Shown piece by piece: positions 1-36,156 of a stretch of 36,156 nt of DNA. The notes beneath the pieces are model-generated. The model did not search any database. It worked only from the letters and a program-made list of their open reading frames with translations, and had not been told where the DNA came from. The position numbers and the translations under genes were made by a program. This stretch comes from Lujinxingiaceae bacterium (GTDB lineage Bacteria > Myxococcota_A > Bradymonadia > Bradymonadales > Bradymonadaceae), in the NCBI GenBank assembly GCA_013697635.1, contig JACCWM010000154.1, forward strand, positions 1 through 36,156, written 5' to 3'. Each line of letters starts with the position of its first letter. Within the stretch, counting starts at the first letter, position 1.

Positions 1-71
1 CCGTAGAGTTTGGGCGGCACACTCTCGGCCAGCGGTGCGACCTGCGCGATGCGAAGCTTCTCTCTCATCAT
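1..71 (-). CDS. Glycosyltransferase, N-terminal fragment (runs off left edge)
   Basis: Only about 23 codons lie in the window. On the minus strand a frame opens with two adjacent ATG codons (positions 71 and 68) and reads MMREKLRIAQVAPLAESVPP and onward. The segment RIAQVAPLAESVPPKLYG is the typical first beta strand and glycine-rich loop of GT-B fold family 4 glycosyltransferases, which transfer a sugar from a nucleotide donor, usually to lipid-linked or surface glycans. A GAGG ribosome-binding sequence lies about 8 bases upstream of the start. The frame is open to base 1. The family call rests on this short N-terminal signature alone, so the substrate is unknown. Confidence 0.6.
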   Translation of the reverse strand, partial: MMREKLRIAQVAPLAESVPPKLY

Positions 72-198
72 GGCCGTCCTCGTGTCGGTGCGTGACCTTG
101 CCTACGACTCACAACGGCTTCTCTGCGTCCCGCACGGCGGTCCACGGGCCAATCGTGGGTAGTTCCCCTAAATTTGCGCCGCGATCCCAGAGTTTCAA

Positions 199-232
199 GG
201 CCCACCGATCCTTGGGTAAGGATGGGTGGGCC
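199..232 (-). terminator. GC-rich hairpin downstream of the lipoprotein gene
   Basis: GGCCCACC at 199-206 pairs with GGTGGGCC at 225-232. ATCC and GGAT extend the stem after one mismatch, with a loop of about 8 bases. It lies about 57 bases beyond the stop of the minus-strand lipoprotein gene ending at 289. No clear U-run follows, so it may be a weak or factor-assisted terminator. The rest of 72-288 shows no gene. Confidence 0.35.
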
Positions 233-288
233 CTGGGTCGTGCAACGTGCTCACGACGAAGAGACTTACTTGGACCACTCGGGCCGGC

Positions 289-3150
289 TTAGGGCCCCGA
301 ATCTGTGTCGAAGGAAATCGAATCGCCATAACTGGTGCCGTGATCGTTGGTTGCATAGGCGCGCGCATAATAGAGCGTTTCTTCATCGAGGTTCGAAAAG
401 AATAGCTCAAATTCACCGAGCGCAGGGGAGCCGGCCGTCTGGCAGTTGGGCGTCGCCTCGGTCAACGATGGCAAGGTGCTCTTGCTCACGCAGAAACCGA
501 ATGCGGTGGCCTCGGGTTTTCCAAGGTCGACGAAATCGCCCACGAGCTTGGCCGCGTCGGGCGTGATGTCATCGACGTACCAGGTTGTGACGACGGGCAG
601 CACGGCGCGGTAGCCGGCGGCCGGCGTCGAAGTGGCATCGTCGGCGCCGGCCGCGCTGATCACGGCGCGGTAGAAGCGCTCGTCGCCATTGGCCGGCGCA
701 GCGACGTCCTCATACGGGCTTGTAATGCCACCGGCGATGTCGCTAAAGGTGTCGTTGGTCTCGGTGGCTGAGCGCTGCCACTGGTACTCGAGAGCGCCGA
801 TCGCCCGGTAGCCCGTGGCGATTTCGGACGCCGTGCCGTCGCCGGCGGTGTTGACTGCGAGCACTTGATAGCTGGTGTCGACATGCGTTGCGCCAGCCAC
901 ACCGCTCAAGGAGAGCGTGACAAAGGCCGTGCTCGTGCCCTGTGAGGCCTGCGCGCTGCCTGGCGTGATCACGCGCTTGGGCGCGGCGGTGTCGTCATGG
1001 GCAGTCACGTTGCCAAGGGTGATCCAGTCGGCCGCACCAATCTTGAGCTTGTAGGCCGTAACCGGGGCTGCGGCGCGCCGGCCTGTGGCCGGGCCGCTCG
1101 AGGCGCTCGTGCCCGAGGCGTTGACCGCTTGCACATAGTAGGTGTGCTCGGCGCCGGCGCTCGCGGTCGGTGCAGTCCAGCTCAGCGCGACGTGTGCCGT
1201 CGAGGTGCCCTTGGAGGCGCTGAGCGTGGGCGCTGGCAAAGTGCTGCCGGGCGTGGCGGCGTCATCCGCATGGGTGGTCGCGGTGACGCCCGCGGCGATC
1301 ACCTCGGTTCCACGCAACACATTGTAGCTCGCGGCTCCCAGGCTGGCCGACCAACTCACGGTTACGCTCGTCGCCGAGTCGCTGGTCGCGCTGACGCCGG
1401 TCGGTGCCGAGGCCACGGTCACAAAGCTGACCTGACTGCCGTAGGCGGTACCTTCGGAGTTGGTGGCAAAGGCGCGCACGTTATAAACCGTGCCAGCCAA
1501 AAGCGAGGTGATGTTGTGCGAGAAGGAGCCCGTTGCCGTCGGTGCGCCCAGAGAGTGGCAGCTCGTTGTCGCATCGCCCGGAAGCGCCGGCTCGGGCAGC
1601 TGGCTCCAGCAAAAACCATGATTGGTGGCTGCCGGATTTCCAAGCTGCGAGAGGCTGGCATTGAGCGTGGCCGTGTTCGTGGTGACCGCGCTCTGGGCCA
1701 GGGTCGTTACGCCGGAGGCGCTGGCGCGATGGCCGGCAACAGCGCCCGAGGTGGCGGACTCGGCACCATCGGCGCTCACGACCACGCGATAGTAGCGCGT
1801 GCCACCGTCTTCGGGGGCCGTGGTGTCGTCAAATGTGGCGCTGGTCGCTCCAGCAAGCGCGCTGTAGCTGGCGTCGAGGTCGACCGTGGCGCGCTCCCAT
1901 TGAAAACTCACCTCGCCGACCATGCGGTGGCCGGTGGCGGAGCTCGAGGCGCTGAGCAAACCCTGGCCGGCGGTGCGGATGCGGTATTCGACGCTGTCGC
2001 CAGCCAAGACCGAGGTGTCGCTGACCGCCAGCGCCACGTGGGTGCTGTGCGTGCCGGCGCTGGCCGTGGCCGTGCCGGCCGTCACAAAGCCAAGCGGCGC
2101 GTCGATGTCATCGTAGCTTGTGACCAGTCCGACATCGATCCACTCATCACTGTCGATCGAGATCTCGTAGTGGGTCGGCGTTGGGCCGCTTCGGTAGCCG
2201 ACGGCCACCGCCGATGCCGCACTTTCGGTGCTCGGATAGACGGCGACCACCGTGTAGTCGTGGGCCGTTCCATCGAGGCCCGCGGCCGCGCTCCACGTGA
2301 CGCGAACAAATTCGTCAAAGTCACCCTCGCTTGCAGCGGCGTTCATCGGTGCGGGGAGCGAGCCGGCGGCGGCCTCGGTGTCCTCAAAGCTGGTGAGCGT
2401 GACACTCTCGACGAGCGCGTCGTCGCGGTAGATGACATAGCTGCTCGCCCCCTCGGCCAGATCCCAGCTCAGCGCGACGTGCGCGCCGTGGGTGGCCTGG
2501 GTAGCGGTCAAGTTGGCCGGCACCGGGGCAAGCGTTGTGAAGGTCGTCGTGTTGGCGTAGACCGTGCCACTGGTATCGACGTGGAAGGCGCGAACAAAAT
2601 ACTCCGTGCCCTGGGTGAGGTTTTGGACATCGTGGCTAAAAGCACCTTCCGCGCTCACGCCACCCAGCGAGTAGCAATCGTCGCCGGCCGGATCGGCCTC
2701 GGTCGACCAGCAAAGCCCGTGATCCGTGGGCAGATCGTCGCTGAGCTCTTGGACACGCGCGTTGAGCGTGGCGCTGGTGGCGGTGATGGCGCTGGCAAGC
2801 GTGGTGACGATATCGAGCGCGGGACACTGCGTGGCGCCGTCGCAGACCACGGCGTCAACGCCATCGCAGACATATTCATCGAGATCGCAGGGGCCACACG
2901 GCTCGTCCGGGGCGTAGAAGAGATCGAGCGTTCCGCCACAGGCGTTGGGCAGCCAATCGCCATTGTCTGCGGCGTCGTGGCCGACGTCGTCCACGACGGC
3001 GGCGCTGACACAGACGTTGGCCCGGCAAACCTCAAAAGCAAAGCAGTCTTGGTCTTGCTCACAGGCGGTATCGGTAAATTGGGGGGCGCAGGCCGACCAC
3101 AAGGCTGCGGCGGCCAGGAGCAAGACAAACGTACTCTTATACAATTTCAT
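289..3150 (-). CDS. Large surface lipoprotein with duplicated fibronectin-like modules
   Basis: This is a 953-residue predicted lipoprotein. The signal peptide ends in LWSAC, with Cys21 as the lipidation site. A short cysteine pattern (C30, C36, C42, C47) and a CGG...CGPC module (71-110) follow, a layout common in Myxococcota surface proteins. The rest is Thr/Ser/Ala-rich beta-sandwich repeats of fibronectin III type, with 'VxLSW', 'YxVxAV' and 'GYR/GHR' strands. A block containing HGLCW or HGFCW occurs at about residues 115 and 481, and a related FGFC block at about 853. Everything between the first two blocks recurs in the same order after the second, so residues 113-479 and 480-851 form a large duplication. 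AGAGG lies upstream of the ATG at 3150. The role is probably cell-surface structure or adhesion. No catalytic motif is visible. Confidence 0.85.
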   Translation of the reverse strand: MKLYKSTFVLLLAAAALWSACAPQFTDTACEQDQDCFAFEVCRANVCVSAAVVDDVGHDAADNGDWLPNACGGTLDLFYAPDEPCGPCDLDEYVCDGVDAVVCDGATQCPALDIVTTLASAITATSATLNARVQELSDDLPTDHGLCWSTEADPAGDDCYSLGGVSAEGAFSHDVQNLTQGTEYFVRAFHVDTSGTVYANTTTFTTLAPVPANLTATQATHGAHVALSWDLAEGASSYVIYRDDALVESVTLTSFEDTEAAAGSLPAPMNAAASEGDFDEFVRVTWSAAAGLDGTAHDYTVVAVYPSTESAASAVAVGYRSGPTPTHYEISIDSDEWIDVGLVTSYDDIDAPLGFVTAGTATASAGTHSTHVALAVSDTSVLAGDSVEYRIRTAGQGLLSASSSATGHRMVGEVSFQWERATVDLDASYSALAGATSATFDDTTAPEDGGTRYYRVVVSADGAESATSGAVAGHRASASGVTTLAQSAVTTNTATLNASLSQLGNPAATNHGFCWSQLPEPALPGDATTSCHSLGAPTATGSFSHNITSLLAGTVYNVRAFATNSEGTAYGSQVSFVTVASAPTGVSATSDSATSVTVSWSASLGAASYNVLRGTEVIAAGVTATTHADDAATPGSTLPAPTLSASKGTSTAHVALSWTAPTASAGAEHTYYVQAVNASGTSASSGPATGRRAAAPVTAYKLKIGAADWITLGNVTAHDDTAAPKRVITPGSAQASQGTSTAFVTLSLSGVAGATHVDTSYQVLAVNTAGDGTASEIATGYRAIGALEYQWQRSATETNDTFSDIAGGITSPYEDVAAPANGDERFYRAVISAAGADDATSTPAAGYRAVLPVVTTWYVDDITPDAAKLVGDFVDLGKPEATAFGFCVSKSTLPSLTEATPNCQTAGSPALGEFELFFSNLDEETLYYARAYATNDHGTSYGDSISFDTDSGP

Positions 3151-3347
3151 GTTAAGCCTCTTGGGACGATATGTTTGCGGGCCTCGGCCCGACCTGGGTC
3201 ACTTTGCGCCCATGAGCCTAGTACATAATAAGGGCGTTGTCGACGCGTATGCAGGGCGTCGAGCGGTCAAAAAAGATCGCGCGGTCGAGACGCCAAAGCG
3301 CTATGCTGGGGCTCGTCTCATGGGGCTCTCGAACAAGGTCGTGATCG

Positions 3348-4613
<1,266 letters not shown>

Positions 4614-4706
4614 CGGCATTGTCTTTTCGTGCTCGATCTCCTATCTTCGCGCCGCTTTCACCGATCGCACGCTCTCTTATCCTGCCCACCCGCCAACTTA
4701 GCCTCC

Positions 4707-6341
4707 GTGATCGACGAATCCATACTTCGAGGCATCGGCCTCATCATCGTTGCCGCGGCGATCTTTACGATCCTCGCCTCGCGCCTCAATGTGCCCTCGA
4801 TCGTCTCCTATCTGGTGGCGGGCCTGGTGCTCGGCCCTATCACGGGATTGCTCGCGGTCAGCGACGTCATCAACCTGATTTCGCACGTAGGTATCGCGCT
4901 TTTGTTGTTCATCGTCGGCCTGGAGCTAAGCCTGGACAAGGTGCGCGACGTGGGACGCGTGGCGATCGTCGCTGGCCTGGGGCAGGTGGTCTTTACCGCA
5001 GCTGGCGGCTTTGTGCTGGCCATGTTGCTTGGATTTGGTGCGGTCGAGGCGATTTTTTTGGCCGTCGCGCTCACGTTCAGCAGCACCGTGGTCGTCGTCA
5101 AATTGCTCGACCAAAAGGGCGAGCTCGACAGCCTTTATGGGCGCATCGCGGTGGGGATCTTTCTCGTCCAGGATCTGGTGGTCATCTTTGCGTTGACCTT
5201 TTTGGCGGCGCTCGGCGCCGGATCGGAAGAATTCGACCTGGCGGAGCTCGCGGTCAACCTGGGGCTGGCCTTCGGGGGCACGGCCTTGTTGTTGGCCGTG
5301 GCCTTGCTCGCCTCGCGCTATCTTTTGCCCAGGCCTTTTGCCTGGTCGGCGCGCTCTCCGGAGACCTTGTTCATCTGGAGTTTGTGCTGGTGCTTTCTCT
5401 TCGTGCTGGCCTCGGAGGCGATGAACCTCTCGCTTGAGATTGGCTCGTTTCTGGCTGGAATCAGCCTGGCCCAGCTTCCCTACAACGAGGATTTGCGCCG
5501 ACGTGTTCACCCGCTGATGAACTTCTTCATCGCTATTTTCTTTGTCTCGTTGGGCTTGCAGATGGAACTTGGCGCCGCGCTCGATCATATTGGATCGGCT
5601 GCGGCGCTGTCGCTCTTCGTTTTGATCGGCAATCCGTTGATCTTTATGTTCATCATCGCGCGCCAGGGCTACAGCGAGAAGACCTCGTTTTTTACCAGCG
5701 TGACGGTCGCCCAGATCAGCGAATTTTCGTTCATCTTTGCGACCATGGGCATTACGACCGGGTTGATTGGCGAGCACATCTTGTCGATTGTGGCCGTGGT
5801 TGGTCTGGTGACGATCGCGATCTCCTCGTACATGATCCTCTACAGCGAAGCGATTTACCGCTTCATGCACCGAGCCGGTCTGCTGCGCATCTTTGGCGCC
5901 TCCACGCAGCCTGAGCCCGAACTCGAGGAGGGGCTGTCGGACCATGTCATCGTCGTTGGCATGAATTCGCTTGGTCGCGAGCTTGTGAAAAAGTTGAGTG
6001 GTCGCGGTGAGTTGGTCTTGGCCATCGATACCGACGTCTCCAAGCTCGAGGGGCTTCCTTGCCAAACGATGCTTGGCAGCGTCGACTACCTCTCGGTGCT
6101 CGACGATGCAGGCCTTGTGCGCGCCAAGCTGGTGATCTCGGCCTTGCAGATCGAGGACACCAACAAGATGTTGGCCTATCGCAGCCGCGCCCATGGCGTG
6201 CCGGTGAGCATTCATGCCTTCGATCGCTCGGTCCACGCCGAATTGCACGAGATCGGGGTCGATTATCTGATCACGCCCAAAGAAACGGGAGTCTCGGTGC
6301 AAATCGACGAGCTTCGCCGCTTGGGAGTCATTGAGCCATGA
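4707..6341 (+). CDS. CPA2 (Kef-type) cation:proton antiporter with TrkA-N domain
   Basis: About 544 residues from the GTG at 4707. An upstream in-frame GTG at 4629 would add an unconserved, non-hydrophobic 26-residue leader, so the shorter start is preferred. The first 400 residues form about 12 transmembrane segments, with the family landmarks LxVGLELSLDKVRDVGR, the FSSTVVVVKLL helix and the QD pair in LVQDLVVI. Residues from about 430 form a Rossmann nucleotide-binding (TrkA-N/RCK) domain beginning DHVIVVGMNSLGRELV, where the middle glycine of GxGxxG is Asn. Such proteins exchange K+ or Na+ for H+ across the inner membrane, gated by a bound nucleotide. The gene overlaps the next antiporter gene by 4 bp, so the two are probably translated together. 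Ion preference cannot be read from the sequence. Confidence 0.87.
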   Translation: MIDESILRGIGLIIVAAAIFTILASRLNVPSIVSYLVAGLVLGPITGLLAVSDVINLISHVGIALLLFIVGLELSLDKVRDVGRVAIVAGLGQVVFTAAGGFVLAMLLGFGAVEAIFLAVALTFSSTVVVVKLLDQKGELDSLYGRIAVGIFLVQDLVVIFALTFLAALGAGSEEFDLAELAVNLGLAFGGTALLLAVALLASRYLLPRPFAWSARSPETLFIWSLCWCFLFVLASEAMNLSLEIGSFLAGISLAQLPYNEDLRRRVHPLMNFFIAIFFVSLGLQMELGAALDHIGSAAALSLFVLIGNPLIFMFIIARQGYSEKTSFFTSVTVAQISEFSFIFATMGITTGLIGEHILSIVAVVGLVTIAISSYMILYSEAIYRFMHRAGLLRIFGASTQPEPELEEGLSDHVIVVGMNSLGRELVKKLSGRGELVLAIDTDVSKLEGLPCQTMLGSVDYLSVLDDAGLVRAKLVISALQIEDTNKMLAYRSRAHGVPVSIHAFDRSVHAELHEIGVDYLITPKETGVSVQIDELRRLGVIEP

Positions 6342-7912
6342 TCGAGCTCGCACTCATCTTGCTGTCTTCGGCCATCGCCTTTGGCATCGCACGCTGGTTC
6401 CAGCTGCCCTTGATTCCGGCATTGATCATCGGCGGCTTTGCCCTGACGGGCTTTGGCGCACTGCCCGAGCGCGCGATCGTCGAGCACATCCTCGAGATGG
6501 GTCTGACCTTCTTGGTTTTTGTGGCCGGCATCGAGATGGATCCCAAGCGTGTCGGACCTCAAAAGCGCGCGGCCGTGCTCGTAGGCTCGCTGCAGTTCGT
6601 CACCCTCGGGGTGACCGCAGCCGGCCTCTCGTTGGCGATGGGATTTGATGCGACGACGGCGCTCTATATCGGGCTAGCTGCCACGGCCAGCTCGACTTTG
6701 GTCGTCGTGCGCCTTTTGCGCACGCGCCAGCAGATCTTTGAGCCTTTTGGGCGGCTGGTCATCGGGGTTCTGCTCTTTCAAGATTTGCTGATCATCTTGT
6801 TGATCATCGCGTTGGCGAAGTTTTGGGACGGCGCCGAGGCGGTCGCCATCGGCATGGGAAGCCTGCTCGTGCTGGTTGTGCTTGCGGCATTTTGCATGCG
6901 CTTTTTGCTGCCCTGGCTCATCCGGCGCTTTGGCGACGAGGAGGAGATCTTGCTGCTCTCGATCCTCGCGGTGCTCTTTGGGTTCATCGGTGTGGCCAGC
7001 GCGCTGGAGTTGCCACTGTTTACCGGTGCCTTTTTGGCCGGCGTTGCCTTCTCGTCTTTTCCGACGAGTGGGGTGGTGCGCGGGCTGCTGAGCTCGTTGT
7101 CGGACTTTTTCTTGGCGCTGTTTTTCACCTCTCTGGGCGCGCTCATCACCATCCCGGGCGTGCCCGATCTGTTGCGCGCGCTCGCTCTCGTGGCGTTGGT
7201 CGTGATCTTGACCCCCGTGCTTGTAACGATCGTGGCCGAGCGCAGCGGTCTGACGGCGCGAAACGCCATTGAGGGCGGCCTGCTGATCGCCCAGACCAGC
7301 GAGTTCTCACTGATCGTCGGGCTGCAAGGCCTGATTCTTGGCCAGATCACCCAGGAAGTCTTCTCGATCATCGCCCTGGTCACGGTGGTGACGATGATCC
7401 TGACGCCGATTCTGGCCACCAACCGCGTCGCGATCCGGCTGATGCGCTTTCAGCCCTCGCCGATTCGCAAAAACAAACTTCTCGCGCCCAGCGACGATCA
7501 TGTTGTGCTGATCGGCTGTGGCACCGGCGGGCGTGTCTTGCTCGATCTCTTGCGCGCTCGCGGTGTGCCGGTCATCGTCATCGATCATGACCCGGCGACG
7601 GTGGGTCATCTGGAGAGTGAGGGCATCTCGTGCGTTTGGGGAGAGGGAAGCGACCTCGACGTGCTGGCCTCAGCCCACGCCGCGCAGGCGCGCGTCGTGA
7701 TTGTCACCACGGGCCGCGTCCAGCTGGCCGAGGTCTTGATTGGCCAGCTTGGGCGCACGCCGGTCATGGTCCATGTATTCGAAGGCCATGAGGCTGAGCA
7801 AATACGCGCGCTCGGCGGCCACCCAATCCTTTACTCGCAGGCGGCCAGCGACGCGTTCATTCAGTGGTTCGACGAGAGATTCGCGCACCCCACCTCGCCA
7901 TTGAATCAATAG
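6338..7912 (+). CDS. Second CPA2 cation:proton antiporter with TrkA-N domain
   Basis: This 524-residue protein starts in an ATGA overlap with the previous gene. It has about 12 hydrophobic helices (residues 1-370). Family motifs are LVFVAGIEMDPKRVG, TASSTLVVVRLL and LLFQDLLIILL, with the QD pair of Kef-type exchangers, followed by SEFSLIVGLQGL. The cytosolic domain from about residue 387 starts DDHVVLIGCGTGGRVLL, a complete GxGxxG dinucleotide loop with the acidic end of beta 2 at VIDHD. No TrkA-C domain follows. The two antiporters are clearly different in sequence rather than a recent duplication, so they could form a hetero-oligomer or be two exchangers made together. The stop codon overlaps the convergent lipoprotein gene by 7 bp. 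Confidence 0.87.
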   Translation: MIELALILLSSAIAFGIARWFQLPLIPALIIGGFALTGFGALPERAIVEHILEMGLTFLVFVAGIEMDPKRVGPQKRAAVLVGSLQFVTLGVTAAGLSLAMGFDATTALYIGLAATASSTLVVVRLLRTRQQIFEPFGRLVIGVLLFQDLLIILLIIALAKFWDGAEAVAIGMGSLLVLVVLAAFCMRFLLPWLIRRFGDEEEILLLSILAVLFGFIGVASALELPLFTGAFLAGVAFSSFPTSGVVRGLLSSLSDFFLALFFTSLGALITIPGVPDLLRALALVALVVILTPVLVTIVAERSGLTARNAIEGGLLIAQTSEFSLIVGLQGLILGQITQEVFSIIALVTVVTMILTPILATNRVAIRLMRFQPSPIRKNKLLAPSDDHVVLIGCGTGGRVLLDLLRARGVPVIVIDHDPATVGHLESEGISCVWGEGSDLDVLASAHAAQARVVIVTTGRVQLAEVLIGQLGRTPVMVHVFEGHEAEQIRALGGHPILYSQAASDAFIQWFDERFAHPTSPLNQ

Positions 7913-8862
7913 GCGGCTTTGAGCTCAGCACAGCAATTGGCAGCCACGCATTGGTCCTGGGCCGCGTCTTCTTCGTCCCAATCCTCACGCTCGATCAGCG
8001 AGCAGCCGTGGCGTTCGTCACAACTTTGCACGGCGACCATGGCGTCACGACAGCTCTGGGGAACGCCGCACTGGGGAAAGCATCCTTCCACGCAGCTCTC
8101 GCAGTAGGCTGCGTTCTCGCCAAGGCCGCACGCCTCGGAGAAGATGCACTCCGTGGCACAGGCGCTCAGGCACTCCATGTAGGGGCAGCAAAGGCCGCCG
8201 TTCTCGCAATTGTCGGCGTCACAGCTATTGGCATTGTTTGTCGGTGTGGTGTTGTTTGCCGGCTTGGGCGGTGCGGTGGACTTGCAATTGAGATCGCCGG
8301 CCTTGGAGTAGATGACGATGTCGAAGCTGCCCGAGAGACTGCGTGTCCCTTGGCCAATCTGGGCCTTGAGCACAACGTTCTCAAAGGAGCCCACGGCCTT
8401 GTCGCCGACCTTCTTGGGGCAGTTGTTCAGCTTGATGCTGCCCTGGTTGGCGCTCTCGAAGACCTCCCCGGCGGTGGCATCGCTCATCGTGATGTAGGTG
8501 CCACCACTGAGCGCAAAGCTGCCCGGTGCTGGGCTCGCTTCGCTGGTCGCCACGACGGCCGAGAGGGTGGCGCCCTCGGTGATCAGTGTCAATACGAGCA
8601 AGTCACCGGCGATCGTCGCGCCCCAGGTGCTGCTCGACGCGCTGCCATTCTCCTGAACGCCTTCGAGCTTGGTGGGCCCATCGCTGCCGCCCTGAACCTC
8701 GATGTCGAATTTACTCTCGACCGGATCACCGCTGGTAGCGGGCGTGGTGTTGGTACTCTTGGAGCGGCGATTATCACCGCCACAAGCCACCAGCGTCAGG
8801 CTCAACGTCAGCGTGATCAAGAGCGTCAGGCTCGTCTTGGTGCCAGACAGATTCCAAAGCAT
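7906..8862 (-). CDS. Cysteine-rich lipoprotein of unknown function
   Basis: A 318-residue predicted lipoprotein. The hydrophobic signal ends in LTLVAC, with Cys27 the lipidated residue, followed by a Gly/Asp/Ser/Thr-rich linker. Residues of about 50-205 look like a beta-rich domain (repeated WGATIAGDLLVLTL and GSFDIVIYS type strands) with only two cysteines. A Pro/Asn/Thr linker (PPKPANNTTPTNNANS) leads to a C-terminal domain of about 100 residues packed with cysteines, many adjacent or in CxxC and CC pairs. GGAG lies 6 bases before the ATG at 8862. The two-domain layout with a disulfide-rich tail is typical of exported proteins of predatory and social Myxococcota. I do not recognise a function. 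The gene is divergent from the kinase at 9104. Confidence 0.8.
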   Translation of the reverse strand: MLWNLSGTKTSLTLLITLTLSLTLVACGGDNRRSKSTNTTPATSGDPVESKFDIEVQGGSDGPTKLEGVQENGSASSSTWGATIAGDLLVLTLITEGATLSAVVATSEASPAPGSFALSGGTYITMSDATAGEVFESANQGSIKLNNCPKKVGDKAVGSFENVVLKAQIGQGTRSLSGSFDIVIYSKAGDLNCKSTAPPKPANNTTPTNNANSCDADNCENGGLCCPYMECLSACATECIFSEACGLGENAAYCESCVEGCFPQCGVPQSCRDAMVAVQSCDERHGCSLIEREDWDEEDAAQDQCVAANCCAELKAAY

Positions 8863-9103
8863 TGCATACTCCGCAGGTCAAAGTGATCGTGCTGCGTACG
8901 ACGTGTCGACATTTGTCGCGTAATTGGCCGCGCTCGGCAACCTGAGACGTCAACGCCGTCTCTTTATTCATGACACCACTCGCTGCAACGCTGCAACGGT
9001 CGTATTGACAATACTGGTGGTTAAATGAGACTTCTGCAATTCGCCCTTAGGCACAAAACGAAAGGTGCAATGTGGACGAGCAGCTCACCAAAAGATTTCC
9101 GCG

Positions 9104-10273
9104 ATGAAGATCCATGTTGTCGAGAGCGCGCTGGGTGCGCCTGGGGAGATCGCCGGTAAGCTACGCGGGGCCGGCCTACAGATCGAAGTCTTGGAGCCCG
9201 AGAAGGCCGTGCTCGATCCGATCGTCGACGACAATGAGCCGGTGCTGGTCGTGATCAACACACTGGTCGCAGGACTTGAGCCGGTCACTCTGGTCGAGAA
9301 GGCCCGGCGAACAAGGCTGCCCTATTACTGCTATGTGATCGTTGTCGTCGCCGAAGAGGATCGCGTTCGTGCGCTCGATTTGCTTTCAGCCGGCGCCGAT
9401 TGTGTCGCCACCGCCGATGAGCTCGCCGTTTGTATCAGCGTGGGTGCACGCATAGCCAAGAGCAGCAAGGTATCACAGCCCGGCGTGGAGATGAGCTCAC
9501 TTGGCACGTTGTCGGCAGGCATCGCCCACGAGATCAACAATCCGCTGGCATTCTTGTTGAGCAATCTGGGCTATGTGGAGAGCTCGCTCGGTGCGCTACG
9601 CGAGCCAGCAGCGCTTGCGGGCATCGACCTTGGCCACCTCGAGGAGGCCTTGCGTGACGTGCGTGACGGTGCGCAGCGCATCAGCACGATCGTTCGAGGC
9701 TTGCAAGTGTTCGCAAGCCCCGAGGCGCCGCTCGAGCAGCCCATTGATCTTGGTCAGTTGGTCGAGTCGGTCGTGCGCCCCTTCTACGGTGCGGCGCGCG
9801 GCCACACGCGCCTGCACCTCGAGATCGCCACCGATGCGATGGTGCGCGGCGGCCAAGTTCTCCTCGAGCAGGTGATCGCCAACCTGGTGGGCAACGCTTT
9901 GCAGGCGATGCCCACAAGCGATGAGGCGAAAAACCGGGTATACGTGCGCCTCTTCGCTCGCGACAATGGTCAGATCGTGCTCGAGGTCGAGGATAACGGC
10001 GTCGGCATGGCGTCGGCGGTGATCGGCGCAATGTTCGATCCCTTCTATACGACACGGCCCGTGGGCCAGGGGACCGGGCTCGGGCTCTATATCTGCAAGG
10101 CGATCGTCAGCTCGATGCGAGGCCATATCGACGTCGATAGCGAGCTCGGGCGCGGCACACGCATGCGGGTCGTTCTACCGGGCGTCGAGCACAGTGAGAG
10201 GCAAGCGGAGTTCGCTGAGCCGACCATCGTGATGGACTTCTCAGAGGCGTCGAGCGCGTGGTCCCAGGATTAG
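9104..10273 (+). CDS. Soluble sensor histidine kinase with degenerate receiver-like N-terminus
   Basis: 389 residues from the ATG at 9104. A GTG at 9065 would add 13 residues with no support. Residues 1-120 have the alternating strand/helix pattern of a response-regulator receiver, including the ALDLLSAGAD helix, but the phosphoacceptor Asp position after beta 3 reads VVINT and the conserved Lys near beta 5 is absent. Residues 131-200 are a HisKA domain with the phosphorylated histidine at 142 in AGIAHEINNP. The ATPase domain carries the N box NLVGNALQAM (N264), G1 box DNGVG (297-301), F box FDPFYTT and G2 box GTGLGL (323-328). There is no transmembrane segment, so it is a cytosolic kinase of the NtrB/ZraS-like class. 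No partner regulator lies in the window. It could regulate the downstream Mrp operon, but only proximity suggests that. Confidence 0.87.
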   Translation: MKIHVVESALGAPGEIAGKLRGAGLQIEVLEPEKAVLDPIVDDNEPVLVVINTLVAGLEPVTLVEKARRTRLPYYCYVIVVVAEEDRVRALDLLSAGADCVATADELAVCISVGARIAKSSKVSQPGVEMSSLGTLSAGIAHEINNPLAFLLSNLGYVESSLGALREPAALAGIDLGHLEEALRDVRDGAQRISTIVRGLQVFASPEAPLEQPIDLGQLVESVVRPFYGAARGHTRLHLEIATDAMVRGGQVLLEQVIANLVGNALQAMPTSDEAKNRVYVRLFARDNGQIVLEVEDNGVGMASAVIGAMFDPFYTTRPVGQGTGLGLYICKAIVSSMRGHIDVDSELGRGTRMRVVLPGVEHSERQAEFAEPTIVMDFSEASSAWSQD

Positions 10274-10318
10274 GACAGCAGTGCGCTCGCCTCTAAGCGC
10301 GCTGGCCCGGACCAATTC

Positions 10319-10346
10319 TTGAACGGGCTGGTTTGGCGTCTAGTTT
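10319..10346 (+). promoter_or_regulatory. Possible promoter of the Mrp operon
   Basis: TTGAAC at 10319-10324 and TAGTTT at 10341-10346 are separated by 16 bases, about 40 bases before the mnhE start. The -10 match is poor. This is the best candidate in the 112-bp gap, not a firm call. Confidence 0.22.
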
Positions 10347-10385
10347 GATCGGCGCCAGCAGCACCTTAATTACAGGGTTGGGAAC

Positions 10386-10928
10386 ATGAGCGAGCATGAA
10401 GGTCGACCTGTTGATGTCTGGTGGGGAAGCCTGGTTCGATCACTGCCTCGGCTGATGGTTTTCGCCCTTTTGTGGATGATCTTGACCGGGGCTCAGGCCT
10501 CCTCCTGGCGGATCGGAGTACCGATCGTGCTGGTGGCCACGGCCTGGAGCTTGAGTCTGGTGGCGCCAGGGACACGTCTCAGCCCACGTGGGATTGCGCG
10601 TTTCGTGCCTTTTTTCCTGGCTCGCAGCGTCGTTGGCAGCATCGATGTCGCCCGGCGCGCCCTGTTGCCCTCGATGCCGATCGCGCCGGCGATGGTGCGC
10701 TACCGGCCGCGCCTGGCCCCGTCGAGCGCGCCGGCGATCTTCTTCATCAACGCGATCAGCCTCTTGCCCGGTACGCTTTGCGCAAGCCTCGAGGCGGCGA
10801 ATCTGCACATTCACGTGGTTGATGACGAGGCTGGCGTCTTCGAGGGTCTGGCCGAGCTCGAGGAGCACGTCGCGGCCATGTTTGGCGTCGAGATCAGCGC
10901 ACGCGAGGAGCTCGGGGGCCCAGAGTGA
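10386..10928 (+). CDS. mnhE: Mrp/Mnh antiporter subunit E
   Basis: A 180-residue membrane protein and the first gene of a nine-gene Mrp-type operon. Two hydrophobic helices near the N-terminus (LMVFALLWMILTG and IGVPIVLVATAWSLSL) are followed by a conserved stretch with FVPFFLARSVVGSIDVARRAL and the MnhE hallmark FFINAISLLPGTLCA. The soluble C-terminus includes LHIHVVDD, which matches the family's HxLD segment. MnhE is a small structural subunit of the Na+(K+)/H+ antiporter complex in the inner membrane. The length is normal. The ATG at 10386 follows a GGGTTGGGA sequence. The stop overlaps the mnhF start by 4 bp. Confidence 0.9.
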   Translation: MSEHEGRPVDVWWGSLVRSLPRLMVFALLWMILTGAQASSWRIGVPIVLVATAWSLSLVAPGTRLSPRGIARFVPFFLARSVVGSIDVARRALLPSMPIAPAMVRYRPRLAPSSAPAIFFINAISLLPGTLCASLEAANLHIHVVDDEAGVFEGLAELEEHVAAMFGVEISAREELGGPE

Positions 10929-11224
10929 CGACTTTCTTGATGGGCGTTGCGATTGTGCTCTTGCTCAGCTTTGCCGCCGGTGCGGTGCGCATCATTCGTG
11001 GCCCGACGCGCTCCGATCGGATGATGGCTGCCCAACTCTTTGGCACAACCGGTGTGGCGATCTTGTTGTTGCTCGCGCGCGCGATGGAAGTCGCGGCGCT
11101 GCTCGACGTGGCGCTGGTTTTAGCCCTGCTGGCCACGGTCGCCGTGGTCGCCTTTGTGCAGCGATTTGGCCATCGACCCGTGGGTGAGCCCGAGCAAGGC
11201 GCAGGAGGTGGTGGTGCTGATTGA
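10925..11224 (+). CDS. mnhF: Mrp/Mnh antiporter subunit F
   Basis: 99 residues with three hydrophobic helices: the N-terminal FLMGVAIVLLLSFAAGAV, MAAQLFGTTGVAILLLLA and VALVLALLATVAVVAFVQRF. The motif RIIRGPTRSDRMMAAQL is the MnhF/MrpF signature (RGPT.xDR). It starts with a GTG overlapping the end of mnhE (GTGA). MrpF is a three-helix subunit that sits with G, E and B in the Mrp complex. The length is as expected. The 3' end overlaps mnhG by about 11 bp, indicating coupled translation. Confidence 0.9.
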   Translation: MTTFLMGVAIVLLLSFAAGAVRIIRGPTRSDRMMAAQLFGTTGVAILLLLARAMEVAALLDVALVLALLATVAVVAFVQRFGHRPVGEPEQGAGGGGAD

Positions 11225-11513
11225 TCTGGTGTCGATGGTCGCGATTGGAGCAGCGACAATCTTTTTTGTGGCCGGAAGCGCCGGGATGCTGCGTTTTCCC
11301 GACGTGTTTATGCGCCTGCACGCCATGACCAAGGCCGATAACCTGGGGCTGGGCTTGCTGATCGTCGGCCTAGCGCTGCAGGCGTCTTCGTTTTGGGTGA
11401 TCGCCAAGCTGGTCTTGATCTGGCTGCTCGTGCTCGTCTCGAGCACTTCGGCCAGCCATCTGGTCGCGCGCGATGCGCTGGCCCGTGGCCTTCGACCGTG
11501 GAGAAATCCATGA
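11214..11513 (+). CDS. mnhG: Mrp/Mnh antiporter subunit G
   Basis: About 99 residues from a GTG at 11214, chosen because AGGAGG at 11203-11208 is well placed and the start then overlaps the mnhF stop. An upstream in-frame start at 11154 would add about 20 residues lying inside mnhF. The protein has three helices and the MnhG core AGSAGMLRFPDVFMRLHAMTKADNLG, a highly conserved segment of the family (GxxRFPDxxxRxHAxTKxxTLG). It belongs to the inner-membrane Mrp antiporter. The stop overlaps the following start codon (ATGA). Confidence 0.9.
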   Translation: MLIDLVSMVAIGAATIFFVAGSAGMLRFPDVFMRLHAMTKADNLGLGLLIVGLALQASSFWVIAKLVLIWLLVLVSSTSASHLVARDALARGLRPWRNP

Positions 11514-11803
11514 GCAGCCTCGAGGTGCCCATCTTCGATGTATTCTTGGCCCTTTCTCTGGTGGCCTTGTCCTGGCGACTGTTGGCGACGGCCGATTTGT
11601 TCAAGGCCACCGTGCTCTTCATCACTTTTGGTGTGGTCATGGCGCTTTGTTGGGTACGCCTGGGCGCACCCGACCTGGCGCTCGTAGAGGTCGCAATCGG
11701 CGCCGGGCTGACCGGCGCGCTCTTTCTCGACACACTCGCTCGCATCGAGGCGGAGCAGGTCAGTCAAAGCGTTGAGAAAGGGGAGGGCGACGCCCATGAA
11801 TAG
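11510..11803 (+). CDS. DUF4040 / MrpA C-terminal segment as a separate small subunit
   Basis: A 97-residue membrane protein with three hydrophobic helices, beginning MSSLEVPIFDVFLALSLVAL. The stretch ATADLFKATVLFITFGVVMALCWVRLGAPDLALVEVAIGAG matches the DUF4040 (MbhD-like) domain, which is normally embedded near the C-terminus of the large MrpA protein. Here it is free-standing, as in split Mrp and membrane-bound hydrogenase-type operons. The start at 11510 overlaps mnhG (ATGA), and the 3' end overlaps the next gene by 8 bp. It probably forms part of the transmembrane array joining the antiporter subunits to E, F, G and B. Confidence 0.8.
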   Translation: MSSLEVPIFDVFLALSLVALSWRLLATADLFKATVLFITFGVVMALCWVRLGAPDLALVEVAIGAGLTGALFLDTLARIEAEQVSQSVEKGEGDAHE

Positions 11804-12485
11804 AGCCGCGCGCCTCTTTCTCATCGCTCTGCTCGCCATGATCGCCACCGGGCTGGCCTGGGCTGTGTTCAGTATGCCGGCGCAAGAGGGCGGGTTGGGC
11901 CCACTGGTCGCCTCGCGCCTGGATGAGTCTGGCACCCGAAGCGAGGTCACGGCGACACTGCTCAATTTTCGCGCCTACGACACGTTGCTCGAGATCGCAG
12001 TTCTGCTGCTCGCCATGATGGCGAGCTGGTCACTTCGCGTTCATCAGGCCACGCCGATCACCCTCGAGCCCGGCCCGGTGTTGCTCGCGCTGGTGCGCCA
12101 TCTTGCGCCGGTGATGGTGCTCGTCGCCGGCTATCTGGCGTGGGTGGGCTCCTATGAGCCCGGCGGTGCGTTTCAGGCCGGTGCCGTGCTCGGGGCAGCC
12201 GGCGTGCTGGTGCTCTTGAGCGGTTTGCCGCTGGCGCAGCGCGCGCGCGCAGGGCCGTTTCGTATCGGTGTTGTCCTGGGGCTGGCCGTCTTTGCCACAC
12301 TGGGGCTTTGGCCGATGCTCTTCGACGCCGCGTTTCTCGAGTACCCAGCGCAGCATGCTCACCTCTTCATCCTGCTCATCGAGATTGCCTCGGCGCTCTC
12401 GATTGGCTTGATTTTGCTTGCCCTGTTTGCCGGGCGCCCACCCACCGACGCGCAGACCATGCGCTCTGAGCAGAGGCTACCATGA
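11796..12485 (+). CDS. mnhB: MbhE-MnhB fusion subunit
   Basis: 229 residues from the ATG at 11796, preceded by a purine-rich GGGGAGGG ribosome-binding site. A TTG at 11772 is the weaker alternative. Residues 1-85 resemble MbhE, the last segment of canonical MrpA: one helix, an extracytoplasmic stretch, then EVTATLLNFRAYDTLLEIAVLLLAMMASWSL, where 'V..xLxxFRxxDTLxEIxVL' is diagnostic. Residues 95-220 are the MnhB domain, with HLAPVMVLVAGYLAWVGSYEPGGAFQAGAVLGAAGVLVLL. The MrpA tail is therefore joined to MrpB instead of to MrpA. The gene overlaps the next (mnhC) by 4 bp. It acts in the inner-membrane cation:proton antiporter complex. Confidence 0.83.
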   Translation: MNRAARLFLIALLAMIATGLAWAVFSMPAQEGGLGPLVASRLDESGTRSEVTATLLNFRAYDTLLEIAVLLLAMMASWSLRVHQATPITLEPGPVLLALVRHLAPVMVLVAGYLAWVGSYEPGGAFQAGAVLGAAGVLVLLSGLPLAQRARAGPFRIGVVLGLAVFATLGLWPMLFDAAFLEYPAQHAHLFILLIEIASALSIGLILLALFAGRPPTDAQTMRSEQRLP

Positions 12486-12799
12486 CCCCGTCGGTTCTCT
12501 ACGCGCTGGCCGGTGTCCTGCTCTTTGTCGGGGCCCTTTACACGCTGATCATCGGCCCGGAGCTGGTGCGCCGAATCATGGCCTTCAACATCATGGGCAG
12601 CGGCGTCTTCTTGGTCTTGATCGCGTTTGGCGCTCGCCAGCCCGATGCACCTACGGATCCCGTGCCCCAGGCGATGGTCCTGACCGGGGTGGTCGTCGCC
12701 GTCAGCGCCACCGCCGTCGCTCTGGCGCTTGCGCGCCACATTCACGCTTTGAGTGGTCACACCCGTTTACCCGAGGACAGTCCCTCGGATTCGATTTGA
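12482..12799 (+). CDS. mnhC: Mrp/Mnh antiporter subunit C (NuoK-like)
   Basis: 105 residues with three transmembrane helices and the MnhC/NuoK pattern: LYALAGVLLFVGALYTLI, then RRIMAFNIMGSGVFLVLIAFG, and DPVPQAMVLTGVVVAVSATAVALALA. The PQAMVLTxIVV segment is a hallmark of the family and carries the region homologous to the NuoK proton path. The ATG overlaps the mnhB stop. MnhC bridges the B subunit and the D-type antiporter subunits. The length is normal. Confidence 0.92.
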   Translation: MTPSVLYALAGVLLFVGALYTLIIGPELVRRIMAFNIMGSGVFLVLIAFGARQPDAPTDPVPQAMVLTGVVVAVSATAVALALARHIHALSGHTRLPEDSPSDSI

Positions 12800-12803
12800 T
12801 GTT

Positions 12804-14345
12804 ATGTCTGGTTCAATGGCTCACAATCTAAGCATGACACTCACTCAGCTTCCCTGGGCCGTGTGGTGCATCATGGCGCCGCTGCTGCTCGCTGCGGCGT
12901 GCTTCGTGCTCGGCAAGCGCTGGGGTCCGTTGGCGGGCTGGCTGTCGGCCCCGCTGGTGGCCGGCGTGAGCTCGATGCTCGTGTGGCAAGTCATCGAGCA
13001 CGGCCCTCAGCGCTATGAGCTGGGCGGCTGGGGGGCGCCGCTTGGCATCGCTCTTCGGGCGGACGGTCTGAGCGCCTTGATGATCGCCATGACCTCGGCC
13101 ATCGTGTTGATCGTCAGCTTCTATGCACACAGCTATTTTCAGCCGGCCCACGGGCTTACGCGCCATGGTGATGCCGACGATCTGGCCCATCGCCGCCAGT
13201 ATTTCTGGCCACTTTGGCTGCTGATGTGGGCATCGATGCACGCACTCTTCTTGTCCAACGACCTGTTCAACATCTACGTCACGCTGGAGATACTCGGCAT
13301 CTCCTCGGTTGCGCTGGTCTCGTTGGCCGGTGGTGTCGCGCTGACGGCAGGCATGCGCTACTTGTTCGTCACCCTGACCGGTTCGCTCTTTTACTTGCTC
13401 GGCGTTGCGCTGCTGTACTCGGCCTTTGGCGTGCTCGATCTCGACTTGCTGGGCGCACGCGTCGAAGCCGGGCCGGTGGTCTGGGCGGCGTTTGCCTTGA
13501 TGACGGTGGGCTTGCTGCTCAAGACGGCGCTCTTTCCGCTGCACTTCTGGCTGCCCTCGGCCCACGCCAACGCGCCGGCGCCGGTCAGCGCCTTGCTCTC
13601 GGCGCTGGTCGTCAAGGCCTCGTTCTTTTTGCTCGTGAGACTGTGGCTCGTCGTCTTTGGCCCACTCGATGCGCTCGAGTGGGCCAGGCTCTTGGGCATG
13701 CTCGGCTCGGTGGCGATCATCTGGGGCAGCATTCAAGCGCTTCGCCAGGTGCGTCTCAAATTGCTCGTGGCCTACTCGACGGTCGCCCAGATAGGCTATC
13801 TCTTTGTCGTCTTTCCGCTCGTAGCGATGGGGGCACCGAGCGCCTGGCCGGGCGGCATCTACTTCGTGGTCTCACATGCCTTTGCCAAGGCCGCGATGTT
13901 TTTGTGCGCGGGGACGATCGCCCGTGCGTTGGGTCACGACCGCATCGACATGTTTCACGGTGTGGGCAAGCGCCATCCGGTGGTGATCTTCGCCTTCGGG
14001 CTGGCTGGCATCAGCCTGATGGGCTTGCCGCCAAGCGGTGGATACATCGCCAAGTGGATGCTGCTCTCGGCGGCGATTGAGACCGAGCAGTGGGTGTTCA
14101 TGGTGGTGATCCATGCCGGCGGCCTGCTTGCTGCGGCCTATGTGTTTCGCGTTCTGCAGCACGCTTTCTCCTCGCTGCCATGCGTTTCGCCGGCCCAGGG
14201 CGAGGTCCCTCGCGCCATGGAACTTGCGCCTTTTGTTTTGGCCGTGATCGCCATCTTGTTGGGCCTGGCGGCGCCTTATCCTCTGATGCTCATGGAGATT
14301 GGCGACCCATTTGCGCTGGCCACCCCAGCACAAGGGCAGCCATGA
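12804..14345 (+). CDS. mnhD: Mrp/Mnh antiporter subunit D (first of three NuoL/M/N-like subunits)
   Basis: About 513 residues from the ATG at 12804, just after the mnhC stop. An ATG at 12834 is also possible, and an upstream GTG at 12753 would lie mostly within mnhC. There are about 14 helices. The key ionisable residues of the NADH dehydrogenase-like proton-translocating family are present: Glu162 in TM5 (NIYVTLEILGISSVAL), Lys in LLLKTALFPLHFWLPSAHA, Lys in ALVVKASFFLLVRL and Lys in GYIAKWMLL. The protein matches MrpD, one of the two antiporter-like subunits that exchange cations and protons across the inner membrane. The stop overlaps the next gene by 4 bp. Confidence 0.9.
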   Translation: MSGSMAHNLSMTLTQLPWAVWCIMAPLLLAAACFVLGKRWGPLAGWLSAPLVAGVSSMLVWQVIEHGPQRYELGGWGAPLGIALRADGLSALMIAMTSAIVLIVSFYAHSYFQPAHGLTRHGDADDLAHRRQYFWPLWLLMWASMHALFLSNDLFNIYVTLEILGISSVALVSLAGGVALTAGMRYLFVTLTGSLFYLLGVALLYSAFGVLDLDLLGARVEAGPVVWAAFALMTVGLLLKTALFPLHFWLPSAHANAPAPVSALLSALVVKASFFLLVRLWLVVFGPLDALEWARLLGMLGSVAIIWGSIQALRQVRLKLLVAYSTVAQIGYLFVVFPLVAMGAPSAWPGGIYFVVSHAFAKAAMFLCAGTIARALGHDRIDMFHGVGKRHPVVIFAFGLAGISLMGLPPSGGYIAKWMLLSAAIETEQWVFMVVIHAGGLLAAAYVFRVLQHAFSSLPCVSPAQGEVPRAMELAPFVLAVIAILLGLAAPYPLMLMEIGDPFALATPAQGQP

Positions 14346-15838
14346 ATTGGGGGTTTTGGCTGCCGCTGATGGTCGTGATGAGCTCGATGATCCCGGGCCT
14401 GCTCATCTTCTTGCTGCCCGAAGAGCGCGCGGTCACGCGCACGCTGCTCAACCTGGGAGGCGCGCTTCTGAAACTTGCGCTGATCGCCGTAATGCTCTGG
14501 GGCGTCTACTATGATCGGGGCTATGAGACGCGCATCACGCTGCTGCCGGGCTTCGATCTGGTGATGCACGCCTCGGCTTTGGCGATGTTCTTTGTGGTGC
14601 TCTCCGGGCTGCTCTGGCTGTTGACGACGATCTACGCCATTGGCTATCTCGAAGGCGGGCAGAACAAGAGCCGCTTCTTTGGCTTCTTCAGCATCTGCGT
14701 CAGCGCGACGACCGGCATTGCGCTGGCGGGCAACCTCTTTAGCTTCGTCGTCTTCTATGAGTTGCTCACGCTTGCGACCTATCCGCTGGTCGTTCACCGC
14801 GGCACGCCCGAGTCCTTGAAGGCCGGTCGCGTCTACCTGGCCTATACGCTGGCTGGTGGCGCGATGCTCATGCTCGGCGTGATCTGGTTGCACAGCCTCG
14901 TTGGCCCCTTTGACTTCGTCGAGGGCGGCGCGCTCGCGCCTTACCAGGCCGAGCACGCCCAATTGCTCACGGTGATCTTCTTTTTGCTGATCGCCGGTCT
15001 CGGCGTCAAAGCGTCGTTGGTTCCTTTGCACGGCTGGTTACCCTTGGCCATGGTCGCTCCGGCCCCGGTCAGTGCGCTGCTCCATGCCGTCGCTGTGGTC
15101 AAGGCCGGCGCCTTTGGTATCGTGCGCGTGGTCTACGACGTCTACGGCGTGCGCGTCGTCGAAGTGCTGGGCCTCGACGAAATTTTGGCCGGGCTTGCGG
15201 CGCTGACGATCTTGTACGGCTCGGTGCTCGCGCTGCACCAAGACAACCTGAAGCGCCGCCTCGCGTATTCGACGGTCAGCCAGGTCTCCTACATCGTGCT
15301 GGGTGTGGCGATCGCCGGGCCGCTGGCGACCATCGGCGGCATCGTCCACCTGGTTCACCAGGGTTTGATGAAGATCACGCTCTTTTTTTGCGCGGGAAAC
15401 CTCGGCGAAACGATCGGCGTGCACCGCATCAGCGCCATGAATGGCGTGGGCCGGCGCATGCCGCTGACCATGGCGGCTTTTACGATCGCCGCGTTGGCCA
15501 TGATCGGCATACCGCCGTTGGCCGGCTTTGTCTCCAAGTGGTATCTGGGCGTCGGCGCGCTCGAGGTCGGCGAGAATTGGGTGATCGCCGTGCTCGTGGC
15601 GAGCAGCTTGCTCAACGCTGCTTACTTTCTTCCGATCATCAACGCGGCCTGGTTCAACCCGCCCGATGGACCCTGGCCCAAAGACGTTCGCCGCGGGCGT
15701 CTGGAGACGATGCCGACCTTGCTCTGGCCGCCCGTAATCACGGCCTGTGCGGTGGTGCTCGCGGGTGTGCTCGCCAATATGCCCTTTAGCCCGCTCGACT
15801 GGGTCAAGTTGATCGCCAATCGACTGTATCTGCCTTAA
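14342..15838 (+). CDS. Second NuoL/M-like antiporter subunit (MnhD/MnhA-type)
   Basis: 498 residues from the ATG at 14342 (ATGA overlap with mnhD). Upstream in-frame codons belong to the mnhD region. About 14 helices carry the full ion-path set: Glu140 in TM5 (FVVFYELLTLATYPLVVH), Lys in GVKASLVPLHGWLPLAM, the His-Lys pair in SALLHAVAVVKAGAFGIVRV, and Lys in AGFVSKWYLG. It is intermediate between MrpD and the N-terminal part of MrpA. Because the operon has no full-length MrpA, this gene and the next probably supply that role. 12 bp separate it from the following gene. Confidence 0.88.
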   Translation: MNWGFWLPLMVVMSSMIPGLLIFLLPEERAVTRTLLNLGGALLKLALIAVMLWGVYYDRGYETRITLLPGFDLVMHASALAMFFVVLSGLLWLLTTIYAIGYLEGGQNKSRFFGFFSICVSATTGIALAGNLFSFVVFYELLTLATYPLVVHRGTPESLKAGRVYLAYTLAGGAMLMLGVIWLHSLVGPFDFVEGGALAPYQAEHAQLLTVIFFLLIAGLGVKASLVPLHGWLPLAMVAPAPVSALLHAVAVVKAGAFGIVRVVYDVYGVRVVEVLGLDEILAGLAALTILYGSVLALHQDNLKRRLAYSTVSQVSYIVLGVAIAGPLATIGGIVHLVHQGLMKITLFFCAGNLGETIGVHRISAMNGVGRRMPLTMAAFTIAALAMIGIPPLAGFVSKWYLGVGALEVGENWVIAVLVASSLLNAAYFLPIINAAWFNPPDGPWPKDVRRGRLETMPTLLWPPVITACAVVLAGVLANMPFSPLDWVKLIANRLYLP

Positions 15839-15850
15839 AAGAAATACACG

Positions 15851-17629
15851 ATGAGAAGCATTATCGCCCAAGTCGCCATGACCCACTTTGGCCTATTTGC
15901 AGTGGTCTTTACCCCGCTGCTCGTGCTCTTGTTGATGCCCTTTGCCAGGCTTCGACCCCTGGCCGTGCGCCTGACGCCCTACACGGCCTTGCCAGCCCTG
16001 GTGCTGTCGTTGAGCGTGCGCGAGGACTTCACGTTGCACGTATCGTGGCTGTTGCTGGGCACGGACGTGGGCATCGATCTGGTCGCGCGCGTCTTCATGT
16101 TCTTTTCGGCCTGGGTGTGGCTGGCCGCGGGCTTCTTTGCGCGCCGCTATGTCAAAGGCCTCTTGCGCCATCGCTTCTTTCTCTTCTATCTGGTCGCCTT
16201 GAGCGGCAACCTGGGCGTGATCATCGCCCAGGACATCGTGACCTTCCTGCTCTTCTTCTCGATGATGAGCCTGGCCTCGTATGCGTTGATTGTGCACCGC
16301 CAAAACGCCGAGGCGATCCGGGCGGCGCGTGTCTACATCACGCTGGTCATCCTCGGTGAGATGGTGCTCTTTGCGGGTGCCGTGTTGGCCTACCACGTCA
16401 CGGGCACGATCACGCTCGCTGCCATGACCGACGCCCTGACCGGCGCAGCGCAGCGCGATCTGGTGATGCTGCTCTTCTTTGTTGGCTTTGGTATCAAGGC
16501 CGGCCTGGTGCCCCTGCACATCTGGCTGCCCCTTGCCCATCCCGCAGCGCCCACGCCAGCGAGCGCTGTTTTGAGCGCGGCGATGATCAAGGCCGGCTTT
16601 CTGGGCTGGCTGAGGTTCTTGCCCGTGGGCAAGGTGGGTCTGCCGACCTGGGGGCTCTGGTGTGTGATCCTGGGGCTCATCGCCGCCTTCTATGGAGTGC
16701 TCTTTGGACTGCCGCAGAAGAACCCCAAGGCGATCTTGGCTTATTCGAGCATCAGCCAGATGGGCTTTTTGACGTTGATCTTGGGAATGGGCATGGCCTC
16801 TCCGGCGACGTGGCCACTGGCGCTTACGGCGCTGCTGATCTATGCGATGCACCACGCGCTGGCCAAGGGCGCGCTCTTCTTGAGCGTTGGCGTCTCCCTC
16901 GAGGGCATGGCCCAGCGTTGGCAGCGCGTGCTCTTGGGGCTCGGGCTGATCATCCCGGCGCTGGCGCTGGCCGGCGCGCCCTGGACCAGCGGTGCGATCG
17001 CCAAGGGCGCGCTCAAGCAGGCGCTCTACGAAACCGAAGCGCTTCAAGGCGACTGGCTCATCTGGCTTATCTCCTTTGGTGCGGTGGGCACCTCCCTGTT
17101 GATGGCACGCTTTCTCTATGTGCTTTGGCCACGTCATTTTCGCGCGAGCGCAAGCGTCGAGCCCGCTCTGTGGGTGCCCTGGGCGCTGGTCGTGGTCAGC
17201 GTCGTGCTCGTGCCCTGGTTGACGCCCTGGCCTGAGCTTCGCCATGCGGCGCTGGCCGCATCACAGGCCAGCCTCGTTTGGTCAAGCCTGTGGCCGGTGG
17301 CGCTGGCTGCAGCCCTCGCCTATGCCTTCTACCACTGGCGTCTGGCCTCGCCCTATCGCCTCGCGTTCAATCCGCCAGCGGGCGATCTGGTCGTGCCCGT
17401 GGTCGGGCTCTTGTCGCTCCTACTTCGAAGCTCGCAGGCCTTTCGCGCCGTGGTCTTTCGAAAATGGCAGACCCTCGTCGATCGCAGCGCGCGTCTCTTA
17501 CAAGGGCCCGGCGCCTATGCCCAGATCGTCAATCGGCTCGAGGCCATGTTGACCAACTGGACCAGCGGCGGCTTTTGGGTCGTGCTGCTGGGCGTCTTGG
17601 TGTTTGTGGCGCTGTGGCTGGCCAGCTAA
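15851..17629 (+). CDS. Third NuoL/M-like subunit lacking the TM5 glutamate
   Basis: 592 residues and about 14-15 helices. The proton-translocation family is clear from GIKAGLVPLHIWLPLAHPAAPTPASAVLSAAMIKAGFLGWLRF and from conserved lysines, including one in TSGAIAKGALKQAL. In TM5, however, the aligned segment reads FLLFFSMMSLASYALIVH, with Ser137 where the two sister subunits have Glu (E162 and E140). The C-terminus is about 90 residues longer than in the second subunit and ends with an extra helix (WVVLLGVLVFVALWLA) after an amphipathic, basic stretch, which recalls the lateral extension of NuoL-type proteins. It is the last gene of the operon, and the gene after it (SppA) begins 105 bp later. 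It may be a structural or uncoupled paralogue. Confidence 0.87.
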   Translation: MRSIIAQVAMTHFGLFAVVFTPLLVLLLMPFARLRPLAVRLTPYTALPALVLSLSVREDFTLHVSWLLLGTDVGIDLVARVFMFFSAWVWLAAGFFARRYVKGLLRHRFFLFYLVALSGNLGVIIAQDIVTFLLFFSMMSLASYALIVHRQNAEAIRAARVYITLVILGEMVLFAGAVLAYHVTGTITLAAMTDALTGAAQRDLVMLLFFVGFGIKAGLVPLHIWLPLAHPAAPTPASAVLSAAMIKAGFLGWLRFLPVGKVGLPTWGLWCVILGLIAAFYGVLFGLPQKNPKAILAYSSISQMGFLTLILGMGMASPATWPLALTALLIYAMHHALAKGALFLSVGVSLEGMAQRWQRVLLGLGLIIPALALAGAPWTSGAIAKGALKQALYETEALQGDWLIWLISFGAVGTSLLMARFLYVLWPRHFRASASVEPALWVPWALVVVSVVLVPWLTPWPELRHAALAASQASLVWSSLWPVALAAALAYAFYHWRLASPYRLAFNPPAGDLVVPVVGLLSLLLRSSQAFRAVVFRKWQTLVDRSARLLQGPGAYAQIVNRLEAMLTNWTSGGFWVVLLGVLVFVALWLAS

Positions 17630-17734
17630 GACCTCCGGCTCGCCCCTCGTCCTTTACAGCCGGGCTGATATCCGCTAATTGCCATAGCATGCGCCTGCCA
17701 CCAGGTGTGCGACCTCCATCACCCAGGTTCATCG

Positions 17735-18625
17735 ATGAAGAAGCGAGGAATTCTTACGATCGTGCTGATCTTTGCAGGCTTGTTCATCGCCTTGATGATC
17801 TTTGTTGCCGTGCTGATCAGCGCCTTCAGTCCCGATGGCCTGGGTTTTGGCAAGCCAAGCATCGGCGTGGTCGAGATCGCAGGACCCATCATGGATAGCA
17901 AGAAGGCGCTCGAGGACATCAAGGCCTTCTCCGAGAACGAGCTTATCCACGGCGTGGTCATTCGCGTCGACAGCCCTGGCGGCGCCGTTGCGCCCAGCCA
18001 GGAGATCTTCGAGGCGGTCAAGAAGCTCAAGGTCAAGAAGCCGGTAGCCGTCTCGATGGGCTCGACGGCGGCAAGCGGCGGCTACTACATCGCCATCGGC
18101 TCGGACGTGATCTTTGCCAACCCGGGCAGCATCACCGGCTCGATCGGCGTGATCACGCAGTTGTTCAATGTCGAGTCGATCATGGACAAGATCGATGTCA
18201 AGGTGCACACGGTCACGACCGGGCCTTTCAAAGACTCCGGCTCGCCCTTCAAAGAGTTCAGCGTCGATGACGAGAACTACTTCCACGAGCTCATTGACGA
18301 CATCTACCTGCAGTTCATCGAAGACGTCGCCCAGGCGCGAAGCCTGGAGTTGGGCGAGGTGCGCAAATTGGCTGACGGCCGCGTCTTCACCGGGCGCCAG
18401 GCCAAGGTCAACAAGCTCGTCGACGAGATAGGCACGATCGATGACGCCATCGCCCACGTGGCCGCAAGGGCGGGAATCGAAGGCGATCCCAAGGTGGTCT
18501 ATCCGCCCAAGGAGCGCATGGGCTTTTTGTCCGAGATGTTGCGTGCCAGCGTCAATACGACATTTAACCAAGTCCAAAGCCGCACCAGCCCCCGACTGCA
18601 ATATCTTTACGTCGGTCCTCAATGA
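17735..18625 (+). CDS. sppA: Signal peptide peptidase SppA (short, single-domain type)
   Basis: 296 residues from the ATG at 17735. The in-frame start at 17705 would precede an unconserved leader. A single N-terminal membrane helix (residues 5-31) is followed by a ClpP-like crotonase-fold serine protease domain. Catalytic residues are Ser114 in TAASGGYYIA and Lys166 in TTGPFKDSGSP. Their 52-residue spacing equals that of the Bacillus SppA dyad (Ser147/Lys199). Further family motifs are VIRVDSPGG and GSITGSIGVI. The enzyme degrades signal peptides left in the cytoplasmic membrane. The next gene starts 21 bp downstream on the same strand, so SppA and the TolC-like protein may be co-transcribed. 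Confidence 0.92.
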   Translation: MKKRGILTIVLIFAGLFIALMIFVAVLISAFSPDGLGFGKPSIGVVEIAGPIMDSKKALEDIKAFSENELIHGVVIRVDSPGGAVAPSQEIFEAVKKLKVKKPVAVSMGSTAASGGYYIAIGSDVIFANPGSITGSIGVITQLFNVESIMDKIDVKVHTVTTGPFKDSGSPFKEFSVDDENYFHELIDDIYLQFIEDVAQARSLELGEVRKLADGRVFTGRQAKVNKLVDEIGTIDDAIAHVAARAGIEGDPKVVYPPKERMGFLSEMLRASVNTTFNQVQSRTSPRLQYLYVGPQ

Positions 18626-18646
18626 GTTCGTTTGACTGAGCGCCTC

Positions 18647-20143
18647 ATGAATGCAAACACCCAGCGCGCCTTGTTCGCGCTCGTTTTCGCTCCGGCGCTG
18701 CTTTTGGCAGCCAGCACGTGGGCCCAGCAACCCGGCGAGCCACCAGCCGACAAACCGGCAAAAGCCACGGCAGTGCCCGCCGCCGGCGCTGTTCGAGTCT
18801 ATTCGCTCGAGGAGCTATTGCGCCTGGCCAACAGCAATGCCGCTGTGATCGAAGAGCACAAGGCGCGCATTCGCCGCGCCGAGTGGCGCCAGTATCGCGC
18901 CAATCGCGCCTGGGGCCCGCGCCTTGAGAGCACGACGCTGCTTGCCCCGGTGCCCGCCAATGCTGATCCGACGCGCTTTGACGAGAACATCGACGAGATC
19001 CTCTTGCTCAACATCGGTCCCTATGTTCGCCAGACGCTTCGCGTGGTCGTTCCAGTGTACACGTTTGGGCGCATTTCGACGGCTCAGGAGCTGGCCGAGC
19101 TCGGCGTCGATGTTGCACTCTTGCAAGCCGAGCAGGCTCGCCTCGACCATTTTTTCCAGCTCAAGCAGGCCTACTATGGCCGCCAGCTCTCCCAGGCGTT
19201 CGCCGTGCTGCTTCGCGAGGGCGACGAGCTCGTCAAGGAGAACCTCGCGCGCATGGAGGAGGCGCGCGATTTCGGTGAGGCGGACTTTGAGACGGCCGAC
19301 TTGCGCCGCTTGCAGATCTTCAACGCCGATCTCGATACCCGCATTCTGGACAACAACCGGCTGGGCGATCTGACGGCCGCCGCGATCAATTATCTGGCGG
19401 GCATCGAGGGCGAGGCGCGCGTGATCACGCTCGACGAGGGCGCGCCAATTGCCGAGATCGAAGCGCTCGAGCGCTACATCGCCTTGGCCCTGATTCATCG
19501 CCCGGAAGTCGTACAACTCGAGCGCGCCGTGCAGGCGCGTGAGCTCCAGCAGCGCCTCGAGCGGCGAAACTTCTATCCAAACATCTTCGTTGCCGCCGAC
19601 TTCGGCTTTGGCTGGTCGACCGAAGACGTGGCCTTGCAGCCGGTTTGTCGGCGTGTCGAGCCCGGCGGCCCCTGTATCAACGCCGAGGATCTCTTCGCTC
19701 GCCCCTATGCCAATCCTTTTCGAACGTTGACCTTTGGCATCGCGCTAGGCATGAACTGGCAGTTCGACGTCTTCGGGCTCTACGGTCAGCTCCAGGAGGT
19801 CAATGCCCAGCGCGACGAGACCATCGCCCAGCGCGAGCGTGCCCTGGGCGCGATTCGCCTCGAGGTCACGCGCCAGCACCGTGAGGCGCTCGATGCCAGG
19901 CGCCGTATTGAAATCCAGGGCCGCCGCCTTGACGCAGCGCGCCGCTGGCGAAACCAGTTTGGTGCGACGCTCAAAGTCGGCACCGGCGCCAATATCAGCG
20001 ACGCAATCGACCCGCTGCGCGCCTACTACGAGGCCCGCGCGCTCTACCTCGAAGCCCACCATAATTATCTCGTCGCCCGCGCCGCATTGGCTCGGGCCGT
20101 TGGCCTGCAGGCGCTCGAAGACGCGCCAGCGCCTGCGCCCTAG
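18647..20143 (+). CDS. TolC-family outer-membrane channel protein
   Basis: 498 residues from the ATG at 18647. A signal peptide (residues 1-26, ending STWA) is followed by about 470 residues with the heptad-rich alpha-helical barrel pattern of the TolC family: two repeats of long coiled helices around short beta segments. YSLEELLRLANSNAAVIEEHKARIRRAEW is the usual first-helix signature, and ALDARRRIEIQGRRLDAARRW with YLEAHHNYLVARAALARAVGL is the second-repeat signature. TolC proteins form trimeric exit ducts for tripartite efflux pumps or type I secretion. No membrane-fusion protein or pump gene lies next to it, so its partners are elsewhere. C-terminal residues are Ala/Pro rich. Confidence 0.88.
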   Translation: MNANTQRALFALVFAPALLLAASTWAQQPGEPPADKPAKATAVPAAGAVRVYSLEELLRLANSNAAVIEEHKARIRRAEWRQYRANRAWGPRLESTTLLAPVPANADPTRFDENIDEILLLNIGPYVRQTLRVVVPVYTFGRISTAQELAELGVDVALLQAEQARLDHFFQLKQAYYGRQLSQAFAVLLREGDELVKENLARMEEARDFGEADFETADLRRLQIFNADLDTRILDNNRLGDLTAAAINYLAGIEGEARVITLDEGAPIAEIEALERYIALALIHRPEVVQLERAVQARELQQRLERRNFYPNIFVAADFGFGWSTEDVALQPVCRRVEPGGPCINAEDLFARPYANPFRTLTFGIALGMNWQFDVFGLYGQLQEVNAQRDETIAQRERALGAIRLEVTRQHREALDARRRIEIQGRRLDAARRWRNQFGATLKVGTGANISDAIDPLRAYYEARALYLEAHHNYLVARAALARAVGLQALEDAPAPAP

Positions 20144-20175
20144 AACCATGGCGCCGGCGTTTGAATGAAACATCG

Positions 20176-20196
20176 AGGTGGTCCGTTTAACCACCT
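20176..20196 (+). terminator. Short hairpin between the TolC-like and MlaC-like genes
   Basis: AGGTGGT at 20176-20182 pairs perfectly with ACCACCT at 20190-20196 around a 7-base loop. It lies 33 bases after the TolC-like stop and about 58 bases before the MlaC start. There is no U-run, so it may be an attenuating or stabilising structure rather than a true terminator. Confidence 0.4.
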
Positions 20197-20253
20197 GTTA
20201 GAGTTCGCGCCTCATGGCTTGCACCAGATGTAACACCCTTGGAGGTCCTTAAA

Positions 20254-20892
20254 ATGGCTGCAAAACGCTCAGTTCGCCTCATCCTACACGCCGCTCTTGC
20301 GGTGGTGCTTCTGATCACCTTCAGCTCCTCGGCCTTCGCGCAGGTGCAGTCACCAAAAGACTTCATCCAGTCTCGTGCCAATGAAATCTCCGCCGTTTTG
20401 GCCGAGCCCGACTCCCCCAAGCGCACTGAGCGCCTGACGGGCGCGGTGCACCGCACCGTCGATTTCAGCGAGCTTGCCAGCCGCGCACTTGGCGAGCATT
20501 GGGTCAAGCGCACCGACGTCGAGCGCCAGGAGTTTCTCGACCTGCTCCAGCGCCTGCTCCAGGCCAACTACTCGAACCAGATCGAGGGCCGTCGCCTGGG
20601 CAAGGATTACAACATCGATTTTGGTGAAGAGCGCATTCGCGACGGCCGCGCCGTCGTTCGCACCAACGTCACCTACAATAAGAAGAAGCACCCGGTCGTC
20701 TATCGCCTCACCCAGAAAAAGGACGCCTGGGTCGTCTACGACATCGTCATCGACGACGTCAGCCTCGAGGAGACCTACCGCGAGGGTTACACCCCGATCA
20801 TCGAGCAAGATGGCTGGAGCGGCCTTATCGACTTGATGAAAGAGCGCCTCGTCGAGCTTGAGAAGCCCGCCAAGCCCACAAAGAAGAAATGA
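20254..20892 (+). CDS. mlaC: MlaC-family periplasmic phospholipid-binding protein
   Basis: 212 residues from the ATG at 20254, with GGAGG eight bases upstream deciding the start. A signal peptide ends SSAFA-Q (cleavage after about residue 29). The mature part matches MlaC/Ttg2D: F.ELASRALGEHWVKRTDVERQEFLDLLQRLL, then YSNQIEGR, NVTYNKKKHPVVYRLTQKKDAWVVYDIVIDDVSLEETYREGY, which is the NTF2-like lipid-binding fold. MlaC carries phospholipids between the outer-membrane MlaA and the inner-membrane MlaFEDB complex to maintain lipid asymmetry. None of the other Mla genes is in the window. Upstream neighbours are a TolC-like channel and SppA. The C-terminus is Lys-rich (KPAKPTKKK). Confidence 0.88.
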   Translation: MAAKRSVRLILHAALAVVLLITFSSSAFAQVQSPKDFIQSRANEISAVLAEPDSPKRTERLTGAVHRTVDFSELASRALGEHWVKRTDVERQEFLDLLQRLLQANYSNQIEGRRLGKDYNIDFGEERIRDGRAVVRTNVTYNKKKHPVVYRLTQKKDAWVVYDIVIDDVSLEETYREGYTPIIEQDGWSGLIDLMKERLVELEKPAKPTKKK

Positions 20893-20952
20893 GTTTGACC
20901 CTCCTCACGGCGCAGGTGAACCGCGGGCGTCGGGGAAGCGGGAAGGGTGGCG

Positions 20953-22290
20953 TTAGCGACGAGCGTAGGGCTCGAAGACGACCTTCTTTTTGGTGAGGTC
21001 GGCCTCGATCTTGGCGACCAGTTCGAGCGCTTCACCGTCGTCAGGTACGAGCACCAGCGCCTCGACGACCTTCTTGTGGGCTTCGCTGTGGTCTCGTGTC
21101 CGACGGTCATTGAACAGACGTGTGGCCTCGCTCTTGAGGTTGTAGGCGAGCGTCTTGTTGACGTGGCCAAGCGTCGACTGTGCTGATTCGTAGGCGACGG
21201 TGTCAGCGGGAATCTGTACCAGAATGCGCTGAGCGTCGAGGTGGCGGCCCTGCTCGCTGAGTTGCTCGGCACGGTCGAGCAACTCAGCGCCAGCCTTTTC
21301 AAAGCGCGCGCGCTCCTTGAAGTCCTGGGCCGGCGCATGCGACGGTGCTAGGGCTAGCAGCTCATCGATCGTGGCGATGGCGCCGTCCCAGTTGCGCTGT
21401 TGCATTTGCTTGTCGGTCGCATCGAGCAAGGCCTCGATCTTGGCCTCGAGCAGCTCGGCAGGGGAGGCAATCTGCGCCTCGGGAGCGCCCTTCTTGGACT
21501 CCTTGAGTGAGAACATCCCGAGCACGGCCATCGCCCCGACCGCAATACCGACCAGGCCCAAAATTGCCAGGCTGACGTAGAGCGTCACGTTCGTGGAGCT
21601 CTTCTTGGACGAGCCAGCATAGTCGCGCGGATCGACTTTGGCGTCTCCATTGACGAAGACAAACTGCAAATTGCCAAATTGGACGATGTCACCGCGCCGA
21701 AGCGGCTGCGTGCCGCGAAGGGGCTTTTTGTTGAGCTTGGTGCCGTTGGAGCTGCCGTTGTCGACCACCGTATAGTCGTCGCCAATGCGTTGAATGATCG
21801 CGTGTTCTCGGCTGATCGAGGCATCCGAGAGCAAGATGAAGTTCTCATCAGTGCGCCCAATCGTATTGGACAGCTCGGAGAGGCTGAACTCTTCGCCAGC
21901 AAAGGAATCGCCGATGCGCACCAACTTGTCGTGATCGGTGCCCGAGGAGATAAAAAGCGTGCTCATCACGTTCTGATTGGAGAGCTGCTGGGCGGCGCGC
22001 TTGTACTCGAGGTAGAGATAGAAGTCGCCCACGCGGATCTGGCTGGCCGTGCCCAGATCGCGCTGGCTGACGACGCGCTGGCCGTCGACGATCACACCGT
22101 TGGCGCTACCCAGATCTTCGATGTAGCAGCGGCCGTTTTCGACGAAGACGCGCGCATGCTGTCGACTGACACTGGATGAGGGCAAGACGATGTCGCTGTC
22201 CTCGAGCCGACCGATGACGTAGGAGCCATGGTCAAAGGAGAACTGATTGGCCAGCTGGCCGTTGCTGTCTTCGATGGTAAGGGTAAACAT
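20953..22290 (-). CDS. Double-FHA membrane protein with TPR-like tail
   Basis: 445 residues. Two forkhead-associated domains come first. FHA1 (about 1-95) has IGR, VSRQHARV and LGSANGV; FHA2 (about 123-212) has IGRTDENFILLSDASISREHAII and NGSSNGTKLNKKPL. Both keep the Arg, Ser/His and Asn residues that bind phosphothreonine. A single transmembrane helix (about 235-260, VTLYVSLAILGLVGIAVGAMAVLGMF) separates them from a helical, TPR-like region (280-435, e.g. AIATIDELLALAPSHAPAQDF). With no N-terminal signal, the FHA domains should be cytosolic and the TPR-like region periplasmic. It lies 36 bp downstream of the FHA-CpaF ATPase gene on the same strand, so the pair is probably one unit that senses Ser/Thr phosphorylation. 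Confidence 0.85.
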   Translation of the reverse strand: MFTLTIEDSNGQLANQFSFDHGSYVIGRLEDSDIVLPSSSVSRQHARVFVENGRCYIEDLGSANGVIVDGQRVVSQRDLGTASQIRVGDFYLYLEYKRAAQQLSNQNVMSTLFISSGTDHDKLVRIGDSFAGEEFSLSELSNTIGRTDENFILLSDASISREHAIIQRIGDDYTVVDNGSSNGTKLNKKPLRGTQPLRRGDIVQFGNLQFVFVNGDAKVDPRDYAGSSKKSSTNVTLYVSLAILGLVGIAVGAMAVLGMFSLKESKKGAPEAQIASPAELLEAKIEALLDATDKQMQQRNWDGAIATIDELLALAPSHAPAQDFKERARFEKAGAELLDRAEQLSEQGRHLDAQRILVQIPADTVAYESAQSTLGHVNKTLAYNLKSEATRLFNDRRTRDHSEAHKKVVEALVLVPDDGEALELVAKIEADLTKKKVVFEPYARR

Positions 22291-22326
22291 AGTCGCGATG
22301 ACATCTATCGGTCCGTGAGCAGCGGG

Positions 22327-24357
22327 CTACTCGCGAAAAATGGTGAAGTCGACATCCACGCCGGCGTGGCGCAAGTCCTCGAAAAACAATGGAATGTAGC
22401 CCGTCGGATGAAACGCACCTTCGGTGCCCTCGACGCGGTAGTAGAAAACGTCGCTGAGGCGAAACGCGTCGAGATCGACGCCCTGGACCTCAGTGATCTG
22501 CTGGACACGAAAGCCCTGGCTTGGGGCGCTGTTGACGACCACGACCAGGTTGACCGCACGAGCAATCTGCTCGCGCAGACCACGCGGGCTGACATCGTTG
22601 CTGCCGAGCAGGCACAAACTCTCCATGCGCCCAAGCGCGTCGGGCGCGCTCGTTGCGTGGACGGTGATCATGCTGCCCTCGGTGCCGCTGGCCGCCGAAG
22701 TCACCCAGTCATAGGCTTCACCGCCACGACACTCGTCGACGATGATGCGCTGCGGGTGCATGGCTGCGGCGCTGCGAATCAGATAGCGCATGTCATAGTT
22801 GGTGCCCGCGCTGGCTTCGAGACGCACGACGCTTTCCTGGGGAAGCATCAGGCTGCTGCTCTCCTCGATCGTGATCGTGCGCGAGGAGGCATCGATGGTG
22901 CGACCAATCGCCGAGAGCAGCGTGGTCTTGCCGGCGCTGGTCGGCCCGGCGATAAGGATCGAGCGGCCGGCTTCGACGGCCTGCAACAAAAACTCGGCCA
23001 TGTTGTGCGAGAGCGCCCCCTCCTGGACAAGATCGTCAAGCGAGGGATGGTAAGTGTTGGGCTTTCGTACCGTGAGCACAGGGCCGTCGGCGGCCACCGG
23101 CGGCATCACGATGTGCACGCGTGTTCCATCGCTAAAGCGCACCTCATCGACGCCCACGGGCACGTCGCGCGCGCCGAGCAGTCGGTGGGCGGCGATCGTC
23201 AAGAACTCGGGATGGCTGAAGGCGCGTGGCGCGACGATCAGCTGGCCGTCGCGTCGAATCAGGATGCGGTCGTAGCGGTTGACGTAAATGTCGCGAACGC
23301 GCGGATCGTCGAGATACTGCTCGATCGGTCCCAGGCCCACGCACTCGGTCGTCATCAACTCAAGCAGGGCGTCGCGATCGACGCGCGGGTTAACCTTGGA
23401 GAGCGCCGCGCGAGCGGACTTCTCGTACTTTGAGCGGTCCGCCGGATCGGGCGGATAATAGAGCGACAGATCTTCGGGTGCGAGGCTCTCAAAGAGAATG
23501 CGCGCCACGTCATGCTGGGCGGCGTGAAAATCGGTGTCGAACTCGCTGACCAGCGCCGCCTTGGCGCGCGGCGCGCCGACGCCTTTGTTGGGCGAGCGCT
23601 CGGAGCGAAGGTTCTGCTGCGCTTGCTGGGGCTGCTGGGGCTGCTGGGGCTGCTGCGAGCGAGACGGCTCGTTGCGTTGCCCGGAGCGCGCTGCGGGCGC
23701 ACCCGTTTGCAAATTGCTGTTCGACGGGCTCGACGGCTCGTTGTTGAACGGGCGGCGCGGCTCGGGCGTTGGTGTGCGATTGTTGTCCACGGGCACGGGC
23801 GCCATGTCGATGCCCAGATCGTCGAAGTCCAGGCGCGGTGACTCAACCGACATCGGCAACGGCGTTCCGACACGCATCGGATCGAGGTTGGGCACGTCGC
23901 TGACCGGGAAGGTGCGCTCGGGCTGGTTTGGCTTGCCCATCGGCATGGGCGCCGGCGCATTCATCGGAATGCTCGCGCTCGGACGTCCACTGGGCGCCTG
24001 TTGGGGCGGAAAGGTCGGATTGCGCGGCGGCTGCGGTGGCGCCTTGGGAGGAGGCGGAGCGGCCTTGGCCGGCGCTTCGACCTGCAAGATGAAGTCGCCG
24101 ATGTAGATCTTGTCAGCTTCGCTCAACGCCTGCTCGACGGCCACTTTGCGACCGTTCACGTAGGTGCCATTGGTGCTGCCCAGATCGACGATGAAGAAGC
24201 TCGTCTCACGCAGGAAGATGCGGGTATGTTGTTTGGAAACATTACCCTTGGGAAGTACGATGTCGTTACCCTTCATACGACCGATCGTAATCTCGGTCTT
24301 GTTGAAGTCGTACTTCGATTGCTGCCCGCCCTTTTCACTGATCGTTACGGTGAACAT
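22327..24357 (-). CDS. FHA-domain CpaF/TadA-type secretion ATPase
   Basis: 676 residues. The N-terminal FHA domain (1-94) carries IGRMKGNDIVLPKGNVSKQHTRIF and LGSTNGTYVNGR, the full phosphothreonine-binding set. A Pro/Gln/Asn-rich linker (97-255) has a repetitive Gln-Gln-Pro run. From about residue 280 comes a type II/IV secretion ATPase of the CpaF group: VGLGPIEQYLDDPRVRDIYVN, then Walker A GPTSAGKTT (471-479), the Asp box near TITIEES, Walker B RIIVDECRGGEAYD, and a His box in GSMITVHATSA. Such ATPases power Tad/Flp pilus or related machines from the cytoplasmic face. No pilin, TadB/C or secretin genes are in the window, so the cognate machine is elsewhere. Phosphorylation-gated ATPase activity is inferred. 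Confidence 0.9.
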   Translation of the reverse strand: MFTVTISEKGGQQSKYDFNKTEITIGRMKGNDIVLPKGNVSKQHTRIFLRETSFFIVDLGSTNGTYVNGRKVAVEQALSEADKIYIGDFILQVEAPAKAAPPPPKAPPQPPRNPTFPPQQAPSGRPSASIPMNAPAPMPMGKPNQPERTFPVSDVPNLDPMRVGTPLPMSVESPRLDFDDLGIDMAPVPVDNNRTPTPEPRRPFNNEPSSPSNSNLQTGAPAARSGQRNEPSRSQQPQQPQQPQQAQQNLRSERSPNKGVGAPRAKAALVSEFDTDFHAAQHDVARILFESLAPEDLSLYYPPDPADRSKYEKSARAALSKVNPRVDRDALLELMTTECVGLGPIEQYLDDPRVRDIYVNRYDRILIRRDGQLIVAPRAFSHPEFLTIAAHRLLGARDVPVGVDEVRFSDGTRVHIVMPPVAADGPVLTVRKPNTYHPSLDDLVQEGALSHNMAEFLLQAVEAGRSILIAGPTSAGKTTLLSAIGRTIDASSRTITIEESSSLMLPQESVVRLEASAGTNYDMRYLIRSAAAMHPQRIIVDECRGGEAYDWVTSAASGTEGSMITVHATSAPDALGRMESLCLLGSNDVSPRGLREQIARAVNLVVVVNSAPSQGFRVQQITEVQGVDLDAFRLSDVFYYRVEGTEGAFHPTGYIPLFFEDLRHAGVDVDFTIFRE
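23622..23657 (-). repeat. 9-bp in-frame minisatellite in the FHA-ATPase linker
   Basis: The unit GCTGCTGGG (plus strand) is repeated about three times, with a degenerate copy at each end. It encodes the run of Gln-Gln-Pro units at residues 235-247 of the ATPase. Copy-number change would alter linker length without changing frame. Confidence 0.7.
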
Positions 24358-24387
24358 GAGTGGCAGGACCTCCAGACTAGGGTCGTT

Positions 24388-24407
24388 GCAGATCGTCGAT
24401 GATCTGC
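24388..24407 (-). promoter_or_regulatory. Hairpin in the leader of the FHA-ATPase gene
   Basis: GCAGATC (24388-24394) pairs with GATCTGC (24401-24407) around GTCGAT, about 30 bases upstream of the ATPase start. It could be a leader structure or part of a regulator site. Function is not inferable. Confidence 0.3.
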
Positions 24408-24464
24408 CTCAACGGGTACTGTGAACCGAGGGGAAAAACCCGGCCAAGGGGCACGCATTGCCAA

Positions 24465-24483
24465 CCACTGCCAATTGCAGTGG
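24465..24483 (-). terminator. Hairpin in the gap after the opp operon
   Basis: CCACTGC (24465-24471) and GCAGTGG (24477-24483) form a perfect 7-bp stem with a CAATT loop, 160 bases beyond the oppF stop and about 108 bases before the FHA-ATPase start. There is no U-run. It could terminate opp transcription or be an operator upstream of the ATPase gene. I see no gene in the rest of 24358-24642. Confidence 0.35.
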
Positions 24484-24642
24484 CCAACGACCGGTTCGGT
24501 AGAATCGAGCTTTACGGCAGAGCCCGGCAAGGTCAAGAAAACTCCCAGACAAGTGCCTCAAATTTGAACCGCTTATCCAGCCGACGATGGTCGCAGAGGC
24601 ATCGAAAACTGTCAACCACACTGAGCTTGAAGTCTGGGACGA

Positions 24643-25890
24643 TCAATCGCGCGGCTCCTCGCCATCAATGGCGACCTCCGGTTGGGCTTTGTTTGTCTCG
24701 GACTCAACGGGCTCGGCTGGCGTGGGCTCGGCTGCTGCGGGCTTTGGCGCGGCTGGCTCTTCGAGGGCGACCACGGGTGCGGCAACCACCGGCTCGGCGG
24801 CCACCGGCTCGACGGGCACCGGCGGACGCGGCAAGCGCGCGAAGATCGTCGGGTCGGTCGGTGCAAACTCCGGATCGTAGAGATGGCAGCGCACGACGTG
24901 GCCGGTTGCGACCTCCAAGACCTTGGGCACGACCTTGTCGCAAGGCGCGTAGCAGGCCGGACAACGCGTGTGAAAACGACAGCCGTTGGGCGGATTGAGC
25001 GGGGAGGGCACATCACCTTTCAAAATCACGCGGTGCGTGTGGCGGCGTGGATTGGGGTGGGGAATGGCCGACAAAAGCGCCTGGGTGTAGGGGTGCAACG
25101 AATTGCTGAACAACTCCTCGCGGCTGGTCAACTCGACGATCTGGCCCAGATACATCACCGCAATGCGATCGGAGATGTGGCGCACCACCGACAGGTCATG
25201 GGCGATGAAGAGATAGCTCAGGTTGAACTCCTCTTGCAGGTCCATCAAGAGGTTGATCACCTGGGCCTGCACGGAGACGTCGAGCGCGCTGACGGCCTCG
25301 TCGCAGACGATGAAATCGGGGCTGAGCGCGAGCGCGCGCGCGATGCCCAGACGCTGGCGCTGGCCGCCGGAGAACTCGTGGGGATAGCGCGTGATGTAGG
25401 CCGGCTGAAGGCCGACGCGCTCGAGCAGGCCCTCGACCATCTCGCGGCGCGCGTTGCCTGAGGCGATCCCGTGCAGCTCGATCGCCTCGCCGATGATCGA
25501 CTCGACGGTCATGCGCGGATTGAGGCTCGAATACGGGTCCTGAAAGATGATCTGCATCTTGCGCCGAAGCGCACGCATCTGGGCCTGGGGCATACCCACG
25601 ATGTTCTGGCCGTGAAACCACACCTCGCCGGCGGTAGGCTCGAGCAGGCGCAGTAAGGTGCGCCCGGCCGTGGTCTTGCCGCAGCCCGACTCGCCGACCA
25701 TGCCCAGCGTCTCGTTGGGATAGAGCTCGAAGCTGACGTCGTCGACCGCTTTGACCGAGCCGACCTGGCGGTTGAGGATGCCGCGCATGACCGGAAAGTA
25801 CTTCTTGAGGTTTTTGACCTGCAACAAGGGTTTCTGGTTGGTCTTAGCCGCCGAGGCGGCCGCTTTGGTGATCGTAGGTGCTGCGCTCAT
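24643..25890 (-). CDS. oppF: Oligopeptide ABC importer ATPase OppF/DppF with extended tail
   Basis: 415 residues. The nucleotide-binding domain has Walker [10 protein letters not shown] (66-74), Q loop [12 protein letters not shown], signature FSGGQRQR (173-180), Walker [13 protein letters not shown] and H loop IAHD. The oligopeptide-type C-terminal extension (about 265-340) holds four cysteines, C304, C310, C317 and C335. Residues 350-415 are a low-complexity Pro/Ala/Glu/Val tail absent from ordinary OppF (about 330 residues). OppF pairs with OppD to drive peptide import. The gene is last in an operon transcribed A-B-C-D-F on the minus strand and lies 24 bp after oppD. Whether the substrate is an oligo- or dipeptide or something else cannot be told. 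Confidence 0.92.
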
Positions 25891-25914
25891 GTCGCGATTC
25901 CTGGGGTAGACGGC

Positions 25915-27048
25915 TTACTCAGCGAGGTCGGGCTCAGCGAGGTCGGGCTCAACGACTGCGACGGCCTGGGGCTTGGCCACGTCGACATCTGGCGTGGTGC
26001 TTGCGCCCAGTCCGGTCTTGGCTTTGGTCCCGGCGCGTACCTGCTCGGAGTACCAGCAGGCCGAGAAGTGGCCCGCCTCGAGCTCGACCGTGGGCGGCAG
26101 CTCGCTGCACTTCTCGGTGGCAAACTCGCAACGCGTGCGAAAGCGACAGCCCGTGGGAAACTCCTGGGGCCGAGGCACCATTCCGGGGATGACGTAGAGG
26201 CGATTGCTCTCGCTTTGCTCTTCGGTCTCAATGGTCGGCAAGCTGCTGAAGAGCCCGATCGTGTAGGGATGGGCCGGCTTCTCAAAGAGCGAGAAGACAT
26301 CGGCATACTCGACCACGCGCCCGGCGTACATCACCGCGACATGGTCGCACGTCTCGGCCACGACGCCCAGATCATGGGTGATGAACAGAATCGACATGCC
26401 CGCGTCCTTTTGCAGCTCCTTGAGCAAATCGAGGATCTGGGCCTGGATCGTCACATCGAGCGCGGTGGTGGGCTCGTCGGCGATCAGCAGCTTGGGCTTG
26501 CAGGCAAGCGACATGGCGATCATCACGCGCTGCTTCATGCCGCCCGACAACTGGTGCGGATACTCGTCGATGCGTTGGTTGGGCGCCGGAATGCCGACCT
26601 TTTCGAGCATGTCGATCGCGATGCTGCGCGCCTCTTTGTAGTCGACATCCTGGTGGAGCATGATCGCCTCGACGATCTGGTTTCCCACCGTGTAGACCGG
26701 GTTGAGGCTGGTCATCGGCTCCTGAAAGATCATCGAGATCTCGTTGCCGCGAATTTTGCGCAGGCCTTTTTCGTCGAGCTTGGTCAGATCTTGACCGCCA
26801 AAGCGAATCGCCCCGCCGACGATCTTGCCCGGCGGCGAGGGGATCAAGCGCAAGATGCTCAGCGAGGTCACCGACTTGCCCGAGCCCGACTCACCGACCA
26901 GCCCCAGCGTCTGCCCACGACGAATCGTAAAGCTGACCCCATCGACCGACGGCAGCACGCCGTCGTCGGTGAAGAAGTAGGTCTTGAGATCGTCGACCTC
27001 GAGCACGACCTCCGGCTCGTCTGTAGTTGCGTTCTTGGTCTTATCCAT
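25915..27048 (-). CDS. oppD: Oligopeptide ABC importer ATPase OppD/DppD
   Basis: 377 residues: Walker A GESGSGKS (52-59), Q loop [17 protein letters not shown], signature LSGGMKQR (167-174), Walker [14 protein letters not shown] loop [10 protein letters not shown]. The C-terminal oligopeptide-transporter segment has cysteines C301, C307, C314 and C331, nearly the same spacing as in OppF. Some Opp ATPases bind an iron-sulfur cluster in this region. The tail ends in a duplicated EPDLA unit encoded by a perfect tandem DNA repeat. The start at 27048 lies 6 bp after the oppC stop, so the genes are co-transcribed. It acts on the cytosolic face as half of the ATPase dimer. Confidence 0.92.
25921..25950 (-). 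repeat. Perfect 15-bp tandem duplication at the oppD 3' end
   Basis: AGCGAGGTCGGGCTC occurs twice head-to-tail (25921-25935 and 25936-25950). It encodes the doubled EPDLA at the extreme C-terminus of OppD, just before the stop. It is in frame. Confidence 0.85.
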
Positions 27049-27054
27049 CGAGGG

Positions 27055-28299
27055 CTACTTCCTGAGCTTCGGGTCGGTGGCGTCGCGAAATCCTTCGCCC
27101 ACCAGGTTGAGCAAGCTGACGGTCAAAAAGATGGCAAAGCCCGGCGCGAGAATCAGCGTCATCTGGCCGGTTTCGCGCCCGGTGGTCAAGATCTGGCCCC
27201 AGCTCGGCGCCGTGGGCGGGCCCAGGCCGAGAAAGCTCAGCGAGGCCTCGATCAAGATCGCGCCGGCCACGCCGAAGGTCGCGGCGACGAACACCGGGCC
27301 CAGAGCGTTGGGCAACACGTGGCGAAAAATGATGCGTGTTCGCGGCAGGCCCAGCGCGATCGCGGCCTGCACAAAGTCCTGGTTCTTGAGGCGCAAAAAC
27401 TCCGCTCGCACCAGGCGCGCCACGCCCGTCCAGCCGGTGACGCCGATGATCACCATGATGTGAAAGATGCTCGGATCTTGGATGAAGCCGCGCAGCGTCA
27501 GAATCAAGAAGAAGGTCGGAAAGCAGATCATCACCTCGATCAAACGAAGCACAACCAGGTCGACCTTGCCGCCAAAATAGCCACCGAGGCTGCCCAAAAT
27601 CAGGCCGATCGCCGTGTAGATGCCCACGGCTACTACGCCAATCGTCAGCGAGATGCGCGTTCCGTACAAGAGGCGCGTGAAGACGTCGCGGCCCTCGCGG
27701 TCGGTGCCAAGCCAGTGCTCCCAGCTGATACCGCGGCCTACGGACATCAGATCGACGTCGCGGTAGCTGTACTTGATGAAGGGGAAGATCGCGTCGACCC
27801 CCTCGAGCGCCGCCAGGCTGACGTAGTCGACATAGGGTTGGCGAAACTTCATGAAGTAGACGATCACGAAGCCGGCGGCCAAGATCAGCGCGCTCGCGCC
27901 GACGAACTTTACGCGCGCCGCGCGAAAGTCTTCGACGCTGGCAAACTTGGCCACGCGCTTGAAGACCAGCCAGAGCGCGACCACAAGCGGCAGGCCGACG
28001 AGCAAAAAGTTGAAGAACTGATCGACGCCGCTGTCGAAAAAGTTGATGTCGAACATCGCCCGAAACAGCGGGAAGTGCGTTCCCTGCGCGCTCTCTGGAC
28101 CCACGCCCACGGGCACGTGGATGTAGAAGGGCACGTTCATCGCGATCAGCGGCGAGATCAGGGCCAGCACAAACAAAAAGAAGATCGCCCAGACGCTGTA
28201 ATAGCTCAGGGGATACTTTTTGAACTGACCCCAGACGATCTCCCAGTACGACTTGTACTCAGGCCGTGGAGGTCGGGGTGTTGTGGACGTTTGTGTCAT
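27055..28299 (-). CDS. oppC: Oligopeptide ABC importer permease OppC, with a large first-loop insertion
   Basis: 414 residues from the ATG at 28299. The open frame extends to 28386, but that would overlap oppB. The usual OppC core is present from LGTDREGRDVFTRLLYGTRISLTIGV through the EAA loop (DFVQAAIALGLPRTRIIFRHVLPNALGP) to the SLSFLGLGPPTAPSWG and FRDATDP endings. Typical OppC proteins have about 300 residues. Here, between the first helix (SVWAIFFLFVLALISPLIA) and the LGTD motif, about 150 residues are inserted, including two extra hydrophobic segments (FFNFLLVGLPLVVALWLVF and GASALILAAGFVIVYFM). The protein forms half of the translocation pore in the inner membrane. 25 bp separate its start from the oppB stop. 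Confidence 0.9.
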   Translation of the reverse strand: MTQTSTTPRPPRPEYKSYWEIVWGQFKKYPLSYYSVWAIFFLFVLALISPLIAMNVPFYIHVPVGVGPESAQGTHFPLFRAMFDINFFDSGVDQFFNFLLVGLPLVVALWLVFKRVAKFASVEDFRAARVKFVGASALILAAGFVIVYFMKFRQPYVDYVSLAALEGVDAIFPFIKYSYRDVDLMSVGRGISWEHWLGTDREGRDVFTRLLYGTRISLTIGVVAVGIYTAIGLILGSLGGYFGGKVDLVVLRLIEVMICFPTFFLILTLRGFIQDPSIFHIMVIIGVTGWTGVARLVRAEFLRLKNQDFVQAAIALGLPRTRIIFRHVLPNALGPVFVAATFGVAGAILIEASLSFLGLGPPTAPSWGQILTTGRETGQMTLILAPGFAIFLTVSLLNLVGEGFRDATDPKLRK

Positions 28300-28324
28300 C
28301 GTATGAATACCAACCACTTTAAGG

Positions 28325-29821
28325 TCAATCGAAGCTGATGCGCGGGTCGACGACCGCGTAGCTGACGTCCGAGACGAGCATTCCAAACAGCGTCAACACC
28401 GTCGACATGAGCAAACAGCCCATGATCGCGTTGTAGTCGCGCATCGTAATGCTCTCAAAGAGGTACAGCCCAAGGCCCGGGATATTGAAGATGAACTCGA
28501 TCACCACCGAGCCGCTGATCAAGGACGGCAAGAGCGCGCCGAGCAGGGTGAGAATCGGGATCATGCCGTTTCGAACGGCGTGCTTGATCACCACCATCGA
28601 CTCGGACAAGCCCTTGGCACGCGCGGTGCGAATGTAGTCGGCGCGAATCACGTCGAGCAGACCGGTTCTCGCGTAGCGGCTCAGGCTGGCGAGCGCGCCG
28701 TAAGTCAGACAAATCACCGGCAACAACAGATGCCAGCCCACGCTTTGCATGTACTGCAGCGTGGACATCAACTCGGCGTTGTTGCCCACGAAGCCGCCGG
28801 CCGGAAACCACTTGACCGGATCGCCCATGGCAAAAAAGCGCAACAGCAAGACGGCGGCAAAGAAGCTGGGCAAGCTGTAGAGCAAGAACAAGGTCAGCGT
28901 GACGCCGTCATCGGTCTTGGTGCCCCGGTTGTAGGCGCTCCACACGCCCAGCGGCACGCTGATGATGTAGGCAAAGAACAGCGAGAAAAAGCTCAGCGTA
29001 ATCGTGTAGCCGAGTTTCTTGATGATCGTGGCCATCACCGGCTTCTTGTCGACGGTGCTCACGCCAAAGTCGAAGCGCAACAAATTGGCCCAGTAGCGGG
29101 CAAAGCGCGTGTCGGTAAAGAAAATACCGATCTTGTTGCCCAGGGAGTAATCAAAGCGCGCGCCGTGCTGCTCGAACCAGGGCCCCCAGTGCTCAGCGAG
29201 CAGCTGGTCGACCTCCTCGGCGCCGGCCGAGGCCGGCAGGGTCCAGGAGCGCATGCGATTGTTCTCGGCGGAGACGGACTGGTTGTGGGCGCGCTCCTCG
29301 GGCGTCTGGGTGCGGCCATATTCGTTGATCAAGCGGCGCTGCGCATTTTGCGAGAGCCGGTTGGCCGCCTGGCGGCGCACGTCGACGCGCTCATGGGTGC
29401 TCGCGATCGCAAAGAGATGGGGCACGATATAGTCGCCCCAGTCCTCGATCTGCTCCTGGGCGGCGATGATCCGCGCCGAGGTGGGCCGCTCGGCAAGCGT
29501 TATGCAGTTGGGCGGCGCCTCGCCCTCGGCCGGACACACCGGACGGTAGAAGTCGCCGACCACGGCCAGCTCGGCGGTGACCTCTTCGGCCGTGAGCGCG
29601 TAGCGCGTGTTGAACATCACCGGCTTATCAAGGCCGAACTGCTCCTTGAAGATGCGGTAGGACTCGCGCGCGTCGGCCGAGACGTTCTCCATGCCGTCGC
29701 CGCCCACCGTCGCGCCGGCCGGTGAGCCGGGCGCGAAGTTGAGCACCACGAAGATGATCAAAGAGATCACCGCGAAGGTGGGGATCATCAATATCAGACG
29801 CTTGATGATGTAGCTTGTCAT
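28325..29821 (-). CDS. oppB: Oligopeptide ABC importer permease OppB, with a periplasmic insertion
   Basis: 498 residues against a usual 310-340. TM1 (IIKRLILMIPTFAVISLIIFVVLNFAPG) and the FGLDKPV motif (residues 62-68) are normal. The normally adjacent ANLLRFDFGVS motif appears only at about residue 245, so about 170 residues are inserted in the first periplasmic loop. The insert contains two cysteines (C96, C106) and a HEAT-like helix pair, VPHLFAIASTHERVDVRRQAANRLSQ, at 133-158. The canonical core resumes with PVMATIIKKLGYTITLSFF and the EAA loop DVIRADYIRTARAKGLSESMVVIKHAVRNGMIP. It forms the pore with OppC in the inner membrane. The start at 29821 is 101 bp after the oppA stop. Confidence 0.9.
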   Translation of the reverse strand: MTSYIIKRLILMIPTFAVISLIIFVVLNFAPGSPAGATVGGDGMENVSADARESYRIFKEQFGLDKPVMFNTRYALTAEEVTAELAVVGDFYRPVCPAEGEAPPNCITLAERPTSARIIAAQEQIEDWGDYIVPHLFAIASTHERVDVRRQAANRLSQNAQRRLINEYGRTQTPEERAHNQSVSAENNRMRSWTLPASAGAEEVDQLLAEHWGPWFEQHGARFDYSLGNKIGIFFTDTRFARYWANLLRFDFGVSTVDKKPVMATIIKKLGYTITLSFFSLFFAYIISVPLGVWSAYNRGTKTDDGVTLTLFLLYSLPSFFAAVLLLRFFAMGDPVKWFPAGGFVGNNAELMSTLQYMQSVGWHLLLPVICLTYGALASLSRYARTGLLDVIRADYIRTARAKGLSESMVVIKHAVRNGMIPILTLLGALLPSLISGSVVIEFIFNIPGLGLYLFESITMRDYNAIMGCLLMSTVLTLFGMLVSDVSYAVVDPRISFD

Positions 29822-29848
29822 AATCGGTGGACCTTGCTCGAGTCCGAA

Positions 29849-29876
29849 ACATCAGCCGGCGAACGCCGGCTGATGT
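29849..29876 (-). promoter_or_regulatory. Perfect intercistronic hairpin between oppA and oppB
   Basis: ACATCAGCCGGC (29849-29860) and GCCGGCTGATGT (29865-29876) are perfect complements around a GAAC loop. The stem is stable and GC-rich. In the opp transcript it would follow the oppA stop by 46 bases and precede the oppB start by 27. Such hairpins commonly terminate part of the transcripts or protect the 3' end of binding-protein mRNA, which gives excess substrate-binding protein over permease. Confidence 0.65.
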
Positions 29877-29922
29877 CAAACGGGGCAAAAAACGACGCCC
29901 GAAGGCCGAGGAACGTGCACGA

Positions 29923-31863
29923 TCAGCGTGCGGCGGACTCGTCGATGTACCACGGCAGCGAATACGTCTGCGGCCGGGTCTTCTGAAAGACCATGTTCTG
30001 CATCTTCGGCTGCCAGGCAACCACGGCCTTGGGGGCATAGAAGAAGGTGTAGGGCTGGTCGGCGTGGATGATCCGATGCAGCGCACGCAGCTTGGTGATG
30101 CGCTCCTCGGCGTCGAAGGTCGTGCGCAGATCTTCGATGATCTTGTCGGCCTCGGTGTTTCTAAAGCCTACGCGGTTGGAGCCCTTGGGCACGTCGGCCT
30201 GGCTGGAGTGCCAGAGCTGGTAGGGATCGTTGAACCAGGACAGGCCCCAGCCGCCCGTGAAGGCATCAAACTCTTTTTCGTCCATGCGACGCTGCATCAG
30301 CGGCCACTCGACCGGGTCGGGCTGCATCATGATGCCGATCTTGCGCAAATCCTCGCGGTAAATCGAGAGCTGGCTGCGCACTTCCGGGCGGTTGTAGGCG
30401 GTGAGCGTGAACTTGAAGTCGACGCGCTGGCCGTCGATCATCTTGTCGCGGATGCCGTCGCCGTTGGTGTCGATCCAGCCGGCCTCGTCGAGCAGCTTAG
30501 CGGCCTTGGCCAGATCGAAGGGAATCGCCTCGATCGACGGATCGATCGCCGGATGTTGGTAGTAATAGGGGCCGGTCTGAATCTCGCCCAGGCCGTGGTA
30601 GACGTTGTCGATGATGCCCTGGCGGTTGAGCGCATGGGTCATCGCCCAGCGCACGCGCTTATCGGCAAACATCGGCTTGTCCGCGTTCCAACCCAGGTAG
30701 TAGTAAGCAAAGACGTCGATCACCTCGTGCTTGAGCTGACCATTTTTGAAGGGACTCGCGGCTGTGCCGTCGACGATGTCGCTCTTGTAGCGCGGCGCCG
30801 GGATGTTGCCCATGAAGTCGACCTCGTTGGCCCGAAGACGGATGAACTGGGTCTCCGGATCGCGCACGATCTGGTACTCGAGGCGGTCGATCGGGGGGCG
30901 CTCGCCAAAATACTTGTCGTTTCGCTGCAGCACGAGGCGAACACCGGCCTCGTAGCGCTCGAACTTGTAGGGGCCGGTGCCGATCGGCGTGGCCGCCGAC
31001 CAGTGGTTGTTGAAGGCCAGGCCGAGCGTTTCGGCGGGCAACTCCTCGCCGTGCTCGTCGCGGCTGAACAGCCACTTGGGCATCGGGTAGAGCCCGATCG
31101 TGAAGATCTTGGATTGAGCCACGCTGCGCTTCCACGTGACGCGGAAGGTGTAGTCGTCGATCACCTCGGCACCCTTGAGATCGTCGTAGTAGCTCTTGAT
31201 CGAGCCAGCCTCGACCTGCGAGTTCTTCATCAACTCGAAAAAGAAGACGGCGTCCTCGGCCTTGAGCTCACGCGGCTCGCGCAGCCAGTCGAAGTGACCC
31301 TTGGAGAAGTCGACGTTGGGCACGTGCCAGTAGATACCCTTGCGAAGGTGGATGACGTACTCGGTGTAGTCCTCGTTCGCCGTGATCTTGTAGGCGAGCT
31401 CGGGCACGTAGGCGTCCGGGTTGTTGAAGTCGGCGCGCGCAAAGGTGTTGTGCACGTAGCCCTGAAGCTCGCTGACATCGACCGAGCTCTCGGTGACCCA
31501 GTTGAACCCCTTGGGATCGCTGCCCATGATCCGCCGAAGCGTGCCGCCTTGCTTGGCATCCGGAAAAATCAGCTGGTCGGTCGCAGCGACGAGCAGGTTG
31601 CCCGGCTCGTTGAGCGCCGCGGCGTAAGCGTCGCCGCTGCCTGCACCGGCACCCTGGCCGCCGGCCTGAACGTTGACCGCCACACCGCTCGCCAGTTGCG
31701 CCAGGATCTGGGAGTTGGACTGCTGGACCTGGTCGACGCGAGCGCGAAGCGCAATGACGTTCTTCTCCGCCGAATTGGTCTGCCAGACGTTGATGATCGT
31801 CAAGACCGCCAGCACGTTGAGCGTGACGATCAGGGCAATGGTCGCTTGGAATGTTCTGGGCAT
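29923..31863 (-). CDS. oppA: Peptide-binding protein OppA (SBP family 5), membrane-anchored form
   Basis: 646 residues from the ATG at 31863, preceded by GGGAG. The open frame reaches 31977, but the upstream part is not hydrophobic or conserved. Residues 7-26 (ATIALIVTLNVLAVLTIINV) form a helix with no lipobox cysteine and no convincing signal peptidase site. Residues 30-60 look like a coiled coil (AEKNVIALRARVDQVQQSNSQILAQ), followed by a Gly/Ala-rich linker. From about residue 100 the family-5 solute-binding fold starts: GGTLRRIMGSDPKGFNWV, AYVPELAYKITANEDYTEYVIHLRKGIYWH, then TYNRPE-like and YNDPYQLWHSSQ stretches near the C-terminus. It captures peptides in the periplasm for OppBCDF. It is the first gene of the operon. 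Confidence 0.9.
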   Translation of the reverse strand: MPRTFQATIALIVTLNVLAVLTIINVWQTNSAEKNVIALRARVDQVQQSNSQILAQLASGVAVNVQAGGQGAGAGSGDAYAAALNEPGNLLVAATDQLIFPDAKQGGTLRRIMGSDPKGFNWVTESSVDVSELQGYVHNTFARADFNNPDAYVPELAYKITANEDYTEYVIHLRKGIYWHVPNVDFSKGHFDWLREPRELKAEDAVFFFELMKNSQVEAGSIKSYYDDLKGAEVIDDYTFRVTWKRSVAQSKIFTIGLYPMPKWLFSRDEHGEELPAETLGLAFNNHWSAATPIGTGPYKFERYEAGVRLVLQRNDKYFGERPPIDRLEYQIVRDPETQFIRLRANEVDFMGNIPAPRYKSDIVDGTAASPFKNGQLKHEVIDVFAYYYLGWNADKPMFADKRVRWAMTHALNRQGIIDNVYHGLGEIQTGPYYYQHPAIDPSIEAIPFDLAKAAKLLDEAGWIDTNGDGIRDKMIDGQRVDFKFTLTAYNRPEVRSQLSIYREDLRKIGIMMQPDPVEWPLMQRRMDEKEFDAFTGGWGLSWFNDPYQLWHSSQADVPKGSNRVGFRNTEADKIIEDLRTTFDAEERITKLRALHRIIHADQPYTFFYAPKAVVAWQPKMQNMVFQKTRPQTYSLPWYIDESAAR

Positions 31864-32131
31864 CGAGGTGTCGCTCCCAATAAGGGTCAACCCAATCGGG
31901 CCACCTTGAACCAACGAAGGGCAGGGGGCCGCATGACATAGGAAGATGTAGAGTTTACGGCTTATTTCCATGAGCATCGGACAATGTTGCCCGAAAGACG
32001 TGGTAAACTACTGGACGAGGCTTCGCAATGTCAACCGTGGTAGGCACCAACGAGGCGTTGCTGGGAATGGTCGCCAAGCCTGCATGCTTTCACATCAGTG
32101 AGCTACATTTGTCGGACCCCAAGGTGTTGTC

Positions 32132-32407
32132 TTGAGCAAAAAAATCGAGCGAATCGAGCATGTCGTGATGGTCTGTCACGGCTCCGACTGCAAACGCGGC
32201 GGCGCCCGCGACATCTACTGCGCCGCCAAGCAGTGCACTCGCCAGCTCGGCTGCAACAAGGCAACCCAGATCGTGCGCACCCGCTGCCTGGGCTTTTGCA
32301 AGCACGGCCCGATCGTCTGCCACCAGCCCTCCAACACCTGGTTGACCGACACTGATCCACAAAAGGTCTGTGAGATGTTGCGCGAGAAGTTGGAAGGTCC
32401 CGCGTAA
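32132..32407 (+). CDS. Thioredoxin-fold [2Fe-2S] ferredoxin-like protein
   Basis: A 91-residue protein starting at a TTG (32132) with AAGG eight bases upstream. I see no better in-frame start. The pattern VCHGSDC (C15, C20) ... TRCLGFCKHGPIV (C52, C56) is the four-cysteine set of the thioredoxin-like [2Fe-2S] ferredoxins related to NuoE and the Aquifex ferredoxin; CLGxCxxGPxVxxxP is especially typical. Five additional cysteines (C30, C35, C41, C63, C80) are present. It is probably a soluble cytoplasmic electron carrier. It stands alone, divergent from oppA with 268 bp between them that contain no other gene I can support. Confidence 0.82.
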   Translation: MSKKIERIEHVVMVCHGSDCKRGGARDIYCAAKQCTRQLGCNKATQIVRTRCLGFCKHGPIVCHQPSNTWLTDTDPQKVCEMLREKLEGPA

Positions 32408-32515
32408 CCCAAATGCCATTCCGCGCATCAACCTCCCTCCATCGAACGAGTGCATATCGGCTCGCCGCCTTCGGGGAGTTCAAGAACGCTGTAGCTGCGG
32501 TTGTTGAGCGGGCTT

Positions 32516-32533
32516 TTTTACCGAACGGTAAAA
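32516..32533 (+). promoter_or_regulatory. HipB operator candidate O1
   Basis: TTTTACCGAACGGTAAAA is an inverted repeat with only the central AA asymmetric. Its core is TACCG-NN-CGGTA (32519-32530). It is the first of three related sites upstream of hipB. Confidence 0.7.
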
Positions 32534-32568
32534 TCACGCTGGCAATGCGAGGGGTTTGTCGATATTTG

Positions 32569-32580
32569 TACCGTACGGTA
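32569..32580 (+). promoter_or_regulatory. HipB operator candidate O2
   Basis: TACCGTACGGTA is a perfect 12-bp palindrome sharing both half-sites with O1. Its centre lies exactly 50 bp from that of O1. Confidence 0.7.
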
Positions 32581-32618
32581 AGTTTTGCAGGTAAATTGCC
32601 CGAATCTTGTTGGAATCA

Positions 32619-32630
32619 TCCCGCACGGTA
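32619..32630 (+). promoter_or_regulatory. HipB operator candidate O3 (degenerate)
   Basis: TCCCGCACGGTA matches O2 at 10 of 12 positions. The right half is intact and the left half weakened. Its centre is exactly 50 bp from that of O2, and it ends 12 bases before the hipB start codon, so binding would also block initiation. Confidence 0.6.
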
Positions 32631-32642
32631 AAAGTGAATGTC

Positions 32643-32921
32643 ATGGACGATTCGATTTCGGTGCTCGATGTTGCGTCTCTGGGAGAAGCCCTGCGTCAGG
32701 CGCGAAAAGAGCAGGGGCTTACGCAACAAGATTTTGCGGATATTGTCGGTGTCGGCGTGCGATTCCTCTCGGAGCTCGAGCGGGGAAAGCCGACGGCCGA
32801 GATCGGGCTGGTGTTTCAGGTGCTGCGTGGCTCCGGATTCGAGCTCGTCTTGCGCCGACGTGATCATCGTGGGCCAACGGTGACCAAGCGAGGCCCTGAA
32901 CCCGAGGACAATGAGCCGTGA
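32643..32921 (+). CDS. hipB: HipB-type antitoxin (XRE family repressor)
   Basis: 92 residues from the ATG at 32643. The upstream in-frame start at 32607 would place coding sequence across operator O3. A helix-turn-helix of the Cro/C1 type occupies about residues 14-68: LGEALRQARKEQGLTQQDFADIVGVGVRFLSELERGKPTAEI, with the GLTQQDFA and FLSELERGK motifs. The protein continues LVFQVLRGSGFELVLRRR, the strand that pairs in HipB dimers. HipB neutralises HipA and represses the operon by binding palindromic operators, and three such sites lie just upstream. The stop overlaps the hipA GTG start by 4 bp (GTGA), the usual coupling in this family. Confidence 0.92.
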   Translation: MDDSISVLDVASLGEALRQARKEQGLTQQDFADIVGVGVRFLSELERGKPTAEIGLVFQVLRGSGFELVLRRRDHRGPTVTKRGPEPEDNEP

Positions 32922-34174
32922 GAACGCTGCTCGTCGAGTTTGAGGGGCGCCTCGTCGGAGCGGCCGTGGCGGAGCAGGACGACCGGTTTTCGTTTCGCTA
33001 CGACCGAGCATGGCTCGAGCAGGCGAATGCTTTCGCGCTCAGCGCTCGCTTGCCGCGCCGCCAGGAGTCTTGGTCGGCAGGCGAGGCGCATCCGTTTTTC
33101 GCCAATCTGCTGCCGGAAGGGATCGCACGCGAGACGGTTTGCAACCGGCTGGGCATTAGCACGGACAATGACGCCGCGCTTCTCCAGGCACTGGGCGATG
33201 ATACGGCGGGCGCTTTTCGCTTCGTTAGTGCCACGCCAGGCTCGCCGGCGCGCGAACCCCGAGAGCGTCAGCTCGTGGCGGCGTCAGACCTCGAGCGCTG
33301 GGCCCAGGGCGAGCCGGCGCTGGCTTCGAATCCTGATTACCTTCCGCGGCTCTCATTGGCCGGGGCTCAGCACAAGATCGCCGTGATCGAAACGAGCGAT
33401 GGCTATGCCATCCCGGCCACGGGCGAGCCCAGCACGCATATCTTGAAGTTCGACGCTCACCGTTTTCCACATCTGACGGCCAATGAGTTTCTCACCATGG
33501 CCTTTGCCGAACAGCTCGGGCTTGCGGTTGCCCGGGTACGCCTCGATACGCGAACGACGCCGCCGTTTCTCGTGATCGAGCGCTACGACCGCGCTCAAGG
33601 CGCCCCGGGTGTTACTCGGCGCTTGCATCAGGAGGACTTTTGTCAGGCGCTGGGCGTGCTGCCATCGCGCAAATACGAGCTGGACGGCGGGCCGACCCTG
33701 CGTGAGGTCGGCGAGTGCTTGCGAGCGACATCAAGGGCTCCGGCGCTTGATGCACTCGCCCTGGTTCGGTGGGCGATTTTCTGTGTACTCGCAGGCAATG
33801 CCGACGGCCACGCGAAGAATTTGTCGATCCTCTATGGCGATCAGGGCCCCGGCCTTGCCCCATTCTACGATCTGGTTTGCACGCGCGCCTTCGAGCACCT
33901 CGATTCGAGGCTGGCCTTCTCGATCGGCGGCGAACACAACGCCGACAGGCTCGGCCGCGAACAATGGCATCTATTTGCGCGCCAACTTGCCGTTCGTCCT
34001 CGTCTGATCGATCGCGAGCTCGAGCGCCTTCTCGACGAGGCCGAGGCCAAATTCGAGCGTGCCGAGTCGCGACTTGGCGAAGTAGTCGAATACTCGGCGG
34101 CGCTGGAGCGGGTGAAGCGAGCCGTGCAAAAGCGGATTCGGGCGATGAAGAACAATCTCCGTGGAAACCGTTGA
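32918..34174 (+). CDS. hipA: HipA-type toxin (Ser/Thr kinase)
   Basis: 418 residues, the normal length for HipA. The N-terminal subdomain (1-100) has the HPFFANLLPEG motif of the family. Kinase landmarks: Ser146 in RLSLAGAQHK is the autophosphorylation-loop serine (Ser150 in E. coli), Lys177 in HILKFD is the ATP-binding lysine (Lys181, same 31-residue spacing), Asp296 in GNADGHAKNLS is catalytic, and Asp318 in FYDLV chelates Mg2+. All are intact, so the toxin looks active. HipA kinases phosphorylate glutamyl-tRNA synthetase or related targets, halting translation and causing dormancy. It starts with a GTG overlapping hipB. A Lys/Arg-rich helix ends the protein. Confidence 0.93.
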   Translation: MRTLLVEFEGRLVGAAVAEQDDRFSFRYDRAWLEQANAFALSARLPRRQESWSAGEAHPFFANLLPEGIARETVCNRLGISTDNDAALLQALGDDTAGAFRFVSATPGSPAREPRERQLVAASDLERWAQGEPALASNPDYLPRLSLAGAQHKIAVIETSDGYAIPATGEPSTHILKFDAHRFPHLTANEFLTMAFAEQLGLAVARVRLDTRTTPPFLVIERYDRAQGAPGVTRRLHQEDFCQALGVLPSRKYELDGGPTLREVGECLRATSRAPALDALALVRWAIFCVLAGNADGHAKNLSILYGDQGPGLAPFYDLVCTRAFEHLDSRLAFSIGGEHNADRLGREQWHLFARQLAVRPRLIDRELERLLDEAEAKFERAESRLGEVVEYSAALERVKRAVQKRIRAMKNNLRGNR

Positions 34175-34251
34175 CGGCTGAATTTCACAAGCCGCCTTGC
34201 TTTGCCGTGATTCTCGGGCAGATGTCGCGAAGCTCGCTCAATTTTAGCGGC

Positions 34252-34606
34252 TTACGAACAACGGCTATTGGCAACCGCGGCCAGGCGGTCGCGGGTGGAC
34301 GGCGCTTGACCGATCCCCAGCTTTTGAAGTCCGGCGGCGATCTGTTGGGCTCGTTCGCTGAGCTCGCTGCCTCCGGCAATGCACATGTCATAGGGGGTTC
34401 CGAGTTCGCCGTCGGCGCCCGGGGAGCGCACCGTCCAGCGCCGAAGCTTCCAGGCCCCGACGACCTCAAAGTGCAGGGGGCTCGCCGAGGAATAGGGCGG
34501 GCAAGGCCATGCAGAGCACGGCGATAAGGAAGATGGCCAGGCCGGCGGCGATGAGGATGAAAGGAAAAAAGGCGGCCACGGCCAGGGTGAGAAGGATTGT
34601 ATGCAT
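34252..34606 (-). pseudogene. Small membrane protein, frame broken at a C5 tract
   Basis: From the ATG at 34606 the minus strand encodes a hydrophobic N-terminus: MHTILLTLAVAAFF, then PFILIAAGLAIFLIAVLCMALPALFL. This frame stops at 34466. One base earlier in phase, the sequence continues smoothly as LHFEVVGAWKLRRWTVRSPG, later PYDMCIAGGSELSERAQQIAAGLQKLG, to a stop at 34252 (75 codons including the stop, with no start codon of its own). Skipping one C of the CCCCC tract (plus-strand G5 at 34476-34480) joins the two into a protein of about 117 residues with one or two helices and a soluble domain. I do not recognise the family. Either a real frameshift, a programmed slip or a sequence error could explain it. 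Confidence 0.5.
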
Positions 34607-34689
34607 CACCTCAGGACCACCACTGCGGAGCTGCAGGCGGCGGCAACGATCAAGTGTTGGACCTTCGTCCTGGGATTCGACGGGTTCAT
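34606..34689 (-). CDS. Possible 27-residue peptide between the K+ channel and the small membrane protein
   Basis: The ATG at 34689 overlaps the channel stop (ATGA), and its own stop overlaps the next ATG by one base (TGATG), as in translationally coupled operons. The peptide is MNPSNPRTKVQHLIVAAACS and then SAVVVLR, with a short hydrophobic stretch. It could be a real small protein, a coupling device, or a remnant of a longer N-terminus for the next gene. Confidence 0.3.
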   Translation of the reverse strand: MNPSNPRTKVQHLIVAAACSSAVVVLR

Positions 34690-35774
34690 GGTGTTTCCAG
34701 GGTCATGCTCTCCAATCCCTCAGGCCAGCGGCCGTCTCGAGCGAATTGATTGAGCACCGAAAACTCCGAATCGCGCGCGAGCACAATAAGTTGGGATTCC
34801 GGCTCGATGACCTTTTCCGGCCCAGGGCTGAACTGGGTCTGGCCCTTGGGTTGACGATTGCGATGACCAACGCATTGGTGTGGCGGCGCAGATCGATCTC
34901 CCCCAGGCGCATGCCGACCAGCGGGCTGTCCGCTGGCACGGTGATCTTGTCAATGTCGTGGTCGCGCTCGGGATGGCCGAAGAGCAGCGAGAGAAAGCTG
35001 GTGATCTGGGGCCGCACCAGCTCGGCGGCCATCTGGCGGCCGCCCAGGTTGTTGATGTAGACCACCCGGATCGCCCCGGCCATCAAGAACTTCTCCTCCG
35101 AGCGCGGATCGTCGCCGCGCGTGATAATCCGCGCGCGCTCGTTGATGCGGTGGGCCGAGATCGTCGCGAAGAGGTTCTCCTTGTCATTGCCCAGGCAAAA
35201 AGCCACGCCCTGGGGCGCGCTCGATGCCCGCGCGCCGCAGAATGTCGTCATCGGTCGCGTCACCGACGACGAAATTGACCGACTTTTTCATCGCCGCGAC
35301 AAATTCGTCGAGCCGCTGCTCGTCGTTGTCGATCAGCACGCAGTCGTTGTCCCCGCGCAGCACCTCTTCGGCGATGTTTCGACCCGTTCGCCCCAGTCCG
35401 GCGATGATGAAATGGTTCTCGAAACCCGCGACTCTGCGTTCCATCTGCCACCTTTGAAAAATATCGCGCAGCTGACCCTCGATCATCAATGCAGCCAGCG
35501 CCGATACAAAGTAGAGCACGGCCCCCATCCCGATGATCAGCAAGAAGATCGTAAAGACCTGCAGCACCGGATCGTGGCTGACCGGAATTGACTCACCGTA
35601 GCCCACGGTCGTAATGGTGATCGCGGTCATGAAGGCGCAATCGAGCAGGCTGGACTCGTCGGTGAGCAGGTAATATCCGCTCGTGCCACCGGCAAACACC
35701 AGAAGTTGCAACAACGCCGCCCTGAACAAGCGCTCGCCAGGTGAGCGCGGTTTACTGCGTCGATGGCGCCCCAT
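34686..35774 (-). pseudogene. Two-helix K+ channel with RCK (TrkA-N/TrkA-C) domain, two frameshifts
   Basis: The ATG at 35774 is preferred; a GTG at 35795 is possible. The first part has two hydrophobic helices around a pore with the selectivity filter TTVGYGE, then an RCK Rossmann domain starting HFIIAGLGRTGRNIAEEVL with the acidic beta-2 end VLIDND. At the GGGG of 35212-35215 one extra base shifts the frame. The sequence continues as QGVAFCLGNDKENLFATISA through FLMAGAIRVVYINNLGGRQMA into the TrkA-C region (DSPLVGMRLGEIDLRRHTNALVIAIVNP). Near 34846-34847 one base is missing, and the frame returns to the first, reading KGQTQFSPGPEKVIEPESQL and further to a stop at 34686. The intended product has about 362 residues. 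The homology is continuous across the joints, so decay is very recent or the sequence has errors. Confidence 0.8.
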
Positions 35775-35872
35775 CGGGTTCTCGAAGGCTCTCACTTGTC
35801 TTGACCTGCCAGCACACCAACACCCGATTGAGAAAGCGTTCTCTCATAGATTAATCTCCTCCACATCGCAAT

Positions 35873-35892
35873 GTTCGTGGTGCGCCACGAAC
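35873..35892. repeat. Inverted repeat near the end of the IS-like element
   Basis: GTTCGTGG (35873-35880) and CCACGAAC (35885-35892) form an 8-bp perfect stem with a TGCG loop. It lies 75 bases beyond the transposase stop and about 100 bases upstream of the K+ channel. It may be a terminator or part of the element's end. I found no gene in 35796-35967. Confidence 0.4.
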
Positions 35893-35967
35893 CGTGGGTC
35901 GCAGGCCCAAACGGTGCGATTACAAGCGCGGTTGATCCGTTGGGGAGGGGTGTGGTTCAGCTGCTGA

Positions 35968-36156
35968 TCACGCCGCATCTTGAATTCCGGGCTGTGTAGC
36001 TTCGAGGTGGCTCACGTGCCAATCACACGCAGCGTCCCATCGATCGGAGGTGGCCAGGGTGCGCAGGCGAATGATCGTCTGGCCGCCGTGCATCTTCCAG
36101 CGGCTTCCCGTGCGCTTCATTCGCTGGGTGACGACGGTCTTGGCGGTCGCCTCCAC
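35968..36156 (-). mobile_element. ISKra4-like transposase, C-terminal fragment (runs off right edge)
   Basis: The minus-strand frame is open to the last base of the window and ends at 35968, giving the final 62 residues. The segment VTQRMKRTGSRWKMHGGQTI followed by IRLRTLATSDRWDAACDWHV fits the conserved end of ISKra4-family transposases, where xxQRMKxxGxxWxxxGGQxxLxLR is typical. The N-terminal part, with the catalytic residues, lies outside the window, so intactness cannot be judged. No target-site duplication or second inverted repeat can be tested from here. Confidence 0.6.

Follow-up and report, generated by a model that had tools for sequence, protein, structure and literature searches.

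Autoregulation of hipBA operons through several HipB operators is already known from E. coli, Caulobacter and Legionella. In E. coli, HipB binds four operators cooperatively, bends the DNA by about 70 degrees and is removed by Lon (PMC3376134). In Legionella pneumophila, three operators at even spacing are each bound by HipB, for which the authors suggest intermediate occupancy, unlike the cooperativity described in E. coli (PMC10653801). For hipBA1/hipBA2 of Caulobacter crescentus, two publications report three palindromic operator sites (PMC8545095) and operator intervals that are said to fit the higher-order complex of E. coli (PMC7029023); these intervals may already be about 50 bp. Here, we analyzed a window of 36,156 nucleotides from a Lujinxingiaceae bacterium (contig JACCWM010000154.1, positions 1 to 36,156), in which an earlier note, made from the sequence alone, had pointed out three hipBA operator-like palindromes with centres exactly 50 bp apart.

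The array lies directly upstream of an adjacent two-gene hipBA operon, and homologous loci carry such sites, which bears out their description as hipBA operator-like. The hipB gene (32643–32921, plus strand) is predicted to encode a 92-amino-acid HTH antitoxin and putative autorepressor of the Y4mF/couple_hipB type, with GVGVRFLSELERGK as recognition helix. The protein matches Pfam HTH_3 and scores 69.9 bits against TIGR03070 (couple_hipB, Y4mF family; E=1.3e-19; 70.5 bits in a second search), below the cut-off of 71.65 that its paralogue in the same genome exceeds with 71.9 bits. The hipA gene (32918–34174, plus strand) starts with GTG, shares its first 4 nt with the end of hipB and encodes a 418-amino-acid Ser/Thr kinase and predicted toxin of the HipA family, with the Pfam domains Couple_hipA (2.7e-23) and HipA_C (1.3e-50). 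The nearest solved structures are those of Shewanella HipA (4pu5/4pu3, 3.3e-42) and of E. coli HipA, to which the motifs SLAGAQ.K, GNADGHAKN and PFYD align, so that the window HipA is likely an active kinase. Both domains are held by this single protein, and the split toxin of HipBST systems (HipS and HipT) was not found at the window locus. The HipA domains, the overlapping upstream HTH gene and the palindromic sites in the promoter region are those of a HipBA type II module. Just 5' of the array, a small protein resembling [2Fe-2S] thioredoxin-like ferredoxins is encoded at 32132–32407 (plus strand). A potassium-channel/TrkA-type gene (34703–35795, minus strand) is split over two frames, positions 1–63 of TrkA_N being in one ORF and 65–115 in the following one, apparently through a frameshift or an error of assembly.

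The three palindromes, to which no strand is assigned, are O1 (TACCGAACGGTA, 32519–32530), O2 (TACCGTACGGTA, 32569–32580) and O3 (TCCCGCACGGTA, 32619–32630), with extended sites at about 32514–32535, 32564–32585 and 32614–32635, respectively. Their centres (32524.5, 32574.5 and 32624.5) confirm the exact pitch of 50 + 50 bp, and O3, said to lie immediately before the start codon, is separated by 12 nt from the probable start codon of hipB (ATG, 32643). The estimate of about 4.8 helical turns is sharpened to 4.76, and other pitches of the family keep roughly this fractional turn. Symmetry concerns five of the six base pairs in O1, all six in O2, a perfect palindrome, and four in O3. The graded series (near-perfect, perfect, degenerate) read from these sites by the earlier note holds as far as O3 is weaker in both the window and the paralogous locus, but across 33 loci O1, O2 and O3 were alike in their symmetry and in their match to the consensus, and graded affinity was thus rejected as a rule of the family. 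The logo of the family operator, AAT-N2-T[CA]CCGNNCGG[GT]A-N2-ATT, spans about 22 bp, so the true operator exceeds 12 bp. Over the whole 6.2 Mb genome, TACCGNACGGTA matches O1 and O2 only, and TMCCGNNCGGKA occurs 10 times versus 53 for a control pattern: three matches in the window array, two in the array of the paralogous hipBA and five scattered singles. A search for a sigma-70 promoter in the window returned weak candidates, none of them convincing.

The second hipBA copy of this genome (contig C183, locus L024, 658–933, minus strand) encodes a HipB 79% identical to that of the window, with the same recognition helix. Its operators, TACCGAGCGGTA, TACCGTACGGTG and TCCCGCACGGTA, the latter identical to O3, follow a pitch of 51/50 bp; two of them fit TMCCGNNCGGKA and the remaining one has a single mismatch. 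The two operons likely cross-regulate each other, a situation resembling that of C. crescentus, where hipBA1 and hipBA2 are also paralogous modules with likely cross-regulation.

Compared with the described systems, the locus shares with E. coli K-12 several palindromic operators upstream of hipBA, an HTH antitoxin and overlapping genes, and a cooperative autorepression like that of E. coli is predicted for it. However, E. coli has four TATCCN8GGATA sites at irregular spacings of 28/39/28 bp, as read from its sequence and with a phase close to that of 50 bp, versus three TMCCGNNCGGKA sites in the window; with a different operator and no detectable BLAST similarity between the two HipB proteins, the window locus does not correspond to an operator system of the E. 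coli type. The hipBST locus of L. pneumophila differs by its tripartite organization with a split toxin, the window HipA being full length, by its operator and by its longer pitch (an 18-nt site plus a 53-bp gap, i.e. 71 bp; PMC10653801), a pitch also encountered in a subclade of Myxococcota (70–73 bp). The hipBA locus of the Acidovorax plasmid pACP3.2 resembles that of the window in possessing a TCCCGNNCGGGA trio at −119/−69/−19 from the ATG, spaced by exactly 50/50 bp, but it is plasmid-borne and its record annotates no operators.

To compare the upstream regions of homologous hipBA loci, a check proposed in the earlier note, HipB homologues were drawn from 379 genomes of Myxococcota, 398 of Pseudomonadota (the phylum of a Chitinimonas genome) and plasmids. 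The compiled set contains 67 homologous loci from the two phyla and 132 neighbouring operator spacings, some operator centres being placed by hand from a motif-free scan. These regions hold two to four operators at the same pitch: 107 of the 132 spacings are 49–51 bp (76 exactly 50), and none falls within 42–47 or 53–64 bp. The motif-free scan, based on mutual similarity and symmetry alone with the 95% point of dinucleotide shuffles as threshold, gave significant pairs for 54 of the 57 loci, with a top distance of mostly 50 or 100 (2 × 50) bp. The O1–O2 distance (SD 0.57 bp) is kept as strictly as the O2–O3 distance (SD 0.53 bp; n=49 for both), while no spacer similarity was found between loci (26.5% identity vs 25.6% after shuffling). 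The array is absent at one homologue bearing HipA (L105). At six Neisseria-like loci, it is shifted by one pitch, with the last operator within the hipB frame. Recurrence of the regularity at other loci rules out chance. The conservation of the pitch within 1 bp across two phyla, despite the turnover of spacers and operators, implies that selection acts on how the repressor assembly is arranged in space. The comparison of sequences thus supports a fixed pitch kept by selection in related hipBA loci, and the refuting observation named in the earlier note, related hipBA loci devoid of the sites, was not borne out.

In a forward test, pairs of motifs were searched in the 379 genomes with no use of protein sequences, distances being taken from the printed coordinates. 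Of the 14 genomes with pairs 49–51 bp apart, 13 of which were retrieved, 12 have them next to a hipB homologue, versus none of six for pairs at 46–48 or 52–69 bp and three of five for pairs at 70–73 bp; among pairs 16–45 bp apart, the only ones linked to hipB are one at 39 bp and one at 30 bp. In addition, TMCCGNNCGGKA trios at 49–50 bp are present on three viral contigs (L188, 245–354; L189, 2893–3004; L190, 4701–4810), on which profile searches found no HipB and phmmer no HipA near the arrays. The spacers of L189 are unlike each other, and those of L188 and L190 resemble 49-bp tandem repeats. These trios are possibly decoy operators or targets of another regulator with the same geometry, and with them the 50-bp signature is not perfectly specific. 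No description of a trans-phylum 50-bp rule, of its persistence when the operators change or of a common helical phase was found in the searchable literature, and their novelty is regarded as provisional.

The main evidence for the identity of the binding protein comes from the covariation of operator sequence with the recognition helix of HipB. All 46 loci with an Arg at the R40 position of this helix have operators with a CCG core, while this core is found in only one of 11 loci lacking the Arg (Fisher p 2.5e-10, a value overstated because the loci are related and not independent). Eight loci, forming one supported clade of a HipB tree built on few columns, have different palindromes (e.g. 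TCCTCACGAAAATGAGGA, TCGAAACCATGCTTTCGA), and their pitch is still 50/50–51 bp. The recurrence of the 50-bp spacing despite changed site sequences makes the spacing look like a working part of the hipBA switch, and the covariation points to HipB as the probable ligand of O1–O3.

Departures from 50 bp (26–27, 36–39 and 65–73 bp) are placed at least five times on the HipB tree, and plasmid loci add pitches of 28, 30 and 40 bp; loci of E. coli-like and Neisseria-like type have a pitch of 27–28 bp. At a repeat of 10.5 bp, the lineage pitches fall into phase with 50 bp (mean cosine 0.60; p 0.001 by simulation and ~0.015 by the Rayleigh test), a result obtained from about 11 values, one per lineage, that were chosen by hand and are not fully independent. 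The tendency of the other pitches to share this phase is thus suggestive. Five loci from other HipA-linked subfamilies carry operator-like arrays at 30–31 and 45–47 bp, off the 50-bp phase, so that the phase claim is not established, and a helical rule common to every HipA system was rejected as stated. A cross-phylum spacing code of HipB, with pitches of ~27, 39, 50 and 71 bp separated by whole-turn steps at a constant fractional turn, by which HipBA would wind DNA into a chiral array holding the kinase at its own promoter and lineages would switch pitch by whole turns, is a tentative proposal that we consider somewhat doubtful.

We propose that O1–O3 are the operators of the adjacent HipB, whose dimers, with or without HipA, would repress hipBA, the pitch setting the rotational relation needed for a cooperative nucleoprotein array; this reading is in our opinion the probable one. 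HipB dimers, alone or as HipA2B2, would occupy the three sites and repress the operon; the fixed pitch would place neighbouring HipB(A) complexes in one rotational relation along the DNA and allow their cooperative assembly into a single repressing array, and the loss of HipB would free both promoter and kinase. The strict pitch implies that the complexes of adjacent operators would be read jointly, through direct contact, HipA or DNA shape. Binding by HipB, cooperativity, DNA bending and the participation of HipA at the window array are predicted from E. coli HipBA, and the wrapping or looping raised by the earlier note is hypothetical.

HipA–HipA contacts are described as bridging neighbouring operators in E. 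coli HipBA–promoter complexes. A specific form of the cooperative array, not exclusive of the general one, would have such contacts span neighbouring operators, the pitch then reflecting the geometry of HipA2B2 and the kinase being sequestered on the DNA. It agrees with the 28/39/28 spacings of E. coli, which are in helical phase with 39, 50 and 71 bp, and with the occurrence of arrays next to a linked hipA: five loci with an HTH gene and no intact hipA are devoid of array, although L089 is an exception to this pattern, orphan loci are very few and their regulators are more distant. One of the five, in Caulobacter phage Sansa, encodes a HipB-like regulator without HipA, next to a single TCCCGATCGGGT site. 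The Caulobacter study also ties its inverted repeats to the bridging model (PMC7029023). However, pitches of 28 and 50 bp differ by about 75 angstrom on straight DNA, and the same HipA–HipA contact could span both only if the DNA were deformed. Bridging by HipA is conceivable, but we would not expect it on present grounds.

The operators could instead be bound by HipB independently, the pitch being kept only as a bracket around the core promoter, with O2 upstream of the −35 box and the start site under O3. Within the 50-bp class, about 23 of 45 loci indeed have their best sigma-70-like −10 box starting 11–14 bp ahead of the last operator's centre, and eight of 45 have it against the preceding operator, one pitch upstream, a signal that is only moderate because the AAT flank of the operator itself contributes to the match; in Neisseria-like loci, the promoter tends to lie against the middle operator. 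The core promoter of the family is thus usually located between the last two operators, with the −10 box against the last one, and the intermediate occupancy suggested by the gel shifts of Legionella HipB (PMC10653801) would also agree with independent binding. Yet O1–O2, usually without promoter, is as strictly fixed as O2–O3, so that promoter geometry alone is insufficient, and the pitch, when it is not 50 bp, jumps to ~27, 39 or 71 bp with no drift through the empty intervals. We thus regard independent binding as improbable. Palindromes of another regulator (e.g. TetR-like) or a tandem duplication with unselected spacing, to which TACCG..CGGTA pairs found at 16–37 bp elsewhere in Myxococcota could have lent weight, are hardly credible, since these pairs do not adjoin hipB, operators vary in step with the recognition helix of the HipB encoded next to them, the rest of the genome has almost no such sites and the spacers are not duplicated.

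A regularity that was anecdotal becomes a conserved and testable constraint, and the 50-bp pitch provides a simple signature by which to locate hipBA operators, whose specificity is predicted from the recognition helix of HipB. For this bacterium, cross-regulation between its two hipBA copies is predicted. The hipBA switch is predicted to control a kinase that stops growth, and the constraint on spacing bears on whether persistence is controlled by HipBA assemblies bound at their promoter.
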